Source: Streptomyces puniciscabiei
GTDB taxonomy: Bacteria > Actinomycetota > Actinomycetes > Streptomycetales > Streptomycetaceae
Direction of reading: 5' to 3'
Length of the DNA: 64,000 nucleotides
Assembly (NCBI RefSeq): GCF_006715785.1
Contig: NZ_VFNX01000007.1
Coordinates: 62,001-126,000, forward strand
The translations under genes were made by a program, and so were the position numbers. Within the stretch, counting starts at the first letter, position 1. Every line of letters starts with the position of its first letter. The notes beneath the pieces are model-generated. The model had not been told where the DNA came from. It saw only the letters and a program-made list of their open reading frames with translations, and did no database searches. Shown one piece after another: positions 1 to 64,000 of the stretch.

Positions 1-361
1 CGCGCTGGGCATCGACATCGAGGAGGTCGTGCCCGAGGCCACCCTGCTGGGCGACCTGGACGCCGAGTCCATAGACCTGCTCGACGTCCTGTTCCGCATC
101 GAGCGGGCCTCGGACGTGAAGATCAAGGTCGCGGACATCGCCGAACTGCTCCAGGGCGGCATCCCCGACGAGGAGTTCGCCGACGAGGACGACATCATCA
201 ACGAGGTCGGCCTGGCGCAGCTGAAGAAGTCCCTGCCGCAGATCGACGTGCAGGAACTGGCCGGCAAGCTCACGGCGGACGAGGTACTGACCCTGTTCAC
301 CGTGCAGAACCTGACGGACCTGGTGGCCGAGCGTGCCTCACTCGCAGCAGCCGCTGCGTGA
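1..361 (+). CDS. Acyl carrier protein, C-terminal part (5' end outside window)
   Basis: The frame is open from base 2 and encodes an acidic helical protein with the carrier-protein signature LDAESIDLLD. The Ser is the expected 4'-phosphopantetheine attachment site, although the residue before it is Glu rather than the usual Asp. Such proteins carry the growing acyl chain as a thioester for the ketosynthases. The GTG at base 29 lies inside the conserved domain, so the true start is upstream of the window. The chain continues about 80 residues past the Ser, longer than a typical ACP, with an acidic stretch (DEEFADEDD) that resembles a linker. It is followed by a holo-ACP synthase gene, its likely activating enzyme. 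Confidence 0.8.
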   Translation, partial: ALGIDIEEVVPEATLLGDLDAESIDLLDVLFRIERASDVKIKVADIAELLQGGIPDEEFADEDDIINEVGLAQLKKSLPQIDVQELAGKLTADEVLTLFTVQNLTDLVAERASLAAAAA

Positions 362-410
362 GCCGGGCGCGGGGCGGTCACCCGGCCCCCCGGACCCACC
401 GCAGCTGCGG

Positions 411-890
411 GTGCGGACCGGCGTGGACCTGGCCGAGGTGGGCCGGGTCGAGGAGCTGATGGCCTCGCAACCCGGGCTGCGCGAGCGGGTGTTCACCCCC
501 CGCGAGCTGGCCTACTGCGACCGCCGCAGACGGACCGGGGAACACCTCGCGGGCCGCTGGGCCGTCAAGGAGGCCGTCATCAAATGCCTCGGGACCGGGA
601 TGACCCCGCACATGGAGTGGACGGACATCGAGGTCGTCAACGACCGCGGTGGACGCCCCCGGGTACGGCTGCACGGCGAGGTGGAGGCCGTCGCCCAGGA
701 CCTCGGCATGCACCACATCGACATCTCCCTGAGCCACAGCGGAGGTCTCGCCGTGGCCCAGGCCGTCCTGGTGTGCCTGGCCGACCCGCCCGGCACGGCC
801 CCCGGCTCCGGGCCGCCCACCCGCACGACGCCGGACACGGCACCCCACAGCACACACACGGCAGAAGGAGACGATCCGCATGAGGCTTGA
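411..890 (+). CDS. Holo-[acyl-carrier-protein] synthase (AcpS family)
   Basis: It transfers 4'-phosphopantetheine from CoA to a carrier-protein serine. The AcpS metal and CoA motifs are clear: GVDLAEVGRVEEL at the N-terminus, FTPRELAYC, then LAGRWAVKEAVIKCLG, and ISLSHSGGLAVAQAVL towards the end. The GTG at 411 is chosen because it places the GVDLAEV strand at the N-terminus as in the family; an in-frame GTG at 333 would add 26 unconserved residues and overlap the ACP gene. No good ribosome site precedes either. About 40 Pro/Thr-rich residues follow the domain. A pathway-specific AcpS beside its ACP suggests that this PKS block has a carrier with special activation needs. Confidence 0.85.
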   Translation: MRTGVDLAEVGRVEELMASQPGLRERVFTPRELAYCDRRRRTGEHLAGRWAVKEAVIKCLGTGMTPHMEWTDIEVVNDRGGRPRVRLHGEVEAVAQDLGMHHIDISLSHSGGLAVAQAVLVCLADPPGTAPGSGPPTRTTPDTAPHSTHTAEGDDPHEA

Positions 891-945
891 CGGCCGGACC
901 CCGCAGCTCGGCCTGGGGCGGTCCACGACCGAGGGAGGCCGATGA
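880..945 (+). pseudogene. 21-codon open frame, possible stub of a short-chain dehydrogenase gene
   Basis: An ATG at 880 sits behind a good ribosome site (AAGGAG at 865-870) and overlaps the end of the AcpS gene. The peptide begins MRLDGRT, the usual opening of FabG-type ketoreductases, and then loses any resemblance and stops after 21 codons. The stop overlaps the ATG of another tiny frame (942-1010). I read it as the 5' remnant of a ketoreductase gene with its translation start kept. Seven matching residues are weak evidence; it may equally be a short coupling peptide. Confidence 0.3.
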
Positions 946-1010
946 TGCGGTCCCACCTGACCGACCGCACCGGCAGCCGGCGGGTGCCGGGGACGGAGGC
1001 GCTGCGATGA
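942..1010 (+). other. 22-codon open frame coupled to the ketosynthase gene
   Basis: The ATG at 942 overlaps the stop of the preceding 21-codon frame. Its own stop (1008-1010) overlaps the ketosynthase ATG at 1007, so ribosomes could pass along 880, 942 and 1007 without a gap. GAGGGAGG lies just upstream of 942. The peptide (begins MMRSHLTDRT) matches nothing I recognise. It may be a gene remnant or only a translational relay. Confidence 0.3.
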
Positions 1011-2299
1011 ACCGCAGAGTGGTCGTCACCGGCATGGGCGCCGTCACGCCGCTCGGCAACGACGCCGAGAGCACCTGGCAGGGCCTGGCCGAAGGACGCA
1101 GCGGGGTCGGGCAGTTGACCTCGATCGACACCACCGGACACGACGTGACCATCGCCGGCGAGGTCAAGGACTTCGACCTCGCCGACGCCGTGCCCGCCTG
1201 GGTCGGCCTGCGCCGTCTGCTGCGGCCGGGCACCTTCGGCGTGGGCGCGGCCTGGGAGGCGCTGCGCAACGCGGGTGTCGGCAAGGACACCTACGACGGC
1301 GCGGACATGGGCGTGTCCATGGGTGGCAGCGTGGACCGCCCGGACCTGCAGTGGCTGGTGGACGTCGGGGCGCTGCGCGAGGAGACCGGCCGCAGCGACG
1401 CGTTCTTCCCGTACGCGCCCTCGGACTCGCTGTCCTACAGCCAGAGCATCCCCACCGCCGCGATGGCCAGGATGCTGGACGCGACCGGCCCGATGCTGGG
1501 CGTGTCCACCGCCTGCTCGGGCTCGGCGCACGCCATCGGAGAGGCCTTCCGCACCCTTCAGGAGGGTGACGCGCAGCTCATGCTCGCGGGCGGCTACGAC
1601 TCGCTGACGTCCTGGCTCGACCTGGTGGGCTTCAGCCTGCTGGGGGCGCTCACCAAGGAGTACAACGACGACCCGACCCGGGCCAGCCGCCCCTTCGACG
1701 GCAAGCGGTCCGGGTTCGTCCTCGGGGAGGGCGGCGTCGCCTTCGTCCTGGAGGACCTGGAGGCGGCCCGCGCCCGCGGGGCGCACATCTTCGCCGAGAT
1801 CCTGGGCTACGGCACCAGCCTCAACGCCTGGCGGGTCACCGACTCGCCGCCGGACGGCAGCGGGGCCATCGAGTCCATGCAGGCCGCGATCGCGGACGCC
1901 GGTCTCGAACCGTCCGACATCGACTACGTCGCGGCACACGGCACCAGCACCCACGGGAACGACCTGTCGGAGACCACGGCGATCAAGAAGGTGTTCGGCG
2001 ACCACGCCTACCGGCTGCTGGTCAGCTCGCCCAAGTCGATGGCCGGTCACCTCACCTCGGCGGGTGCCGCGCTCAGCGTGTTCGCCGCGATCGGGGCGAT
2101 CAACCACGGTCTCGTGCCGCCGACCATCAACCAGGAGACCCCCGACCGCAAGCTCGACCTCGACTTCGTCCCCAACACGGCGCGCAAGCACGACGTGCGG
2201 CACGCCCTCATCAACGCCTTCGCCTTCGGCGGCACCAACGTCGGGCTGGTCGTGGGGCGTTACGAGAACGAAGGCGCCGAAACGGAGGAACAGCGATGA
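1007..2299 (+). CDS. Beta-ketoacyl synthase, active (type II PKS/FabF-like)
   Basis: A 430-residue KAS II-type condensing enzyme that joins an acyl starter or chain to malonyl-ACP. The catalytic triad is intact: the nucleophilic Cys at about residue 170 in STACSGSAHAIG, His in AAHGTSTHGND and His in MAGHLTSAG. Start ATG 1007 is set by the family N-terminus RRVVVTGMGAVTPLG and the ribosome site GGACGGAGG upstream. The next gene, an inactive homologue, overlaps by ATGA, so the pair probably forms a KS/CLF-like heterodimer. No ketoreductase or dehydratase is visible beside it in this window. The sequence is closer to FabF-like and polyene-type KS proteins than to the aromatic KSalpha at 31277. 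Confidence 0.9.
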   Translation: MNRRVVVTGMGAVTPLGNDAESTWQGLAEGRSGVGQLTSIDTTGHDVTIAGEVKDFDLADAVPAWVGLRRLLRPGTFGVGAAWEALRNAGVGKDTYDGADMGVSMGGSVDRPDLQWLVDVGALREETGRSDAFFPYAPSDSLSYSQSIPTAAMARMLDATGPMLGVSTACSGSAHAIGEAFRTLQEGDAQLMLAGGYDSLTSWLDLVGFSLLGALTKEYNDDPTRASRPFDGKRSGFVLGEGGVAFVLEDLEAARARGAHIFAEILGYGTSLNAWRVTDSPPDGSGAIESMQAAIADAGLEPSDIDYVAAHGTSTHGNDLSETTAIKKVFGDHAYRLLVSSPKSMAGHLTSAGAALSVFAAIGAINHGLVPPTINQETPDRKLDLDFVPNTARKHDVRHALINAFAFGGTNVGLVVGRYENEGAETEEQR

Positions 2300-3597
2300 G
2301 CGGCACCGGACGTCAGGTCGTCGTCAGCGGCATCGGCCTGCTGACCGCCCTGGGGGAAGGCCCCGAGGCCAACTGGAAGGCGATGGTGGCGGGCGAGTGC
2401 GGGATCGGCCCGATCCGTGCCTACGACCCGTCGCCGCTGCAGACCCGGCTGGGCGGCGAGATAGCCGGCTTCGACGCCACCCGGTTCGCCAGCAGGCGCC
2501 AGCTGCGCACCATCAACCGCGGCGACCGCCTCGCGCTGGCCGCCGCCCGGCTCGCCCTCGACGACGCGGGCCTGCCGCACAACCAGGCCGGGGGCGAGGA
2601 GCTCGGCCACCGGGCCGGCCTCTACCTGGGGGGCAACAAGTCGATCGGCCGCATGGACCAGCTGATCGAGGAGCTGAAGGTCATCCGCCGCCCGGACGGC
2701 CGGGCCGACCTGGCGCACCTCGGCCGGCACGCGGACGTCATCATGCCGCCGCTGTTCTTCGTCGAAGGCCTGCAGCCCGGCGCGGTGTTCAACATCTCGC
2801 AGACGTACGGCATCCGGGGCGCCAGCGCGTTCTTCGCGGGCGGCGCGGACGCGGGGGCCACCGCGATCGGCCGGGGCATGCGCGCGGTGCGCCGCGGGGA
2901 CGCGGACGTGGTGATCGCGGGCGGCTACGAGGACGCCACCGACTGGTGGGCGATGACGCTGCTCGACCGGCTCGGCGTGCTCACCACGCGCAACGACCGC
3001 GGTCAGGCGGCGTACCGGCCCTTCGACCGGGAGCGCAGCGGAGCGGTCCCCGGCGAGGGTGCCGCGCTGCTGGTGCTGGAGGAGAAGCAGGCCGCGCTGC
3101 GCCGCGGCGCCCGCATCTACGCCGAGCTGACCGGCTACGGCGCCGGCCACGACTGCGGTACGCCGCCGGCGCCGGACGCCCAGGGCCGGGGCCTGTCGCG
3201 GGCGGTGCGGCACGCGCTGCGCGACGCCCGGCTGTCCGCCGGCGACCTCGGCTACATCGCCGCCGACGGCTCGGGCACCCGGCTCGGTGACGCCTCGGAG
3301 AGCGCGGGACTGCGCACCGCGCTGGGCGCGGCCGCCGCGTCCGTGCCGGTGAGCACCGTGAAGCCGCAGACGGGTCACCTCGTCGGCGGTGGCGGTGCGC
3401 TGAACGCCGCCGTGTGCGCGCTGGCCCTGCACCACGGGGCGCTGCCCGCGACGCTCAACCTCGACGACCCCGACCCGGTGTGCGCACTGGACCATGTCCG
3501 CGGCAGCGCGCGGGAGGCCAGGCCCGCACACGCGATGGCGCTGGCCCGGGGCATCGAGGGCCAGGCCGTGGCCCTCAGCCTGTCCAGGCCCGCGTGA
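2296..3597 (+). CDS. Inactive ketosynthase homologue / chain-length-factor-like subunit
   Basis: A 433-residue thiolase-fold protein with the KS N-terminus RQVVVSGIGLLTALG. At the position aligned with the KS nucleophile the sequence reads GGADAGATAIG, so Cys is replaced by Ala. The first catalytic His is also lost (AADGSGTRLGD), while the second remains (TGHLVGGGG). It therefore cannot condense on its own and most likely partners the active KS encoded just upstream, with which it shares an ATGA overlap. It lacks the Gln that marks aromatic CLFs such as the one at 32554. Function as a chain-length or decarboxylation partner is inferred from family and context. Confidence 0.82.
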   Translation: MSGTGRQVVVSGIGLLTALGEGPEANWKAMVAGECGIGPIRAYDPSPLQTRLGGEIAGFDATRFASRRQLRTINRGDRLALAAARLALDDAGLPHNQAGGEELGHRAGLYLGGNKSIGRMDQLIEELKVIRRPDGRADLAHLGRHADVIMPPLFFVEGLQPGAVFNISQTYGIRGASAFFAGGADAGATAIGRGMRAVRRGDADVVIAGGYEDATDWWAMTLLDRLGVLTTRNDRGQAAYRPFDRERSGAVPGEGAALLVLEEKQAALRRGARIYAELTGYGAGHDCGTPPAPDAQGRGLSRAVRHALRDARLSAGDLGYIAADGSGTRLGDASESAGLRTALGAAAASVPVSTVKPQTGHLVGGGGALNAAVCALALHHGALPATLNLDDPDPVCALDHVRGSAREARPAHAMALARGIEGQAVALSLSRPA

Positions 3598-3635
3598 GCG
3601 GCCGGACCGGCCTGTCCGGAAAGGGAAGCAGACGC

Positions 3636-6002
3636 ATGAGTGACGTTCCTGAGCAGGCCGTCCGCGTCGTGATCGCCGGCGTGGGCGCGATCACCTCGCA
3701 GGGCGGTTCTGCCGAAGCCCTGTGGGACGGGGTGCGCGCGGGACGGGTCGCGATCTCGCCCGTGCGCGGCCTGCCCATGGACGGCTACCAGACCGCCGTG
3801 GGCGGCGAGATCACCGAACACCCCCTGCCCGCCTACGACTACGCCCCGGGCTCCGGCGTCCGCGACTCCTCCGTGGACTTCGCGCTGACCGCCGCCGAGG
3901 AGGCCATGGCCGCCTCGGGCCTGACGGTCGGCACGGACGTCCCGGCCGAACGCTGGGGCGTCGCGTACGGCACCTGCCACGGCGGCTGGCGCAGCGCCGA
4001 ACTCGCCCTGCGCGAGGTGCAGGAGGGCCGCACTCCCGACTGGCACCGGTACACCTTCGTACCGCCGCAGGCCGCCGCGGAGGCGCTGTCTGCCGCCTTC
4101 GGGCTCAAGGGCCCGGTGCTCAGCGCCAATACGGCCTGCGCCTCCAGCGCGCACGCGCTCGCCCACGCCCTGGACGTGATCAGGGCGGGCCGCGCGGACG
4201 CGATGCTCGTGGGCGGCAGCGACGCCTTCACCGAGTCGGCGTTCGCCGGGTTCAGCAGTCTGGAGTCGCTCTCCGTGCAGCCCGCGGCCCCTTACTCCAA
4301 GGGCCGGTCGGGCCTGTCGCTGGGCGAGGGCGGCGGCATGCTCGTGCTGCTGTCGCAGGCGGCGGCCGAGCGGACCGGCGCCCCGGTCCTCGCCGAGGTG
4401 CTGGGCTACGGCCTGTCCGCGGACGGCCACCACCCGACGGCGCCGCACCCCGAGGGGGAGGGCGCGGCGCGGGCGATCCGCGCGGCCCTGGCCTCCTCGG
4501 GCCTGACCCCCGACGACGTCCGGTACGTCAACGGGCACGGCACCGGCACGCAGAAGAACGACTCGGCGGAGAGCAACGCGGTGCGTGCCGCGTTCGGCGA
4601 CGCCGCCGAGAAGACCTCGCTGTCCAGCACCAAGTCGCTGATCGGTCATCTGCTCGGCGGGGCCGGGGCGGTGGAGGGCATCGTCACGGTGCTGGCGCTG
4701 CGCGACCAGGTGGCGCCGCCCACCGCCTCCTTCGCCGGGGTGGATCCGAGTTGCGGTCTCGACCCGGTGGCGGGCACGGGCCGCCCGATGGTGCTGGACA
4801 CCGCGCTGTCCAACAACTTCGGGTTCGCCGGGGCCAACGCCACGGTCGCCTTCGGCCGCCCCGGCGGCCCCGGTGTGCCTACCGCCGACTCCGCTCCCGA
4901 CGACATCGTGGTCACCGGGTTCGGTGTGATCACCTCGGCGGGCGAGGGCGCCGAGGCGCTCTGGGACGCGTACGCGGCCGGGCGGCGGCAGGGTGTTGCC
5001 GAGGACGGACTGCGCCTGGCCCGGGTCGAGTTCGATCCCGCGGCCGCGGGCACCGCCCGGGAGCGCCGGCGCATGGACCGGGTCTCCCAGCTCGCCGTCG
5101 CCGCCTGCCGGGCCGCCCTGGGACACGCGGACGCGCACGACGACGCGGCTGCCATGGCCGCGACCGGCGTGGTGCTCGGCACCGGGATCGGTCCGATGGA
5201 GAGCAGCGAGCGGTTCACCGCCCCGGTGCTGTCCGCGGGCGCGCAGGCCGCGAACCCGGCCGTGTTCCCGGCCACCGTGTACAACGGTGCGGCCGGTCAG
5301 GTCGCCATGGCCCTCGGTACCAAGGGACCGACGTCGACGCTGACGTCGGGCCACGCGGCGGGCGCCGCCGCCCTGGGCGTCGCGTACGACATGCTGCGCA
5401 CCGGTCGCGCCGAGCGCCTGCTGGTGCCCGCGGTGGAGGCCTTCTCGCCGGGCGCGCTGGACGCGTACCGCTCCATTCCGCTGTTCGGTACGGCGGCCGG
5501 GCGCCGGTACACGCTCGCCGAGGCCGGCATCACGCTGGTGCTGGAGCGCCGGGAGAGCGCCGAGCGGCGCGGTGCCCCGATCCACGCCGTGGTCCTGGGC
5601 CACGCGACCGCCTCGGACGCCTGCGGCATCGGCCGCTGGGACCCGTCGGGCGAGGGCGTGGAGCGGGCGATGCGCGCGGCGCTGGACGGCGCCGGGCTGC
5701 GCCCCGGGCACGTCGCGGCCGTCTGGGCGAACGCGGCGGGTCTCGCCGCCGCCGACCGTCCCGAACGGGCCGCCGTGGAGCGGGTGTTCGACCTGGACCG
5801 GGTGCGGTTCGAGACCCCCAAGCGGGTGCTCGGCGAGCCGGCCGGCGCGGGTGCCCACCTGTCGGCGGTCCTCGCCGTCGGCGCCTGGCGCGACGGCCGC
5901 GCACGCCGCCCCGTCGTGGTCAACAGCTCGTCCCTCGGCGGCACCCACACCTCGCTCGTCCTTGCCCCCACCCCCCTGCACGGAACGGAGTCCGGCCGAT
6001 GA
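3636..6002 (+). CDS. Fused ketosynthase - chain-length-factor-like didomain protein
   Basis: One 788-residue chain holds two complete thiolase folds. Residues 1 to about 410 form an active KS: Cys at about 168 in NTACASSAHAL, His in NGHGTGTQKND and His in IGHLLGGAGAV. Residues about 420 to 788 restart with DIVVTGFGVITSAGEG and form an inactive copy in which the Cys position is His (SGHAAGAAALG) and the first His is gone (WANAAGLAAADR). KS and CLF are normally separate genes in actinomycetes; here the heterodimer appears covalently joined. ATG 3636 is preceded by GGAAGCAGACGC. The stop overlaps the start of the next gene. Its substrate is unknown; with 1007 and 2296 it forms a non-aromatic PKS block. 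Confidence 0.87.
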   Translation: MSDVPEQAVRVVIAGVGAITSQGGSAEALWDGVRAGRVAISPVRGLPMDGYQTAVGGEITEHPLPAYDYAPGSGVRDSSVDFALTAAEEAMAASGLTVGTDVPAERWGVAYGTCHGGWRSAELALREVQEGRTPDWHRYTFVPPQAAAEALSAAFGLKGPVLSANTACASSAHALAHALDVIRAGRADAMLVGGSDAFTESAFAGFSSLESLSVQPAAPYSKGRSGLSLGEGGGMLVLLSQAAAERTGAPVLAEVLGYGLSADGHHPTAPHPEGEGAARAIRAALASSGLTPDDVRYVNGHGTGTQKNDSAESNAVRAAFGDAAEKTSLSSTKSLIGHLLGGAGAVEGIVTVLALRDQVAPPTASFAGVDPSCGLDPVAGTGRPMVLDTALSNNFGFAGANATVAFGRPGGPGVPTADSAPDDIVVTGFGVITSAGEGAEALWDAYAAGRRQGVAEDGLRLARVEFDPAAAGTARERRRMDRVSQLAVAACRAALGHADAHDDAAAMAATGVVLGTGIGPMESSERFTAPVLSAGAQAANPAVFPATVYNGAAGQVAMALGTKGPTSTLTSGHAAGAAALGVAYDMLRTGRAERLLVPAVEAFSPGALDAYRSIPLFGTAAGRRYTLAEAGITLVLERRESAERRGAPIHAVVLGHATASDACGIGRWDPSGEGVERAMRAALDGAGLRPGHVAAVWANAAGLAAADRPERAAVERVFDLDRVRFETPKRVLGEPAGAGAHLSAVLAVGAWRDGRARRPVVVNSSSLGGTHTSLVLAPTPLHGTESGR

Positions 6003-7105
6003 CCACCGCGTACGACGTGAAGATCCTCTCCACCGGCGGCTATGTGCCCGGTGATCCGCTGGACAACGCCGCGCTGGAGAAGTTCGTCGGGCCGCTGCCG
6101 GACGACGTCCTCGACGGCATCCAGGTCAAGACCCGGTACTGGATGATCGACCCGGCCACGGGCGAGCACGTGATCAACAACAGCCGGATGGCCGAGCGCG
6201 CCTCCCGGCAGGCCCTTGAGCGGGCCGGGGTGGAGCCCGAAGAGGTCGACCTGATCGTGGTCTGCACGGCGACGCCGGAGTACACGCTGCCCAATGTCGC
6301 CACCACCCTGCAGCACTACCTGGGCCTGGAGAGCATCGCCGCGATCGAGATCCGCGGCGCCTGCGCGGGCTGGGTGCAGGCACTCGACCTGGCCAGGCGG
6401 CAGCTGTCCGACGGGACGGCGCGCACCGCTCTCGTGGTGGGCAGCGAGTCCGTCTCGCCGCTGATGGCGCCGCTCTTCCTGGACAAGGATCCGGCGCGCG
6501 TGCGGATGCGGGACCGGCTGACGCTGTACACGTTCGGCGACGGCGCGGGGGCCGTGGTGCTGCGGGCCGAGCCCGTGGCGGACTCCACCGGCGCTCAGGC
6601 GGACGCGTCCACCTTCGTCAATGCCTGTGTGGGCGGCCTGCGCAAGCCGGGGATGGAGATCATCGGCGGCGGTACGGACGTGTCGCAGGCGGAGCAGCTG
6701 CGCCGCCGCCAGCTGATCCAGATGAAGATCGACGTGCCGGGCACCTCGTCCTTCGGACCGCAGGTGTTCGTCCGCGCGATCCAGGAGCTGACGCGCAAGG
6801 AGGGCCGCCCGCTCGAGGAGTTCGACGCGATCGTGCTGCCGGAGGGCAACGCCGACTACTTCGCCGGCGAGTACGAGAGCGCCGGTCTGTCCGCCGAGGA
6901 GAACCAGGCGCTCACCGGGCGGATCGTGGAGAACCTGGCCGATGTGGGGGCCACCGGTTCCGCCGCGGTGCCGCTGTCGCTGGACGCGGGCTGGACCTCG
7001 GGGCGCATCCGCCCGGGCCACCGCGTCGTGCTGCTCGGCATCGAGGCCAGCCGGTACGTCTACACCGGCCTCTCGGTGACCTGGCAGGCGCCGTTCCCGG
7101 CCTGA
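5999..7105 (+). CDS. KAS III-like acyltransferase/ketosynthase with altered catalytic residues
   Basis: A 368-residue FabH-fold protein. The nucleophilic Cys (about residue 122) is present in IRGACAGW. Where FabH has His the sequence reads LPEGNADY, and where it has Asn it reads DVGATGSAAVP, so the decarboxylative Cys-His-Asn triad is broken. Such proteins in antibiotic clusters either select the starter unit or transfer an acyl group to a hydroxyl or carrier. It overlaps the upstream KS-CLF gene by ATGA and is probably co-translated. A role in priming that PKS or in acyl transfer to sugar or aglycone is inferred; condensation as in fatty acid synthesis is unlikely. Confidence 0.8.
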   Translation: MTTAYDVKILSTGGYVPGDPLDNAALEKFVGPLPDDVLDGIQVKTRYWMIDPATGEHVINNSRMAERASRQALERAGVEPEEVDLIVVCTATPEYTLPNVATTLQHYLGLESIAAIEIRGACAGWVQALDLARRQLSDGTARTALVVGSESVSPLMAPLFLDKDPARVRMRDRLTLYTFGDGAGAVVLRAEPVADSTGAQADASTFVNACVGGLRKPGMEIIGGGTDVSQAEQLRRRQLIQMKIDVPGTSSFGPQVFVRAIQELTRKEGRPLEEFDAIVLPEGNADYFAGEYESAGLSAEENQALTGRIVENLADVGATGSAAVPLSLDAGWTSGRIRPGHRVVLLGIEASRYVYTGLSVTWQAPFPA

Positions 7106-7189
7106 ACGGTCCCCCGCAAGCCACCACGGCCCCCACAGCCCTCGCCCAGACATCAGAAGCAACACGTGATTCCAAGGAGACACGTCGCA

Positions 7190-8191
7190 ATGGCAATCGG
7201 ACACCGCACGCTGGGAAAGCCCGGCCTTGACGTCTCCGCCCAGGGGCTCGGCTGCATGGGCATGACAATCGGCTACGGGGAAGCGGACGAGACGGAAGCA
7301 CTCGCCACCATCCACCGGGCGCTGGAGCTCGGCGTCACCCTGCTCGACACCGCCGACATGTACGGCCCGTACGCCAACGAGGAACTGATCGGCCGCGCCG
7401 TCGCCGGGCGCCGCGACGAGGTCGTGCTCTCCTCCAAGGTGGGCAGCGAGATCGACAACGGCCGCCTGACGTGGCGGGTCAACAACCGCCCCGAGTACAT
7501 CCGCCGGTCGATCGAGGGCACCCTGCGCCGCCTGGGCACCGACCACCTCGACCTCTACTACCTGCACCGGGTCGACCCCGAGGTCCCCGTGGAGGAGTCC
7601 TTCGGCGCGCTCGCCGAACTCGTCGAGGCCGGACTCGTCCGGCACCTGGGGATCTCCGAGGCGGGACCGCAGACCATCCGGCGCGCCCACGCGGTGCACC
7701 CGCTGACCGCCGTACAGACCGAGTACTCGCTGTTCACCCGCGACGTCGAGGTCAACGGCGTGCTGGAGACCACGCGTGAGCTGGGCATCGGCTTCGTGGC
7801 CTACAGCCCGCTCGGCCGCGGCTTCCTGACCGGCACCATCCGCGGCACCTCAGACATCCCCGACGGCGGCTTCGACTTCCGGCGCATCGCGCCCCGCTTC
7901 GAGGACGACAACATCCGCCGGAACCTGCCCGTGGTCGACCAGCTCGGCGACCTCGCCGCCGCGGCCGACACCACCGTCACCCGCCTGGCGCTCGCCTGGG
8001 TGCTCTCCCGTGGCCAGGACGTGGTCGCCATCCCCGGCACCAAGCGCCGCACCTACCTGGAGGAGAACGTCTCCGCGAGCGACCTGCGGCTCACCGACGA
8101 CGTCCTGGCGGCGATCGACTCCATCGCCCCGTACGGCATCACGGCCGGCGAGCGCTACCCGGCCGCCGAGATGCCCCAGCTGAACCGCTGA
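7190..8191 (+). CDS. Aldo/keto reductase
   Basis: A 333-residue NADPH-dependent TIM-barrel reductase. The AKR tetrad can be placed: Asp53 and Tyr58 in LLDTADMYG, Lys83 in VLSSKVG and His in YYLHRVDP. The nucleotide-binding tail is IPGTKRRTYLEEN. ATG 7190 follows AAGGAGA at 7173-7179, which rules out the in-frame ATT-led extension to 7166. In antibiotic clusters such enzymes reduce a ketone on the aglycone, a sugar or a side chain; which one here cannot be told. It lies 84 bases after the KAS III gene and on the same strand as the oxygenase that follows. Confidence 0.9.
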   Translation: MAIGHRTLGKPGLDVSAQGLGCMGMTIGYGEADETEALATIHRALELGVTLLDTADMYGPYANEELIGRAVAGRRDEVVLSSKVGSEIDNGRLTWRVNNRPEYIRRSIEGTLRRLGTDHLDLYYLHRVDPEVPVEESFGALAELVEAGLVRHLGISEAGPQTIRRAHAVHPLTAVQTEYSLFTRDVEVNGVLETTRELGIGFVAYSPLGRGFLTGTIRGTSDIPDGGFDFRRIAPRFEDDNIRRNLPVVDQLGDLAAAADTTVTRLALAWVLSRGQDVVAIPGTKRRTYLEENVSASDLRLTDDVLAAIDSIAPYGITAGERYPAAEMPQLNR

Positions 8192-8238
8192 CGCCCGTTC
8201 GCACGCAAGCCATCCGCCCCGACTCCCCGGAGAAGGAC

Positions 8239-9444
8239 ATGTCCCAGGAATCACCCCGGCCCATCCGCCGGGCCCTCATCGCCGGCGGCGGGCTCGGCGG
8301 TCTCGCCACCGCGCTGGCCCTCCAGCAGCAGGGCATCGAGTCCGTCGTCTTCGAGCGCGCGCCCGAACTGCGCGACGGCGGCGCGGGACTGCACATCTTC
8401 ACCAACGGCATGCTCGCCCTGGCCCACCTCGGGCTCGCCGAGCAGGTCACCAGGATCGCCCCGATCCAGTCCGTGTGCCGCTTCGCGACCTCGACCGGCC
8501 GGAGCATCGGCACCTACCCGGTGGGCGAGTTCATCGAGCGCTACGGGCAGCCCACGGTCGCCATCGGCCGCTCCGACCTGCACGGCATCCTGCGCGACGC
8601 CGTCGACGCGCCCCTCGTCACCGGCGCCGAGGTCACCGGGTTCACCGAGCACGCCGACGGGGTGACCCTGCACTTCGCCGACGGCACCTCCGAGGACGGG
8701 GACCTGTTGATCGGCGCCGACGGCGTCCACTCCGCCGTACGCGCCGGACTGCTCGGCCCCCAGCCGCCCGACTACACCGGCTACATCGCCTGGCGCGGTC
8801 ACGCGAAGATGACCCCCGAGGAGTTCGAACCCGGCAGCTTCCAGGCCCTGTTCGGCCCCGGGACCCGCTTCACGTACTACGACATCGCCCCCGGCGTCGT
8901 GCACTGGATGAGCGTCGCCAACGGCCCCGCGGGCGGCCGCGACGAGGGCACGCCCGAGCAGACCCTGGACATGCTGCGTGCCCGGCACGCCGGCTGGGTC
9001 GACCCGGTGCAGCGGATCCTCGACGCCACCGTGCCGGAGAGCATCATCCGCAGCGACGTGGTGGACCGCAAGCCCGACCCGGTCTGGGGACGGGGCCGGG
9101 TCACCCTGCTCGGCGACGCCGCGCACGCCGTCAGCTTCAACATCGGGCAGGGCGCCTGCCTGGCCGTCGAGGACGCCCTCGTGCTGGCCGAACACCTCGC
9201 CGCGCCCGGTGCCACCGTCACCGAGGCGCTGCGCGGCTACGAGGCCGAGCGGCAGCGGCGCACCCGGCCGATGCAGCTGCTCGCCCACCGCATCGGCGTG
9301 ATGGGCGCGTTGCAGAACCCGGCCGCCATCTGGCTCCGCGACCGGGTGCTGAAACTCGGCTGGGCCCGCACCTTGCGCACCACGGAACAGGAACACGTCG
9401 CCTATGCCACGCGGTGGGCCTCGAACGCCGCCACCGCGGCGTGA
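8239..9444 (+). CDS. FAD-dependent monooxygenase (salicylate hydroxylase-like, group A)
   Basis: A 401-residue flavoprotein with the dinucleotide-binding start ALIAGGGLGGLATALAL, the middle motif LLIGADGVHSAVR and the FAD-ribityl motif GDAAHAVSFNIGQGACLAVEDA. Family members use NAD(P)H and oxygen to hydroxylate aromatic rings or to cleave quinones. ATG 8239 is preceded by CGGAGAAGGAC. It lies between the aldo/keto reductase and a SnoaL-domain gene and is likely part of one transcript running from the PKS genes. It differs from the two RdmE-like hydroxylases at 37661 and 39599, so three flavin hydroxylases act in or near the pathway. Confidence 0.9.
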   Translation: MSQESPRPIRRALIAGGGLGGLATALALQQQGIESVVFERAPELRDGGAGLHIFTNGMLALAHLGLAEQVTRIAPIQSVCRFATSTGRSIGTYPVGEFIERYGQPTVAIGRSDLHGILRDAVDAPLVTGAEVTGFTEHADGVTLHFADGTSEDGDLLIGADGVHSAVRAGLLGPQPPDYTGYIAWRGHAKMTPEEFEPGSFQALFGPGTRFTYYDIAPGVVHWMSVANGPAGGRDEGTPEQTLDMLRARHAGWVDPVQRILDATVPESIIRSDVVDRKPDPVWGRGRVTLLGDAAHAVSFNIGQGACLAVEDALVLAEHLAAPGATVTEALRGYEAERQRRTRPMQLLAHRIGVMGALQNPAAIWLRDRVLKLGWARTLRTTEQEHVAYATRWASNAATAA

Positions 9445-9481
9445 GCGCTCGTGGACGCACGATGATGAGAGGACTGCTGCT

Positions 9482-10363
9482 GTGACCACTGCGACCACCA
9501 CGGACCCCGCGCTGACGGCGTGGGAGAGCACAGAGGAACGCAACAAGGCGACCATCCGGCGCGTCTTCGCCGAGTTCGTCAACCGGGGCGACTTCTCGGT
9601 CGCGGACGAGCTCTACCGGCCCGACGTCGTCGACCACGAGGGCCTGCCCGGGGCGCCCGAGGGCCTCGAGGGCGTGAAGTACACCATCGCCGGACTGCGT
9701 GAGGCGTTCCCCGACTTCCACGTCACCATCGAGGACATCAGCGCACACGACGACATGGTCGTCATCCACAACACCTGGCGCGGCACCCACCTCGGCGACC
9801 TGCTGGGCGTCGCGCCCACCGGCCGCTCGTTCGTCTCCGTCGGCATCGTCATCTGGCGGTTCGACGAGGAGGGCAGGATCGCCGAGCGCTGGGCGCACGG
9901 GGTGGCGTCCAACCTGTTCTCCGCACTCGGCATGCGGATGCTGGCGCCCCGCAAGGGCGGCCGGCGCAGCGAGAAGGGCAGCCAGTCCGTGGTGCGCACC
10001 GTGCCGCTGCGCAACGGCAAGCCCATGGCCTGGCACCGGCTCACCCAGGAGCTGCAGGGGCCGCGCCTGCGCGAGTACGAGGCCTCCCGGCGGCGGCTGG
10101 GCATCACCCACGAGGTGCTGCGCATCGACCCGCGGCCGAACCGGGACTACGTGATCGTGGAGTTCGAGACCGCGGACCCGGAGCGGACCAGGAAGCGCTG
10201 GACGGAGTCGAAGCACCCCTTCGACCTGTGGCTGCGCGAGCAGATCCTCGACATCCACGGCGAGGACCCCTGGGCCGGACCCGCCAGTCCCTGCGAGTCC
10301 ATCGGCCTCACCTGGACGGCGCCGCAGGGGCTCGTCCCGGACCGCCCCGACGGGTCCCGCTGA
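9482..10363 (+). CDS. SnoaL-like cyclase/hydroxylase domain fused to an unrecognised C-terminal domain
   Basis: A 293-residue protein. Residues about 15 to 145 are a SnoaL-type NTF2 fold (IRRVFAEFVNRGDF, REAFPDFHVTIEDI, GRSFVSVGIVIWRFDEEGRIAERW), the family of polyketide ring cyclases and C-1/C-2 hydroxylation partners. Residues about 165 to 293 are a separate region beginning SQSVVRTVPLRNGK and containing RTRKRWTESKHPFDLW that I cannot assign. Ordinary SnoaL proteins stop after about 140 residues. GTG 9482 is chosen over the in-frame ATG at 9404 because the NTF2 fold starts just after it. It converges on the glycosyltransferase gene at 10516. Confidence 0.8.
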   Translation: MTTATTTDPALTAWESTEERNKATIRRVFAEFVNRGDFSVADELYRPDVVDHEGLPGAPEGLEGVKYTIAGLREAFPDFHVTIEDISAHDDMVVIHNTWRGTHLGDLLGVAPTGRSFVSVGIVIWRFDEEGRIAERWAHGVASNLFSALGMRMLAPRKGGRRSEKGSQSVVRTVPLRNGKPMAWHRLTQELQGPRLREYEASRRRLGITHEVLRIDPRPNRDYVIVEFETADPERTRKRWTESKHPFDLWLREQILDIHGEDPWAGPASPCESIGLTWTAPQGLVPDRPDGSR

Positions 10364-10515
10364 GCGGGGCACGGTCCGCCGACCGCTGTTCGAGCCGTTT
10401 TCCAGAGCCGGTCGGCAGACTGGGCGCGCCCGCAGGGCATCCGGACCGACGGGTCCGCGCCGTACATCCCCCGGCGGCGCGGGCCCGTCGCAGCTGTTGC
10501 CCCCCCGGCCCGGCG

Positions 10516-11424
10516 TCAGCGCACGAGCGCCTCGATGTCCGGGACGAGGTCCGCGGGCTGCGGCATGCGGGCGATGGTCAGGCCCAGACGGGCCGCCTGG
10601 GGCAGCACACGGCCGCCGTTGACCAGTTCGGCGATGTGGAAGCGCAGCCGCAGCATGCTGGGGTCGCCCGCCAGCTCGTCCTCGGAGAGACAACGGCCGA
10701 TGCCGGCCTCCTCCAGGCGCTCCCCGGCCCGCCGCTCGTTCTCCCCCGCGGGCAGCACCAGCTGGGAGATGCCGAACCGGGCCGCCGCGTACACGACGCC
10801 CTCGTCGCCGCCGTGCACTACGGCGGCGCAGCCGGGCAGCAGCAGGCTCCAGGGGTGGTCGTCGCCGGTCAGTACGAGAAGTTGCAGTCCGAGGCTCTCG
10901 ACGCCCTCGGCGACCCGCTGGAAGAGCCGCGCGCGGCGCCGGTCCTGCGGCCGGGTCCCGGCCGGCACCCCGATGACGCAGACGCGCGGGATCAGCGCAG
11001 GACCCGTGAGCCGGGGCACCGGCTTCCCCGGCAGTTCGTAGGCGTCGCAGCGCACCTGCCAGGCGCCGGGCTCCGGCCGCTCCCGCAGCGGCGGCGGGCA
11101 GGGGTCGATCCAGACGGTCGGCCGCGGCGACAACGGCGGGTGGGCGTACGGGAGATAGCCGATGGTGGGCACCCCGGACATGGCCGCCATGGCGGTCGAG
11201 TCGGGGCACAGCGGATCGTGGACCACCAGGTCGGGCCGCCAGGCCCGGCCGAACTGCTCCGGCCCGGCGAGGACCGGTACGAGTCCGGCCCGGGCCACAC
11301 GGTGGCGGGCCCGGGCCGGACAGCAGAAGCGGACCTCGTTGCCGGCCGCCTGGACCGCCCTGGCGAGCAGGACGAGTCGCAGCACGGCCGGCATGCCGAG
11401 GCCTCCTGAGAACAGCACGCGCAC
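10516..11424 (-). CDS. Short glycosyltransferase of the macrolide (GT1/MGT) type
   Basis: At 302 residues it is about 90 shorter than normal GT1 antibiotic glycosyltransferases. The N-terminal half (VRVLFSGGLGMPAVLRLVLL) and the nucleotide-sugar half with AAVVHGGDEGVVYAAARFG and QLVLPAGENERRAGERL are present, but the linker and much of the acceptor domain are reduced. The HGG signature binds the sugar diphosphate. GTG 11424 follows GGAGGAACC and sits 17 bases after the SARP gene, so the two are probably co-transcribed. It may transfer a second sugar or may be degenerating; the complete enzyme is at 15342. No activator partner of the DesVIII type is seen. Confidence 0.75.
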   Translation of the reverse strand: MRVLFSGGLGMPAVLRLVLLARAVQAAGNEVRFCCPARARHRVARAGLVPVLAGPEQFGRAWRPDLVVHDPLCPDSTAMAAMSGVPTIGYLPYAHPPLSPRPTVWIDPCPPPLRERPEPGAWQVRCDAYELPGKPVPRLTGPALIPRVCVIGVPAGTRPQDRRRARLFQRVAEGVESLGLQLLVLTGDDHPWSLLLPGCAAVVHGGDEGVVYAAARFGISQLVLPAGENERRAGERLEEAGIGRCLSEDELAGDPSMLRLRFHIAELVNGGRVLPQAARLGLTIARMPQPADLVPDIEALVR

Positions 11425-11441
11425 GGTTCCTCCTTGCGGAG

Positions 11442-12254
11442 TCACCCGGTGAAGCGGTCGAGCACCCGCCCGGTCCCGGGGTCGATGTCCAGCGCCGGAT
11501 CGCCGCCGAGCACGGCCCGTTGCAGACGCTGCAGACGCTGCGAGGGTTCGATGCCCAGCTCCTTCACCAGGTGGCCGCGCAGGTTCTGGAAGACCTCCAG
11601 AGCGGCGGAGGCGCGCCCCGCCCGGTAGAAGGCCACCATGGACTGGGCGTGCAGACCCTCGTGGAACGGGTGCCGGGCGGTCAGCGCCGTGAGTTCGGTG
11701 AGCAGTTCGGCGTGGCGGCCGAGCCGCAGTTCGACGTCGTTGCGCCGCTCCAGCACCCCGAGGCGGCTCTCCTCCAGGCGCATCGCCTCGATCTCGAGCA
11801 GCGGCCCGGTGCGCACGTCGACCAGGGCGGGGCCCCGCCAGAGGCCGAGGGCCTGCCGGAAGAGATCCGCGGCCTTCTGGTTGTCGCCGCGGTCGTAGGC
11901 GCGCTGACCGAGGGAGGACAGCCGGTCGTACTCGTGTACGTCGATGCTGCCGGGCTCCGCGTGCAGGAGGTATCCCCCCTGCCGGGTCAGCAGCACTTCC
12001 TTGGAGCCACCGGGTTCGCCCTGCAGCGCTTTGTCCATGCAGCGCCGGAGCTGGAGGATGTACGTCTGCAGCGTGGTGAGCGCGCTGCGCGGCGGGGCGT
12101 CGCCCCAGATCTCCTCCATCAGCGCGGACACCGGCAGGACCTGGTTGGCGTAGATGGCGAGCAGTGTCAGGATCTGCCGCGGCTTCGCCGCTGTGGGCAG
12201 TATCGAAACGCCCCTCAGCTCGGCGTCCAAAGACCCCAGAACGAAGATTCGCAT
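11442..12254 (-). CDS. SARP-family transcriptional activator
   Basis: A 270-residue pathway activator. The N-terminal OmpR-like winged helix (MRIFVLGSLDAELRG, KPRQILTLLAIYANQVLPVSAL, SALTTLQTYILQLRR) is followed by the bacterial transcriptional activation domain (YDRLSSLGQRAYDRGD, AALEVFQNLRGHLVKELGIEPS). ATG 12254 follows AAGGGGGG; the frame extends 14 codons upstream without conservation. SARPs bind direct repeats spaced in multiples of 11 bp upstream of cluster promoters. Candidate CTTGAG repeats occur at 13145-13194, 18197-18213 and 28709. It is a good candidate for the main activator of the polyketide and sugar genes. Confidence 0.92.
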   Translation of the reverse strand: MRIFVLGSLDAELRGVSILPTAAKPRQILTLLAIYANQVLPVSALMEEIWGDAPPRSALTTLQTYILQLRRCMDKALQGEPGGSKEVLLTRQGGYLLHAEPGSIDVHEYDRLSSLGQRAYDRGDNQKAADLFRQALGLWRGPALVDVRTGPLLEIEAMRLEESRLGVLERRNDVELRLGRHAELLTELTALTARHPFHEGLHAQSMVAFYRAGRASAALEVFQNLRGHLVKELGIEPSQRLQRLQRAVLGGDPALDIDPGTGRVLDRFTG

Positions 12255-12425
12255 GCGGCCCCCCTTGTCTCTGTCGTAGGACCTCGAACCTCCCATGCGG
12301 CCCGCTCGACGGACAGTGCGTCACTCCCCCTCTGCCAGGTGTTTTCGTCCTGCTCGGGGTGTGACCGATTCATGCCCGTCCGCGGGACGGGCCGCCCGGC
12401 CGGCCGAAAGGGTCCCGGACATGGC

Positions 12426-12463
12426 GGAGGCACCGCGTGTCCCGCACGGCACGCGGTGCCTCC
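12426..12463 (-). terminator. Hairpin after the epimerase gene
   Basis: The arms 12426-12439 and 12450-12463 are a perfect 14-bp inverted repeat (GGAGGCACCGCGTG) with a 10-base loop, 35 bases past the stop of the minus-strand epimerase gene. There is no U tract, which is common for Streptomyces terminators. Confidence 0.6.
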
Positions 12464-12497
12464 GGTCCGGCAGGGGGGAGCCGGACACTCGGTGATT

Positions 12498-13121
12498 TCA
12501 GTCGATGGCGCTCAACGAACGGCCGTACAGAGCGAGGCAGTCCTCGTAGGTCGGCAGGATCCCTCTGGCGAGCGCCTCCTGCGCGGTGGGCGCGGCCAGG
12601 TCCTCGTCGGTCATCACCGGCGCGTCGGTGAGTCCCCAGGGCAGCGCGAGAGCCGGGTCGAGTGCGCTGACCGTGTAGGCGGCGCCCTCCGTGTGCGGCC
12701 GGGAGCTGTGACAGGCGACGACCGTGTCGTCCTGGAGGGCGAGCCAGGCGTGGCCGAAACCCTCCGGGACGAACACCCCGCACGCGTTGCGGTGGTCCAG
12801 CCAGACCGTCTCGTACCGGCCGTAGTCCGGGGACCCGACGCGCAGGTCCACCACGACGTGGACGGCGGCGCCCCGCACACAGCCGAACAGCCTGGCACGG
12901 CCGTCCGGGCCCGCGGTGCCGTGGATGCCGCGCAGGACCCGGCGCCGCGCGACCGACAGATCGCTGTACCGGATCGCGAAGGGCCGTCCGATCGCTTCCT
13001 CGAGGTAGTCCTGGCGGAACGCCTCGTAGCGGACCACGACGTCGTCCTCGACGGACCGGGGCGAGACCAGGAACACGTCCGGAAGGGCGAGTTCGCTGAT
13101 CTCCAGGCTGCGCAAGTCCAT
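12498..13121 (-). CDS. dTDP-4-keto-6-deoxyhexose epimerase homologue (RmlC fold), atypical
   Basis: A 207-residue RmlC-like cupin. The catalytic base region RGIHG and the [15 protein letters not shown] and [11 protein letters not shown] strands are present. Two usual RmlC features differ from the homologue at 20533: the substrate-binding Lys is Arg (GRARLFGCV) and the general-acid Tyr position reads VVACHSS. Loss of that Tyr is compatible with a 3-epimerase-only or inactive protein, while the neighbour at 20533 looks complete. It is transcribed away from the 2,3-dehydratase gene at 13279, with which it shares a 157-bp control region containing CTTGAG repeats. Confidence 0.8.
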
Positions 13122-13278
13122 GCCGACGACGGTAGGCGCCGCTGCTCAAGACCGGCTGGAGCGCCGCGGGCGCCGTCCGCGTCCCCGTCTCAAGGCTTGC
13201 TCCAGCCGTAGGCGATCGGGGTGCAGGAGGGTCGTGGTTCCGACCCCCGCGCACGAGCCCACGCGAAGGAGCCTGTCC
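13122..13278. promoter_or_regulatory. Divergent sugar-gene promoter region with candidate SARP boxes
   Basis: It lies between the divergent epimerase and 2,3-dehydratase genes. CTCAAG (CTTGAG on the minus strand) occurs at 13145-13150 and 13189-13194, exactly 44 bp (four helical turns of 11) apart. An inverted repeat CGGCTGGAGC / GCTCCAGCCG lies at 13153-13162 and 13199-13208. TAGGC lies 7 bases from the first CTCAAG, the same spacing as in the region upstream of the MFS gene. SARP binding is inferred. Confidence 0.45.
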
Positions 13279-14694
13279 ATGACGATCACCGCGACCTCAG
13301 GGGTGACCTCCGAGACGACCGCGGACCTCGCCCTGCGCTTCGCCCTGTCCGCGCAGGCACACGACAGCGCCATCACGCCCAACGCCGAGTTCCGGGCCTG
13401 GTTCACCGCCCAGCGCCGCGCCAAGCGCTACGACGTACGGCGCATCCCGTTCTCCGGGCTCGCCGGATGGCACTTCGAGGACGACACCGGCAACCTCGTG
13501 CACCAGAGCGGGCGGTTCTTCTCGATCGAGGGGCTGCACGTGCGCACCTCCTGGAACGGGCAGGAGAGCAGCTGGACCCAGCCGATCATCAACCAGCCCG
13601 AGATCGGCATCCTGGGCATCGTGGTCAAGGAGTTCGACGGCGTCCTGCACTGCCTGATGCAGGCCAAGATGGAGCCGGGCAACATCGACACGGTGCAGCT
13701 GTCGCCGACCGTCCAGGCCACCCGCAGCAATTACACGGGGGTGCACGGGGGTTCGGCGGTCCGCTACCTCGAGTACTTCGTGCCGCCGCGCCAGGGCGGC
13801 CGGGGCAGCCGGGTGCTGTTCGACTCGCTGCAGTCGGAGCAGGGCGCCTGGTTCCTGCGCAAGCGCAACCGGAACGTGGTCGTGGAGGCGGTCGGCGAGG
13901 TGCCCGGGCACGAGGACTTCGTGTGGCTGACCCTCGGGCAGCTGTACGGACTGCTGCACGAGGACAACGTGCTGAACATGGACGCCCGCACCGTGCTGTC
14001 GCAGATCCCCTCGTTCGTCGGCGGCGGGCCTGCGCTGCACTCGCTGCAGGAGGTCCTGGGCCGGCTCACCGAGGTGAAGTCACGACGCGAACTGGTCCAG
14101 CGCTCCATACCGTTGGCGGAGGTCTCCCACTGGCGGCGCACCGACGACGAGATCGCCCACGAGTCCGGACATCACTTCACGCTGCTCGCCGCGGACATAC
14201 GAGCCACCAACCGTGAGGTGACCCACTGGTCCCAGCCGCTGCTCGCCCCCGCCGAGCAGGGCCTGGCCGCGTTCCTGGTGCGCCGTGTCGCCGGCGTGCC
14301 GCATCTGCTGGCGCACGCCAGGTCGGAGGCCGGGGTGCTGAACGTGGCGGAGCTCGCGCCGACGGTGCAGTGCCAGCCGGGCCGCGCGCGGTCGCTGCCG
14401 GCCGAGGCCCGGCCGCGCTATCTGGACCTGGTCCTCGGCACGCCGCGGGAACGGATCCTGTTCGACTCGGTGCAGTCCGAGGAGGGCGGCCGCTTCCACC
14501 ATGCCGACACCCGCTACGTGCTGGTGGAGGTCGGCGACGAGTTCCCGCTCGAGGTGCCGGAGGAGTTCATCTGGATGACCGAGGAACAGCTCGGCGGCCT
14601 GCTGCTGCACGGCAACTACGTGAACATCGAGGCGCGCACCCTGCTCACCGCCCTGCGCGCGACCGGGGCGGTACGGGGAGAGCTCGCACTGTAG
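13279..14694 (+). CDS. dTDP-4-keto-6-deoxyglucose 2,3-dehydratase
   Basis: A 471-residue NDP-hexose 2,3-dehydratase, which removes the C2 hydroxyl of the 4-keto sugar and starts 2-deoxysugar synthesis. The family's internal duplication is visible: [13 protein letters not shown] in the first half and [14 protein letters not shown] in the second, each preceded by a QLSPTVQAT / [13 protein letters not shown] segment. ATG 13279 follows GAAGGA at 13265-13270 and matches the usual family length. Its product, a 3,4-diketo sugar, is normally trapped by a 3-ketoreductase or a 3-aminotransferase. No 3-ketoreductase is seen, and the aminotransferase at 19433 fits, implying a 3-amino-2,3,6-trideoxyhexose. 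Confidence 0.92.
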
Positions 14695-14700
14695 CCGCAC

Positions 14701-14737
14701 GGTCGGGCGCGCCGGCCCTCCGCCGGTCCGCCCGACC
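14701..14737. terminator. Candidate bidirectional hairpin between convergent genes
   Basis: GGTCGGGC (14701-14708) pairs with GCCCGACC (14730-14737) around a smaller GC-rich stem. It sits between the stops of the plus-strand dehydratase and the minus-strand SnoaL-like gene. Confidence 0.4.
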
Positions 14738-14767
14738 ACGCCGGCCACGTCGTCCCGACGACAGGGC

Positions 14768-15187
14768 CTAGGACTGCGCGACGGTCGCCGGGTCGACGCC
14801 CAGCTGCCGGAAGATGTCGCCCATGTCCAGCTGGTCCCAGTGCTCGGCGAGCAGCCCGTCCTCCACCCTCCAGATGTCGATGGACTGGAAGCTCACGGTG
14901 CGCCCGGTCGCCGGTATGCCGAGGAAGGTGCCCTGGTGGGTCGCGGTGTACTCGAAGCGGCCGGCCACCCTGTCCCCTTCCGCGACGATGTCGTGCGCCA
15001 CGGCCTTCATGTCGGGGAAGGCGGTGAACACCTCGGTCCAGAAGGCCTGGTTGGCCTCGATGCCGTCGGCCACCACCGGGTTGTGGTCGATGTGGCCGGG
15101 CGCCGTGTGCTCCGGCATGGTGCTGACGTCATGGCTGTTGATCATGTCGACGAAGTGCTGGATCAGAGCGTGGTGGCTCTTCGGCAT
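14768..15187 (-). CDS. SnoaL-like polyketide cyclase / ester cyclase family protein
   Basis: A 139-residue NTF2-fold protein. Features are ALIQHFVDMINSHDVSTMPEH, the acidic FTAFPDMKAVAHDIVAEGD strand and GIPATGRTVSFQSIDIWRVEDG. Homologues close the last ring of anthracyclines or act as accessory hydroxylation proteins. Start ATG 15187 is set by a good AAAGAGGCC ribosome site and the start of the fold; the frame stays open 34 codons upstream without conservation. It is on the same strand as the glycosyltransferase upstream, but a strong hairpin separates them. It differs from the SnoaL-type proteins at 9482 and 33928. Confidence 0.8.
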   Translation of the reverse strand: MPKSHHALIQHFVDMINSHDVSTMPEHTAPGHIDHNPVVADGIEANQAFWTEVFTAFPDMKAVAHDIVAEGDRVAGRFEYTATHQGTFLGIPATGRTVSFQSIDIWRVEDGLLAEHWDQLDMGDIFRQLGVDPATVAQS

Positions 15188-15281
15188 GGTGGCCTCTTTC
15201 GGCTGGGTCGGAGAAGAACGGTCGGTCAGAGCATCGCCACATGCGGTCGAGCCGCCCTGGAGCTGGGCAGAATCCCGTCCC

Positions 15282-15332
15282 GTACGCACCGCGCCCCGAG
15301 CTCACCTGACGAGCGCGGGGCGCGGTGCGTAC
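15282..15332 (-). terminator. Strong hairpin downstream of the glycosyltransferase gene
   Basis: A perfect 17-bp inverted repeat, GTACGCACCGCGCCCCG at 15282-15298 and its complement at 15316-15332, with a 17-base loop. It begins 10 bases past the glycosyltransferase stop on the minus strand. It probably isolates that transcript from the SnoaL-like gene. Confidence 0.65.
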
Positions 15333-15341
15333 CGGGGCCGG

Positions 15342-16526
15342 TCAGCGGACGAACTCGGGGAACCTCGCGACCGTCTCGGCCGGCTCGGGCATGGCCGCCA
15401 TCTCGCGGGCGATACGACGGGCGGCCTCCCGGTGGGCACCGTCGCTCAGCAGGGTGCGCATCTCGGCCTCCACCGCCTCGGCGGACACATCCGGGGCAAG
15501 CAGCAGGCTGCCCGCCCCGGAGTCACGCACCGCGGCCGCCTTGTCGGGGCCGTCGTCCCCCGAATGCGGCAGGACCAGCGCGGGCAGCCCCGCGGCCAGC
15601 GAGGCCAGCGTGGTGCCGTCGCCGCCATGGTGGATGACGGCGGTGGCGTACCGCAGCGCCTCGGCCTGCGGCACCCAGGGAAGCACGACGACCCGGTCCG
15701 GCAGCTCGCCCAGCGCGGCCGGGTCCACCACGGGGCCCGTCGCCACGAGGACCCGCACATCCAGGGGCAGCAGGCCCTCGATCGCGGTGCGCAGCAGCTC
15801 CGCGGAGCCGAGCACGGTGCCGAGGCTGAGATAGATCAGCGGGCCCTCGCCCTGGGTGACACGCGCGGGCAGTTCGCCCGGTTCGGTGAAGGGGACGGAC
15901 CGCTGCGGGATCCGCTCGACACCCGAGGCCAGGAAGTCCTGGTTCTGCAGGGCGGGAGGGCAGATGTCGATGTACGGGTTGCCCAGAGTCCGGCTCTGGC
16001 CGATCTTGTCGGCCACCCCCAGGTCGCTCGCCGTGGCGTACAGCTCCTGCTGGATCATCGGGTCCAGGGTGGCGTCGTAGGAGACCCGGCCGATGCCGTG
16101 GCACACGGCCGGCACGCCCGCCGCCACGGCCGCGAAGGCCGCGCCCACGTCGGTGATCTCGTACACGACCAGGTCGGGCCGGACCGAGTCGAGGACAGGG
16201 GCGAGGTCCGCGGCCACGCTGCGCGGCAGCACCGAGCCGAACGCCTTCACGCCCAGGGCCGCCAGTACCTCGGGCGGAACGTCATTGGCCTGTACGTCAC
16301 CGCCGTTGGCCTCCAGGAAGGCCTGGCCGCCGGCCGCCTCGATGAACGCCTCGGGGACGGTGAGCGCTGCGGCGACCGGCCGCAGGCCCGCCTTCTCGAG
16401 GATCGGGTGGAACGGCTCACTGGTGGCGAACCAGACCTCGTGCCCGGCTTCCTGTGCCGCCCGGGCGAGCGGCACCAGGGGGAATATGTGTCCGTAGTTT
16501 CCGAGGCTTGCGAAGAGAACCCTCAT
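15342..16526 (-). CDS. Antibiotic glycosyltransferase (GT1/MGT family)
   Basis: A 394-residue, full-length GT-B glycosyltransferase. The N-terminal acceptor domain starts MRVLFASLGNYGHIFPLVPLA, and the C-terminal donor domain has VVLPWVPQAEAL, then AVIHHGGDGTTLASLAAGLPALVLPHSGD, the nucleotide-diphosphate-binding signature of enzymes that use dTDP-deoxysugars. It is the best candidate for attaching the aminosugar made by the 18.4-23.1 kb operon. The MFS exporter gene lies 80 bases upstream on the same strand. Many enzymes of this class that use aminosugars need a P450-like helper; none is found in the window, so it either works alone or the helper lies elsewhere. Confidence 0.92.
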   Translation of the reverse strand: MRVLFASLGNYGHIFPLVPLARAAQEAGHEVWFATSEPFHPILEKAGLRPVAAALTVPEAFIEAAGGQAFLEANGGDVQANDVPPEVLAALGVKAFGSVLPRSVAADLAPVLDSVRPDLVVYEITDVGAAFAAVAAGVPAVCHGIGRVSYDATLDPMIQQELYATASDLGVADKIGQSRTLGNPYIDICPPALQNQDFLASGVERIPQRSVPFTEPGELPARVTQGEGPLIYLSLGTVLGSAELLRTAIEGLLPLDVRVLVATGPVVDPAALGELPDRVVVLPWVPQAEALRYATAVIHHGGDGTTLASLAAGLPALVLPHSGDDGPDKAAAVRDSGAGSLLLAPDVSAEAVEAEMRTLLSDGAHREAARRIAREMAAMPEPAETVARFPEFVR

Positions 16527-16606
16527 GTCGTGCACGGCCTTTCTGCCGGTGGCGTGATGGCGGATGGTGGTGGGGCGGTGACGGGGTCGCCGCGGCCTGT
16601 GAGGTG

Positions 16607-18079
16607 TCAGCGGCTGGCCGCCGGGGTCGGTTCGGCCGTGTCCCGGACCGGTTCGGCACTGTGCTGTTTCGCCACGCCGTCGGGCGGGGTGGCGAAGAGC
16701 ATCACGACCGCGCCGAGTGCCACGGCCGCCGCACCGACCCACAGGGCGGGCACGAAGCCGTCGACGAAGTTCCGGCTCGAGGCGTATCCGCCGTTGTGGC
16801 TGAAGACGCCGGCGAGCAGGGCCACGCCGAGCGCCGCGCCCAGTTCCTGGGTGGCCGACGTCGCGCCGGAGGCGATGCCCTGCTCGGAGACGGCGACGGA
16901 GCTCATCGTCAGGTTGAGGAGCGGGGCGAAGAAGCAGGCGACGCCCACGCCGCCCAGGAGAAAGCCGGGCAGTTGCCCGACGTAGGACACGTCCGGGCTC
17001 ATCACCAGCGCCCAGTAGGCGAACGCGGCCGCCATCAGCGCGAGTCCGAAGGCCACCACGGGCCGTCCGCCGATCCGGTCCGACAGGATGCCCGCGACGG
17101 GCGCCACCAGCAGCGGCATCGCCGTCCACGCCAGCATCCGCACGCCCGCCTCCGTCGGCGGCATGTGCTGGATGGTCTGCATGAACTGCGTGATGAGGAA
17201 GACCACGCCGTACATGCCGACGGACATCAGCAGACCGCCGGCGTTGACGGCGCTGAAGGCCCGGTTGCGGAACATGCCCATGGGCAGCATCGGCGCGCTG
17301 CTGCGCCGCTCCCACAGGACGAACGCGGCAAGCACCACGGCGCCGGCCGCCAGGGAGCCCACGACCTGCGGGGCGCCCCAGCCTCCGTTGCCGCCCGCCC
17401 GGATCAGGCCGTAGACGAGGCCGAGGATGCCGAGGCTGGCCAGGAGCGTGCCCTGAACGTCCAGGCGGTTGTTGGGCCCACGGCTCTCGGCCAGGCCGCG
17501 CCAGGCGGCCGGGGCGAGCAGCAGGCCCACCGGCACGTTGATCCAGAAGACCCACTGCCAGGACATGTGTTCCACCACGACGCCGCCGACCAGCGGGCCG
17601 CCCGCGATGGCCAGTCCGTTGAGCGCACCGTAGATCCCGAGGGCGGCGCCCCGCTTCTCGGCGGGCACCGCGTGGGTGAGCAGGGTGAGGGAGAGCGGCA
17701 TGATGACGGCGGCACCGGCGCCCTGGACCGCGCGGGCGGCGATCAGCTCACCGATGCCCGGTGCCACGGCGGCCGCGGCCGATGCCGCCGTGAACAGCAG
17801 CAGACCTGCGACGAACACCCGGCGGCGGCCGAACCGGTCGCCGAGAGCGGCACCGGTCAACATCAGCACGGCGAACGTCAGCGTGTAGGCGTTCACCGTC
17901 CATTCCAGTTGCTCCAGGCTGCCACCGAGCTTCTCCCTGATGGTGGGCAGCGCGGTGACGACCACCAGATTGTCGAGCCCCGCCATGAAGGCGATCAGGC
18001 CCGTGATCAGCGTGGCTGCGCCCGGCGACTTCCCCGCCCCGGCCGCACCGCCGCCGACGGCGGCTTTGTCAGTACTCAT
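16607..18079 (-). CDS. MFS drug exporter (DHA2/EmrB-QacA type, about 14 transmembrane segments)
   Basis: A 490-residue integral membrane antiporter. The first helix starts at about residue 22 (ATLITGLIAFMAGLDNLVVVTALPTI), the family motif LTGAALGDRFGRRRVFVAGL lies between helices 2 and 3, and motif C-like ALGIYGALNGLAIAGGPLVGG follows. Proteins of this type confer resistance by exporting polyketides. Its place next to a glycosyltransferase, divergent from the sugar operon, suggests export and self-resistance for the product. The upstream region shares the TAGGC-N7-CTCAAG arrangement seen at 13132-13150, so it may be under the same SARP control. A second, unrelated MFS gene is at 62524. Confidence 0.93.
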   Translation of the reverse strand: MSTDKAAVGGGAAGAGKSPGAATLITGLIAFMAGLDNLVVVTALPTIREKLGGSLEQLEWTVNAYTLTFAVLMLTGAALGDRFGRRRVFVAGLLLFTAASAAAAVAPGIGELIAARAVQGAGAAVIMPLSLTLLTHAVPAEKRGAALGIYGALNGLAIAGGPLVGGVVVEHMSWQWVFWINVPVGLLLAPAAWRGLAESRGPNNRLDVQGTLLASLGILGLVYGLIRAGGNGGWGAPQVVGSLAAGAVVLAAFVLWERRSSAPMLPMGMFRNRAFSAVNAGGLLMSVGMYGVVFLITQFMQTIQHMPPTEAGVRMLAWTAMPLLVAPVAGILSDRIGGRPVVAFGLALMAAAFAYWALVMSPDVSYVGQLPGFLLGGVGVACFFAPLLNLTMSSVAVSEQGIASGATSATQELGAALGVALLAGVFSHNGGYASSRNFVDGFVPALWVGAAAVALGAVVMLFATPPDGVAKQHSAEPVRDTAEPTPAASR

Positions 18080-18391
18080 TCAGGGATTTCCTTCCGACTT
18101 CACCAGGGGGGCAACGGTTTGCATCGCGCGGTCGGTGACGGGACGCCGGCCCGATGCGGACGGCGCAAGACGTCGCGCCGAGGCTAGGCAGTCGGACTCA
18201 AGCACCGGTCGAACCGCGGTCCGCGTCGCCCGGGCCACGGCCGCCTCCAGCGCTTCTCCGCCCGCGCCCGATCGGACGGCAGCAGCATCGGGCCAGCGGA
18301 ACCCGGGCAGGCCCCGGGCCCGCACCGCCACAGGCGCGCCCTCGCGTCCCGGCCGCCCCGCATCCATCCGCCCGCCCTGGGAGGCACCCGC
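18080..18391. promoter_or_regulatory. Divergent control region between exporter and sugar operon
   Basis: The 312 bases hold no gene. TAGGC at 18185-18189 is followed 7 bases later by CTCAAG at 18197-18202, and a related GTCGAA starts exactly 11 bp on at 18208. This resembles a SARP repeat pair and copies the spacing at 13132-13150. Promoter elements for the sugar operon are not obvious. Confidence 0.4.
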
Positions 18392-19384
18392 ATGACAACG
18401 GAACCGACCGCCCGGCCCCTGGTGACCGTGCTCGGCGCCACCGGCTTCGTGGGTTCGGCCGTGCTCGCCGCGCTGGCCGGCCGCGAGGTGCGCCTGCGCG
18501 CAGTGGCCCGGCGCCCCGCCGCCGTGCCGGACGGCGCCCGCGCGGAGGTCGAGGTGGTCACCGCCGACCTCACCGACCGGGAGGCCCTGGCCCGCGCCGT
18601 CGAGGATGCGGACGTGGTGATCCACACGCTGCTGTGCGAGGGCGGCTGGCGGGCCGCAGCCGAGCCGGGCGGCGAGCGGGTCAACGTCGGGGTGATGCGT
18701 GACCTGCTGGACGTGGTCGCCGCCCCCGGCCGGCCACCGCTGGTGATCTACGCGGGTGCCGCCTCACAGGTCGGCGCCCCGCCGCGGGAGCCGCTCGACG
18801 GCAGCGAAGCGGACCGGCCGGGCACGGTGTACGACGAGCAGAAGCTGGCCGCGGAACGGCTGTTGCTCGAGGCGAGCGAGGCCGGCCTGGTCCGCGGCGT
18901 CTGCCTGAGACTGCCCACGGTGTACGGCGAGGGAACCGTGCCGGGTACCGCCGACCGCGGGGTGGTCGCCGCGATGGCCCGCCGGGCGCTGGCCGGCCAG
19001 GAGATCACCCTGTGGCACGACGGCACCGTCCGCCGCGATCTGGTCCACATCGCCGACATCGCCGCCGCGTTCGTCGCCGCCCTGGACCGTCCCGGCGAAC
19101 TGGCCGGCCGCGCCTGGCTCCTGGGCGCCGGACGCGGCGACGCGCTCGGCGACGTCTTCCGCACGGTGGCCCGGCACGCGGCGGCCCGTACCGGTGCCCC
19201 CGCCGTCCCGGTCGTCTCGGTGGAGCCGCCCGCGCACGCCCCGAAGACCGACTTCCTGAGCGTGACCATCGACTCCACCGCGTTCCGCTCGGTGACCGGC
19301 TGGCGTCCGCAGGTCCCGCTCGACGAGGGACTGGAGCGCACGGTGGCCGCCCTGAGTCACGCCGTACCGCACGACCACCGCTGA
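18392..19384 (+). CDS. dTDP-4-keto-deoxyhexose 4-ketoreductase
   Basis: A 330-residue extended SDR (NAD-epimerase fold). The Rossmann motif is VTVLGATGFVGSAVL and the catalytic Tyr/Lys are in TVYDEQKLAAERLL. VHIADIAAAFVAAL and LRLPTVYGEG are typical of the DnmV/EryBIV group, which reduces C4 of the deoxysugar as the last step. It is the first gene of a tightly packed plus-strand operon (4-ketoreductase, aminotransferase, epimerase, RmlA, RmlB), with 48 bases to the next gene. Which C4 configuration results cannot be read from the sequence. Confidence 0.88.
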   Translation: MTTEPTARPLVTVLGATGFVGSAVLAALAGREVRLRAVARRPAAVPDGARAEVEVVTADLTDREALARAVEDADVVIHTLLCEGGWRAAAEPGGERVNVGVMRDLLDVVAAPGRPPLVIYAGAASQVGAPPREPLDGSEADRPGTVYDEQKLAAERLLLEASEAGLVRGVCLRLPTVYGEGTVPGTADRGVVAAMARRALAGQEITLWHDGTVRRDLVHIADIAAAFVAALDRPGELAGRAWLLGAGRGDALGDVFRTVARHAAARTGAPAVPVVSVEPPAHAPKTDFLSVTIDSTAFRSVTGWRPQVPLDEGLERTVAALSHAVPHDHR

Positions 19385-19432
19385 ACCCCCCGCGCCCGCA
19401 GGACCAGAACGACGACAGGAGAAGGAACGCGC

Positions 19433-20533
19433 ATGACCACCTACGTATGGGACTACCTGCCCGAGTACCACAGCGAGCGCGAGGACATACTCGACGCCGT
19501 CGAGAAGGTCTTCTCCTCCGGCACGCTGGTGCTCGGCGACAGCGTCAAGGGCTTCGAGGAGGAGTTCGCCGCGTACCACGGCGTGGAGCACTGCGTCGGT
19601 GTCGACAACGGCACCAACGCGCTCAAGCTCGCCCTGCAGGCCCTGGGGATCGGCCCGGGCGACGAGGTGATCACGGTGTCCAACACCGCGGCGCCCACGG
19701 TCGTCGCGATCGACGGCACCGGCGCCACGCCGGTCTTCGTCGACGTCAACGAGGACGACTTCCTGATGGACGTCGGGCAGGTCGAGGCGGCGATCACCGA
19801 GCGCACCAAGGCCCTGCTGCCGGTCCACCTCTACGGCCAGTGCGTGGACCTGGACCCGCTGAAGGCGCTGGCCGACCGGTACGGCCTGGCGCTCCTGGAG
19901 GACTGCGCGCAGGCGCACGGCGCCACCCAGCGGGGCAGGCTCGCGGGTACCACCGGCGACGCCGCCGCGTTCTCCTTCTACCCGACGAAGGTGCTCGGCG
20001 CGTACGGCGACGGCGGCGCCGTGGTCACCTCGCGCGGGGACGTCGAGGCCGAGCTGCGCAAGCTGCGCTACTACGGCATGGAGAAGGTCTACTACACGGT
20101 CCAGACGCCGGCCCACAACAGCCGCCTGGACGAGGTGCAGGCCGAGATCCTGCGCCGCAAGCTGACCCGGCTCGACGCCTACGTGGCCGGCCGCCAGGAG
20201 GTCGCCCGCCGCTACCAGGAGGCCCTGGGCGACACCGAGCTGATCCTGCCGAAGGTCAACGAGGGCAACACGCACGTCTACTACGTCTACGTGGTCCGCC
20301 ACCCCGAGCGCGACCGGATCATCGAGGCTCTCAAGGCCCACGACATCAGCCTCAACATCAGCTACCCGTGGCCGGTGCACACCATGACCGGCTTCGCCCA
20401 TCTCGGGTACGCCAAGGGCTCGCTGCCGGTGACGGAGAAGCTGGCGGGCGAGATCTTCTCGCTGCCGATGTACCCGTCGCTCTCGACCGGCCTGCAGGAC
20501 AAGGTCATCGCCGCCCTGAAGGAGGTGCTGTGA
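19433..20533 (+). CDS. dTDP-3-keto-deoxyhexose 3-aminotransferase (DegT/DnrJ/EryC1 family)
   Basis: A 366-residue PLP enzyme that transaminates a keto sugar. The cofactor lysine is in [17 protein letters not shown]. The substrate/PLP strands are [24 protein letters not shown] and [11 protein letters not shown], and the C-terminal specificity region is [19 protein letters not shown]. Together with the 2,3-dehydratase and without a 3-ketoreductase, it implies amination at C3, as in daunosamine synthesis. ATG 19433 follows AGGAGAAGGAAC. The stop TGA overlaps the next gene's ATG by one base, so they are coupled. Confidence 0.93.
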
Positions 20534-21138
20534 TGAAGGTCCGCGAACTGGCCGTCGCCGGGGCACTGGAGTTCACCCCCACCGTCTTCCCCGACGGGCG
20601 CGGGCTGTTCCTGTCCCCCTTCCAGGGACCGGCCTGGGCCGAGGCCACCGGCAACACGCACTTCCCGGTGGCCCAGACCAACCACAGCCGCTCCAAGCGC
20701 GGTGTGGTGCGCGGCGTGCACTACACGCTGACCCCGCCCGGATGTGCCAAGTACGTCTACTGCCCGAAGGGTTCGGCCCTGGACATCGTGGTGGACCTCA
20801 GGGTCGGCTCGCCCACCTTCGGCAAGTGGGACGCGGTGCTGATGGACCAGAACGACTTCCGGGCCATGTACTTCCCGGTCGGCCTGGGCCACGCGTTCAT
20901 CGCGCTGGAGGACGACACGGTGATGTCGTACATGGTCACCGCCAGCTATGTGCCCGAGCACGAGCTGGCGATCTCGGTCACCGACCCGGCGCTGGGCCTG
21001 CCGATCCCCGAGGACATCACGCCGGTCTACTCCGAACGCGACACCGTGGCGCCCACGCTGGCCGAGGCCGCGGAACGGGGCCTGCTGCCGCAGTACGAGG
21101 TGAGCACCCGGCTCGAACGGCAGTGGAGGGAGAGCTGA
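20533..21138 (+). CDS. dTDP-4-keto-6-deoxyhexose 3,5-epimerase (RmlC fold)
   Basis: A 201-residue cupin epimerase with the catalytic His in GVVRGVHYTLTPPG, the substrate Lys in [34 protein letters not shown] and the general-acid Tyr region VMSYMVTASYVPEHE. In daunosamine-type pathways the enzyme inverts C5, turning the D-sugar into the L-series. All the usual residues are here, in contrast with the homologue at 12498. ATG 20533 overlaps the aminotransferase stop (TGATG), and RmlA follows after one base, so it is firmly part of the operon. Confidence 0.92.
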   Translation: MKVRELAVAGALEFTPTVFPDGRGLFLSPFQGPAWAEATGNTHFPVAQTNHSRSKRGVVRGVHYTLTPPGCAKYVYCPKGSALDIVVDLRVGSPTFGKWDAVLMDQNDFRAMYFPVGLGHAFIALEDDTVMSYMVTASYVPEHELAISVTDPALGLPIPEDITPVYSERDTVAPTLAEAAERGLLPQYEVSTRLERQWRES

Positions 21139-21139
21139 G

Positions 21140-22036
21140 ATGAAGGGCATCATCCTCGCCGGCGGCAGCGGCACCCGGCTGCGCCCGCTCACCGGTGCGC
21201 TGTCCAAACAGATCCTGCCGGTCTACGACAAGCCCATGATCTACTACCCGCTCTCCGTGCTGATGCTGGCCGGCGTGCGGGACATCCTGCTGATCTCGTC
21301 CAAGGACCACTCGGACAGCTTCCGCACGCTCCTCGGGGACGGCTCCCGGCTCGGCCTGAACATCTCCTACGCCGAGCAGGACCAGCCGCGCGGTATCGCC
21401 GAAGCGCTGCTCATCGGCGCCGACTTCATCGACGGCGACCAGGTCGCGCTGGTGCTCGGCGACAACATCTTCCACGGGCCGCGTTTCTCGCTGCTCCTCG
21501 ACGACGCGGTGCGCCGGCTCGACGGCGCGGAGCTGTTCGGCTACCGCGTGCGCGACCCGCAGCGCTACGGGATCGGGGAGATCGACGAGGAGGGCCGGCT
21601 GCTGTCGCTGGAGGAGAAGCCGCGCCACCCGCGCTCCAGCCTCGCGGTGACCGGGCTGTACTTCTACGACAGCGACGTGGTCGGGATCGCCAAGAACCTC
21701 TCCCCCTCGGCACGGGGCGAGCTGGAGATCACCGACGTCAACCGGGCCTACCTGGCGCAGGGCCGGGCCCGGCTCACCCCGCTCGGCCGCGGCTTCGCCT
21801 GGCTGGACATGGGCACCCACGACTCGCTGCTGCAGGCGGCGCAGTACGTCCAGCTGGTCGAGCAGCGGCAGGGCGAGTTCATCGCCTGCGTCGAGGAACT
21901 GGCGCTCAACCTCGGCTTCATCACCCCCGAGCAGTGCCTGAGCCTCGGCGAGGAGATGCGGGGTACGGACTACGGCGCCTATGTCACCGAGGTGGCCTCC
22001 CGCCGCCTGCCGCGGCCGGCCGTCCGCGCCGCCTGA
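21140..22036 (+). CDS. rmlA: Glucose-1-phosphate thymidylyltransferase
   Basis: A 298-residue nucleotidyltransferase that makes dTDP-glucose from glucose-1-phosphate and dTTP. The signature MKGIILAGGSGTRLRPLT is followed by SKQILPVYDKPMIYYPLS, the metal/substrate motif LVLGDNIFHG and the product-binding region SLEEKPRHPRSS. Length and motifs are those of full RmlA enzymes. It provides the first committed step for the deoxysugar; having it and RmlB inside the cluster makes the pathway independent of the host's rhamnose genes. GGAGGGAGAGCTGAG precedes the start. Confidence 0.96.
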   Translation: MKGIILAGGSGTRLRPLTGALSKQILPVYDKPMIYYPLSVLMLAGVRDILLISSKDHSDSFRTLLGDGSRLGLNISYAEQDQPRGIAEALLIGADFIDGDQVALVLGDNIFHGPRFSLLLDDAVRRLDGAELFGYRVRDPQRYGIGEIDEEGRLLSLEEKPRHPRSSLAVTGLYFYDSDVVGIAKNLSPSARGELEITDVNRAYLAQGRARLTPLGRGFAWLDMGTHDSLLQAAQYVQLVEQRQGEFIACVEELALNLGFITPEQCLSLGEEMRGTDYGAYVTEVASRRLPRPAVRAA

Positions 22037-22069
22037 CCAGAGTCCCCTGCCGACCGAGGAGCCCGCTCC

Positions 22070-23101
22070 ATGCACCCGACCCGACCGGCCGCACCGGCCA
22101 CGACCCGCATCCTGGTGACCGGCGGCGCCGGCTTCATCGGCTCCCACTACGTCCGTACGCTGCTCGGCCCCGAGGGCCCCGGCGACGTCGCGGTCACCGT
22201 CCTGGACAAGCTGACGTACGCGGGCAGTCCTGCCAACCTCGACGAGGTACGGGAGCACCCGGGGTTCTCCTTCGTGCAGGGGGACATCTGCGACCCCGAG
22301 CTGGTCGGGAAGCTGATGGCCGAGCACGACCAGGTGGTGCACTTCGCCGCCGAGTCGCACGTCGACCGGTCGATCGACGGCGGCGCCGAGTTCGTGCGCA
22401 CGAACGTGGTCGGCACGCACACGCTCGTGGACGCGGCGCACCGGGCCGGCATCGAGGTCTTCGTGCACATCTCCACCGACGAGGTGTACGGCTCGATCGA
22501 CGAGGGCTCCTGGCCCGAGAGCCACCCGCTGCAGCCCAACTCGCCGTACTCCTCGACGAAGGCCTCCAGCGACCTGATCGCGCTGTCGTACCACCGCACC
22601 CACGGTCTCGACGTCCGTGTGACGCGCTGTTCCAACAATTACGGCCACCACCAGTTCCCCGAGAAGGTCATCCCGCTGTTCGTGACCAACCTCCTCGACG
22701 GCAGGAAGGTCCCGCTGTACGGCGACGGCGGCAACGTCCGCGACTGGCTGCACATCGACGACCACGTGCAGGGCATCGAACTGGTCCGCACCCGGGGCCG
22801 CGCGGGCGAGACCTACAACATCGGGGGCGGCACCGAACTCTCCAACCGGGAGCTGACCGGCGCGCTGCTCGCGGCGTGCGGCGGCACCTGGGAGGACAGC
22901 GTCGCATACGTCGAGGACCGCAAGGGACACGACCGCCGCTACTCCGTCGACTGCACGAAGATCCGCGAGGAGCTGGGCTACGCACCCCGCAGGAGCTTCG
23001 AGGAGGGCCTGGCCGAAACCGTGCGCTGGTACCGGGAGAACCGGACCTGGTGGGAACCCCTCAGGCAGCGGACGATGGAGGTGGAGCCTCCACTTGAGTG
23101 A
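22070..23101 (+). CDS. rmlB: dTDP-glucose 4,6-dehydratase
   Basis: A 343-residue extended SDR that converts dTDP-glucose to dTDP-4-keto-6-deoxyglucose with bound NAD. Visible are the Rossmann motif ILVTGGAGFIGSHYV, VVHFAAESHVDRSIDG, the STDEVYGSI substrate loop and the catalytic YSSTKAS, followed by RCSNNYGHHQFPEK. A short extra N-terminus (residues 1 to 12) precedes the fold. It closes the sugar operon. The RiPP precursor gene begins 108 bases later on the same strand with no visible terminator between, so readthrough into the RiPP genes is likely. Confidence 0.96.
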   Translation: MHPTRPAAPATTRILVTGGAGFIGSHYVRTLLGPEGPGDVAVTVLDKLTYAGSPANLDEVREHPGFSFVQGDICDPELVGKLMAEHDQVVHFAAESHVDRSIDGGAEFVRTNVVGTHTLVDAAHRAGIEVFVHISTDEVYGSIDEGSWPESHPLQPNSPYSSTKASSDLIALSYHRTHGLDVRVTRCSNNYGHHQFPEKVIPLFVTNLLDGRKVPLYGDGGNVRDWLHIDDHVQGIELVRTRGRAGETYNIGGGTELSNRELTGALLAACGGTWEDSVAYVEDRKGHDRRYSVDCTKIREELGYAPRRSFEEGLAETVRWYRENRTWWEPLRQRTMEVEPPLE

Positions 23102-23209
23102 GAACTTCACCTGTCGCCGATGATCCGGACACTGTCCGTCAGGCGCCGCGCCCGCGAAGAATTCCGGCCATTGGAGCACCAGCCGACCACGTCAGTCAGG
23201 ATCTCTCCG

Positions 23210-23575
23210 ATGAGCCACGCCACCATCGCTTCCGTCGATCTCGTCGCCCCGCGCTCGACGCGCGTCACCGGAACGGCCACCAACCGCCCGCTCCTGGTGG
23301 TCGAGACCCTCGACCACTCCGCCGGCTCCACCGTGCAGTTCACCTACACCTACGCCATGGACCCCGGACCCGATGGCGGCACTCCCCTGTTCACGTTCTG
23401 CGCCCAGGCCGCTCCGGCCGACACCCCCCAGTTCACGTTCTGCGCCCAGGCCGCTGCGACCGACAACCCCCTGTTCACGTTCTGCGCCCAGGCCGCGTCC
23501 GCCGACGCCTCCGGTGCATGGACCGCGGCTCCCGCGGCCGTCGAGGGGAACGCGGTCGCGGGGGCCTGGATATGA
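23210..23575 (+). CDS. Candidate azol(in)e RiPP precursor peptide with three repeated cores
   Basis: A 121-residue peptide. Residues 1 to about 57 have no Cys and look like a leader (starts MSHATIASVDLVAPRSTRV). They are followed by three 14-residue units, TPLFTFCAQAAPAD, TPQFTFCAQAAATD and NPLFTFCAQAASAD, then a Cys-free Ala/Gly-rich tail. The only cysteines are the three in the repeats, each in the context Phe-Thr-Phe-Cys. ATG 23210 is chosen because AGGA lies 8 bases upstream; the open frame extends 30 codons further without a convincing start signal. Its stop overlaps the cyclodehydratase ATG (ATGA), so the two are co-translated. I know no described family with this core. Confidence 0.8.
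   Translation: MSHATIASVDLVAPRSTRVTGTATNRPLLVVETLDHSAGSTVQFTYTYAMDPGPDGGTPLFTFCAQAAPADTPQFTFCAQAAATDNPLFTFCAQAASADASGAWTAAPAAVEGNAVAGAWI
23381..23506 (+). repeat. Three tandem 42-bp repeats in the precursor gene
   Basis: The units run 23381-23422, 23423-23464 and 23465-23506. The central stretch TTCACGTTCTGCGCCCAGGC is identical in all three, while the ends vary, mostly in the codons for the residues between cores. Identity at the nucleotide level suggests recent duplication or gene conversion of a core unit. Confidence 0.95.
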
Positions 23576-25869
23576 CTTCCGGATCGCTGCACCCCCGGCG
23601 ATCCGGACCGGCCGCCCTACAGGACGGCTCCGCTCTCGTGGGGTTCAGGCACCACCTACGTCCCGCGAACGTCCCCGGCGAGGCGACCTACCTGGTCTCT
23701 CGCCGGGGCGTTACCGCCCTGCGCGGCGCCCTCGCCGAGGTGCTCGTCCCGCTGCTCGACGGCACCCGGTCACTCGCCGAGATCCTGCGTGCCGCCGCGC
23801 CCGCGCTGACCGCCGAGGAGACACAGCACGGGCTGCACCTGCTCAGCGAGGCCGGGCTGCTCCGCTTCGAGCGCCTCGCCCCGGCCGCGACGGACACCGA
23901 CCCGGTCGCCGAGGCGTACTGGGACCTGGCGGGCCTCGACGGCGCCCGGGCGGCGGCGGGGCTCGCCGGCTCCCGGCTCCGCGTCCTGCCGCTCGCCGGT
24001 GTGGACGCAGGACCGGTGCTCGCCGCCGGCGCCGGGTCCGGCATCACGGTGACCGAGACGGACGCGGACCTCACGCTGGTGCTGTGCGACGACTACCTCT
24101 CCCCGGAGCTGAAGCGGGTCGACGTCGAGCACCGGGCGGCGGGCAAGCCGTGGCTGCTCGCCCGGCTGTGCGGCTACGAACCGTGGATCGGCCCGTTCTT
24201 CCAGGCGGACGAGGGACCGTGCTGGTCGTGTCTGGCCGCCCGGCTCGCACAGCACCGCGGCTACGAGGCACCGCTCCAGCAGGCGCTGGGGCTCGACGGC
24301 CCGCTCGGCCGGCCGGCCGCCTCGCTGCCGGCGGGACGCGCCCTGGCCGCACAGAGCGTGGTCCTCGAGGCCGCCAAGTGGCTGGCCGGGCTGCGCTACG
24401 CCGACCAGGGGTCCGTCCGTACGGTCGACACCCTCCACCTGCAGACCCGGGTCCACGCCGTGTCCCGTGTCCCCCAGTGCCCCTCCTGCGGGGACCCCGG
24501 GCTGACGGCGCGGCGCGTGTCCGCACCCTTCGTCCCCGTGTCGCGGCCCAAGGCGGGACAGGGCGGCAGCGGCCACCGGGCACTCAGTCCCGACCAGCTG
24601 CTGAAGCGCTACGGGCACCTGGTGAGCCCGGTCACCGGCATCGTCCCGGTGCTCGAACCCTCCCCCGGCGCACCGGAGTTCGCCACCACCTACGTCTCGG
24701 GGCGCAACCTCGCGATGCGGCAGAACGGCCTGGCCGGGCTGCGCTCGCTCAGCGGCGGCAAGGGCCTGACCGACACCGAGGCCCGCACGAGTGCGCTGTG
24801 CGAGGCGGTGGAGCGCTACAGCGGCACACGGCACGGCGACGAACCGGTCGTGGTGGACACCCTGCGCGCTCTCGGCGACGAGGCCGTCCACCCCAACTCC
24901 TGCCAGCTGTACGCGGACCGGCAGTTCCGCGAGCGGGACCGCTGGAACCGCTCGGGATCGCCCTTCCACCACGTGCCCGAGCCCTTCGACGAGAACCGGC
25001 CGGTGGAGTGGACCCCCGTGTGGTCCCTGACCGAGCGGCGCAGGCGGCTCCTGCCCACGTCGATGCTCTACTTCCCGTCCGGCACCCCGGCCCCGCACGG
25101 GCCCTACGCCGACTCCAACGGCAACGCGGCGGGCAGCAGTCCGGAGGACGCCCTGCTGCAGGGTTTCCTGGAGCTGGTGGAGCGGGACGCGGTGGCCCTG
25201 TGGTGGTACAACCGCACCCGGCAGCCGGCAATCGACCTGGACGCGTTCGACGAGCCGTACATCGGGCGGCTGCGCGAGGGATACCGGAAGCTGGGCCGGG
25301 AGCTGTGGGCACTGGACCTCACCTCGGATCTCGGCATCCCCGCGATGGTGGCCCTCTCCCGGCGCACCGACGGGCCCACCGAGGACATCGTCTTCGGCTT
25401 CGGCGCCCACTTCGATCCCGCCATCGCGCTGCGCAGGGCGCTCACCGAGATGGGGCAGCTGCTGCCGGCCGTGGGCGCGGGCCGCCCCGGCGAGGGGTAC
25501 GGCATCACGGACCCCCTCCCGGTCCGCTGGTGGCGCGAGGCGACGCTCGCCAACCAGCCGTATCTGGCGCCCGATCCGGCCACCCGGCCGCGTACTCCGG
25601 GCCACTGGACCTACGTGGTGCGCACCGACCTGCTCGACGACGTCCGGGCCGTCACCGAACTCGTCCGCGCCAAGGGCATGGAACTGCTCGTCCTGGACCA
25701 GACCCGGCCGGACATCGGAATGCCGGTGGTCAAGGTGATGGTGCCGGGGCTCAGGCACTTCTGGGCCCGGTACGCGCCGGGCAGGCTCTTCGACGTACCG
25801 GTCACGCTCGGACGCCTCTCCGGCCCTACACCGTACGAGCAGCTGAATCCGATCCCTCTCTTCGTGTGA
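23572..25869 (+). CDS. Fused E1-like (ThiF-type)/YcaO azoline cyclodehydratase
   Basis: A 765-residue protein that would convert Cys, Ser or Thr of the precursor to azolines using ATP. Residues 1 to about 330 resemble the E1-like leader-binding half, with a structural zinc site from CWSC and CPSC. Residues about 370 to 765 are the YcaO domain, with ATP-site segments SGGKGLTDTEARTSALCEAVERYSG-like (split here: SGGKGLTDTEA, then CEAVERYSG), DSNGNAAGSS and FLELVERDAVALWWYNR. The C-terminus ends PIPLFV, the proline-rich tail typical of azoline-forming YcaO proteins. Both halves in one chain is the usual fused arrangement of linear azole peptides. It is coupled to the precursor by an ATGA overlap. 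Confidence 0.9.
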   Translation: MTSGSLHPRRSGPAALQDGSALVGFRHHLRPANVPGEATYLVSRRGVTALRGALAEVLVPLLDGTRSLAEILRAAAPALTAEETQHGLHLLSEAGLLRFERLAPAATDTDPVAEAYWDLAGLDGARAAAGLAGSRLRVLPLAGVDAGPVLAAGAGSGITVTETDADLTLVLCDDYLSPELKRVDVEHRAAGKPWLLARLCGYEPWIGPFFQADEGPCWSCLAARLAQHRGYEAPLQQALGLDGPLGRPAASLPAGRALAAQSVVLEAAKWLAGLRYADQGSVRTVDTLHLQTRVHAVSRVPQCPSCGDPGLTARRVSAPFVPVSRPKAGQGGSGHRALSPDQLLKRYGHLVSPVTGIVPVLEPSPGAPEFATTYVSGRNLAMRQNGLAGLRSLSGGKGLTDTEARTSALCEAVERYSGTRHGDEPVVVDTLRALGDEAVHPNSCQLYADRQFRERDRWNRSGSPFHHVPEPFDENRPVEWTPVWSLTERRRRLLPTSMLYFPSGTPAPHGPYADSNGNAAGSSPEDALLQGFLELVERDAVALWWYNRTRQPAIDLDAFDEPYIGRLREGYRKLGRELWALDLTSDLGIPAMVALSRRTDGPTEDIVFGFGAHFDPAIALRRALTEMGQLLPAVGAGRPGEGYGITDPLPVRWWREATLANQPYLAPDPATRPRTPGHWTYVVRTDLLDDVRAVTELVRAKGMELLVLDQTRPDIGMPVVKVMVPGLRHFWARYAPGRLFDVPVTLGRLSGPTPYEQLNPIPLFV

Positions 25870-26001
25870 CCGCATATTTTCGGACAGTTGGACGAGAACC
25901 GAGTAGACAAAATGCGCCAGCCGTTGACCGTACTCCGCCTAGAATGACACCGGTTTCATCTGAACCGGAATTGAGAGACGGACGGGGGGCTCGGACGAGG
26001 C

Positions 26002-27255
26002 ATGGACGGCACGGACCCGACCAAACGCGCAGCGCATTCCGCCCAGCCCCAGGACCACGGCAGCGCAGCCACCAGAACCGCCCGCGGCGTTCTGGTGGCT
26101 GCGCTCGCGTGTTATCTGGGCATCACCTTTCTCAATATCCTTTCGCAGCGGCTCGGCCCCTACAAACTGGCCCTCGCCGTGGTCTGCCTGATACTGGTGT
26201 TCCTGCTGCAGCTCGTGCACTCGGCACCCGGCGCCTCCGCGGCACGGCCGCGCACCAAGCTGCTCACCCTGGCCGCGCAGGGCATCCTGTCGTACCTGCC
26301 GCTGATCTGGTTCGGGGTGTCCTGGGGGGCGATGGCGGGCTTCTTCGCCGGATCCGTGCTGCTGCTCCTGCCGGCCAGGGCGGGCTGGACGGTGTACGGG
26401 CTGACGACGCTCAGCCTGCTCGTCCCCGGCTTCCTGCACGACCTGGCGGTCGTCGACATGGTGTACATGTGCCAGACCACCGCGCTCACCGGTCTCGTGG
26501 TGTACGGCCTGAGCCGGCTGACCGGCCTGGTCGACCAGTTGCACCGGGCCCGCACCGACCTCGCCCGACTCGCCGTCAGCAACGAGCAGCTGAGGTTCTC
26601 CAGGGACCTGCACGACCTGCTCGGGTACAGCCTCTCGGCGATCACCCTCAAGAACGAGCTGATCCACCGCCTCATCCCGGCCAACCCCCTCAGGGCCCGC
26701 GAGGAGGTCGACGAGGTACTCGTCATCTCCCGCCAGGCACTGGCCGATGTGCGCCGGGTCGCCCGCGGTTACCGGGAGATGTACCTCGACTCCGAACTCC
26801 CCTCCGCCGAGTCGGTGCTTGCCGCCGCCAGGGTCTCGGTCACCGTCGAGACCCATGACGCCATCGGGCGGCTGGGACCGGCGACGTCCACCGTGCTGGC
26901 CACGGTGCTGCGGGAGGGCGTCACCAACCTGCTGCGGCACTCCAAGGCGTCGTACTGCCGGATCTCCGCGCGGGTCGAGGACGGTCTGGTCCGCCTCACG
27001 ATCGTCAACGACGGTCTGGTGACCGGCCACCAGGTCCCCTCGCCGCACAGCGGCAGCGGCCTGGGCAACCTCCAGCGGCGGCTGGAGGACATCGGGGGAC
27101 GTCTGATCGTGCGGCGCCTGCTCGACGGTTCCGGCACGGACGTCTTCCGGATCACCGCCGAGGCACCGCTCCAGGAGGCGCGGGCCGACGAGCCGTTGCC
27201 GGGCCGGAGCACGTCCGGCAAGGAGGCGTACGGCCGGGCCGGCAATATCGCGTGA
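26002..27255 (+). CDS. Sensor histidine kinase (NarL/HisKA_3 type)
   Basis: A 417-residue membrane kinase. About five to six hydrophobic segments span residues 28 to 175, with no sizeable extracellular domain, suggesting that it senses a signal within the membrane. The dimerisation/phosphoacceptor helix has RFSRDLHDLLGYSLSAITL with the His to be phosphorylated; the ATPase part has REGVTNLLRHSKASYC (N box) and GSGLGNLQRRL (G box). It pairs with the response regulator 104 bases downstream. It follows the cyclodehydratase gene after 132 bases, so it probably controls, or answers to, the RiPP; two-component pairs of this kind often sit beside peptide-antibiotic genes. Confidence 0.92.
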   Translation: MDGTDPTKRAAHSAQPQDHGSAATRTARGVLVAALACYLGITFLNILSQRLGPYKLALAVVCLILVFLLQLVHSAPGASAARPRTKLLTLAAQGILSYLPLIWFGVSWGAMAGFFAGSVLLLLPARAGWTVYGLTTLSLLVPGFLHDLAVVDMVYMCQTTALTGLVVYGLSRLTGLVDQLHRARTDLARLAVSNEQLRFSRDLHDLLGYSLSAITLKNELIHRLIPANPLRAREEVDEVLVISRQALADVRRVARGYREMYLDSELPSAESVLAAARVSVTVETHDAIGRLGPATSTVLATVLREGVTNLLRHSKASYCRISARVEDGLVRLTIVNDGLVTGHQVPSPHSGSGLGNLQRRLEDIGGRLIVRRLLDGSGTDVFRITAEAPLQEARADEPLPGRSTSGKEAYGRAGNIA

Positions 27256-27358
27256 GCAACCACGGCTCGGTCTTGACGTATTGACAAAAAATCGACGGCG
27301 GATGCGCTTGGGTGGCATCCAGCACATGCAGTCGACGGGGGAACGGGGAAAAGCGACG

Positions 27359-27967
27359 ATGATACGGATCCTGCTGGCCGAGGACATGCACATGGTCCGC
27401 GGCGCGCTGGTGGCTCTGCTCGATCTGGAGGAAGACCTGAAGGTGGTCTCCGAGCTCGAACGCGGCGACGAGATCCTGAGCGCGGCGCGCGAACACCGGC
27501 CGGACGTGGCCATCATCGACATCGACCTGCCCGGCCTCGACGGCCTCAGCGCGGCCGAACTCCTGCACGAGCGTCTCCCCGAGTGCCGGGCCCTGATCCT
27601 CACCAGCCTGGGCCGCCCCGGCACCCTGCGCCGGGCGATGTCCGCGCACGTCGCGGGATTCCTCCTCAAGGACGCCCCGCCCGGCGAACTCGCCCAGGCC
27701 GTGCGCCGTGTCGTCGCCGGCCAGCGGGTGGTCGACCCCCAGCTGGCCCTGGCCGCCTGGGGCGGCGCGGAGAGCCCGCTGACCACCCGCGAGACCGAGG
27801 TGCTGCAACTGGCCGCGCAGGGCACGGAACCGCAGGAGATCGCCGCACACCTCCGGCTCTCCGTGGGCACGGTGCGCAACTACCTCACGACCGCCGTGAC
27901 CAAGCTCAACGCGCGTAACCGCGTCGACGCGATCCGCATCGCCCGCGACTCGGGCTGGCTGCTGTGA
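27359..27967 (+). CDS. Response regulator, NarL/LuxR family
   Basis: A 202-residue regulator. The receiver domain starts MIRILLAEDMHMVRGAL, with the phosphoacceptor Asp54 in IIDIDLPGLDG, the Thr/Ser switch in ALILTSLGRPG and Lys in FLLKDAPPGEL. The C-terminal LuxR helix-turn-helix is SPLTTRETEVLQLAAQG followed by VGTVRNYLTTAVTKL. ATG 27359 is chosen because the receiver fold begins at once and GGGGAA lies upstream; the frame extends 26 codons further back. It is the cognate partner of the kinase at 26002. Its DNA targets are unknown. Confidence 0.92.
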   Translation: MIRILLAEDMHMVRGALVALLDLEEDLKVVSELERGDEILSAAREHRPDVAIIDIDLPGLDGLSAAELLHERLPECRALILTSLGRPGTLRRAMSAHVAGFLLKDAPPGELAQAVRRVVAGQRVVDPQLALAAWGGAESPLTTRETEVLQLAAQGTEPQEIAAHLRLSVGTVRNYLTTAVTKLNARNRVDAIRIARDSGWLL

Positions 27968-28010
27968 CCGGCCCCGCCGCCGCCTCGCCGCACGCCCCGC
28001 GGCCATACCG

Positions 28011-28646
28011 TCAGGGCGCGGCCACCGTCAGCCCGGCCCCCGCCAGATAGCCGAGGATCTCCAGGGTCAACTCGGCGGGCAGCGGAAGCACCTCGACCAT
28101 CGCCTCCGGCGTCATGGGCCAGGCCAGCAGCGACACCACCCACATCGCCTCCGGGCGGTGGATCTCCACCCGGTGCCCCAGGGTGTGGCACTGCACCAGG
28201 AAGGTGTCCCCCCGCACGGTGATCGTCGCGGTGGGCCGCAGCCGCACCCTGCGCCACGCCGGCAGCCGGACGGTGGCGAAGCGGGCGCTCCGGCCCACCG
28301 GCACCACGGAGAGCACCGGCCCCCTGAGATCGTCCAGGGACAGTGTCCTGATCACCACGTGGGAGATTCCGCGGAGCGCCGACAGGACCACCGCGAAGGT
28401 CTCGTGCCCGGGGACCGTCCGGCCCTCCGGCGGCGGCAGGTTGGCGAGCAGCACGGGACCGAGTTCCATCCGGCGCAGCGCCTCGGCCACCACGGGACCG
28501 GGGTCCTCGACCCGCTCCGTGCCCTGCGGACCGCTGAGCACCAGCGTCCGCCCTTCCTCGTCCCAGCCGACCACCGTGTCCTCGCGCAGGGACCACAGGT
28601 GGTGGATGCGCAGGGGGGCGTCTTCCGCGTGGAAAGTCACGGTCAA
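28011..28646 (-). CDS. Stand-alone protein resembling the N-terminal half of SagB-type azoline dehydrogenases
   Basis: A 211-residue protein without a recognised catalytic motif. Its order of segments (HHLWSLREDTVVGWDEEG, EALRRMELGPVLLANL, LLSVVPV-like LSVVPVGRSARF, VEIHRPEAMWVVSLLAWP, LEILGYLAGAGLTVAA) recalls, from memory, the winged-helix N-terminal region of SagB/ThcOx dehydrogenases. In full proteins an FMN nitroreductase domain follows; here the chain stops exactly where it should begin, and the bases beyond the stop encode nothing similar. It lies on the strand opposite to the RiPP genes and converges on the response regulator. It may be a truncated dehydrogenase, a substrate-binding remnant or a protein working with an enzyme elsewhere. 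Confidence 0.55.
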   Translation of the reverse strand: MTVTFHAEDAPLRIHHLWSLREDTVVGWDEEGRTLVLSGPQGTERVEDPGPVVAEALRRMELGPVLLANLPPPEGRTVPGHETFAVVLSALRGISHVVIRTLSLDDLRGPVLSVVPVGRSARFATVRLPAWRRVRLRPTATITVRGDTFLVQCHTLGHRVEIHRPEAMWVVSLLAWPMTPEAMVEVLPLPAELTLEILGYLAGAGLTVAAP

Positions 28647-28926
28647 CCACCTCCTGAATGCGGCGGTACCGGCGGAGGTGCGGCCCCGCCCACCGGCCCG
28701 CTCGCGTCCTTGAGTATGGAGCCGCGTACGGCGGTTCCGGCAGCGAACAGATCACATCGAAAGCATGAGGAAATCACGGGTCTTTCACCGCACCCGTCCG
28801 AGTTGTGCTCCGGCTCGCTCGGCGCGATCCAGTCCTTCTTGAGGCCGTTCTGGCCCAATGGTCGGCGTCCGGGCACCCGTGACGAATTCACGGACCGTGC
28901 CGAACAACCCGCCAGGAGGGGGACCC

Positions 28927-29205
28927 ATGCCCGAGCTCCAGTTCACCGAGGACGACCTCAAACGCATCCTGTACGCCGCGGCAGGCACCGAGGAGGAGGG
29001 CGTCGCCGACGGCGACTTCTCCGACACCGAGTTCCAGGTGCTCGGCTACGAGTCGCTCGCGCTCCTGGAGACCTGCGGCCGCATCGAGCGCGAGTACGGC
29101 GTCGCGCTCGCCGACCACACGCTCGCCGAGGCGGTCACCCCGCGTCTGCTGGTCGAGGCCGTGAACCGGTACCTCGGCGAGCAGGCCGTGGCCGCCACCC
29201 GCTGA
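28927..29205 (+). CDS. Type II PKS acyl carrier protein
   Basis: A 92-residue ACP. The phosphopantetheine attachment site is LGYESLALLETCGRIE; the residue before the Ser is Glu rather than the canonical Asp, the same feature as in the partial ACP at 1-361. AEAVTPRLLVEAVNRYL is helix IV. ATG 28927 follows the strong site AGGAGGGGG; the frame extends 23 codons upstream. It carries the poly-beta-ketone chain for the KSalpha/CLF pair at 31277-33831. In this cluster the order is ACP, ketoreductase, aromatase, KSalpha, CLF, rather than the common KSalpha-CLF-ACP. Confidence 0.9.
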   Translation: MPELQFTEDDLKRILYAAAGTEEEGVADGDFSDTEFQVLGYESLALLETCGRIEREYGVALADHTLAEAVTPRLLVEAVNRYLGEQAVAATR

Positions 29206-29226
29206 CGGACGCCCGAGGAGGCGAGC

Positions 29227-30021
29227 ATGACTCAGCACACGACACAGGAGAGCCGTACCGCGCTGGTCACAGGCGCGACGAGCGGCATCGGACTTGCCGT
29301 CGCGCGGCTGCTGGCGACCCAGGGGCACCGGGTGTACATCGGTGCGCGCGACGCCCAGAACGTGGCCGCGACGGTCAAGGAACTCCAGCAGCAGGGCCTG
29401 GACGTGGACGGCTCGACGCTCGACGTGCGGTCCGCGGACAGCGTGACGGCGTTCGTGCAGGCGGCCGTGGACCGGTTCGGCACCGTCGACGTCCTGGTCA
29501 ACAACGCGGGCCGGTCCGGCGGCGGCGTCACCGCCGACCTGACCGACGAGCTCTGGGAGGACGTGATCGACACCAACCTGAACAGCGTCTTCCGGATGAC
29601 CCGTGCGGTGCTGAACACCGGTGGCATGCGGCACAAGTCGCGCGGACGGATCATCAACATCGCGTCCACCGCGGGCAAGCAGGGCGTGGTCCTCGGCGCC
29701 CCGTACTCCGCCTCGAAGCACGGCGTGGTCGGTTTCACCAAGGCGCTCGGCAACGAGCTGGCGCCGACCGGCATCACCGTGAACGCGGTCTGCCCCGGCT
29801 ACGTCGAGACCCCGATGGCCCAGCGGGTGCGGGCCGGATACGCGGCGGCGTACGACACCACCGAGGACAAGATCCTGGAGAAGTTCCAGGCGAAGATCCC
29901 GCTCGGCCGCTACTCCACCCCCGAGGAGGTCGCGGGTCTCGTCGGCTATCTCGCCTCCGACACTGCCGCCTCCATCACCGCGCAGGCCCTCAACGTCTGC
30001 GGCGGCCTCGGCAACTTCTGA
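29227..30021 (+). CDS. Type II PKS C9 ketoreductase (ActIII-like)
   Basis: A 264-residue SDR. The NADPH motif VTGATSGIGLAVARLL, LVNNAGRSGGG, the catalytic Ser in IINIASTAGKQG, the Tyr/Lys in APYSASKHG and the ending ALNVCGGLGNF are nearly diagnostic of ActIII-type enzymes. They reduce the C9 carbonyl of the full-length poly-beta-ketone. The gene follows the ACP after 21 bases, with GGAGGCGAGC before ATG 29227. Its presence means that the aromatic polyketide is reduced at C9, as in anthracycline-, angucycline- or benzoisochromanequinone-type scaffolds. Confidence 0.95.
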   Translation: MTQHTTQESRTALVTGATSGIGLAVARLLATQGHRVYIGARDAQNVAATVKELQQQGLDVDGSTLDVRSADSVTAFVQAAVDRFGTVDVLVNNAGRSGGGVTADLTDELWEDVIDTNLNSVFRMTRAVLNTGGMRHKSRGRIINIASTAGKQGVVLGAPYSASKHGVVGFTKALGNELAPTGITVNAVCPGYVETPMAQRVRAGYAAAYDTTEDKILEKFQAKIPLGRYSTPEEVAGLVGYLASDTAASITAQALNVCGGLGNF

Positions 30022-30048
30022 CCCGCACCCCCGACAGGAGAGACGACG

Positions 30049-30984
30049 ATGACCATCCGTGAAGTGGCGCACGAGATCACGGTCTCGGCGCCGGCCGATG
30101 TGGTCTACCGGCTGCTCGCCGAGGTGGAGAACTGGCCCCGGATCTTCCCGCCCACCATTTACGTCGACCACGTCGAACGCGGCGAGCGCGAGGAGCGCAT
30201 CCGGATCTGGGCCACCGCCAACGGCGAGGCCAAGAACTGGACCTCGCACCGCACCCTGGACCCCGGGGCGCGCCGCATCACCTTCCGCCAGGAGGTCACC
30301 GCGCCTCCGGTCGCCGCCATGGGCGGCACCTGGATCATCGAGGAGCTGTCCGCGTCCCAGGCCCGCATCCGGCTGCTGCACGACTACCGGGCGATCGACG
30401 ACGACCCGGCCGGCCTGCGGTGGATCGACGAGGCGGTCGACCGCAACTCCCGCTCCGAACTGGCCGCCCTCAAGGAGAACGTCGAACTGGCCTACTCGAC
30501 CGAGGACGTGACGTTCTCCTTCGAGGACGCCGTACTCGTCCAGGGCGCCGCCAAGGACGTCTACGACTTCGTCAACGAGGCTCACCTGTGGAGCGAGCGC
30601 CTGCCGCACGTGGCGAGCGTCCGGCTCGACGAGGACACGCCGGGCCTGCAGACCCTGGAGATGGACACCAGGGCCAAGGACGGCTCGACGCACACCACCA
30701 AGTCGTACCGGGTGACCTTCCCGCCGGGCAAGATCGCCTACAAGCAGGTCACCCTGCCCGCGCTGATGACCGTGCACACCGGCATCTGGACGTTCACCGA
30801 GACCCCGGACGGGGTGCGGGCCGCCTCGCAGCACACCGTGACCCTCAACACGGCCAACATCGAGCGGGTCCTCGGCCCCGGGGCCACCGTCGCCGGCGCG
30901 CGCTCCTACGTGCACGAGGCGCTCAGCACCAACAGCCTCGCCACGCTGGGCCACGCCAAGGCCTACGCGGAGGCCAGGCGCTGA
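30049..30984 (+). CDS. Polyketide aromatase/cyclase, didomain (ActVII-like)
   Basis: A 311-residue protein with two START/SRPBCC-type halves: residues 1 to about 150 (HEITVSAPADVVYRLLAEVENWPRIFPP) and about 155 to 311 (EDAVLVQGAAKDVYDFVNEAHLWSERLPH). Didomain aromatases of this kind close and aromatise the first ring (C7-C12) of C9-reduced polyketides. This agrees with the ketoreductase directly upstream, 27 bases away. ATG 30049 follows ACAGGAGAGACG. A 292-base gap separates it from the KSalpha gene. Confidence 0.93.
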   Translation: MTIREVAHEITVSAPADVVYRLLAEVENWPRIFPPTIYVDHVERGEREERIRIWATANGEAKNWTSHRTLDPGARRITFRQEVTAPPVAAMGGTWIIEELSASQARIRLLHDYRAIDDDPAGLRWIDEAVDRNSRSELAALKENVELAYSTEDVTFSFEDAVLVQGAAKDVYDFVNEAHLWSERLPHVASVRLDEDTPGLQTLEMDTRAKDGSTHTTKSYRVTFPPGKIAYKQVTLPALMTVHTGIWTFTETPDGVRAASQHTVTLNTANIERVLGPGATVAGARSYVHEALSTNSLATLGHAKAYAEARR

Positions 30985-31276
30985 CGGCCGCGCTCCGGCC
31001 CGCCCGCCCGCAGGCGGCGCGGGCCGTCGCCGTGCGCCCCGGAAGACGCCGGCCCCGGCCGCCCCGCCCGCCCGTCCGGTGCGGCAGGCAGGCCATCACG
31101 CCGCCCTCCTCCAGGCAGCGGCGCAACCCCGCGCCGGTGACGGCGAGGCCCGGCTGGGTCGGCCCTCCAGCACGGTTTGAGTCCCCCGGTGCACCGTCGA
31201 GTTGCTTGCGGGATCCGCCGGGGGCACACCCAGGACTCCGCGCCCGCACGCCCATCCCGGCAAACGGAGGAGCCAC

Positions 31277-32557
31277 ATGGAACGACGCGTAGTCATCACC
31301 GGGATCGGGGTGATCGCGCCGGGCGGCATCGGGCTGAAGGAGTTCTGGTCACTGCTGACGTCCGGCCGCACGGCCACCCGGTCGATCACCCGCTTCGACA
31401 CGTCCCAGTTCCGCTCGCGGATCGCCGCCGAGGCCGACTTCGACCCCGAGCAGGCGGGCCTGTCGCCCCAGGAGACGAGCCGGATGGACCGCGCGGCGCA
31501 GTTCGCGGTCGTGTGCGCCCGGGAGGCCATGGCCGACAGCGGCCTGGACTTCGCGGGGCTCGACCCGTACCGCGTCGGCGTCACCGTCGGCAGTGCGGTG
31601 GGGGCCACGACGTCCCTGGACACCGAGTACAACGTGGTCAGCGACGGCGGCCGTAAGTGGCTGGTCGACCACCAGTACACCAGCAGGCACCTCTTCGGTC
31701 ACTTCGTGCCGAGCTCGTTCGCCTCCGAGGTGGCCTGGGCTGTGGGCGCCCAGGGCCCGGCCGCCGTGGTCTCCACCGGCTGCACCTCGGGCCTGGACGC
31801 CGTCGGGCATGCCGCCGAGCTGATCCGTGAGGGCTCGGCCGACATCATGGTGGCCGGAGCCACCGAGGCCCCCATCTCCCCCATCACCGTGGCCTGCTTC
31901 GACGCCATCAAGGCGACCTCGCCGCGCAACGACGACCCCGAGCACGCCTCGCGCCCCTTCGACGCCTCCCGCAACGGCTTCGTGCTCGGCGAGGGTGCCG
32001 CCGTGTTCGTCCTGGAGGAACTGGGCCGGGCCAGGGCCCGCGACGCCCATCTGTACGCCGAGATCTCCGGCTTCGCCTCGCGCTGCAACGCGTACCACAT
32101 GACGGGCCTGCGGCCCGACGGCAAGGAGATGGCGGAGGCCATCCGGGTCGCCCTGGACCAGGCCCGCCTCGATCCGACGGCCATCGACTACGTCAACGCG
32201 CACGGTTCGGGAACCAAGCAGAACGACCGCCACGAGACCGCCGCGTTCAAGAAGAGCCTCGGCGCGCACGCCTACGACACCCCGGTCAGCTCCATCAAGT
32301 CGATGATCGGCCACTCCCTGGGGGCCATCGGCTCGCTGGAGATAGCCGCGAGCACGCTCGCCATCGAGCACGGGGTGATCCCGCCCACGGCCAACCTGCA
32401 CGAACCCGACCCCGAATGCGACCTGGACTACACGCCGCTGACGGCACGCGAAATGAACACCGAACGGGTCCTCACCGTCGGGAGCGGCTTCGGCGGCTTC
32501 CAGAGCGCGATGGTGCTGACCAGGCCCGACGGCACACGGAAAGGCAGTGTCCGATGA
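31277..32557 (+). CDS. Type II PKS ketosynthase alpha subunit
   Basis: A 426-residue KSalpha of the aromatic class. It opens [17 protein letters not shown], has the nucleophile Cys169 in [16 protein letters not shown], His in [14 protein letters not shown] and His in [12 protein letters not shown], and ends [13 protein letters not shown]. With the CLF it condenses malonyl units into the poly-beta-ketone. ATG 31277 follows ACGGAGGAGCC. The stop overlaps the CLF start (ATGA), as in nearly all such pairs. Upstream, GTTTGAGTC (31175-31183) and TCGAGTTG (31197-31204) may belong to a SARP-type promoter. Confidence 0.96.
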
Positions 32558-33831
32558 GCACGCCGACGAGCACCCGGGCGACCGGGACGACTCCCCCGCA
32601 GCCGTCCGCAGGCCCCGCCCACCCGGTGTTCACCGGGGTGGGCGTCGCCGCGCCCAACGGCCTCGGCCGCGACCGCTGGTGGCAGGCCACCCTGGCCGGA
32701 CAGAGCGGCATCGGGCCGGTGTCACGGTTCGACGCCCGCGGGTATCCGGCACAGCTCGCCGGGGAGGTCCCCGGCTTCGACCCGGCCGAGCACATCCCCA
32801 GCCGGCTGCTGCCGCAGACCGACCACATGACACGGCTCGCGCTCACCGCCGCGGACGAGGCGATCGCCGACAGCGGACTCGACCCGGCCGGCGAGCCGGA
32901 GTTCGCATCCGGAGTGGTCACCGCCGCGTCCGCGGGCGGGTTCGAGTTCGGCCAGCGGGAGCTGGAGGCCCTGTGGGGCAAGGGCAGCCGCTACGTCAGC
33001 GCCTACCAGTCCTTCGCCTGGTTCTACGCCGTCAACACCGGCCAGATATCCATCAGGCACGGTCTGCGCGGGCCCAGCGGCGTCATCGTCAGCGAACAGG
33101 CCGGGGGGCTCGACGCGGTCGCCCAGGCCCGCCGGCAGCTGCGCAAGGGCAGCCGGCACATCGTCACCGGCGGGGTGGACGGGGCGATCTGCCCCTGGGG
33201 CTGGGCCGCGCTGCTGGCCGGCGGCCACATGAGCATCGTCTGCGACCCCGCCCGCGCGTTCCTGCCGTTCGACGCGGCCGCCAGCGGCCAGGTGGCCGGT
33301 GAGGGCGGTGCGATCCTCGTCCTGGAGGACGCGGCCGCCGCCCGGGACCGCGGCGCCCGGCCCTACGGGGCGCTCGCGGGGTACGCGGCCACCTTCGACC
33401 CGCGGCCCGGCAGCGGGGGCGAACCGGGCCTCGGGCGGGCCGCGGAGGGCGCGCTCGCCGACGCGGGCCTGAGCGCGGACGCGGTCGACGTGGTGTTCGC
33501 GGACGCCGCCGGGGTGCCGGAACTCGACCGGGCCGAGGCCGAGGCGATCTGCGCGCTGTTCGGGCCGCGCGGCGTGCCCGTCTCCGTGCCCAAGACCATG
33601 ACGGGCCGGCTCGCCGCGGGCGGCGGTTCACTGGATCTGGCCGCCGCCCTGCTGGCGCTGCGCGACGGCGTGATCCCGCCCTCGGTGCACATCACCGGCG
33701 ACGGCCTGCCGGAGCACCTCGCCCTGGACCTCGTCACGGACGCCCCCCGCGAACTGCCGCTGCGCACCGCGCTGGTGCTGGCCCGGGGGCAGGGCGGCTT
33801 CAACGCGGCCACCGTGGTGACGGCTCTGTGA
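32554..33831 (+). CDS. Type II PKS chain length factor (KSbeta)
   Basis: A 425-residue CLF. The position of the KS nucleophile is Gln, at about residue 182 in [18 protein letters not shown], the hallmark of classical CLFs; it controls chain length in the heterodimer. An N-terminal tail of about 25 Thr/Pro-rich residues precedes [18 protein letters not shown] 32554 overlaps the KSalpha stop. A 24-bp hairpin follows its stop. It contrasts with the CLF-like proteins at 2296 and 3636, which lack the Gln. Confidence 0.95.
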
Positions 33832-33856
33832 GCCGCGCCGGGGCGCGGCCCCGGCA

Positions 33857-33905
33857 CATGCCGGAGGGCCTCTGCGGGCGACGCCCGCAGAGGCCCTCCG
33901 GCATG
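33857..33905. terminator. Long perfect hairpin between convergent transcripts
   Basis: The arms 33857-33880 and 33882-33905 form a perfect 24-bp inverted repeat (CATGCCGGAGGGCCTCTGCG and on) around a single central base. It lies between the CLF stop (plus strand) and the SnoaL-like gene (minus strand) and should stop both transcripts. Confidence 0.8.
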
Positions 33906-33927
33906 CCGTGTCCCGTGTCCCGTGCCG

Positions 33928-34377
33928 TCACACCAGGTCGTCGCGGCTGACCTCACGCCGCCGCACGGCCGGCCCGTCCGGGCCGAGTTCCAGGACGTCC
34001 TCGCACGTGGCGCTGCACAGGATCGTCGTCCGGCCACCGCGTGGGGTCTCCATGAGCAGGACGTAGGAGCGTGCGGTCACCGTGGTCCCCTGCTGCCCGG
34101 TCACCGCCACCGTGCCCAGCAGGTGGCGGCGCTGGACGCCCTGCGCGGCGAAGTGGTCCATCGCCTGGCGCGCGCCCGCCCCGATCGCCTCGCGGCCGAC
34201 CGTCGGCTCGGGCTGCGCGTTCGTCGCGAAGACGCCGTCCTCGGTGAAGGTGTGCATCCAGGCGTCCACCTCGCCGTTGTCCAGCAGTTGCATCTGCCGC
34301 GCGTAGAACTGCTGGACCTGCTGGTACAGCTCCACCGAGGACTGCTGTCCCCGCAGGGGGGTCTCCTGCACGCTCAT
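33928..34377 (-). CDS. SnoaL_4-type NTF2-fold protein (polyketide hydroxylation/cyclisation partner)
   Basis: A 149-residue protein with a predicted NTF2 fold: QQVQQFYARQMQLLDNGEVDAWMHTFTEDGVFATN, GREAIGAGARQAMDHFAAQG and ARSYVLLMETPRGG. Members of this group act with reductases or oxygenases in aromatic polyketide tailoring. ATG 34377 follows GAGGAGTCCCG. It is transcribed towards the CLF gene. Substrate and reaction cannot be set from sequence; the fold is also used by non-enzymatic binding proteins. Confidence 0.72.
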   Translation of the reverse strand: MSVQETPLRGQQSSVELYQQVQQFYARQMQLLDNGEVDAWMHTFTEDGVFATNAQPEPTVGREAIGAGARQAMDHFAAQGVQRRHLLGTVAVTGQQGTTVTARSYVLLMETPRGGRTTILCSATCEDVLELGPDGPAVRRREVSRDDLV

Positions 34378-34678
34378 CGGGACTCCTCATCGCTTCCTGG
34401 CGTCGGTCCTGACCCGGGGCCCGGGCCCGCTCCCCACCTTCCAGGCGGTCCCTCGTGCGCCCCTCGACCACCGATCGACCACCCGGGGCGCCCGGTCGAC
34501 CCCGCCCCAAGCCGGCGCGGACAGCCTGGGCACCAGGGCGTTCCCGCGACAGAGCCGGATCCTTGCCGATGTCGCCCGCGCCACGCTGTCGGGACACTCA
34601 CCCCTCAGCACAGCGGCAGCCGCCCAGCCGGGCGTCGAGCCGGTGTGCGCGGGCGAGGGCCTCGGCCTCCACGCTGTG
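34378..34678. other. Intergenic, no gene recognised
   Basis: 301 bases lie between two minus-strand genes. Several short frames are open but lack conserved features. It presumably carries the promoter of the SnoaL-like gene at 33928-34377; I see no clear repeat. Confidence 0.4.
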
Positions 34679-35029
34679 TCACACGTCGACCGGCTCGAAG
34701 ATGTGCGGGTACGACACGATGTCGTCGGGGAACTCGGCGGCCATGCGCTGGAACTCCGGGCTGCCGAACGCCGTGGCGAGCGCCTCGGTCGACTCCCAGA
34801 CCGCGACGTTCATCATGAGTTGACTGCCCGCCGTTCCCTTGTGCATCCGCAGGGAGACGAATCCCGGCTGAGCCTTCATGTACTCCGCCTGCCTCCGGAA
34901 GAGGGGAAGGAACGCTTCAGTCCTCTCCTTCGGAACGAAGAAGGTGTTGGCCAGGACGATGGGCCCGCTCTTCTCCTTGAACTGCGCGAACATCGGCGTC
35001 ATCGGGTCCAGGCTCTGCAGCTTGGCCAT
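34679..35029 (-). CDS. Antibiotic biosynthesis monooxygenase (ABM/ActVA-Orf6-like), copy 1
   Basis: A 116-residue ferredoxin-like-fold protein that would oxidise anthrone-type intermediates to quinones without cofactor. The core VLANTFFVPKERTEAFLPLF, QPGFVSLRMHKGTAGSQL, NVAVWESTEALATAF and DDIVSYPHIFEPVDV is shared almost residue for residue with the gene at 42314. Start ATG 35029 is set by the matching N-terminus MAKLQSLDPMTPMFAQF of the paralogue. Two diverged copies in one cluster suggest duplication and perhaps different ring positions. Confidence 0.85.
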   Translation of the reverse strand: MAKLQSLDPMTPMFAQFKEKSGPIVLANTFFVPKERTEAFLPLFRRQAEYMKAQPGFVSLRMHKGTAGSQLMMNVAVWESTEALATAFGSPEFQRMAAEFPDDIVSYPHIFEPVDV

Positions 35030-35748
35030 CTTCGGTACTTCCTCTCGCACGGGTACTGCTTTCCGGGGACCGTTCCATCGTCCCGGCGCAAGCCGGCCGT
35101 GAAGTCAGCCGCAGTTCCCGTTCCGATGGGCACCCTCGGTCGGACCGCGCGAAGCCACGTCATACCTGGGGACGACACCGAACCCTGAGGGGCGACCCCG
35201 ACCAGGACGAAGGCCGGCACGGCTCGCGCGGGCGCGCGGTGGCGCCGGGTTCGCGACGGTCGGCGCGTATGCCCGGCGATCGTCTTCCCCTGCGACACCA
35301 CGGCGCGCCACGCCCGTCACGGGCGCATCATCCGCTGGAAGGGATTCGCCGCGCAGGTCACCGGGACGGTGCCTCCGACGGCGTCGACGTGATCGCGGAC
35401 GTGGCCGCCGCCCCGGCCGCCACGAACGACGCCCAGGCCCCTGCCCGGCATCCACACCCGCCTGACGCGTCGCGGGCTGTCTGCCCGCCGAGCACCCTGG
35501 TCGGCGGCGGCCGCACTCCCTGGTCCACCTGGCACGCGCCGCCCGGGAACACCACGTCACCCTCGGCGGGCCGATGCCGGGCACCCCCACCCGCCGGCAC
35601 CGCGGACACGGAGGCTTCGGCCGGTACGGCTCCCCATCGACTTCGACCGCCGGCAGGTCACCCGCCCCGGGGCCGGGTCAGCGCCCTGAAGGGCGGTTGG
35701 CATCGGCCACTCCACACCTCGGAACCGCTTGCCACGGCCGCCGGCAGG
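35030..35748. other. 719-bp stretch without a convincing gene
   Basis: Several frames are open on both strands, but none shows a family motif, a good ribosome site or a stable domain; they look like GC-driven open frames. The part next to 35029 should hold the promoter of the ABM gene. The rest could be decayed coding sequence, but I could not match a parent gene. Confidence 0.4.
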
Positions 35749-35952
35749 TCAGTCGTCTGCGAGGCGGATGGCCTGGGCCGGGCAGGCCGACCGGGCCTCC
35801 TCGAGGGCGCCCTCGTCCAGTCCCTCCCCGGATCCGGCGCCGGCCCGGACCCGGCTCAGCCCCTCCTCGTCCTGTTCGAAGACCTCGGGTGCGTTCCAGG
35901 CGCAGAGCCCCGCGCCGATGCACACCTCGCGATCGACCTCGATCCTCGTCAT
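35749..35952 (-). CDS. [3Fe-4S] ferredoxin (P450 partner)
   Basis: A 67-residue ferredoxin. CIGAGLC and the later SACPAQAI give three cluster cysteines with a non-Cys residue in the fourth position, the pattern of [3Fe-4S] ferredoxins that feed electrons to bacterial P450s. ATG 35952 lies 41 bases downstream of the P450 gene, on the same strand, behind GGGGTGAGGGAG. A ferredoxin reductase is not encoded nearby, so a host reductase must supply electrons. Confidence 0.9.
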   Translation of the reverse strand: MTRIEVDREVCIGAGLCAWNAPEVFEQDEEGLSRVRAGAGSGEGLDEGALEEARSACPAQAIRLADD

Positions 35953-35993
35953 CTCCCTCACCCCTCCTCGCCGTCGGCCTTCGCCGGGATCCG

Positions 35994-37205
35994 TCACCAT
36001 TCGACCGGAAACTCGATCAGGCCCTGGATGGTGTCCCCCGGCTTGATCGGCAGCTCGCCCGCGTCGACGGCGGACCGCAGCCGCGGCAGCCGCCGGAACA
36101 GGGTTCCGAGTGCCACCTCGAGTTCCAGCCGCGCCAGGTTCTGCCCCAGGCACTGGTGTACCCCGAAGCCGAACGCCAGATGGTGCTGCCCACTGCGGTC
36201 CAGGCGCAGCGCGTCCGGCTCCGAGAAGTGGCTCTCGTCCCGGTTGATCATCGAGGTGTTGAAGACCACGCCCTCGCCCGCCCGGATCACCTGCTCGCCG
36301 CAGGGGATGTCCTCGGTGGCCACCCGCAACAGCTCGTCCACGACCGACAGATGGCGCAGCAGCTCGTCGACCGTCTGCGGCAGCAGGCCCGGATCGGCGC
36401 GCAGTGCGGCCAGCTGGTCCGGACGATCCAGGAGCAGCAGCGTCCCGAGCGAGATCATGTTGGTGGTGGTCTCATGCCCGGCCACCAGCAGGTTGAACGC
36501 CAGCCTGGCTATCTCCTCGCGATCCGTCTGGCCGGTGAGCAGCCGGTCCCGCACGAGCTCGTCCAACAGCCCGGAGTGCGGGCCGGGTTCGGACCCCCGA
36601 CGCTGTTGCTGCTGCTTGTCGAGGAGAAGCCCCTCCAGATATCCCAGCATCTTGTCCCGGGCGGCCGCGGACTCTTCCGGCCCGGACCCGCGCATGACCA
36701 GCCGCGACAGCTCCTCGAAGGAGGTGTGGTCCGCGTACGGCACCCCGAGCAGCAGGCTGATCGCCATCGACGGCACGGGCAGCGCGAACGCCGAGACCAG
36801 TTCGGCGGGCGGGCCCTGCTCGATCATCGCGTCCAGCAGCTGGTCGACGATCTGCTGGATCCGGGGCCGCAGCGCCTTGATGCGCGGCACGCCGAATCCG
36901 GGGATCAGCATCCGGCGCTGCCGGCCGTGCTCCGGTTCGTCCGCGTTGAACAGCAGGGGGGGCAAGTGGCGCAGCGCCGTCAGCACATGGCTCGTCATGG
37001 GGAACCCGGGCTTGCGCCGGTCGGCCGACAGCCGCGGGTCGCCGAGCAGCTTCCGGGCCTCGGCGTGGCCGGTCACCGCCCACGCGGTGCTGCCGTCGTA
37101 GAGCGTGACGCGGGCCAGCGGGCCCTCCCGCCGCAGGGACTGGTAGCCGGCGGGCGGTTCGTAGGGGCAGGAGCGGTCCTGAGGGAAGGTGGTCGGGCGG
37201 GTCAC
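35994..37205 (-). CDS. Cytochrome P450 monooxygenase
   Basis: A 403-residue soluble bacterial P450. The I-helix oxygen motif is LVAGHETTTNM, the K-helix region has VVDELLRVATEDIPC and the haem-binding loop is FGFGVHQCLGQNLARLE with the axial Cys. GTG 37205 is selected for its GAGGAGGCCC ribosome site and the normal N-terminus TFPQDRSCPYEPP; the frame stays open 95 codons upstream over the promoter region. It forms an operon with the ferredoxin and most likely hydroxylates the aglycone. It has the acid-alcohol pair position as Glu-Thr, so normal oxygen activation is expected. Confidence 0.94.
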   Translation of the reverse strand: MTRPTTFPQDRSCPYEPPAGYQSLRREGPLARVTLYDGSTAWAVTGHAEARKLLGDPRLSADRRKPGFPMTSHVLTALRHLPPLLFNADEPEHGRQRRMLIPGFGVPRIKALRPRIQQIVDQLLDAMIEQGPPAELVSAFALPVPSMAISLLLGVPYADHTSFEELSRLVMRGSGPEESAAARDKMLGYLEGLLLDKQQQQRRGSEPGPHSGLLDELVRDRLLTGQTDREEIARLAFNLLVAGHETTTNMISLGTLLLLDRPDQLAALRADPGLLPQTVDELLRHLSVVDELLRVATEDIPCGEQVIRAGEGVVFNTSMINRDESHFSEPDALRLDRSGQHHLAFGFGVHQCLGQNLARLELEVALGTLFRRLPRLRSAVDAGELPIKPGDTIQGLIEFPVEW

Positions 37206-37660
37206 CGGGCCTCCTCTGGTGTGGTGGTGGATCGTCGGCGGACGTCGAGGAGGGCGGAGTCGAGCGCGGGTTCCGCATCTTCTCGGGTCGTTTCGAATAA
37301 CACGGTCACCCGGAGGCCCCTCTTCGCGTCTTCGGGTATTCGTGTATTCGAGCAGCGGCGGGGAAGGAATGGAGTTGCGCGCATTCCGCAATTCGGCCGC
37401 CCATGATGCCCGGTGGCGGTAGTGGCACGCTAGAGGCGAAATGGAGCCGTAGTGGAGAATTGCCTGACGGAAATGGGGAGTTGACATCACGACAGGCTCG
37501 GTGGCACCGTAATTCGCAGCAAAAGAACTGTGCCCGATATCTTCGAATTCCGCTCATGGACGACCCTGTTCTTCGGTAATTCCCCGCCGGTCGCCACCCA
37601 CACCACCGCCCTTCCTGTCCGCGGCTGCCTGCCGCGGTTCCCGCCTGCCAAGGAGGCCCC
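37206..37660. promoter_or_regulatory. Divergent promoter region between P450 and FAD hydroxylase genes
   Basis: 455 bases without a gene and more AT-rich than the surroundings, especially 37290-37520. GTATTCGTGTATTCG near 37335 contains a short direct repeat (GTATTCG). TCGAGG at 37245 and TCGAGCG at 37260 are SARP-box-like but 15 bp apart, not a multiple of 11. Two outward promoters are expected. Confidence 0.4.
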
Positions 37661-39145
37661 ATGGACGCTCCGGTGATCATCGTCGGCGCGGGCCCCGCGG
37701 GGCTCATGCTGGCCGCGGAACTGCGCCTCGGCGGTGTGGAGGTCCTCGTCCTCGACCGGCTCGAGAAGCCCTCGCAGGAGTCGCGGAGCCTCGGCTTCAC
37801 CGCCCGCGCGGTGGAGCTGTTCGACCAGCGCGGGCTGCTGCCCCGCTTCGGCGAGCTGGGGATCAGCACCGCAGGGCACTTCGGCGGGCTGCCGCTGGAC
37901 TACAGCGTCCTGATGGACGCCCACTTCGGGGCGCGGAGCATCCCGCAGGCCACCACCGAGCGGGTGCTCGGGGAGCGGGCGGCGGAGCTCGGCGCCGAGA
38001 TCAGGCGCGGCTGGACCGTGGTCGGCCTGCACGACGACGGCGACAGCGTGCGGGTCGAGGCCGAGACCCCCGGCGGGCCGCGCCTGCTGCGCTGCCGCTA
38101 CCTGGTCGGCTGCGACGGCGGGCACAGCTTTGTGCGCGGTGCCGCCGGGTTCGAGTTCCCCGGGACCCCGTCGACCCGCGAGATGTTCGTCGCCGACATC
38201 GGCGGATGCGCGCTCAGGCCGCGTCCGATCGGCGAACGGCTGCCGACCGGCATGGTGATGGCCACCCCGCTCGGCGACGACGTCGACCGCATCATCGTCG
38301 TCGAGCACGGCGTCCCGCCCCGGCGGCGCACCCGGCCCCCGGAGTTCGCCGAGGTGGCGGACGCCTGGGAGCGCCTGACGGGGGAGGACATGCATGGCGG
38401 CACCGCGCACTGGATCAGCTCCTTCGGCGATGCGACGCGTCAGGTCACCGAGTACCGGCGGGGCTCGGTGCTGCTGGCCGGCGACGCCGCCCACACCCAT
38501 CTCCCGGTGGGCGGCCAGGGCCTGAGCGTCGGCGTGCAGGACGCCGTCAACCTCGGCTGGAAGCTCGCCGCGGTGGTACGCGGGTCGGCGCCGCCGGACC
38601 TGCTCGACTCCTACCACGCCGAACGCCATCCCGTCGGCGCCCGGCTGCTGCTCAACACGCTGGCCCAGGGCGTGCTCTTCCTGAGCGGAGCGGAGGTCGA
38701 GCCGCTGCGCGAGGTGGTCGCGGACCTGATGGAGCTTCCCGAGGTCCGCCGCCATCTGGCCGGGATGGTCAGCGGGCTGGACATCCGCTACGACGTCGGC
38801 CCCGGCGCGCACCCGCTGCTCGGTGCCCGCATCCCCAAGCGGGACCTGCACGGGCCGTCCGGAGCGACGACCACCATCGCGGGCCTGAGCACCGGCCGCG
38901 GCGTGCTGCTGGACCTGGCGGACGATCCGGAGCTGCGCCGAGCCGCCGAACCCTGGGCCGACCGCGTCGACGTGGTGACGGCGGCCCCGCACCGCCTCCC
39001 GGACGGGTGCCCGCTCGCCGGGACGTCCGCCGTGCTGCTGCGCCCCGACGGCCATGTCGCCTGGGCGGACCCCGGATGCGGGCCGCTGCCCGACGCGCTG
39101 GACCGCTGGTTCGGGGCGAGTCGTCTCGCGACCTCCCGTCAGTAA
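37661..39145 (+). CDS. FAD-dependent aromatic hydroxylase (RdmE/PgaE-like), full length
   Basis: A 494-residue group A flavin monooxygenase. FAD motifs are VIIVGAGPAGLMLAAEL, YLVGCDGGHSFVR and LLAGDAAHTHLPVGGQGLSVGVQDAVNLGWKLA. The C-terminal thioredoxin-like domain of this subfamily is present (residues about 390 to 485, ending in LLRPDGHVAWAD). Such enzymes hydroxylate polyketide quinones such as aklavinone. ATG 37661 follows CAAGGAGGCCCC. It starts a plus-strand run of five tailoring genes (37661-42682). The paralogue at 39599 lacks the C-terminal domain. Confidence 0.94.
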   Translation: MDAPVIIVGAGPAGLMLAAELRLGGVEVLVLDRLEKPSQESRSLGFTARAVELFDQRGLLPRFGELGISTAGHFGGLPLDYSVLMDAHFGARSIPQATTERVLGERAAELGAEIRRGWTVVGLHDDGDSVRVEAETPGGPRLLRCRYLVGCDGGHSFVRGAAGFEFPGTPSTREMFVADIGGCALRPRPIGERLPTGMVMATPLGDDVDRIIVVEHGVPPRRRTRPPEFAEVADAWERLTGEDMHGGTAHWISSFGDATRQVTEYRRGSVLLAGDAAHTHLPVGGQGLSVGVQDAVNLGWKLAAVVRGSAPPDLLDSYHAERHPVGARLLLNTLAQGVLFLSGAEVEPLREVVADLMELPEVRRHLAGMVSGLDIRYDVGPGAHPLLGARIPKRDLHGPSGATTTIAGLSTGRGVLLDLADDPELRRAAEPWADRVDVVTAAPHRLPDGCPLAGTSAVLLRPDGHVAWADPGCGPLPDALDRWFGASRLATSRQ

Positions 39146-39169
39146 TCGCATTCGAATGAGGAGAGACCG

Positions 39170-39496
39170 ATGCACAGCACCTTGATCGTTGCTCGTATGG
39201 ACCCGGCGTCGCAGGGCGAGGTCTCCCGCATCTTCGGGGAGTTCGACAGCACCGAGATGCCGGCGCTGATGGGCACCCGCCGCCGTCAGCTGTTCAGCTA
39301 TCGCGGCCTCTACTTCCACCTTCAGGACTTCGACTCCGAGCACGGCGGCGAGGCCATCGAGGAGGCCAAGAACCACCCGCTCTTCGTGAACGTCAGCGCC
39401 GACCTGAAGCCGTTCATCGACGCCTACGACCCGGCCACCTGGCGGTCGCCCGCCGACGCGATGGCGCAGCGTTTCTACCACTGGAACGCCCGGTGA
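39170..39496 (+). CDS. TcmI-family polyketide cyclase
   Basis: A 108-residue ferredoxin-like-fold cyclase. The family pattern is STLIVARMDPASQGEVSRIF, RRRQLFSYRGLYFHLQDF, HPLFVNVSADLKPFIDAYDP and AMAQRFYHW. These enzymes close later rings of tetracenomycin- and spore-pigment-type polyketides. Its stop overlaps a GTG that opens a 34-codon remnant of a KSalpha gene, matching the usual cyclase-KSalpha gene order. ATG 39170 follows GAGGAGAGACCG. Confidence 0.93.
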   Translation: MHSTLIVARMDPASQGEVSRIFGEFDSTEMPALMGTRRRQLFSYRGLYFHLQDFDSEHGGEAIEEAKNHPLFVNVSADLKPFIDAYDPATWRSPADAMAQRFYHWNAR

Positions 39497-39597
39497 ACGA
39501 GCGGCGGGCCGTGATCAGCGGCATCGGTGCCGTCGCGCTGGGCGACAGCCGCGCCGCCCCGGGGCACGCCGAGACCTACGCCGAAGGCCGGTGCTGA
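39493..39597 (+). pseudogene. N-terminal stub of a KSalpha gene (34 codons)
   Basis: A GTG at 39493 overlaps the cyclase stop (GTGA) exactly as KSalpha starts do in many aromatic clusters. The peptide opens NERRAVISGIGAVALGD, the first strand and loop of a ketosynthase (compare [15 protein letters not shown] at 31277), then loses the pattern and stops at 39595-39597, two bases before the next gene. I read this as what remains after loss of a cyclase-linked KSalpha (and probably CLF), the function now being supplied by the genes at 31277-33831. Confidence 0.6.
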
Positions 39598-39598
39598 C

Positions 39599-40762
39599 AT
39601 GGGCAGTCGGGTCATCGTCGTCGGTGCCGGGCCCGTCGGGCTGGCGCTCGCCGGTGAACTGCGCGTCGGCGGGGCCGAGGTGACGGTGCTGGAGCGGCTG
39701 GCCGCACCGACGACGGAGTCCAGGGCCACCACCCTGGACGCCCGCACCATGGAACTCCTGGACGAGCGTGGCCTGCTGGCGCCGCTCGGCACCGTGCCCC
39801 GCGAACCCCGGGGGCACTTCGGCGGCCTGCCCCTCGACCTGGGCGGCCAGCCCTCCCCGTTCGCGGGCCAGTGGAAGGTGCCGCAGGCGCGGGTCGAGGC
39901 ACTGCTCGGCGGCCGGGCGCGCGAGCTCGGCGCGGACATCCGCCGGGAGCACGAGGTCTGCGCACTGCATCCGGCTGCGGACGGCGTGGGCGTCGAAGCC
40001 GTCGTGCGTGACGGGCGGCGGGTGCGGCTGACCGCCGAGTACGTGGTCGGCTGCGACGGCGAGGAGAGCACCGTCGGCGCCCTGGCCGGCTTCGAGTTCC
40101 CCGGCCGGGACGCCCGCCGCGAGCTGCTGCGCTGCGACGTCCGCGGGGTGGACATCCCCGACCGCCGCTTCCAGCGGCTGCCCGGCGGCTTCGCGGTCGC
40201 CGCGACCCGGGAGGGACTGACCCGGGTCATGGTGCACGAGTACGGTCGCGCGCCCGCGGTGCGTACCGCCGCGCCCGGCTTCGACGAGGTCGTGGCGGCA
40301 TGGTCGCGGGTGACCGGGGAGGACATCAGCGGCGGCACCCCGGTGTGGGTGAACGCCTTCGGCGATGTCAGCCGCCAGGCCGCGCAGTACCGCCGGGGGC
40401 GGGTACTGCTCGCCGGGGATGCCGCCCACCGCCACCTGCCGGTCGGCGGACAGGCCATCAACCTCGGCCTGCAGGACGCCTTCGACCTGGGCTGGAAGCT
40501 CGCCGCCGAGGTCGCGGGCACCGCGCCGGCCGGGCTCCTCGACTCGTACCACGAGGAGCGGCACCGGGCCGGCCGCCGCGCCATGGCAGTCATCGACGCC
40601 CAGGCTCTCGTCATGCTCGGCGGTCCGGAGATCGAGCCGGTGCGCTCCTTGTTCGGCGAACTCCTCGGCCACCGGGCGGTGCGAGAGCTGCTGGCCTCCC
40701 GGCTGGGCGGTCTGGACGCCGGCACCAGGGGCCTGAACCGCGGCGCGGAGGTCCCCTCGTGA
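39599..40762 (+). CDS. FAD-dependent aromatic hydroxylase, short form without C-terminal domain
   Basis: A 387-residue paralogue of the enzyme at 37661. FAD-binding motifs are VIVVGAGPVGLALAGEL, VVGCDGEESTVGALAG and LLAGDAAHRHLPVGGQAINLGLQDAFDLGWKLA, and FGGLPLDL is shared. The chain ends about 100 residues early, so the thioredoxin-like C-terminal domain is absent. The catalytic core appears complete, so it may still hydroxylate, or may act as an oxygenase of altered specificity. ATG 39599 follows AAGGCCGGTGC. The end overlaps the next gene (GTGA), so translation is coupled. Confidence 0.88.
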   Translation: MGSRVIVVGAGPVGLALAGELRVGGAEVTVLERLAAPTTESRATTLDARTMELLDERGLLAPLGTVPREPRGHFGGLPLDLGGQPSPFAGQWKVPQARVEALLGGRARELGADIRREHEVCALHPAADGVGVEAVVRDGRRVRLTAEYVVGCDGEESTVGALAGFEFPGRDARRELLRCDVRGVDIPDRRFQRLPGGFAVAATREGLTRVMVHEYGRAPAVRTAAPGFDEVVAAWSRVTGEDISGGTPVWVNAFGDVSRQAAQYRRGRVLLAGDAAHRHLPVGGQAINLGLQDAFDLGWKLAAEVAGTAPAGLLDSYHEERHRAGRRAMAVIDAQALVMLGGPEIEPVRSLFGELLGHRAVRELLASRLGGLDAGTRGLNRGAEVPS

Positions 40763-42273
40763 TCACCCGTCGGGCCCTGCTCGGGGCCGGCGCGGCGGGG
40801 GCCGCCGCGGCGGCGGCCCCCGCCACCCGTGCCCTGGGTCTGGGCGCCGTTCCCTGGAGCCGGCTGCGCGAGCACCTGACCGGGGACCTGGTGCTCCCCT
40901 CGGACGCCCGGTACGCGACCGCCAAGCAGCTGGACCTGATGCAGTTCGACGCCATCGCCCCGCAGGCCGTCGCCTACTGCGCGAACGCGCGCGACGCGGC
41001 GCTGTGCCTCGCCTTCGCCCAGCAGCACGGACTGGCTCCGGCGGTGCGCAGCGGCGGCCACAGCGCCGCGGGATACTCCACCGGCACCGGCCTGGTGGTC
41101 GACGTGTCCCGGCTCGACTCGGTGCGGGTCGGCGGCGGCTCGGTGACGCTGGGCCCGGGCGCGCAGAACGTCGACGTGCTCAACACGCTGGCCGACTCGG
41201 GTCTGGCCCTCACCGGCGGGGCGTGCCCGACCGTCGCCGCCGGCGGGTTCGTCCAGGGCGGCGGGCTGGGGTTCCTCACCCGGACGCTCGGTATGACCTG
41301 CGACGCACTGACCTCAGCGACGGTGGTGCTGGCGAGCGGACAGATCGTCACGGCCTCCGCGCGGGAGCACCCGGACCTGTTCTGGGCGCTGCGCGGGGGC
41401 GGAGGCGGCAACTTCGGCATCGTCACGTCCTACACGCTGACGCCGACCGCGCTGTCGCAGGTGGCCACGGCGCACCTCACCTATGCCTACGACCAGGCGC
41501 TCGACATGCTCGACGGCTACTCCCGATGGCTGGCCGAGTGCCCCCGCACGATCGGCTCGGCGGCGGTGGTCACCCTCGCCGACGCGGCACCGGGCCAGGT
41601 CCCGACCCCGGCCGTCATCGTGGTCTCCACCGGGACTCCGGCCGAACTCGACGCGGAGCTGGCCCGATTGGACTCCCTGACCGGCAGGCCGGCCTCGCGG
41701 CAGACCTCGGTGCTGCCCTACCGTGACCTGATGACGGGGATCTTCGGCTGCGCGGGGAAGACCACCGAGGAATGCCACCGGTCGGGCGCCTTCCCGCGGG
41801 GGCAGCTTCCCCGGACCGCGTTCGCGCTGGAGCGCAGCCGCCTGGTCCGTGATGCCGTGCCGCGGGACGGCTGGGCGCGCGTCCTGGCGCTCTTCGACGA
41901 CGCGCGGGTGTCCGGCGGCCAGACGCACGGGCTCCAGGTGCTGCCGATCGACGGCGCCGCCTGGGACCTGGACCGCGCCGCGACGGCGTTCGTGCACCGC
42001 GACAGCCGCTTCTCCGTGAACTTCCAGGGCTTCATGGCGCAGGGGCCGGTCACCGACGAGCTCCGGACCGCCGCGAAGGCCTGGGTCGACGCGGGCTTCG
42101 CGGCCATCGACCCGCTCTCCTCGGGCGAGTCCTACCAGAACTTCATCGACCCGGAACTGACGGATTGGAAGACCTCCTATTACGCCGAGAACCACCCGCG
42201 GTTGGTGAAGATCAAGAACAGCTACGACCCGAACGGCCTGTTCAGCTTTGCGCAAGGCATACGCGCGTCCTGA
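40759..42273 (+). CDS. Tat-exported FAD-linked oxidase (BBE/AknOx-like, bicovalent flavin)
   Basis: A 504-residue PCMH/BBE-type oxidase. The N-terminus ITRRALLGAGAAGAAAAAAP has a twin-arginine and a hydrophobic stretch, pointing to Tat export. The flavin-anchoring His is in RSGGHSAAGYSTG and the anchoring Cys in LGMTCDALTSA. C-terminal ENHPRLVKIKNSYDPNGLFSF holds the conserved Asn-Tyr-Pro-type region. The closest functional model known to me is AknOx, which oxidises the terminal sugar of aclacinomycin outside the cell. A role in oxidising the deoxysugar or the aglycone after export is therefore likely. GTG 40759 overlaps the previous stop. Confidence 0.88.
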   Translation: MITRRALLGAGAAGAAAAAAPATRALGLGAVPWSRLREHLTGDLVLPSDARYATAKQLDLMQFDAIAPQAVAYCANARDAALCLAFAQQHGLAPAVRSGGHSAAGYSTGTGLVVDVSRLDSVRVGGGSVTLGPGAQNVDVLNTLADSGLALTGGACPTVAAGGFVQGGGLGFLTRTLGMTCDALTSATVVLASGQIVTASAREHPDLFWALRGGGGGNFGIVTSYTLTPTALSQVATAHLTYAYDQALDMLDGYSRWLAECPRTIGSAAVVTLADAAPGQVPTPAVIVVSTGTPAELDAELARLDSLTGRPASRQTSVLPYRDLMTGIFGCAGKTTEECHRSGAFPRGQLPRTAFALERSRLVRDAVPRDGWARVLALFDDARVSGGQTHGLQVLPIDGAAWDLDRAATAFVHRDSRFSVNFQGFMAQGPVTDELRTAAKAWVDAGFAAIDPLSSGESYQNFIDPELTDWKTSYYAENHPRLVKIKNSYDPNGLFSFAQGIRAS

Positions 42274-42313
42274 CGGGGCGTCTGTGAACAAGGATCGAAA
42301 GGAAGAGTCAAGA

Positions 42314-42682
42314 ATGGCCAAGCTGGAGAACCTGGACCCGACCACGCCGCTGTTCGCGCAGTTCGGCCAGAAGACCGGGCCCATCGTCCTGGCCAACACC
42401 TTCGTCGTCCCGAAGGAGAGGTCCGAGTCGTTCCTGGCCCACTGGAAGAAGCAGGCCGAGTTCATGCAGGCGCAGCCGGGATTCGTCTCCCTGCAGATGC
42501 ACCAGGGCACGGCGGGCAGCCAGCTGTTCATGAACGTCGCGATCTGGGAGTCGACCGAGGCCCTCGCCAAGGCGCTCGGCAACCCGCAGTTCCAGGCCAT
42601 GTCCGCCCAGGTCCCCGACGACATCGTGTCGTATGCGCACATCTTCGAGAAGATCGCCGTCGAGGGCCTCTGCGAAGCCTGA
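42314..42682 (+). CDS. Antibiotic biosynthesis monooxygenase (ABM), copy 2
   Basis: A 122-residue paralogue of the protein at 34679. It reads MAKLENLDPTTPLFAQF, VLANTFVVPKERSESFLAHW, QPGFVSLQMHQGTAGSQLF and DDIVSYAHIFEKIAV, about two-thirds identical by eye. Cofactor-free oxidation of an anthrone is the family reaction. ATG 42314 follows GGAAGAGTCAAG. A strong rho-independent terminator follows, closing the plus-strand tailoring operon. Confidence 0.86.
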   Translation: MAKLENLDPTTPLFAQFGQKTGPIVLANTFVVPKERSESFLAHWKKQAEFMQAQPGFVSLQMHQGTAGSQLFMNVAIWESTEALAKALGNPQFQAMSAQVPDDIVSYAHIFEKIAVEGLCEA

Positions 42683-42711
42683 CCCGGGGATCACGTTCCG
42701 CGGAAACACCG

Positions 42712-42754
42712 GCGGTCCCGGCACCTCCCGCCGGAGGTGCCGGGACCGCTTTTT
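42712..42754 (+). terminator. Rho-independent terminator
   Basis: The stem GCGGTCCCGGCACCTCC (42712-42728) and its complement (42733-42749) enclose a 4-base loop and are followed by TTTTT (42750-42754). It lies 30 bases past the ABM stop. Confidence 0.9.
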
Positions 42755-42874
42755 CATCGCTGGTGCAAGCGGGGACGGCATTCTCGGCTCCCCTCCGTGT
42801 CCATGGGGGGAGGTGCCGTACGTCCACAGCAGCTGCGACCCGGCAAACTCACTGTCACGGATGGGGACTTCAGC

Positions 42875-43843
42875 ATGGATGTAGGACTTCTCTTCGACCT
42901 GCGGAACCCGGAGGGCTGGAAGCGCCCGTGGGCCGACCACTATGCGCGCAGCCTGGAATTCTGCGAGGAGGCGGACCGGCGGGGCGCGGGCGGGCTGTGG
43001 TTCACCGAGCACCACCTCTTCGAGGACGGCTATCTGCCGCAGCCGCTGACCTTCGCCGCCGCCGTCGCGGCCCGCACCCGCCACGCCCGGATCGGCACCG
43101 CGGTGGTGCTGCCCGCGCTGCGCAAGCCCGCCCAGCTCGCGGAGGAGGCGGCGATCGTCGACCTCGTGAGCGGCGGACGCCTCGAGCTGGGCATGGGCGC
43201 CGGCTACCGGGTTCCCGAATACACCCTGATGGGCGCGGACTTCACGCGGCGTTTCCGGCGGACCGAGGAGCACATACGCGAGGTGCGCCGGCTCTGGGAG
43301 GAGGGCGGCGTCACCCCGGGCCCGGTCCAGGACTCCGTTCCGCTGTGGGGCGGCTTCTACGGTCCCCGCGGCGCGCGGATCGCCGGCCGGCTCGGCATCG
43401 GGCTGCTGCACATCTCCCACGAGCTGTTCCCGCACTACCGCGAGGGACTGGTCGAGAGCGGCCACGACCCGGCGACCGCCCGGGTCTCCGGCCTGCTGCC
43501 GATCATCCTCGCCGACGACCCGGACGAGGCCTGGGCGCGTGTCGCGCCCTACCTCGCCCACCAGATGAACAGCTACCGGCAGTCGTCCGTGGAGGGCACC
43601 GACAAGCCCCGGCCGCCGATCATCCACCCCGACGAGTTCCGCAACCGGACCTCCAACGCCCCCTGGGGGGCTCTGAAGATCCTCACCCCCGAGGACGCCG
43701 CCGCCCAGATCAAGGAGACGACCGAGGGGCTGCCGGTGGAACACCTGATCTTCTGGGCGAGCATCGCCGGCATGCCGGACGACCTGACGGCCCGGAACAT
43801 CGAACTGGTCAGCGAGGAGCTGCCGCCGCTGCTGGGCCTGTGA
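42875..43843 (+). CDS. Luciferase-like flavin/F420-dependent oxidoreductase
   Basis: A 322-residue TIM-barrel of the bacterial luciferase family. It shows DVGLLFDLRNPEGWKRPW, GGLWFTEHHLFEDGYLPQPL, RTRHARIGTAVVLPALRKP and VDLVSGGRLELGMGAGY. Members use FMNH2 or reduced F420 for monooxygenation or reduction. ATG 42875 follows GGGGACTTC; the frame extends 46 codons upstream across the terminator, so the shorter start is right. It lies outside the terminator-closed operon with its own promoter and is the last clear biosynthetic gene of the cluster. Confidence 0.9.
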   Translation: MDVGLLFDLRNPEGWKRPWADHYARSLEFCEEADRRGAGGLWFTEHHLFEDGYLPQPLTFAAAVAARTRHARIGTAVVLPALRKPAQLAEEAAIVDLVSGGRLELGMGAGYRVPEYTLMGADFTRRFRRTEEHIREVRRLWEEGGVTPGPVQDSVPLWGGFYGPRGARIAGRLGIGLLHISHELFPHYREGLVESGHDPATARVSGLLPIILADDPDEAWARVAPYLAHQMNSYRQSSVEGTDKPRPPIIHPDEFRNRTSNAPWGALKILTPEDAAAQIKETTEGLPVEHLIFWASIAGMPDDLTARNIELVSEELPPLLGL

Positions 43844-44636
43844 CGGCCGCCGGGCGCCAGCCGCCCGGCCGCGCGGTGACGATCGCCGTGATCCCGTCCG
43901 GGTCGTGCTGGGCCTTCTTGGGGCTCCCGCAGCACCGGATCCTCCTGCGGCTCGGCCACCTCCGGACGGCCGCCGGGGACACCTGGGGCATGTCGCTCGC
44001 GGCGAGACAGTCCCGATCCGTCCGGAGGCGGCCGGGTTCGCCGGTCACCATGATGTCGGCATCGCGTCGGCGAGGTAGGACGCGCTGACCCGTCCGGCCT
44101 GTCACGCCCGGGCCGGCGCGCTGCCGGCGCATCCGCGGATCTGCCGGTGCCGTGCCGAGGGCTGTCTTCGGCATCCACGTCACCGCGGCTGCGCCGGCCC
44201 GGTCCTTCTCTCCCTCGCCCGCGAGGCGGGCGGCCGCGTCCGGCGGCCGGCCGACGCCTGTGCAGCCCGCCCGGGCGCGACCGGCACCACCGCGGCGGTT
44301 CCCGACACCGTGCTCGGCCGACGCCAACCGCCCGCACCTGCGGCGGCCTTGCACTGCGCGCTGCGCGCCCATACTCACGGCTGCGTTCGACTGCCGCCGG
44401 GATCACCTCAGGGCGGCGACGGCCGAGGTGCGCCTGCCCGACGCCGCGGTTTCCGCGACCAAGCTCCCGGCCCCACCGCGCCCCGACGGGCTGCTCATCG
44501 GGCCCTGCGGCCAAGGCTTTTCCCCGCCGACGGGTGTCAGTTCGATTACCGTAGGTCGCCGCCCCGGTGGTTCCGGCGCCGGAAGGGGCGATACGCGTGC
44601 CGCCGATGCCGTAGAGGCCAGAAAGTGAGCAGACAG
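43844..44636. other. 793-bp stretch without a convincing gene
   Basis: Open frames exist on both strands. A minus-strand frame (43809-44378) contains HDPDGITAIVTARPG, which recalls the end of a glyoxalase/VOC-type protein, but nothing before it fits. It may be a decayed gene at the border of the biosynthetic cluster. The final part should hold the promoter of the hydrolase gene. Confidence 0.35.
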
Positions 44637-45515
44637 ATGCAACCGACGTTCGTCCTGGTGCACGGAGCTTTCGCGAACTCCTTCTCCTTCGCGCCGCTCC
44701 AAGCCGAACTGGGCCTCCTCGGACACCGCTCCGTCGCCGTCGACCTTCCGGGGCACGGGTTCGCGGCGACGTACCCGCGCGCCTACCAGGCGCCGCAGGA
44801 CCTCGAAGGGCTCGCCACCGCACCCGGCGCCATCAAGGGCGTCACGCTCGCCGACAACGCCGCGCACCTCATCGGCATACTGGAGCGGGCCAAGCGGAAC
44901 GGGCCCGTCATCCTCGTCTCCCACAGCCGAGGCGGCATGACGGCCACCGTCGCGGCGAACCAGCGGCCCGACCTGATCGACCGCATCGTCTATGTCTCCG
45001 CCTGGTGCCCCGTCGATCTCGACGTCAGCGCCTACTACGCCGAGCCCGAGATGGCCACGGTGGACGCCACAGGGCTGGCCTCGGCGATGGTGGGCAACCC
45101 CGCCGAACTCGGGCTGCTGCGCGCCAACTTCCGTACCGCCGACCCCGGCGTCCTCGCGGCCTTGAAGGCGGCCTTCCTCGCCGACGGGACGGACGATGAG
45201 TTCATGGTCTTCCTCAACACCTTCCAGCCCGACGAGAACCTTGACGTCGGCACACCCGAGGACCGGGCACGGGCCGACACCTGGGGGCGGATCCCCAGGA
45301 CGTACATCCGGCTGACCGAGGACACCAGCGTGCCGCTCGCCATGCAGGACCGGATGATCCGTGAAGGCGACGCACTGACGCCGGAGAACCCCTACGACGT
45401 CCGTACGCTCACCAGCAGCCACCTGAAGTGGCTGGTCGACCCGGCCCCGGCGGCCCGGGTTCTGGCGGACATCGCCGCGTTCTCGTTCTCGCCTGGCGGG
45501 TCCGGTACCAACTAG
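44637..45515 (+). CDS. Alpha/beta-fold hydrolase
   Basis: A 292-residue serine hydrolase. The oxyanion region is FVLVHGAFANSFSF, the nucleophile elbow VSHSRGGMTATVAA, and a late His occurs in SSHLKWLVDPAP. The chain resembles the MhpC/esterase-like group that accepts varied esters and lactones. ATG 44637 is annotated; an in-frame GTG at 44625 would add four residues. It is not clearly part of the polyketide cluster. Its stop codon lies inside the palindromic operator of the toxin-antitoxin pair that follows after 13 bases. Confidence 0.88.
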   Translation: MQPTFVLVHGAFANSFSFAPLQAELGLLGHRSVAVDLPGHGFAATYPRAYQAPQDLEGLATAPGAIKGVTLADNAAHLIGILERAKRNGPVILVSHSRGGMTATVAANQRPDLIDRIVYVSAWCPVDLDVSAYYAEPEMATVDATGLASAMVGNPAELGLLRANFRTADPGVLAALKAAFLADGTDDEFMVFLNTFQPDENLDVGTPEDRARADTWGRIPRTYIRLTEDTSVPLAMQDRMIREGDALTPENPYDVRTLTSSHLKWLVDPAPAARVLADIAAFSFSPGGSGTN

Positions 45516-45520
45516 GTACC
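45504..45520. promoter_or_regulatory. Palindromic operator of the toxin-antitoxin operon
   Basis: GGTACC-AACTA-GGTACC: two identical, self-complementary hexamers separated by 5 bases, 8 bases before the antitoxin ATG. It overlaps the hydrolase TAG (45513-45515). Autoregulation by the antitoxin/toxin complex is typical of such sites. Confidence 0.6.
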
Positions 45521-45528
45521 ATCGGGGC

Positions 45529-45768
45529 ATGCCGTCACTGAACGTGTCCTTCTCCGACGAGGAAATGGAAGGCGTCCGCGCCGCCGCCGCCGCCGAGGGC
45601 AAGAGCCTCAAGCAGTACCTGCACGATCTCGGCGTGCGGGAGATGCACCGCAAGCGGTTCGTCGCCGGCGCCGCCGCCTGGGCCGACCGGCTGCGCGGCG
45701 AGTTCGACGATGCGTTCCCCGAGGAGGTTCCCCCCTCCCGGGGTGACGGCGGGGCTGCGGCCGCCTGA
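45529..45768 (+). CDS. Antitoxin, ribbon-helix-helix type
   Basis: A 79-residue protein. The N-terminal MPSLNVSFSDEEMEGVRAAAAAEG and KSLKQYLHDLGVREMHRKR form a strand-helix-helix DNA-binding unit. An acidic, flexible tail (AWADRLRGEFDDAFPEEVPP) would wrap the toxin. The toxin gene starts within its stop codon (TGATG). It probably represses its own promoter at the GGTACC palindrome. Toxin-antitoxin pairs commonly stabilise large plasmids, which fits the replicon genes downstream. Confidence 0.85.
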   Translation: MPSLNVSFSDEEMEGVRAAAAAEGKSLKQYLHDLGVREMHRKRFVAGAAAWADRLRGEFDDAFPEEVPPSRGDGGAAAA

Positions 45769-46145
45769 TGGTTCTGCACATCGACGTCTCCTGGCTGCTC
45801 GACGTCCAGGAGGCGGCCCTCGGGCACGAGGACGTGACGGTGGCCGACTACTCGGCGCTGGTGGCGGCCGTCGCGCGGCACAGGACCAAGATGCCGACGC
45901 TGGCGACGGCCGATCCGGATGCCGCCTGGCGCGCGGCCGCACTGCTGCACACGATCGTGCGTCTCGAACCGCTTCCGCACCGCAACAGCCTTTTTGCCGC
46001 TTTCGTGGCCGCCCAGTACATGGACCAGTGCGGTGAGGGCATCGACCCGCCGTACGGCGCCCTGTCCGATCTCGTCCGGAAGGTCCGGGACGCCCGCCTC
46101 GGTGTCTATGCCGTCGCCGAGACGCTGCGCTCCTGGAAGATCTGA
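45768..46145 (+). CDS. Doc/Fic-like toxin with degenerate active-site motif
   Basis: A 125-residue helical protein like the small Doc toxins of Streptomyces: HIDVSWLLDVQEAALGHEDVTVADYSALVAAVARHR, then AAALLHTIVRLEPLPHRNSLFAAFVAAQYM and GIDPPYGALSDLVRKVRDARLGVYAVAETLRSW. In Doc the loop has the pattern HxFxDxNKR; here the corresponding PLPHRNSLFAA keeps His and Asn but not the basic pair. The protein may still be toxic by a changed mechanism, or be inactive. It is coupled to the antitoxin by a one-base overlap. Confidence 0.8.
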   Translation: MVLHIDVSWLLDVQEAALGHEDVTVADYSALVAAVARHRTKMPTLATADPDAAWRAAALLHTIVRLEPLPHRNSLFAAFVAAQYMDQCGEGIDPPYGALSDLVRKVRDARLGVYAVAETLRSWKI

Positions 46146-46310
46146 GGACAGGCTCGGCAGCGGGCCGGACCGGCCCGGTCAGGCGGGCCGGAAGGAACAC
46201 TCCGGCCGCACAGCCCCCGCTGTCGCGCACCTGGCCGGCCACAGGGTGGTCGGGCGACGCCCGCAGCGTGTGCCCACCGGCGGGTGCGGGCCCAAGGGCG
46301 AGCACCGTCT

Positions 46311-46406
<96 letters not shown>

Positions 46407-46855
46407 CTGTTCCCGGCTCTCGGTCTCCCCTGCCGGTCACAGGAACCATGGTGGCAGGAGCCGCTGACCGGACGCTGAGACGCCGCTGACAGCATCCGCG
46501 CGGTCGGACGGCGTCTCCCGCATGCGACGCCGGCACCCGGCTCCGTCCGCCTGAGACCCGCAGGCCACGGCCCTGCACGAGGCCGCGGCCTCGGCACCGC
46601 GGAGCGGCCTGTCCGTCACCACGCCCGCGCCGGATGCCCCTCGCCCTGCTGTGCGGCACGCCGCTGGGGCCGCGGTTCACGCTGTCCGCCGAGGCCGAGC
46701 ACAGGAGCTGCGCCGCCCGACTCCAGCCTGGGCCCGGCCGCCGGGGGCGTGGTCGGGCCGTCGCCGGTCGCGGGTGGCCGGACGGACGGTGCCGGGCGTG
46801 CTGTTCGCGGCCGCGGGGCTGGGCGCGCGCACGGTGGCGGTGCGCGCCGTCCGGG
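46407..46855. other. 449-bp stretch without a convincing gene
   Basis: It lies between the tRNA-like element and the stop of the acetyltransferase. Frames are open on both strands but show no domain. It would contain the promoter of the tRNA-like gene (read leftwards). No repeat or integrase remnant was recognised. Confidence 0.4.
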
Positions 46856-47416
46856 TCACAGAGCCGGGTGGTCGTCGTGCAGCACCCGCTGGTACATCCG
46901 GTGGTCCCGCCACTGTCCGTCGATGTGCAGATAGCGCGGGGCCATGCCGATCGCCTCGAACCCGCACTTCTCCAGCACGCGTTGGGAGCCGGTGTTCTCC
47001 GGAAGGGTGGTCGCCTCGATCCGGTGCAGCCCGACCCTGTCCCGGGCGATCCGGCAGACCCGCTCCACGGCGGCGGTCGCGAGCCCCCGGCCCTGCTGAT
47101 CCTCGGTGACCCAGTAACCCAGATAGGAACTGCAGAACGCGCCCATGACGATTCCGGACAGCGTGATGGCCCCCACGACCCGCCCGTCGGCTTCGAGGAG
47201 CCACGGCACGAGCCGGCCGTCCGCGCGGTGCCGTTCCTGTTCTTCCAGGCGCTGTGCCTGACCGGCCACGGTGAAGAAGGATTCCGGGCGGCGCGGTTGC
47301 CAGGGTTCGAGGTGTTTCCGGTTCTCGGCATAGGCGGTGCAGAGCGCCGGGGCGTCCGCCGGTCCGGCGAGCCGCAGTATCACTCCGCCCGCGATTTCCT
47401 CGCTTCCGATGTCCAT
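46856..47416 (-). CDS. GNAT N-acetyltransferase (RimJ/RimL-like)
   Basis: A 186-residue acetyltransferase. The pattern ILRLAGPADAPALCTAYAENRKHLEPW starts the fold; the acetyl-CoA loop is LGYWVTEDQQGRGLATAAVERV, and ATTLPENTGSQRVLEKCGFEAIG is the closing motif. The family acetylates ribosomal protein N-termini, antibiotics or amino acids. Acetylation of an aminosugar product for self-resistance is conceivable but unproved. It is divergent from the DUF4097 gene and shares the repeat-bearing region at 47417-47633. Confidence 0.9.
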   Translation of the reverse strand: MDIGSEEIAGGVILRLAGPADAPALCTAYAENRKHLEPWQPRRPESFFTVAGQAQRLEEQERHRADGRLVPWLLEADGRVVGAITLSGIVMGAFCSSYLGYWVTEDQQGRGLATAAVERVCRIARDRVGLHRIEATTLPENTGSQRVLEKCGFEAIGMAPRYLHIDGQWRDHRMYQRVLHDDHPAL

Positions 47417-47464
47417 GCGCGCACCCTAGTGTCCCGAGTCGCAAGGTAGCGTTCACCCTCAAAT

Positions 47465-47519
47465 CATTGCAACGAATATGAGTGGGGACGTTGCATTATG
47501 CTCATCACCATTGCAACGA
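47465..47519. promoter_or_regulatory. Repeated TTGCAACGA operator-like elements
   Basis: CATTGCAACGA occurs at 47465-47475 and again at 47509-47519, with an inverted CGTTGCATT at 47489-47497 between them. GCAACGTAGCG follows near 47584. The region is distinctly AT-rich for this DNA and lies between the divergent acetyltransferase and DUF4097 genes. Confidence 0.6.
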
Positions 47520-47633
47520 TTTCCCCAACTCTACCTGCAGATATGGCATCTTCACGCAATAAGCATGTTGCCCATCCAGTGAAAGCAACGTAGCGTTTCC
47601 ATCACTGGAAACAACGAGTCGAAGGAGCGCACC

Positions 47634-48326
47634 ATGCAGAAGAACCAGGGCACCATCCAGAAGTTCGACACCCCCGCCCCCATCGCCGCCGTCCTGGACA
47701 TCCCCATCGGGCACATCCGGCTCGTCGCCGCCGACCGCGCCGACACCACCGTCGAGGTCCTGCCCGCCCACCCCTCCAGGAGTCGCGACGTCAAGGCCGC
47801 GGAGCTGGTCACGGTCGCCTACGACAACGGCGTCCTGCGGGTCGAGAGCCCGGCGGAGCGCAAGCAGATGCTCGGCCACCCCGGAACCCTCGAGGTCACC
47901 GTCGAGCTGCCGGCCGGCTCCCGGGTCGAGGCCAAGGCCGCCGTCGCCGAGGTCCGCGGCGTCGGACGCCTCGGCGACGTCACCTTCGAAGGCGCCCAGT
48001 GCACGGTCGAGTTCGACGAGACCGCGAGCGCCCGCCTCACCCTCGCCACCGGCGACATCACCGTCGGCCGCCTGAACGGCCCCGCCGAGATCACCACCGA
48101 CAAGGGCGACCTCACCATCACCGAGGCCCATCACGGCACCGTCACCCTGACCACCCAGCACGGCGACATCACGGTCGGCGCCGCCCAGGGAGTCTCCGCC
48201 ACCCTCGACGCCGGCACCTCCTACGGCCGGATCAAGAACTCCCTCAAGAACAGCGACGGCGCCGCGGCCGGCCTCGACATCCACGCCACCACCGCCTACG
48301 GCAACATCACCGCCGCCGGCCTCTGA
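47634..48326 (+). CDS. DUF4097-family beta-helix protein
   Basis: A 230-residue protein made of short beta-strand repeats ending in a GDITVG-type turn (LATGDITVGRLNGP, TTDKGDLTITEAHHG, TTQHGDITVGAAQG), typical of DUF4097 adhesin-like proteins. There is no signal peptide, so it is predicted to be cytoplasmic. Function is unknown; relatives in Streptomyces often sit beside regulators or exporters. ATG 47634 follows GAAGGAGCGCACC. Expression may be set by the TTGCAACGA repeats upstream. Confidence 0.85.
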   Translation: MQKNQGTIQKFDTPAPIAAVLDIPIGHIRLVAADRADTTVEVLPAHPSRSRDVKAAELVTVAYDNGVLRVESPAERKQMLGHPGTLEVTVELPAGSRVEAKAAVAEVRGVGRLGDVTFEGAQCTVEFDETASARLTLATGDITVGRLNGPAEITTDKGDLTITEAHHGTVTLTTQHGDITVGAAQGVSATLDAGTSYGRIKNSLKNSDGAAAGLDIHATTAYGNITAAGL

Positions 48327-48490
48327 AAGGGAGCCCCGCTGTCACCAAGGGGCCGTCGACCTCCACACCGGGGTGCGCCCGCCTGCCAACGGGCTTCCCC
48401 GGAAACGGATTCCGGCCGGCCCTGAGGGTGGCTCACCCGCTCGGATGCGCTCGGCGAGCAACCGGTTGCGAGGCTGTGCATGGTGAGTGC

Positions 48491-48736
48491 ATGAACACTA
48501 CACCTCGCTCCAAGAAGACCGTTTCCTGGATTCCACGAGCATTCGCGGTGAGCGCCGCCGTGGGCATCGCCTGTGCGGCGGGGACGGCCACTGCCACGTC
48601 CGCGGTGGCCGCGACGCCCGCCACGCACGCCGTCACAAAGGCCACGGCCGCCTACGGCCACGGCGGCGGCGGCGGTGAGGGCGACGAGAACCGGTGCGGC
48701 AACGGTCTCCTGAACCTCCTCAACTTCTGCAACTGA
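48491..48736 (+). CDS. Small secreted peptide with C-terminal disulphide candidate
   Basis: An 81-residue preprotein. The N-region RSKKTVSWIPR is followed by the hydrophobic AFAVSAAVGIACAAGTATA and a likely signal-peptidase site near ATSAVAA-TP. The mature part is short, with a Gly/His-rich linker (AYGHGGGGGEG) and the end CGNGLLNLLNFCN holding two Cys that could form a loop. It resembles small secreted hydrophobic peptides of Streptomyces but lacks the chaplin motif. GTGAGTGC before ATG 48491 gives a weak ribosome site. Function unknown; surface activity is one possibility. Confidence 0.7.
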   Translation: MNTTPRSKKTVSWIPRAFAVSAAVGIACAAGTATATSAVAATPATHAVTKATAAYGHGGGGGEGDENRCGNGLLNLLNFCN

Positions 48737-49265
48737 CGGACGGCCGACGGAGGTTCCTGCCCGTCAACCACATAACCGCACATGGAACACGTCCACCCAC
48801 CCCAGGGCGGTCAGGAGCAGGGACAGGATCCCGCCGCCTGACCGCCCTGCCGACCGCGGCCCGAGGTCTGCGCCCACTGCTCCGGCCGGGCCCGGGGACC
48901 CGGGGAAGATCCGCCACGTCCTCAGCCGCGCGGCGCCGCGCTCGACCGGTGCGCGTGCCGCGGACAGCGCGCGGTCGGCGGATCGCCGACTCCGACCAGC
49001 TCGCCGGTTTTCTTGTCGGCCCCGATCCGTGGACCGTGCCACCAACAAGTCCTGTTTCATCAGCTTTTTCAGGTGCGCCGAGGTCAAAAGCCAAGCTGGT
49101 TCGACCACTTGGAGGTCCCCCATTCGCTGGGCAGGCGCCCCTGGAGCAGCGGATTGACATACCAGGGAGCTGGTTTTACGGTCTGGTCGGCGATCTCCCC
49201 AGGCCCGTCCTTCGGTTCGGGGAGCGCCGGAACCGCCCGTAAGGGCCGGGTGGCGGAGGTGGCCG
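48737..49265. other. Regulatory region upstream of the TetR gene, no gene recognised
   Basis: 529 bases. CGCCGGTTTTCTTGTCGG (49002-49019) and GCTGGTTTTACGGTCTGG (49169-49186) loosely resemble the half-sites of autoregulatory elements bound by butyrolactone receptors, and CCTGTTTCATCAG...TTCAGG near 49050 is partly palindromic. These are suggestive only. Confidence 0.3.
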
Positions 49266-49949
49266 GTGGCACAGCAGGAACGAGCGATCAGGACGAGACA
49301 GGCCATCCTGGTCGCGGCTGCGCAGGTGTTCGCCGAGGTCGGATATCAGGCGGCCACCATCGTCGAGATCCTGCGCCGGGCCGACGTCACCAAAGGAGCC
49401 CTGTACTTCCACTTCCCCTCCAAGGAGGAGCTGGCCCAGGCGGTGCTGGCCAACCAGCTCACCGGCATGCCGCAGACCCCGCCGCGCGAACTGAAGCTCC
49501 AGCAGTGCCTGGACGAGGCATTCCTCCTCGCCCACCTGCTCCAGGAGGGCGATTCGCTGGTGCAGGGCAGCATCCGGCTCACCGTCGAGCAGGGAAGCCC
49601 GCGGGACGGACTGGACCGGCGGGTGCCGATGGCGGGATGGGTCGAGCACAACACCGCCATGCTCGCGCAGGCGAAACAGAACGGCGAACTGCTGCCCCAG
49701 GCGGATGTGGAGGCGGTCGCGCGGATGTTCGTGGGCGCGTTCACCGGGGTGCAGGTGCTGTCCAAGGTCATGACCGGCCACGCCGATCTGATGGACCGGG
49801 TGGCGGACCTGCAGCGGCATCTGATGGCGAGCATCGCGGTCCCGGCGGTGCTCGTGCGGCTTGACATGGCCCCGGACCGGGGGGAACGCGTCCACAAGGA
49901 GATCATGCGACTGCGCCGGGCAGCGGAGCCGGTCGAAGCGGTCGGCTGA
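49266..49949 (+). CDS. Gamma-butyrolactone receptor-like TetR regulator (ArpA/ScbR type)
   Basis: A 227-residue TetR-family repressor. The helix-turn-helix is RTRQAILVAAAQVFAEVGY with TIVEILRRADVTKGALYFHFPSKEELA, the wording typical of the ArpA/ScbR group. The ligand-binding part includes QGSIRLTVEQ and GWVEHNTAMLAQAK. GTG 49266 follows GGCGGAGGTGGCC. Such receptors release DNA when a butyrolactone binds, often switching on a nearby SARP gene, here the one at 11442. No AfsA-type synthase is found in the window, so it may respond to a host signal, or be a pseudo-receptor. Confidence 0.88.
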   Translation: MAQQERAIRTRQAILVAAAQVFAEVGYQAATIVEILRRADVTKGALYFHFPSKEELAQAVLANQLTGMPQTPPRELKLQQCLDEAFLLAHLLQEGDSLVQGSIRLTVEQGSPRDGLDRRVPMAGWVEHNTAMLAQAKQNGELLPQADVEAVARMFVGAFTGVQVLSKVMTGHADLMDRVADLQRHLMASIAVPAVLVRLDMAPDRGERVHKEIMRLRRAAEPVEAVG

Positions 49950-50259
49950 CCGGTGAGGGCGCCGGGGCCCGGAGCGCAGCCGTGAACACCACCGCCTGCC
50001 CGCGGCACCGTACACGTGGCGGCGAAGCGGCAGCAGCCCGGCGGCGACCTGACGTCATCACCGGTGATCGCCGGTGGCCGGCACACGACGGCCACCCTCA
50101 TCACCAACGCGCCGGCGCTGCCGTGCGGGAGCGGAACGCCGGTGGGCCGCCGGCGCACTCGGCTGTCCGAGAGCCTGCGCCTGCCGGAGCCGCGTGACGT
50201 GTCGGCCGTACCTGTCCGGCCGGCGCACCCGTCCGGACACCCCTGCGCGCGTCCGCCGC
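49950..50259. other. Intergenic, convergent genes
   Basis: 310 bases between the TetR stop and the stop of the DUF6009 gene. ATCACCGGTGAT at 50057-50068 is a perfect 12-bp palindrome next to GACGTC (50051-50056). No gene or clear terminator is seen. This point marks the switch from cluster/accessory DNA to plasmid backbone. Confidence 0.4.
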
Positions 50260-50661
50260 CTACAGCGAAAGCCTGAATCCCCGCTGCCGCGGCTGCGACA
50301 GGCCCGCCGCCCCCTCGGACCGCTCCGTCTTGCGTCCTTTGGCGCGCGGCGCCAGCGTGCGCGGATCGACGGCCTCCGCCGGTGCCCCGATGGCGTACAG
50401 ACCGTCAGGGGCGGTGTCCCGGTCGTGCGGCAGCAGCCAGAAGACCCGCCGCCGGAACGTGCCCGAGGACCGGGACGGCTTGGCCTCCGGCCCCAGGATC
50501 GCGTAGCCGATCATGCGCCCGTCACGATGGTAGGCGGGCCTGCCGCGACGGGTCGGCAGCCGGTCCAGGCTCTGACGGACGTAATCCAGCCCGCTGATGT
50601 CCTCGAGCCAGACGAAGTCGACCTCGTGGACGATCTCGTCCTCGGCGATGAGGGCGCTCAT
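50260..50661 (-). CDS. DUF6009-like protein of Streptomyces plasmids
   Basis: A 133-residue protein. The pattern EVDFVWLEDISGLDYVRQSLD, RRGRPAYHRDGRMIGYAILG, SSGTFRRRVFWLLPHDRD and DGLYAIGAPAEAVDPRTL matches, from memory, DUF6009 proteins found beside replication genes of actinomycete plasmids. Its ATG overlaps the helicase stop, making it the third gene of the primase-helicase operon. Function unknown. Confidence 0.7.
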   Translation of the reverse strand: MSALIAEDEIVHEVDFVWLEDISGLDYVRQSLDRLPTRRGRPAYHRDGRMIGYAILGPEAKPSRSSGTFRRRVFWLLPHDRDTAPDGLYAIGAPAEAVDPRTLAPRAKGRKTERSEGAAGLSQPRQRGFRLSL

Positions 50662-52265
50662 ACTGTCTCCTCGTCGGCAAGCAGTCCGATGCCTGGGTAG
50701 TACTTCCGCTGGTTGGACAGGAACATTTCCTTGGGCGACGCCAGTCCCACCAGCTCGCGGACCCTTGCCGCGAAGGCCCGGGACGACAGGGCCGGGACCC
50801 CTTCATCCTGACACCACGCCTTGTAGACGGCGTACAGCCGTGCCTGCTCCGTGCGCAGCGCCGGGGCCAGTTGGCAGGACTCCCCGAGGAAGCGCCCGGT
50901 GTGGTCCTCGGTTTCCGCGTAGGCCGTGGTGGCGATGCGTACGCGCTCCGGTCCCACGAGGTCCTTCTGTCCGCCCAGATAGCGACGGGCGCCCAGGACA
51001 AGCCAGTTGAGGATCCCCGGCCCCTCCTCCGTCACGAGGACGTCCGCCAGGTTGTCGACCTTCCGGTGGTCCGGCACGACCCGCTCGAACGGGATCAGCC
51101 GCATCCGCCGCCAGAACGCGAAGCCGCCCGTCCCCACCTCGGGCCGGTGGTTGCCCAGCAGCCACAGCTTGTGGGTCGGCTGGAAGCTGAAGAAGTCCTG
51201 CCGCATCCGCCTGGCCTTGATGCGGTCGCCGCCGGTCAGCAGCTTCACCCGGGCCTCGTCGAACCGGTCCCCCGGCTTGACCTCGCTGCACACGATGACC
51301 CGGCGCCCGTGCAGCTCGGCCAGGTCGGTGGGGTGGCCCTCGTAGGGGCGGGCCATGAGGAACCCGGGCGGCGCCGCGTCCGCGTAGTCGCCGACGAGCT
51401 TCATCACCACGTCCAGCAGCACCGACTTGCCGTTCTTGCCGGAGCCGAACAGGAAGGGCATCACCTGGGCGCCGACGTCGCCGGTGATGGAGTAGCCGAG
51501 GAGCAGCTGCAGGAAGCCGATCATCTCCGCGCCCTCGGTCCCCTCACCGAAGGTGTCGGTGAGGAACCGGTCCCAGCGCGGCGTCGCCATCGGTTCGGGG
51601 GTCGCGGTGGTGGAGCGGGAGTGGAAGTCCTTGTTCGGGTCCGGCACGCGCTGGAGCCCGGTCCGCAGGTCGACGATGCCGCCGGGCGTGCACAGGGCGT
51701 ACGGATCGGCGTCCAGCAGCGCCGCGTTGAGCACCATGCCGGGTGCGGACCTGGCCTGGGTGAGCATCGCGTTCATCCCGCTGGTGCTCAGCGCCCGTCT
51801 GCGGTGCTGCTGCAGCGCGGTCGTGCTGTGCACGCCCCGCGGGTCGGTGGTGGCGAGGGACTCCGCCAGGTCGCCGGCGGCCCACAGCACGGTGTCGTCC
51901 TCGTCGATCTGCCAGCGGGTGCTGTCCCACCGGAACCAGCCGAGCCCCGGCACGTGCCGGTAGTCGTTGGCGTAGAGGCTGACGAACAGCTTGGCGTTGC
52001 CGCGGTCGCTGAGGGTGTCGGGCAGCAGCCCGTCGGCGGTGGCCTCGCCGGCCGTGGCCTGGCCGACGGGCCGGGGGCCGCCCTGCACCTCCGTACGGGC
52101 CCGGGGACCGGGCTCGCCGTTCGTACGGGCCTGAGCAACGGTCTGCCCGTTCATACGGGCCCGGGGGACGCCCTGCGCCTCCGTACGCGCCTGCGGGACG
52201 GTCCGGGCCAGGATCTGCGCGGCGACCGAGCCGGCGTCGAAGAGGGCGTTGTCGTGGCCCGTCAC
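50658..52265 (-). CDS. Phage/plasmid DNA primase-helicase (P4/D5-type, SF3)
   Basis: A 535-residue replicative helicase. The D5-N-like region (residues about 80 to 230) is followed by the SF3 ATPase: Walker A FLFGSGKNGKSVLLDVV, Walker B region RRVIVCSEVKPGD and sensor FQPTHKLWLLGNHRPE, then the C-terminal DNA-binding part. The N-terminal 65 residues are unusual: four 10-residue repeats starting ARTE/ARMN/ARTN/ARTE. It is coupled to the primase-polymerase upstream (ATGA overlap) and to DUF6009 downstream. It probably unwinds the plasmid at the repeat region at 53385-53943. Confidence 0.9.
   Translation of the reverse strand: MTGHDNALFDAGSVAAQILARTVPQARTEAQGVPRARMNGQTVAQARTNGEPGPRARTEVQGGPRPVGQATAGEATADGLLPDTLSDRGNAKLFVSLYANDYRHVPGLGWFRWDSTRWQIDEDDTVLWAAGDLAESLATTDPRGVHSTTALQQHRRRALSTSGMNAMLTQARSAPGMVLNAALLDADPYALCTPGGIVDLRTGLQRVPDPNKDFHSRSTTATPEPMATPRWDRFLTDTFGEGTEGAEMIGFLQLLLGYSITGDVGAQVMPFLFGSGKNGKSVLLDVVMKLVGDYADAAPPGFLMARPYEGHPTDLAELHGRRVIVCSEVKPGDRFDEARVKLLTGGDRIKARRMRQDFFSFQPTHKLWLLGNHRPEVGTGGFAFWRRMRLIPFERVVPDHRKVDNLADVLVTEEGPGILNWLVLGARRYLGGQKDLVGPERVRIATTAYAETEDHTGRFLGESCQLAPALRTEQARLYAVYKAWCQDEGVPALSSRAFAARVRELVGLASPKEMFLSNQRKYYPGIGLLADEETV
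52071..52190 (-). repeat. Four 30-bp repeats encoding decapeptides in the helicase N-terminus
   Basis: Residues 26-65 are four units, ARTEAQGVPR, ARMNGQTVAQ, ARTNGEPGPR and ARTEVQGGPR. GTACGGGCC-type DNA is shared. The stretch is likely disordered. Confidence 0.75.
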
Positions 52266-53374
52266 CGGCGGCCTCCCGGGGCCAGCGGACGGGTACGGCC
52301 CGCGCTCAGTCCGCCGCGGATGACGGCGCCGTAGCGCCGCTCCTGGCCGGGGCGCGCCTGCGCGGCCGCCTCCTGCAGGATGCGCTCGGCGTGTTCGGTG
52401 TCCAGCAGGCCCGCGGCGACGAGCCCGCCGGCGGTGTACGCGGCCCGGTTGAGCTTCTCGGTGAATCCCGCTCCCTCCGGGACGGCACCGCAGGCGGCCA
52501 CCTCGGTCAGCAGCGGGGCCAGCACCCGGCCGGCTGCTCCGCGGCCGCCCGATGCGGCCAGGACGGCCTGCCGGGCGCGGGGCGGCACCGGCCGGGGCGC
52601 GGGCAGGTGTGCGGGCGGCAGATGGCCGGTGCGCTGCAGTTCCCGCGCGAGCCAGCCCGGCAGCGGGGCGGGCTCCCGTGCCGTGCCCACGGCCTCGTAC
52701 CTACCGGCCGTGGTCACGGTGCCCGGGGCGACGATGTACCCGCCGTGCGCCCGTACGTCGACCTGCCAGGCCAGCGCCCGGCCGCCGCCCGAGCCGGCGG
52801 AACACTGCCAGCGGTGCCCGTCCAAGGCCCGGTACCACACGTGCAGGCCGCCGGAGGGCGTGCGCACCCGCAGGGTCGTCTCGTCGTCCGCGGGAGAGGT
52901 CTCACCGCGCAGCGCGGCCAGCACTCCGATCGTGTGGAAACCGTTGGCGAGCCCGGTCAGGTCGACGGTGTCGGCGATGTCGATGCCGGGCAGCAGGCGG
53001 TCGCGTCCGGGCAGCTGCCGGGCGTGCGCATCGATGTCGACGACGACCAGCCCGGCGGGGCCGCAAGCGATCCCGACCCCGAACTCCGGATGGGACTCCC
53101 ACCACTGCCGGATCCGGACGAAGTCGAGCGTGGCGGCCCGGAATCCATGGCACCAGCGCCCGGCGGCAGGACAACTGCAGCCCCGGTACGTGTGCCCGGG
53201 CTCACGGCAGACCGCGCAGTTGCCTGCGGGCGTCTTGCGTCCTGGGGCCAGCGGATGGACCGGCCAGCCACGGCCGGCGCACCATCGGGCGATGGCCAAG
53301 GACTGCGAGGCGCCCGCTCGGGCAGCAGCGGGACCCCGTGAGTCGCTGCACAAAACCCGCAGCTCATCGGTCAT
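52262..53374 (-). CDS. Bifunctional primase-polymerase (Prim-Pol, AEP family)
   Basis: A 370-residue protein. The primase-polymerase fold has a zinc-binding insert (CAVC, then CSC), the catalytic Asp pair in LVVVDIDAHARQLPG, the SGGLHVWY strand and WQVDVRAHGGYIVAPG. The domain lies at about residues 25 to 240, with a helical C-terminal part thereafter. It lays primers and possibly copies DNA during plasmid replication with the helicase. ATG 53374 faces the repeat-rich region, which probably contains its promoter and the origin. GGGGGAATAC precedes the start. Confidence 0.9.
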   Translation of the reverse strand: MTDELRVLCSDSRGPAAARAGASQSLAIARWCAGRGWPVHPLAPGRKTPAGNCAVCREPGHTYRGCSCPAAGRWCHGFRAATLDFVRIRQWWESHPEFGVGIACGPAGLVVVDIDAHARQLPGRDRLLPGIDIADTVDLTGLANGFHTIGVLAALRGETSPADDETTLRVRTPSGGLHVWYRALDGHRWQCSAGSGGGRALAWQVDVRAHGGYIVAPGTVTTAGRYEAVGTAREPAPLPGWLARELQRTGHLPPAHLPAPRPVPPRARQAVLAASGGRGAAGRVLAPLLTEVAACGAVPEGAGFTEKLNRAAYTAGGLVAAGLLDTEHAERILQEAAAQARPGQERRYGAVIRGGLSAGRTRPLAPGGRR

Positions 53375-53384
53375 GTATTCCCCC

Positions 53385-53943
53385 GTCAGCGACCGAAGCG
53401 ACTCAAGGATAGGAACACACTAGCGAAGCGCTGACAAAGGTTGGGCCAAGTGAGCAAGAAGGGTCCGTATCCCGGGGGGCTGCAGCGATCCAAGAAGGGC
53501 CCGCAGGGGGCGAAAGCGATTGGGTCGCTGCTTCGGTCGCTGCTTCGGTCGCTGACGAAGACCCAGTTCAAAGCCCAACTACCTGCCGGGCAGCGACTGT
53601 AGCGACTCAAGTCCGCCACATATGACGTCTACACGCAGACGTACGCGCATACGCACACACGCGCATGCCTCCATATACCCCGACCGTGCGTCGCTTCAGT
53701 CGCTGCCCGCCTCCAACAGGCCGCTGACCTCGTCTTTCACCCAGCCCCGAGCAGCGACCCAACAGCTGCCGAGCCCTCGTCCGGTCGCTGCCCCTCGGTC
53801 GCTGCTCCCCGGCCGCCGTCGCTCGGGCCGCTGCCCTCGAAGCGATCCGAGCGACTCAAGCGGCTCCGGACGAACCTGGACGACTGCTTCCGCACCGGGC
53901 CGTTCACCCGCCACCAGCGACCGAAGCGACGCAAGCGACCGAG
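53385..53943. repeat. Iteron-like repeat region, candidate replication origin
   Basis: A non-coding stretch between the divergent primase-polymerase and tap genes holds many copies of AGCGAC or its complement GTCGCT. The fullest unit, AGCGACCGAAGCGACTCAA, is at 53388-53406. Related copies lie at 53591-53611, 53838-53860 and 53914-53943. GGTCGCTGCTTC is directly repeated at 53523-53534 and 53535-53546, with a third half at 53547. Inverted copies lie at 53688-53705 and 53782-53806. Density and position next to replication genes argue for protein-binding iterons. Confidence 0.7.
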
Positions 53944-54111
53944 CTGCCGGACCCGTATACGGCGCCGCACGCCCCGCCGTCGGGATCGGCCTCTGCCGGG
54001 TCGTCAGGCCCTGACCCCTCGGTTGTACGGACACCCATGTGCGATCGGCGAGCGATTCACGGCGTGATCCGGAGAGTGATCGGGATAGGGTGGGTGCGGG
54101 AGGTGAGCTCC

Positions 54112-56349
54112 GTGCCCACTCAGGACGAGCTGTTCAGCGCGGTCGACGCGCTGCTGGAGGAAGTCGCCCAGAACGACCTGCCCTCGCCCGCCGAGCGCAG
54201 GCGCCTGCGGGAGGCCGCAGGGCTGAGCCAGGCCCAGGTCGCGGCCGCACTGGCGACCCGCCGGGAGACGGTCGCGAGCTGGGAGTCGGGCAGGAACGAG
54301 CCCCGGCCGCCCCAACGGGCCGCCTACGCCCGCTTCCTGGAGAAGCTGGCCGAACGGTTCCCCGCCCCGCCCCCGCCGTCCCAGGAGCCTCAGGACCCCT
54401 CCCCCGCTCCCCCGGCGCCCGCCCTCCCCGAGCCCGGGGAACGCCGGCCGGCCGAAGTCCCCCTCCCCCCGCAGCAGGACACACGGACACGGACGGCCGC
54501 CACGCCCGGCCCCGCCCCGCGGACCGGGGCGAGCCCCACCACCAGGACCCGGCCCACGTCCGCACCGAGGAAGCCACCCCGGACACCGGCAGCCGCACAG
54601 AGCACGGCCGAGACGCCCGCTCCCCGCTTCGAGAACGGCCCCCTCGCCGTCATCGGCCTCGACGGCGACGAGGTGGTGGCCTACTGCGTGGGCGGCCTCG
54701 TCCTGGACGTCCCCGCCAGGAGCATCCCGGCCCTGGTGGACTGGACGCTGACCGAGGCCGGGCTCGGCCAGCCCCGGCTGCACCGGTACGGCCGTGACGC
54801 CGATCCCGTCCTGGTCCTCACCCCCGCCGCCATGGAGCGTTACGGCCTGCCCGAAACCCTGTCTCCTGAGGAACGGCGTGCCGGACGGCTGCAGGACGGT
54901 CACAAGGTCGTCAGGCAGGTCAAGAAGGCAGGCCTGCAGCTGACCCAGCTCGGCTTCGGACCGTGGGCGCGCCTGTACCGCGACCCGGAGGGCGCCCGCC
55001 GCCGCTGCGTCCAGCTGTGCATCCCGTCCTGGGGCGCGCTGCCGGTGGAGGAATGGGACGACAGGAACGCCCCCCGTCTTCCGGGCATGCCGGCCGCCGA
55101 CCTCGCACGGTTCCTCGGCACCTACGCGGAGCGGGTGATGACCCCGCGCGGCACCACGGCGGTCACCGGTCTGGAACTGATGACGGCCCTGCGCCCGCCG
55201 ACCCGCGCGGAGAAGGACCCGGACACCGGAGAGTTCCGGCAGGCCTTCAACGCCGACGCCCTCACCGAGGTGTACGACGCGGTCGAGTGCGAGGTCCCGG
55301 ACGAGCACCCGCTGCTCAAGGGCAGGTTCGCCCGCCACCACCAGCGCACCCCTGCCGAGATGCTGCTGGAGGAACCGTACGACTGGTGCCGGGAGCTCAC
55401 CGACGACGAGTGCATGCAGCCGTACCTGGTCGCCATCGACGTCAACATGGCGTTCGCGGCGGCCGCCAACGGCCTGACCGTCGGGCTGAACGGACCGGCC
55501 CACCTCACCGGCAACCCGCCCTTCGACCCCGCACTGCCCGGCTCATGGCTGGTGGACCTCTCCCACGTCGACCTCTCCCGGGTGGAGGTGGGCGGCCGCA
55601 CCCTGGACGCCGAGCGGCTGCCGTCGCCGTTCACGCCGAGCGGCGACCGGCCCGAGGGCCCGGCCTGGTACGCCACGCCGACCGTTGCGTACGCGGTGGA
55701 GCTCGGCTTCGATGTCGCGCCGATCGAGGCCTACGTCCGCACCCGCACCGGCCGTTACCTCGACCCCTGGTACAAACGGCTGCGCGACGCGTACATCGCC
55801 ACCATGGCCGACCTCGGGGTGAGCACCGCGATGGACGGTGAGGAGTTCCTGCACGCCATGGCCCGTTCCCGGCACGCCGATCCGACGCTGGCCCTGGTGC
55901 TCAAGGCCATCAAGGCGACGGCCAAGGGCGGCATCGGCAAACTGCGCCAGCGCAACCGGGGCCAGGTGCCGTACTACGAACCGTGGCCGGCGCTCTCCCG
56001 GCCGACCTGGCGCCCCGACATCCGCGCGGCCGTCCTGTCCACGGTCCGGGTCAGCATGCACCGCAAGATCATGAAGACGGCCGCCGCCACCGATCTGTAT
56101 CCCGTGGCCATCGGCACCGACGCCCTCGTCTACCCCTCCCCCGGTCCCGGCCCGCTGGACTTCCTGCCGTACACCCCCGAGGGCAAGCCCGTGCCGGGCA
56201 CGTTCCGGCTGGGCGTGAGCCCCGGCATGATCAAGCACCAGGGCACCCGGACCGTGCTGTGGGCGGAGGAACAGTTCGAGCAGCACGGCGGTGTGTTCAA
56301 CATCGCCAACCACATCAAGAACGACGGCATCGCCGCCGAAGGGGAGTAG
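54112..56349 (+). CDS. tap: Telomere-associated protein Tap
   Basis: A 745-residue protein that binds the single-stranded telomere overhang of linear Streptomyces replicons and recruits the terminal protein. The start VPTQDELFSAVDALLEEVA and the helix-turn-helix RRLREAAGLSQAQVAAALATRRETVASWESGR match Tap. A Pro-rich linker (residues about 85 to 175) leads to the large conserved C-terminal part (LTQLGFGPWARLYRDPEGARR, LVAIDVNMAFAAAANGL, IKATAKGGIGKLRQRNRG). GTG 54112 is chosen because GGGAGG lies 8 bases upstream; starts at 54103 and 54037 are also in frame. tpg follows after 6 bases. Its presence implies a linear molecule. Confidence 0.93.
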   Translation: MPTQDELFSAVDALLEEVAQNDLPSPAERRRLREAAGLSQAQVAAALATRRETVASWESGRNEPRPPQRAAYARFLEKLAERFPAPPPPSQEPQDPSPAPPAPALPEPGERRPAEVPLPPQQDTRTRTAATPGPAPRTGASPTTRTRPTSAPRKPPRTPAAAQSTAETPAPRFENGPLAVIGLDGDEVVAYCVGGLVLDVPARSIPALVDWTLTEAGLGQPRLHRYGRDADPVLVLTPAAMERYGLPETLSPEERRAGRLQDGHKVVRQVKKAGLQLTQLGFGPWARLYRDPEGARRRCVQLCIPSWGALPVEEWDDRNAPRLPGMPAADLARFLGTYAERVMTPRGTTAVTGLELMTALRPPTRAEKDPDTGEFRQAFNADALTEVYDAVECEVPDEHPLLKGRFARHHQRTPAEMLLEEPYDWCRELTDDECMQPYLVAIDVNMAFAAAANGLTVGLNGPAHLTGNPPFDPALPGSWLVDLSHVDLSRVEVGGRTLDAERLPSPFTPSGDRPEGPAWYATPTVAYAVELGFDVAPIEAYVRTRTGRYLDPWYKRLRDAYIATMADLGVSTAMDGEEFLHAMARSRHADPTLALVLKAIKATAKGGIGKLRQRNRGQVPYYEPWPALSRPTWRPDIRAAVLSTVRVSMHRKIMKTAAATDLYPVAIGTDALVYPSPGPGPLDFLPYTPEGKPVPGTFRLGVSPGMIKHQGTRTVLWAEEQFEQHGGVFNIANHIKNDGIAAEGE

Positions 56350-56355
56350 CCCGCC

Positions 56356-56910
56356 ATGGACTCGGTAGGGGACAGCCTGGACCGCGCGCTGGAGCAGGCG
56401 TTCACCCGCCCCCTCCCCAAGAGCGCCCCGGCCCGGATGCGGTTCCTCGTCAAGCAGCTCAAGGGCACCAGGCCGGTCGCCGAACTGCTGGGCATCTCCC
56501 AGCGCACCGTGGAACGGTATGTGACCGGCCAGTTGAAGCACCCCCGCCGGGAGCTCGCCGCCCGACTGGAGCGCGAGGTACGCAGCCGCTGGCAGCCGCA
56601 GGTCCGGGCGAGGGCGAAGCAGAAGGCCGTCACCACCGACGGCCTGGTCTTCGCCACCCGGGGCAGGTTCGGCTTCACCGCCGCCCCGGGCACCACCGAC
56701 GACGCCCGCATCCGCGACATCACCCAAGCCCTGCCGCCCCGCTGGGCCGAGCGGCTCTTCGCGGCCCGGGACGCGGGAGCCACCGAGGACCAGCTGCTGC
56801 GGATCGCGGCGGAGGGGCTGGGGGAGATGTACTTCCGGGCGGACAACACCCGCGCCCAGGGCCTGGACGTGGAGTTCACCGACGTCGAGCAGATCGACAT
56901 CTCCCTGTAG
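56356..56910 (+). CDS. tpg: Terminal protein Tpg
   Basis: A 184-residue protein, the standard Tpg length. It is covalently linked to 5' ends of linear Streptomyces DNA and primes end patching. Visible are ALEQAFTRPLPKSAPARMRFL, the helix-turn-helix GTRPVAELLGISQRTVERYVTG, KHPRRELAARLEREVRSRWQP and RGRFGFTAAPGTTDDARIRDIT, all typical. The acceptor residue for DNA cannot be named with certainty. The gene directly follows tap (6 bases) and is co-transcribed. Two copies of the par palindrome lie just after its stop. Confidence 0.94.
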   Translation: MDSVGDSLDRALEQAFTRPLPKSAPARMRFLVKQLKGTRPVAELLGISQRTVERYVTGQLKHPRRELAARLEREVRSRWQPQVRARAKQKAVTTDGLVFATRGRFGFTAAPGTTDDARIRDITQALPPRWAERLFAARDAGATEDQLLRIAAEGLGEMYFRADNTRAQGLDVEFTDVEQIDISL

Positions 56911-56941
56911 AGCCGGTGCCGCCTCGGCGGCGGGCCCGGAG

Positions 56942-56958
56942 CTATTACGCCGTAACAG
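56942..56958. promoter_or_regulatory. Par palindrome copy 1 (one mismatch), candidate parS
   Basis: CTATTACGCCGTAACAG: the 17-bp palindrome with one base changed in the right arm. It lies between tpg and the parB stop. Confidence 0.65.
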
Positions 56959-56967
56959 CGGGTCGGC

Positions 56968-56984
56968 CTATTACGGCGTAATAG
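56968..56984. promoter_or_regulatory. Par palindrome copy 2, candidate parS
   Basis: CTATTACGGCGTAATAG, perfect, 26 bases from copy 1 start to start. Confidence 0.75.
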
Positions 56985-57009
56985 TTCCGGGCCCCTGGGT
57001 CCCCGGCGA

Positions 57010-58254
57010 TCAGTCGCCCTGTACGGCGGCCTGCTCGGCGAAGGACCGCGCCAGCTCCGCGAGCCGGGCGGGATCCCGCTCGGCCCCCTTCTTGCACAGG
57101 AACCGGAGCAGGTCGAAGAAGGTGTCGTCGCCGTCGATGTTCCGGTCCAGCAGCATGGCGAGGGGACCGGGCTCGTCGTACGGCACCCGGCGTGAGGGGG
57201 AGCCGATCGAGGCATCCGCCTGCGAACCGATGACGGACGTCTCGGTCCGCGGCTCCGGTACGGGCTGCGGCCCCTCCGCCTCACCGGCGGCCGGCGCCGT
57301 CGAGACACCCGGGGCGGACGCGCCCGGCTCGGCGCCCCCTATTACGCCGTAATAGCCGTCGGACACCCCGGCCCGCCGCTCCGGCCCGGCACCCCCGTTC
57401 CGTTCCACCTGACCGGTCACCGCGGGCGCGCCCGGCTCGCCGTCTCCTATTACGGCGTAATAGCCCTCCGGCTCCCCCGGCTGCCGCGGGGCGGTGAACC
57501 TCGGGGCCTCGCTCTCCTCCGCCTTCTTCCGGCCGCGCCGGTCCTCCTCCTTCCGGGCCCGCTCCGCCTTGAGGTCCTGGAGTGCCGCCTCCTGCTCCGC
57601 GGCCGGCTTGTTGGCCACGGCACGCAGCAGATCGATGGGCTCTTCCCCGATACGGCTCTGCAGTTCGGGGGTCAGATTGAGCAGCGCGAGACGCTGCGAC
57701 ACCCAGCCCTGGGACCGGTGGAGCCGTTTGGACAGCGCGGTCTGGCTGCCGTGGATGGCCAGCAGGCGCCGCAGGGCCCGGGCCTCGTCGAGTTCCCCGA
57801 GGTCGCTCCGGTGGATGTTGGCGACCAGGGCGGACTCGAGGAGTTCCTCGGAGTTGGTGCCCTGGTCGTCGCTGACCATCACCTTGACGGCGGGCAGGTG
57901 CGCCTCGCGGGCAGCGGCGAGACGGCTGCTGCCGTCGATGACCACATGCGTGGTGTCGGGCTCGAGGTCGGCCTCACGCTCGGGGTTGGCCTTGACGTAG
58001 GCGTCGCGGTTCATCACCGTGATCGCCTGCTTCTGGCCGTGCGTCTTCAGGCTTCCCGCGAGATCGGTGAGGTCACCGAGACTGGAGCGGGGGTTGTCAG
58101 GGTTGAGGCTGATGCGATGCGGCGGAAGCTCGGTGGGCGGGGCGACCCCCTCGGTGGGCACCCCGGTGGCGGCGGCCACGGCCTGGCGGCGCGCACTCAC
58201 GGACCGCACTCCCCCGCCGAACCGGCCGGCCCCCAGCTGATCGGCCTTGCTCAT
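57010..58254 (-). CDS. parB: ParB-family partition protein
   Basis: A 414-residue centromere-binding protein. The ParB N-terminal region has PHRISLNPDNPRSSLGDL, SLKTHGQKQAITVMNRD and VIDGSSRLAAAREAHLPAV. The helix-turn-helix is ELDEARALRRLLAIHGSQTALS with LHRSQGWVSQRLALLNL. The C-terminal 150 residues are low in complexity and contain two unusual GYYAVIG/GYYGVIG islands, which are the translation of two par palindromes lying within the gene. ATG 58254 overlaps the parA stop. ParB presumably binds the palindromes around and inside its own gene, giving partition and perhaps autoregulation. Confidence 0.9.
   Translation of the reverse strand: MSKADQLGAGRFGGGVRSVSARRQAVAAATGVPTEGVAPPTELPPHRISLNPDNPRSSLGDLTDLAGSLKTHGQKQAITVMNRDAYVKANPEREADLEPDTTHVVIDGSSRLAAAREAHLPAVKVMVSDDQGTNSEELLESALVANIHRSDLGELDEARALRRLLAIHGSQTALSKRLHRSQGWVSQRLALLNLTPELQSRIGEEPIDLLRAVANKPAAEQEAALQDLKAERARKEEDRRGRKKAEESEAPRFTAPRQPGEPEGYYAVIGDGEPGAPAVTGQVERNGGAGPERRAGVSDGYYGVIGGAEPGASAPGVSTAPAAGEAEGPQPVPEPRTETSVIGSQADASIGSPSRRVPYDEPGPLAMLLDRNIDGDDTFFDLLRFLCKKGAERDPARLAELARSFAEQAAVQGD
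57339..57355. promoter_or_regulatory. Par palindrome copy 3, inside parB
   Basis: CTATTACGCCGTAATAG, perfect. Read in the parB frame it gives Tyr-Tyr-Gly-Val-Ile. Confidence 0.75.
57447..57463. promoter_or_regulatory. Par palindrome copy 4, inside parB
   Basis: CTATTACGGCGTAATAG, perfect. Read in the parB frame it gives Tyr-Tyr-Ala-Val-Ile. Confidence 0.75.
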
Positions 58255-59516
58255 ACGAGCTCCCGGGCCAGCGCGCGCATCCCGATCGCCTGCTGCGACT
58301 TGGGGGCGTAGGACAGCAGGGGCCGCTTCATCCGGACCGCTTCTTTCTGCTCTTTGAGATCGCCGATGAGCCCGACGACCCGGGGATCCTTTATGTCGAC
58401 CCACCCCTGGAGCGAGGAGGTGGCGATGAAGCCGCGGCGCGAGTCGTAGAGGTTCACGACGATGCCGAGGTAGTCGATGTCGACCTGCAAGTCGCCGCGC
58501 AGGTCGTCGATCTGAGTGGTCAGCAGCTCATAGGCGTCCGCCGAGCTGTCCTCGGCCTGTACGACGATCAGTGCGCCGGACTGCCCGAGCATCTCACCGG
58601 GGCGCCGGCGGCCGTAGTACGCGGCGGCGTCCATGCTCAGACCGAGGCTGGGCGGGCAGTCGACGAGGATCACGTCGTAATCGGCCTCGAGCGGGGCGAG
58701 GGCGCGCTCCAGCGCCGCCTCCCTGGCGCGTACGGCGGAGAGCCGCACGTCGAGCAGGAAGGCGTCGTTGCAGGCGGGCAGCAGGTGGAGCCGGCCGCCG
58801 AAGGTCTCGTCGTCGACGGAGACGATGAGGTCGCGAAGGTCGCCCTTGGGGTCGCCCGCCATGTGATTGGTCAGGCTGTCGCCGTTCATGGGCAGGGGGG
58901 CGGCCCCGAGCTGGTTGGTGAGGTGGCACTGCGGGTCGAAGTCGACGAGCAGGACCCGCAGCCCGAGTCCCGGCAGGTTCTCCACGCTCAGCGGGTCATC
59001 GCCGCCGGGCACGTCCTCGGACTGGGTGTCGCTCGCGCGCAGGGCTTCGGTGAGCGCCTTGGCCACCCTGACGGCGTGCAGGCTGTCGGAGTCCTCGGCC
59101 AGCGCCTCGCCGAGGCCCGCCGTGATCGCCGTCTTGCCGACACCGCCCTTCTGGTTGCAGACGATGATGCGCCGGGTGATCTCGGGCCGCTCCACGTGCG
59201 GCGCGGGGTTGGAGTCGAGCCACAGCTGGACGGACTGTGCCAGGCCCTGGATCAGCGAGACACGGCGTTCCGCGGCGACCTGGCGGAACTCGTCCCACTG
59301 GCCGGGCGGCAGGAAGGTGGAGAACGAGTCGGCGCGTCCGGTGTCGATGGCCGGGGGAGTGGAGGCGAGCGTGCACCAGTCCCGGATGCCCTGCTCGACG
59401 GCCGCCTGGATCTCGATGCCGTGCTGGGCGGCTCTGACTTTGAGGTTCTGCCGGAGCCATCCCGGCAGCTTGGAGACGACCTTCTCGCGGTCGCTGGACG
59501 TGGCTGGCGAACTCAT
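58251..59516 (-). CDS. parA: ParA-family partition ATPase
   Basis: A 421-residue Walker-type ATPase that segregates the plasmid with ParB. The deviant Walker A is CNQKGGVGKTAITAGLGEAL, followed by LLVDFDPQCHLTNQLGA and DVILVDCPPSLGLSMDAAAY. An N-terminal domain of about 130 residues precedes the ATPase (REKVVSKLPGWLRQNLKVRAAQ onwards), probably for DNA binding, as in larger plasmid ParA proteins. ATG 59516 is chosen over the open frame reaching 59642, because the latter would run through a par palindrome. It is the promoter-proximal gene of parA-parB; two palindromes lie just upstream. Confidence 0.93.
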   Translation of the reverse strand: MSSPATSSDREKVVSKLPGWLRQNLKVRAAQHGIEIQAAVEQGIRDWCTLASTPPAIDTGRADSFSTFLPPGQWDEFRQVAAERRVSLIQGLAQSVQLWLDSNPAPHVERPEITRRIIVCNQKGGVGKTAITAGLGEALAEDSDSLHAVRVAKALTEALRASDTQSEDVPGGDDPLSVENLPGLGLRVLLVDFDPQCHLTNQLGAAPLPMNGDSLTNHMAGDPKGDLRDLIVSVDDETFGGRLHLLPACNDAFLLDVRLSAVRAREAALERALAPLEADYDVILVDCPPSLGLSMDAAAYYGRRRPGEMLGQSGALIVVQAEDSSADAYELLTTQIDDLRGDLQVDIDYLGIVVNLYDSRRGFIATSSLQGWVDIKDPRVVGLIGDLKEQKEAVRMKRPLLSYAPKSQQAIGMRALARELV

Positions 59517-59614
59517 GGACGACACCTTACTAACGTTCAAGATCTTTGGAAGCATCGACACGTTAGTTGAAGCGTTTCTGAGGGGGTGCCAGGAGCCACC
59601 TCGGCGTCCGAGGG

Positions 59615-59631
59615 CTATTACGCCGTAATAG
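59615..59631. promoter_or_regulatory. Par palindrome copy 5, upstream of parA
   Basis: CTATTACGCCGTAATAG, perfect, 98 bases before the parA start. Confidence 0.75.
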
Positions 59632-59658
59632 CCCGCTGCCACGCGCGCGACCCTCCGG

Positions 59659-59675
59659 AGCTATTACGGCGTAAT
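59659..59675. promoter_or_regulatory. Par palindrome copy 6, upstream of parA
   Basis: CTATTACGGCGTAATAG, perfect, 44 bases (four helical turns) from copy 5. Confidence 0.75.
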
Positions 59676-60056
59676 AGCCCACGCGCAGCAGCCTCCTGCC
59701 CGCCGCAGAACTCTCCTGCCGTACCGCCGCGTCCGGGTGCGGCTCACAGACCACCCCCTTCGCTTCGGCCGTCGTGCTGCCCTCGGTTGTTTCTGGGGGG
59801 TTGGCTGGGCTGCGTGGTACCAGGGGCCTTCGCCGGCCCCTGGACCCCGCTGCCCCGTCGCTTCCCGGCGCGATTCCGTTTCGTCGTGGTGCAGGGCCGT
59901 GCGCGCCGGGAAACGACGGGTCGTGGGTGCGCCGAGCCGTGGTCGGGTGCGGCTGGACCGGGGGTCCGGTGCGGTGTCGGGCAGGCGGCCGTCCTGGGCG
60001 TCCTGTCGGGGGCTGAGGTCGGTTGGGTCCCGCCGTTTCGTGTCCAACCGCCCTCG

Positions 60057-60073
60057 CTATTACGCCGTAATAG
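60057..60073. promoter_or_regulatory. Par palindrome copy 7
   Basis: CTATTACGCCGTAATAG, perfect, in the middle of the intergenic region. Confidence 0.75.
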
Positions 60074-60287
60074 CCCTCAGGTTCACCCGGTTGCACCGGG
60101 CCGGTTGCCGACCGACTACCCAAGTAAGAGAGCGCACCCCCCGAAGAGGGCGGTGACCTGCATAAACACCTCGAACAACCAAGACCGTGGGAACTGGCAG
60201 GCAGTTCGACCGATCGTGGACCACGATCCGCCGATCTGGGTACCCAGATCCCTCGGACGTACTGCCCGGTTCCTGCAGCAGCACCAG

Positions 60288-60307
60288 ATTGACGTGACGT
60301 ACATGAG
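60288..60307 (+). promoter_or_regulatory. TTGACGT-TACATGAG element, copy A
   Basis: ATTGACGTGACGTACATGAG. The outer words TTGACGT and TACATGAG recur at 61265 and, in part and inverted, at 60399. Confidence 0.5.
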
Positions 60308-60398
60308 TCGGGGGCCCGAGCCCGCCATGACCGCACGGCGAGACCCCTGACGGGACGGCAGCCGACACGGCCGACAGGCGGAGCTGATTGACTTCATG

Positions 60399-60414
60399 CT
60401 CATGTACGTTAAGT
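60399..60414 (-). promoter_or_regulatory. TTGACGT-TACATGAG element, copy B (partial, inverted)
   Basis: CTCATGTACGTTAAGT; read on the minus strand it is ACTTAACGTACATGAG, sharing ACGTACATGAG with copy A. It lies 66 bases before the start of the winged-helix gene, a likely operator position. Confidence 0.45.
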
Positions 60415-60480
60415 TCATCTGGTCGGCCTCGGAGCCGTCCCTCATGAACCACCAATCACCCCCCTTCCACGGAGGGCCCG

Positions 60481-60933
60481 TTGGGAGCAGTACGCAGACT
60501 GGTCGACGCCGACACCGGCGAGCCGATCCCCTATGCGCCGTACGCCTTCTCCGGCCGGCACACGCAGGTCGACAAGGCGCGAGTCGAGGCGATCACGGAG
60601 TCCAAGGCGTTCACGCCCAGTCAGAAGTTCCTTGTCCTGTGGTGGATCGGGGTCTCACCCGAGGGCATGGAACCCCTGCGAGCCACGGGAGCCGACATCG
60701 CCAAACGGGTGGGGATGTCCGCCGACGCCGTCGGAAAGATCAATAGGAAGCTGGCCAAACACCGCATCCTGGTCATCCGTGGACGCATCGGCAACTACAA
60801 CTTCTACCGGATCAGCCCGTACATCGCCTTCCACGGCACGGGGATCGAGCAGCGTGAAGCAGTGAAGACCTGCAACCCGCCGGACATCCCCGGATTCGAC
60901 GACAATGTTCCCGCACGGTGGGAGGTCCAGTGA
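60481..60933 (+). CDS. Winged-helix protein 1 of the plasmid backbone
   Basis: A 150-residue protein of unrecognised family. Residues about 45 to 115 form a probable winged helix (KAFTPSQKFLVLWWIG, GADIAKRVGMSADAVGKINRKLAKHRILVIRG, NYNFYRISPY). The TTG at 60481 is taken as start because GGAGGG lies 8 bases before it and the protein is continuous from there. The next gene overlaps by GTGA and encodes a similar fold. A pair of small DNA-binding proteins beside parAB and tap-tpg may regulate copy number or transfer, or initiate replication. Confidence 0.7.
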   Translation: MGAVRRLVDADTGEPIPYAPYAFSGRHTQVDKARVEAITESKAFTPSQKFLVLWWIGVSPEGMEPLRATGADIAKRVGMSADAVGKINRKLAKHRILVIRGRIGNYNFYRISPYIAFHGTGIEQREAVKTCNPPDIPGFDDNVPARWEVQ

Positions 60934-61244
60934 TCAGCAGCGACGACAAGCAGAAGAACCTCAAGCTGCTCGAGACGACAGCAGGCATGAGCGCCAACCA
61001 GCGTCTCGTCGTCATGCTGTACGCCCTGCACCCGACCGACCGGTCCGGCGCCGTCCTCGAGACCGCGGCCAACCTGGCCAAACTCGTCGGCATGGCCCCT
61101 CCCGTCTTCTCCCGCACCCGCAAGCAGGTCATCGAGGCCGGCTGGCTGGAGGAGACCGAGAGAATCGGTCACATCAAGTACTACCGCCTCGACCCCAAGC
61201 GCCTGGGCGAGAACGTCGTCGTCCCGCTGCGCCGCGCGACCTGA
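60930..61244 (+). CDS. Winged-helix protein 2 of the plasmid backbone
   Basis: A 104-residue protein, again with a probable MarR/GntR-like winged helix: TTAGMSANQRLVVMLYALHP, ETAANLAKLVGMAPPVFSRTRKQVIEAGWLEETERIGHIKYYRL. It resembles the preceding protein in layout and may have arisen by duplication. GTG 60930 overlaps the upstream stop, with GGAGG at 60921-60925. A long nested hairpin begins at its stop codon. Function unknown; DNA binding is likely. Confidence 0.7.
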   Translation: MISSDDKQKNLKLLETTAGMSANQRLVVMLYALHPTDRSGAVLETAANLAKLVGMAPPVFSRTRKQVIEAGWLEETERIGHIKYYRLDPKRLGENVVVPLRRAT

Positions 61245-61302
61245 CGTCCTGGGGAGCGCCCCTCATTGACGTCAGGTACATGAGGTGCGCTCCCCAGGAC
61301 GT
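61244..61302. terminator. Long nested hairpin after the winged-helix genes
   Basis: The outer arms ACGTCCTGGGGAGCGC (61244-61259) and its complement (61287-61302) are perfect. The 27-base loop has a second inverted repeat CCTCAT/ATGAGG (61261-61266 and 61280-61285) around TGACGTCA. It starts at the stop codon and could terminate transcription or serve as a binding site. Confidence 0.6.
61265..61284 (+). promoter_or_regulatory. TTGACGT-TACATGAG element, copy C (in the hairpin loop)
   Basis: ATTGACGTCAGGTACATGAG, matching copy A at 60288 in 17 of 20 positions and lying within the loop of the hairpin at 61244-61302. Confidence 0.5.
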
Positions 61303-61337
61303 TCTCCTTCACCCTGACGCAAGGACGACGCCGCCAT

Positions 61338-61372
61338 CGCGGCGGAGCTATTACGCCGTAATAGCTCCGCCG
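61338..61372. promoter_or_regulatory. Par palindrome copy 8 in a 35-bp extended palindrome
   Basis: The core CTATTACGCCGTAATAG (61347-61363) is extended on each side by nine complementary bases (GCGGCGGAG/CTCCGCCGC). It is the longest copy and the outermost one. Confidence 0.75.
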
Positions 61373-61454
61373 CCCTCGCAGCTGCGCACGCGACTGTCAC
61401 TCGTCCGCCACCGTCCGTCGATCCGGCCCACGGTGCTCGCAGCCGCGGCGGCCT

Positions 61455-62390
61455 TCAGCGCGGAAGCACCCAGCCCGGCCTCCAGGTCCCGGCGGCGTCG
61501 TGGCCGGCCGCTGTGGCGGCGAGGTGGGCGCGGAGGGTGGCCAGCGCCGGGTGGGGGTTGTCGCGGTGCCACAGGAGCGAGTGCGGGTAGACGGGCGTCG
61601 GGTCGGTCACCGGGATGCGGCGCAGGCCGTGGCCGGCGGGCCAGACGAGGCGGGTGTCCCCGCCCATGAAGGTGGCCAGGGCCGGGGTGTCGGCGACCGT
61701 GTCGAGGAGCACGTCGGAGCCGAAGTTGGGGCCGGTCGCCTCGATGGTGAGACCGAACTCGGCGACGAGGTCGTCGTAGTAGGCGGCCCACTCGGTACCG
61801 GGGACGATGCCGGGCATCCAGATCCGGTGCCCGGCGAGCTGAGCGAGGGTCACCGACCGGGCACCGGCCAGCGCGTGGGCGGGCCCGGTGAGGAGCTGGA
61901 GCGGCTCGTCGAGCACCCGGACGGACGTGATGTCCTCGGGCAGGGGCCGGCCGGGCGCGGCGACGGCGCGGAAGGACGCGTCGATCGCACCGGACCGGAG
62001 GGCGGCGACGGCCGTCTCGATGTCGAACAGCATCACCACGTCGAGCTCGATCTCGGGGTGCGCGCGATGGAAGCCGCGCATCAGGCCCGTCGCCGCGCCG
62101 CGCGAAGAGATCACGTCGACGCGCAGCGGACGGCGGCCGGTGCGCACCGAGCCGACCGCGCGCTCGGCGACGCGCAGCAGCTCGCGCGCGTGGGGCAGGA
62201 ACGCCTGCCCGTCGATGGTGAGCTCGGCGCCGCGCGGCGTGCGGGTGAACAGCCGCACGCCGAGGCTGCGTTCCAGCGCGGCGATGCGCTTGGAGACGGC
62301 CTGCTGGGTGATCGCCAGCTCGGCGGCGGCCTCCTGGAACTGCCCCGCATCGGCGGCGGCGACGAAGGTCCGGACGGCGTCGAGATCCAC
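61455..62390 (-). CDS. LysR-type transcriptional regulator
   Basis: A 311-residue LysR protein. The N-terminal winged helix is MDLDAVRTFVAAADAGQFQEAAAELAITQQAVSKRI-like (AITQQAVSKRIAALERSLGV is the recognition part), and LFTRTPRGAELTIDG is its wing. The effector domain (residues about 90 to 300) is of normal size. It is divergent from the MFS gene at 62524, with a perfect inverted repeat between them, the usual layout of a LysR protein that controls its neighbour. Effector unknown. Confidence 0.93.
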   Translation of the reverse strand: MDLDAVRTFVAAADAGQFQEAAAELAITQQAVSKRIAALERSLGVRLFTRTPRGAELTIDGQAFLPHARELLRVAERAVGSVRTGRRPLRVDVISSRGAATGLMRGFHRAHPEIELDVVMLFDIETAVAALRSGAIDASFRAVAAPGRPLPEDITSVRVLDEPLQLLTGPAHALAGARSVTLAQLAGHRIWMPGIVPGTEWAAYYDDLVAEFGLTIEATGPNFGSDVLLDTVADTPALATFMGGDTRLVWPAGHGLRRIPVTDPTPVYPHSLLWHRDNPHPALATLRAHLAATAAGHDAAGTWRPGWVLPR

Positions 62391-62403
62391 CCCGACACCC
62401 TAG

Positions 62404-62426
62404 GGCCACAACCACTGGTTGTGGCC
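62404..62426. promoter_or_regulatory. Operator-like inverted repeat between LysR and MFS genes
   Basis: GGCCACAACC and GGTTGTGGCC, perfect 10-bp arms with a 3-base spacer, 14 bases before the LysR start. Likely the LysR binding site. Confidence 0.65.
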
Positions 62427-62523
62427 GACGGCGCCACGGTTGTTTGATCCCTGGGTCTGGCGCTCGCTTTGATGCTTCCGGTGGCGGATCGGTTGTACCA
62501 GGGAGTGGCGAAGGGTGTCGGGC

Positions 62524-63804
62524 ATGAAGAGCGGAAACCGGCTGGGACATCTGCTCGGACCTGTGCGCGGACACCGGCTGGGGCGCCGCTTCGGGTGGTT
62601 CTGGGCAGCGTACGGGACCAGCGCGCTCGGCACCTGGCTCGCCTTCGGCGCGTTCCCGCTGATCGCCATCCGGGTGCTGCACGCCGGCCCGGCCGAGGTC
62701 GCCGCGCTGTCCTCGGTGGGGGCCGCGGTGGGCGCGGCCGTGGCGGTGCCGCTCGGCCCGTGGGTGGAGTTCCGCCGCAAGCGGCCGGTGCTGATCGCGA
62801 TGGACCTGGTGCGGTCCGCGGCGCTGCTGACGGTCCCCGCCGCATACGCGCTCGGCGTGCTCACCTTTCTCCAGCTCCTGCTGGTCTCGGCCGTCGTCGC
62901 GGCCGCCGACATCACCTTCCGCGCCGCCTCGGGCGCGTACCTGAAGACGCTGCTGCCGGCCGGGGACCTGCTCGTCGCCAATGCCCGGTTCGAGTCCACG
63001 ACCTGGACGACCACGATCATCGGCCCCCCGCTGGGCGGCGCGGCGATCGGGCTCCTCGGCCCAGTGGCGACGGTGATGGCCGACGCGGTCAGCTACCTGC
63101 TCTCGGCCCTGGGCATCCGCGCGACGGGCGGGCACGAGCCACGGCCCGAGCACCGGGAGGCCGCGCGCATGCGGGCCGGCGACCTGCTCGACGGCTGGCG
63201 GTACATCCTCGCCGACAAGGCGCTGCGTCCGCTGTTCCTCAACTCCGCCCTCTTCAACGCCCTGGTGATGGCGACCCAGCCGCTGCTGGCGGTCCTGATG
63301 CTCGGCCGGCTCGGCTTCACCCCGTGGCAGTACGGCCTCGCCTTCGCCGCGCCCTCCATCGGCGGGCTGCTCGGTTCACGGCTGGCCCGGCCGCTGGTCA
63401 CCCGGTTCGGGCAGCACCGGGTCCTGGTCGTGACCGGGGCACTGCGCGCGCTGTGGCCCGTCGGCCTGGCCTTCACCGGGCCCGGGACCGGAGGGCTGGG
63501 GCTGGTGATGGGCGTCGAGCTCGGGCTGATCTTCTGCTGCGGCGTCTTCAACCCCGTCTGCACCACCTACCGCCTCGAGCGCACCCCGACCGGCCGCGTC
63601 GCCCGCACCCTGTCCGCCTGGGCGGTGACGACCAAGGCCACGACCGCGCTCCTGACGGCTCTCTGGGGTGTGCTGGGCGGCCTGCTCGGCCCGCGTACGG
63701 CCATCGGCCTGGCCGGCGTGCTCCTGCTGGCGACCCCGCTGCTGCTTCCCCGTCGCGCGGCCGCGCTCTTTTCCGGTCGGGAGCCCGCCCCGAGCCGCGC
63801 CTGA
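62524..63804 (+). CDS. MFS transporter (DHA3-like, about 12 transmembrane segments)
   Basis: A 426-residue membrane transporter. It starts with a basic cytoplasmic segment and the first helix WFWAAYGTSALGTWLAFGAFPLIA. Further helices alternate through ALLTVPAAYALGVLTFLQLLLVS, FNALVMATQPLLAVLM and AIGLAGVLLLATPLLL. The loop LGPWVEFRRKRPVLIAMDL is the family's motif A region. ATG 62524 is preferred over GTG 62515 for its spacing to GAAGGG. It is probably controlled by the LysR protein. The substrate is unknown; it need not belong to the antibiotic cluster. Confidence 0.9.
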   Translation: MKSGNRLGHLLGPVRGHRLGRRFGWFWAAYGTSALGTWLAFGAFPLIAIRVLHAGPAEVAALSSVGAAVGAAVAVPLGPWVEFRRKRPVLIAMDLVRSAALLTVPAAYALGVLTFLQLLLVSAVVAAADITFRAASGAYLKTLLPAGDLLVANARFESTTWTTTIIGPPLGGAAIGLLGPVATVMADAVSYLLSALGIRATGGHEPRPEHREAARMRAGDLLDGWRYILADKALRPLFLNSALFNALVMATQPLLAVLMLGRLGFTPWQYGLAFAAPSIGGLLGSRLARPLVTRFGQHRVLVVTGALRALWPVGLAFTGPGTGGLGLVMGVELGLIFCCGVFNPVCTTYRLERTPTGRVARTLSAWAVTTKATTALLTALWGVLGGLLGPRTAIGLAGVLLLATPLLLPRRAAALFSGREPAPSRA

Positions 63805-63850
63805 CGGGCCGATGCGGCCGTCACCCCGATCGACCGTCTGGCACACGAAG

Positions 63851-63889
63851 GGGCGGCGTACTCCGACGTGGTGTCGGTGTACGCCGCCC
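63851..63889. terminator. Hairpin between convergent genes
   Basis: GGGCGGCGTAC (63851-63861) pairs with GTACGCCGCCC (63879-63889), and the inner CCGAC/GTCGG lengthens the stem. It follows the MFS stop and precedes a minus-strand gene end. Confidence 0.7.
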
Positions 63890-63932
63890 TGGGTGGAACG
63901 GGGTGCGGGAGGTGGCCCGCCTCGCCATGGCG

Positions 63933-64000
63933 TTACTTCGCGTCCTGGTTGAACTTCGAGGTCGACCACCGGTAGCCGAGCACCGCGAGGCCGAGGCACC
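63933..64000 (-). CDS. C-terminal end of a small, possibly membrane, protein (partial)
   Basis: The minus strand is open from the window edge to a TAA at 63933-63935 and ends LAVLGYRWSTSKFNQDAK. The hydrophobic part before the polar tail suggests the end of a membrane segment. Too little is visible for a family call. The hairpin at 63851-63889 lies in the expected terminator position. Confidence 0.4.
   Translation of the reverse strand, partial: CLGLAVLGYRWSTSKFNQDAK

Follow-up and report, generated by a model that had tools for sequence, protein, structure and literature searches.

The window analysed here is a 64,000-nucleotide stretch of Streptomyces puniciscabiei DNA. On its plus strand lies a gene with an ATG start for a 121-residue peptide (23210..23575), supported by the open reading frame listing and by homologues. 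The leader region (23210..23380), which is kept in relatives, carries MSHA at its N-terminus, RPLLVVETLDHSAGST and a cysteine-less FTYTY unit. Residues 58-99 form three 14-residue core units (23381..23506), TPLFTFCAQAAPAD, TPQFTFCAQAAATD and NPLFTFCAQAASAD, whose cysteines C64, C78 and C92 are encoded at 23399-23401, 23441-23443 and 23483-23485. A C-terminal follower (23507..23572) ends in VAGAWI. An earlier, sequence-only reading had described a peptide of this length with three FTFCAQ units, and both the listing and TRF (period 42, 3.0 copies, 88% matches, score 203) bear it out.

Precursor and cyclodehydratase

A homologue search returned 18 proteins at E ≤ 10, query counted, 17 of them at E ≤ 0.011. 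Two or three motif units were matched by regular expression in all 18, MSHA stands at the N-terminus of 16, RPLLVVE occurs in 14 and the terminal WI in 15. Judged from these proteins, a precursor family with such repeats is beyond chance expectation. The FTYTY of the window precursor (residues 44-48) directly follows the leader motif, and in six relatives (P0011, P0014-P0018) FTFCA, FTLCA or FCLCA replaces it at equal distance; it may thus be a fourth unit that has no cysteine. The leader motif of the wider family is of the LVIEDLD type. Among relatives the leader is retained and unit number ranges from one, diverged, in Streptacidiphilus (L005) through two in S. diastatochromogenes (L068) to seven in Paractinoplanes (L004). 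Since the leader is kept while unit number varies, we take the units to be the cores of an azol(in)e-type RiPP, and three per precursor may simply increase the yield of signal.

Five YcaO genes are paired with this precursor family and form one clade (100*). Most of the distant YcaO genes, among those listed and judged by eye, have a single core region upstream. The earlier reading had named an absent or unrepeated peptide beside orthologous YcaO genes as evidence against itself; repeated units lie beside four of the five family genes.

The window YcaO (23572..25869, plus strand) encodes a 765-residue fusion of an E1-like, leader-binding part and a cyclodehydratase. As had been claimed, it directly overlaps the precursor, its ATG at 23572 producing a 4-nt ATGA overlap, and its protein ends in NPIPLFV. 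The protein matches TIGR03882 (145 bits, cut-off 36.9), TIGR03604 (268.7 bits, cut-off 219.25) and PF02624 (E 3.7e-104). Its solved relatives are MusD, LynD and TruD, the last two over almost the full length. The locus shows two features of a LAP/TOMM system, an E1-like partner fused to YcaO and an adjoining precursor with a leader and a Cys/Ser/Thr core. Across the 79 loci compared below, a precursor-like ORF was picked upstream of YcaO in 69, of which at least three picks are wrong (L019, L032, L048; none is among the 44 loci of the correlation tests). The leader motif was found in 53, and the core contains cysteine in 49 of these, the other four cores having been parsed without one.

YcaO proteins are also capable of forming thioamides, amidines and macroamidines, and the core could in principle be modified in one of these ways. 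We consider this highly improbable here, as the E1-like fusion is of the LynD/TruD type, the C-terminus contains proline (PIPLFV), TfuA (PF07812) has no match anywhere in this genome, and a SagB oxidase is present in all four sister loci tested. A SagB-type FMN dehydrogenase serves azole formation, and azolines need none. The window itself encodes a 211-residue SagB-like protein on the minus strand (28011..28646), which is homologous to longer SagB-family proteins in their N-terminal portion and whose structure model matches ThcOx. A profile search matched neither TIGR03605 nor PF00881 in it, whereas the proteins of the four sister loci matched both. Because the window protein is without an oxidase domain, the predicted product is more likely a thiazoline than a thiazole. 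We also considered a nitroreductase partner in trans; the three TIGR03605 matches, on contig C1, lie beside another YcaO and apparently belong to a separate system.

A conserved cassette beside varying clusters

Downstream of YcaO, on the same strand, are genes for a HisKA_3 sensor histidine kinase (26002..27255; PF07730) and a NarL/LuxR-type response regulator (27359..27967; PF00072 and PF00196). The kinase model has five or six transmembrane (TM) helices and no extracellular domain; a simple hydropathy scan flagged three segments only. On the minus strand lies a SARP-family activator (11442..12254; PF03704 and PF00486). A type II polyketide operon for an ACP, ketoreductase, cyclase, KS-alpha and KS-beta (28927..33831, plus strand) is assigned from Pfam for the ACP, the cyclase and both ketosynthases and from sequence only for the ketoreductase. 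Together with deoxysugar genes it makes up the neighbouring cluster, which is presumed to be the one regulated.

We compared the window with 78 relatives drawn from the best 80 of 160 loci (L022 and L037, which start inside YcaO, were excluded), giving 79 loci; the tree has 78 rows, with L073 missing. Genes were called by GC composition from ORFs of at least 70 residues within flanks of up to 10 kb, the flank being shorter than full on one side in 24 of the 78 relatives. Families were counted for the 40 largest, 16 of them assigned through Pfam from one member each. By this census of 79 loci from the best 80 of 160, YcaO was found in 79, the kinase in 72, the response regulator in 71, SARP in 40 and the SagB-like protein in 39, followed by phosphopantetheinyl transferases (23) and ketosynthases (20). 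The commonest recognised transporters were MFS (13), MMPL (9) and ABC (8). Kinase and regulator are both close to YcaO in 72/79 loci, and a homologue of the window kinase was found in 74. Median identity to the window is 70% for the response regulator, 57% for YcaO and 47.5% for the kinase, falling to 39% in the kinase TM region. In eight of eight genomes examined we found response-regulator homologues (68-97%), five of these genomes having none near YcaO. The biosynthetic neighbours vary between loci, and include PKS, NRPS-type/halogenase and other genes. An AfsA-type gene is close by in one group of 7 loci, so another signal may act in that group. A YcaO-TfuA pair distinct from the cassette occurs close to it in a plasmid locus (L085).

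The sequence-only reading took the locus for a multi-core azol(in)e RiPP. That part is supported by the variable unit number, the kept leader and the LynD/TruD/MusD-type enzyme; the conserved cassette around the pair had been overlooked. Since the precursor and YcaO sit within such a cassette, their product is more probably a signal than an antibiotic in its own right. The opposing possibility is an ordinary azol(in)e RiPP co-clustered with the polyketide genes, the kinase, regulator and SARP controlling the joint cluster and sensing something else. The biosynthetic pair is indeed complete, and multi-core precursors raise yield, as is perhaps the case in thiovarsolins, on the excerpted text of PMC6511847. 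However, among the 40 largest families, about half of them annotated, no exporter, immunity or peptidase family proved constant across the 79 loci. Moreover, the cassette adjoins unrelated clusters, and the peptide core correlates with the sensor (see below). On balance we regard a stand-alone RiPP as unlikely. The ketosynthases near the cassette in 20/79 loci would also suit a RiPP-polyketide hybrid, in which the polyketide incorporates the peptide or a heterocycle excised from that peptide. Yet the cassette is also found beside NRPS-type/halogenase and other genes, and a coupling enzyme is not constant among the larger families; such a hybrid is hardly credible.

A shared DNA box

Upstream of the precursor lies an operator-like 37-bp box (23098..23134, plus strand) of the pattern RTGA-N5-TCAY-N9-RTGA-N6-CACTG, comprising two RTGA...TCAY-like dyads 22 bp apart. 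It is the single exact match in the 9.15-Mb genome; the reversed control pattern has no match in this genome or in 392 genomes of the same genus. The second-best site of the genome, with one mismatch, lies on the minus strand (28741..28777), flanked by the SagB-like gene and the ACP/PKS operon. A third, degenerate box with three mismatches (12337..12373, minus strand) is upstream of SARP and contains an exact dyad at 12361-12373.

Of the 79 loci from the best 80 of 160, 73 have a box no more than 720 bp upstream of YcaO. In 58 of them it is exact, a count that is not independent because the pattern was derived from these same loci; 11 have one mismatch, two have two and two have three. With distances counted from where the BLAST match begins and not from the start codon, a box lies within 400 bp before SARP in 39/46 loci and, allowing up to three mismatches, before the minus-strand SagB-like gene in 15/16. 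In 22 of the 39 the SARP box is the precursor's own, within a divergent promoter, and the other 17 are separate copies, mostly degenerate. The 392 genomes of the genus contain 76 exact boxes, 66 of which precede a YcaO match on the same strand by 273-1765 bp. An exact box occurs in 72 of these sampled genomes, 67 with YcaO and five without; 49 have YcaO only and 271 neither. In four of the five box-only genomes the box adjoins a module-type SARP. Outside positions upstream of YcaO, SARP and SagB-like genes the box is rare.

Direct control of the polyketide operon by the second box was considered and not concluded. In L005 and L068 the corresponding box precedes the SagB-like gene with no PKS homologue alongside, and control of the PKS by this box is therefore only putative. 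A single dyad before the ACP gene (28879-28891) is broken in L003. As to what might bind the box, repeats bound by SARPs may be spaced by 22 bp, according to the excerpted text of PMC10972967, and the dyad spacing suits such repeats, so SARP could be the binder. SARP as sole binder is less likely, since L009, L020 and L006 have exact boxes and no close SARP: the best SARP in the genome has 47% identity in L009 and 49% in L006, and L020 has none at E ≤ 1e-50. Close response-regulator homologues are present in all three (L006, 75%; L009, 69%, and L020, 76%, within the locus).

Divergence of core and sensor

Mantel tests were carried out on the 44 loci with all parts, out of 53 with the leader motif. 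With six other parts controlled for by regression, core distance correlates with distance in the kinase TM region in the 44 loci (partial r 0.334, p 0.001) and in 33 collapsed loci (partial r 0.257, p 0.001), and no other part is correlated with the core in either set, with phylogeny only partly removed by these tests and specificity incomplete. Two subsets show the correlation as well (r 0.497, p 0.001, and r 0.289, p 0.001). Within one subset the leader too correlates with the TM region (0.37) and the core with the phosphoacceptor region (0.234, p 0.013), and in the other the core with E1 (0.338) and the leader with the ATPase domain (0.323). The expected link between leader and RRE is seen overall (0.207, p 0.001) and in neither subset. 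When SARP is added, leaving 19 loci, the core-TM correlation is weak (0.189, p 0.047) and that with RRE/E1 stronger (0.314). Overall, the divergence of the peptide core tracks the membrane region of the kinase.

This tracking bears on where a peptide would be sensed. An unexported modified peptide, or the leader, might instead act inside the cell as a ligand of SARP or of the response regulator. NosP of the nosiheptide cluster reportedly responds to ligands derived from the precursor peptide, a precedent taken from the title of Li 2018 only. It likewise is a regulator of a Streptomyces RiPP cluster; there, however, the RiPP itself is the antibiotic, whereas here the cassette adjoins unrelated clusters. 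The module's lack of a constant exporter and the box that precedes SARP in many loci would also fit an intracellular ligand. Against this, core and leader distances are uncorrelated with the SARP domains in the 19 loci, while the core does correlate with the kinase TM region, and the exact boxes of L020, L009 and L006 occur where SARP is missing at E ≤ 1e-50 or is distant. We therefore consider an intracellular ligand distinctly improbable.

A proposed signalling circuit

We consider it about as likely as not that an azol(in)e RiPP forms the basis of a cluster-situated signalling cassette at this locus, working like ComQXPA and switching on the neighbouring cluster. The circuit draws on computed genes, domains, conservation, box positions, co-occurrence and the core-sensor correlation. 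Its azoline formation, processing and export, the identity of its ligand, the choice of box-binding regulator and the sequence of steps in the cascade are inferred. Guided by the leader, the fused YcaO would modify the core cysteines, and perhaps the preceding Ser/Thr too, so that FTFC would be converted three times per precursor, most likely to thiazolines. The processed peptide would be exported by host machinery and sensed by the neighbouring multi-TM histidine kinase, whose response regulator would then bind the 37-bp box. The box would drive the precursor-YcaO unit, giving positive feedback, and also the SagB-like gene and SARP, and SARP would in turn activate the adjoining cluster of antibiotic type, in this case one for a type II polyketide with deoxysugar genes.

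The excerpted text of PMC4008528 describes ComQXPA of Bacillus as adjoining genes that encode a pre-peptide, the enzyme by which it is modified, a kinase and a response regulator. The kinase is a multi-TM HisKA_3 protein (PF07730) with a variable N-terminal sensor, and the response regulator is the most conserved component. In the same text, the census reports no ComQXPA outside the Firmicutes. Pre-peptide, modifying enzyme, multi-TM HisKA_3 kinase and a most-conserved response regulator are likewise encoded together here, but a YcaO cyclodehydratase replaces the ComQ prenyltransferase, the host is an actinomycete, the output is a SARP and an operator-like box is shared. A ComQ isoprenyl transferase with a Trp-bearing ComX defines the known system, and the window core units have no Trp. 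With YcaO in place of ComQ and no Trp, the cassette would work like ComQXPA and is not a member of it.

Other RiPP systems share some features. The cyanobactin enzymes LynD, TruD and MusD are the best solved relatives of the window YcaO, and cyanobactin precursors can carry repeated cores (PMC6511847, excerpted text). However, leader and cores differ here, a kinase, regulator and SARP are attached, and the PatA/PatG-type subtilisin proteases of cyanobactin clusters are missing, none of the genome's 15 PF00082 matches being on the window's contig (C7). Goadsporin, an azole RiPP of Streptomyces, also has a fused TOMM cyclodehydratase and a B protein; at low concentration it promotes secondary metabolism in actinomycetes and at higher concentration inhibits growth (PMC4603692, excerpted text). 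Unlike in goadsporin, the cores here are other, short repeats, and a kinase-regulator pair lies alongside. Thiovarsolins are Streptomyces YcaO RiPPs whose repeated-core precursors vary in unit number (PMC6511847, excerpted text). They have APR cores and YcaO-TfuA thioamidation, in contrast to the FTFC cores and E1-fused YcaO here, where the TfuA partner of such systems is missing. Neither the FTFC core nor the cassette was found described in the searched parts of the open-licence literature, including PMC12402327, PMC8910723 and PMC8442711.

Taken together, these data suggest a possible role for the peptide as a chemical signal of a new kind, activating antibiotic-type clusters. The excerpted text of a 2019 review lists five classes of hormone-like signal in Streptomyces and names none of them as ribosomal (PMC6930871). 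More broadly, and with slightly less than even confidence, we propose a new class of Streptomyces hormone: peptide pheromones bearing azolines and produced from a portable cassette of precursor, YcaO, kinase, regulator and SARP that has an operator box to itself. This cassette would plug into unrelated antibiotic clusters and diversify, giving private pairs of signal and receptor. On the branch that includes the window, signal units would have multiplied up to seven-fold per precursor, and on this and neighbouring branches the oxidase would have been shortened to a domain lacking the nitroreductase (flavin) part. If this is true, actinomycetes gain a ComQXPA-like peptide quorum system with azoline chemistry, and a role emerges for YcaO genes that lie in polyketide clusters and have no obvious product themselves. 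If the cassette is a signal, a defined peptide might switch on adjoining silent clusters, and the box would predict which genes respond.

The precursor and its fused YcaO

The sequence-only reading had proposed a precursor with three FTFCAQ units, each with a single Cys, overlapped by a fused E1-like/YcaO gene, and all three points were borne out. The 121-aa precursor ORF (23210-23575) contains three units of 14 residues (23381-23506), each of which has its one Cys within FTFCAQ; the coding DNA repeats in tandem with a 42-bp period and 88% matches. The 765-aa YcaO ORF (23572-25869) overlaps it at ATGA and carries domains TIGR03882, TIGR03604 and PF02624; its nearest solved structures are MusD, LynD and TruD. 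We compared it with the best 80 of 160 related loci, using the 78 with the precursor side present plus the window. Among these 79 loci its ending, PIPLFV, is the most frequent (22), followed by PVPLFV (18) and PVPLFL (12).

Searching 5.8 billion proteins at E<=10 returned 18 precursor relatives, query included (weakest E 0.067). MSHA begins 16 of these, RPLLVVE occurs in 14, WI ends 15, and one regular expression finds two or three units in all 18. In genomes with a species name, Paractinoplanes lichenicola (locus L004) carries seven units and S. diastatochromogenes (L068) two, and Streptacidiphilus pinicola (L005) has a single diverged one. All five YcaO genes that go with this precursor family fall into a single fully supported branch of the tree. 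At other loci a leader motif of related type (for example LVIEDLD) is common in the upstream peptide; some peptides have a leader that we take to be NHLP-like, and most contain, by eye, one core region (e.g. ALFTICI, TVCAV, CICW, CFCL). No precursor was picked in 10/79 loci. At one locus, L049, leader motif and core are duplicated together (LVIDYLDRP...LYGCATGM twice), a different route to core multiplication.

Cys is present in 49/53 parsed cores. Two loci, L028 and L031, have FSFT or FTFT in place of the window's FTFC (ALFSFTA/ALFTFTA), with Thr for Cys, and their chemistry may be methyloxazoline only, or none. That the enzyme performs some other YcaO chemistry on the core is, in our view, very improbable.

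Oxidation state

A full SagB-family dehydrogenase (TIGR03605, PF22767, PF00881) is found in the four sister loci tested, and the window and 15 other loci have a SagB-like ORF of just 201-255 aa matching the N-terminal part. A search admitting only 0.55-1.75x the query length gave 142 relatives of similar length, 120 of which were listed. The short protein therefore represents a family rather than debris. For the window protein's model (pLDDT 90.8) ThcOx is a structural match (E 2.9e-10, TM-score 0.70 by query) and the PbtF RRE a weak one. Given the reduction to the N-terminal part, the window's predicted product is probably an unoxidised azoline. The genome has another E1/YcaO-like locus (G000:C1:204460-208882; L002, L136-L138), which shows three SagB-type domain matches and is apparently unrelated to the cassette.

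Conserved genes of the cassette

Predicted genes of >=70 aa, up to 10 kb around each of the 79 loci, were clustered into families. YcaO (79) is followed by a HisKA_3 histidine kinase (72), a NarL/LuxR-type response regulator (71), SARP (40), the SagB-like protein (39), a phosphopantetheinyl transferase (23) and ketosynthases (20). Direct search found kinase and regulator together in 72/79 loci. A response-regulator homologue (68-97%) is present in 8/8 genomes checked, five of them without a regulator near YcaO; the next-best paralogues there reach at most 58%. Two regulator copies lie near both chromosome ends of the L068 genome (G398).

Among annotated families the most frequent transporters are MFS (13 loci), MMPL (9) and ABC (8). 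Across the 79 loci the 40 largest families, about half of them annotated, showed no exporter, peptidase or immunity gene that was constant. That the peptide is a stand-alone antibiotic or other bioactive RiPP, co-clustered with the PKS genes, we consider rather unlikely.

A shared DNA box

A motif fit that started from the upstream DNA of the window yielded the box RTGA-N5-TCAY-N9-RTGA-N6-CACTG. The 9.15-Mb genome holds one exact copy (23098-23134, upstream of the precursor), one with one mismatch (28741-28777) and three two-mismatch matches, two being reverse readings of these and one elsewhere on contig C1; the reversed control pattern had no match in this genome. The window has five matches at <=3 mismatches, at three places, against 0.35 expected. 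Within 720 bp upstream of YcaO the box is exact in 58 of 79 loci, has one mismatch in 11, two in 2 and three in 2, and was not found in 6.

In 39/46 loci the box also lies at most 400 bp ahead of the SARP match. In 22 of these the sole box is the precursor box, common to both genes in a divergent promoter, and 17 have a separate copy: exact in L012, with one mismatch in L032, L067 and L070, two in L036 and L053, and three in the remaining 11, including the window (12337-12373). It precedes minus-strand SagB-like genes in 15/16 cases (6 at <=1, 11 at <=2 mismatches), the kinase in 1/74 and the regulator in 1/74. Three of the few other copies precede genes for ArsR-like regulators by ~100-300 bp (L010, L020, L023; assigned by Pfam for L020 only), a possible further target.

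Of 392 genomes from the same genus, 72 contain the box in exact form and 116 have a YcaO match at E<=1e-100: both occur in 67, box only in 5, YcaO only in 49 and neither in 271 (Fisher p 2.5e-37, a statistic that ignores relatedness). Of the 76 exact boxes, 66 share the strand of that YcaO match and precede it by 273-1765 bp. A module-type SARP stands at the box in 4/5 box-only genomes; nothing recognisable was found at the box of the fifth (L094). Genome G224 has two box copies near both chromosome ends, and these, like the regulator pair of G398, look as if they lie within terminal inverted repeats.

The kinase as candidate receptor

In the kinase model (pLDDT 78.8) helices span 22-48, 53-74, 83-122, 125-138 and 150-227, a predicted arrangement of five or six membrane spans with no extracellular domain; a hydropathy scan flagged three segments. 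No other measured region of kinase, regulator or YcaO diverges as much as the kinase's membrane (TM) region, where median identity is 39%; the phosphoacceptor region has 69%, the leader-binding RRE part 46% and the regulator domains 71-73%.

In Mantel tests on 44 loci, with phosphoacceptor, ATPase, regulator, YcaO, RRE and E1 distances regressed out, core distances correlated with those of the TM region (r 0.334, p 0.001; 0.257 after collapse to 33 loci) and of no other part (p>0.1, both sets). Leader distances were correlated with those of the RRE in the full set (0.207, p 0.001) and in the collapsed one (0.15, p 0.015), and in the latter also with those of the regulator (0.122, p 0.023). Under a two-way split the core-TM correlation was kept in both sets (0.497, 0.289; p 0.001) and leader-RRE in neither. 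Less specific correlations were leader with TM region (0.37) and core with phosphoacceptor region (0.234) in the first set, and core with E1 (0.338) and leader with ATPase domain (0.323) and E1 (0.289) in the second. With SARP added (19 loci) core-TM falls to 0.189 (p 0.047), with RRE/E1 at 0.314, and SARP itself shows no correlation. That the modified peptide or its leader is an intracellular ligand of SARP or the response regulator seems quite improbable to us. For the kinase as putative receptor of the peptide, these comparisons give moderate support.

Neighbouring clusters and relation to known signals

The adjoining biosynthetic genes vary between loci: type II PKS and deoxysugar genes in the window and, on two linear plasmids, aminobenzoate/acyl-carrier genes (L085) and adenylation plus halogenase genes (L084), respectively. 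A hybrid RiPP-polyketide product is the least probable reading that we weighed. Linear Streptomyces plasmids carry the cassette in at least three NBC strains (L083, L084, L085, other plasmid matches), and because of this location it may move between strains. In one group of seven loci (L035 and six related), a gene of AfsA type (A-factor biosynthesis) lies no more than 10 kb from the cassette; two signal systems may therefore come together in a single cluster there. Elsewhere in the window, two small adjoining ORFs of 79 and 125 aa (45529-46145) look by eye like a toxin-antitoxin pair.

The arrangement of the proposed signal system matches that of ComQXPA, which, according to PMC4008528, comprises a modified pre-peptide, a modifying enzyme, a PF07730 kinase with variable sensor and a conserved response regulator; the window cassette adds a SARP output and a box common to several genes. 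According to PMC4603692, low concentrations of the azole RiPP goadsporin promote secondary metabolism, and thus the idea of an azol(in)e-peptide signal has chemical precedent. In the open-licence literature searched, available in part, neither the cassette nor the box nor the core was found described. Of the five classes of Streptomyces signalling molecules given in the portion seen of a 2019 review (PMC6930871), none is named there as ribosomal. The logic, modified-peptide quorum sensing, is already known, but not with this chemistry, phylum and output.
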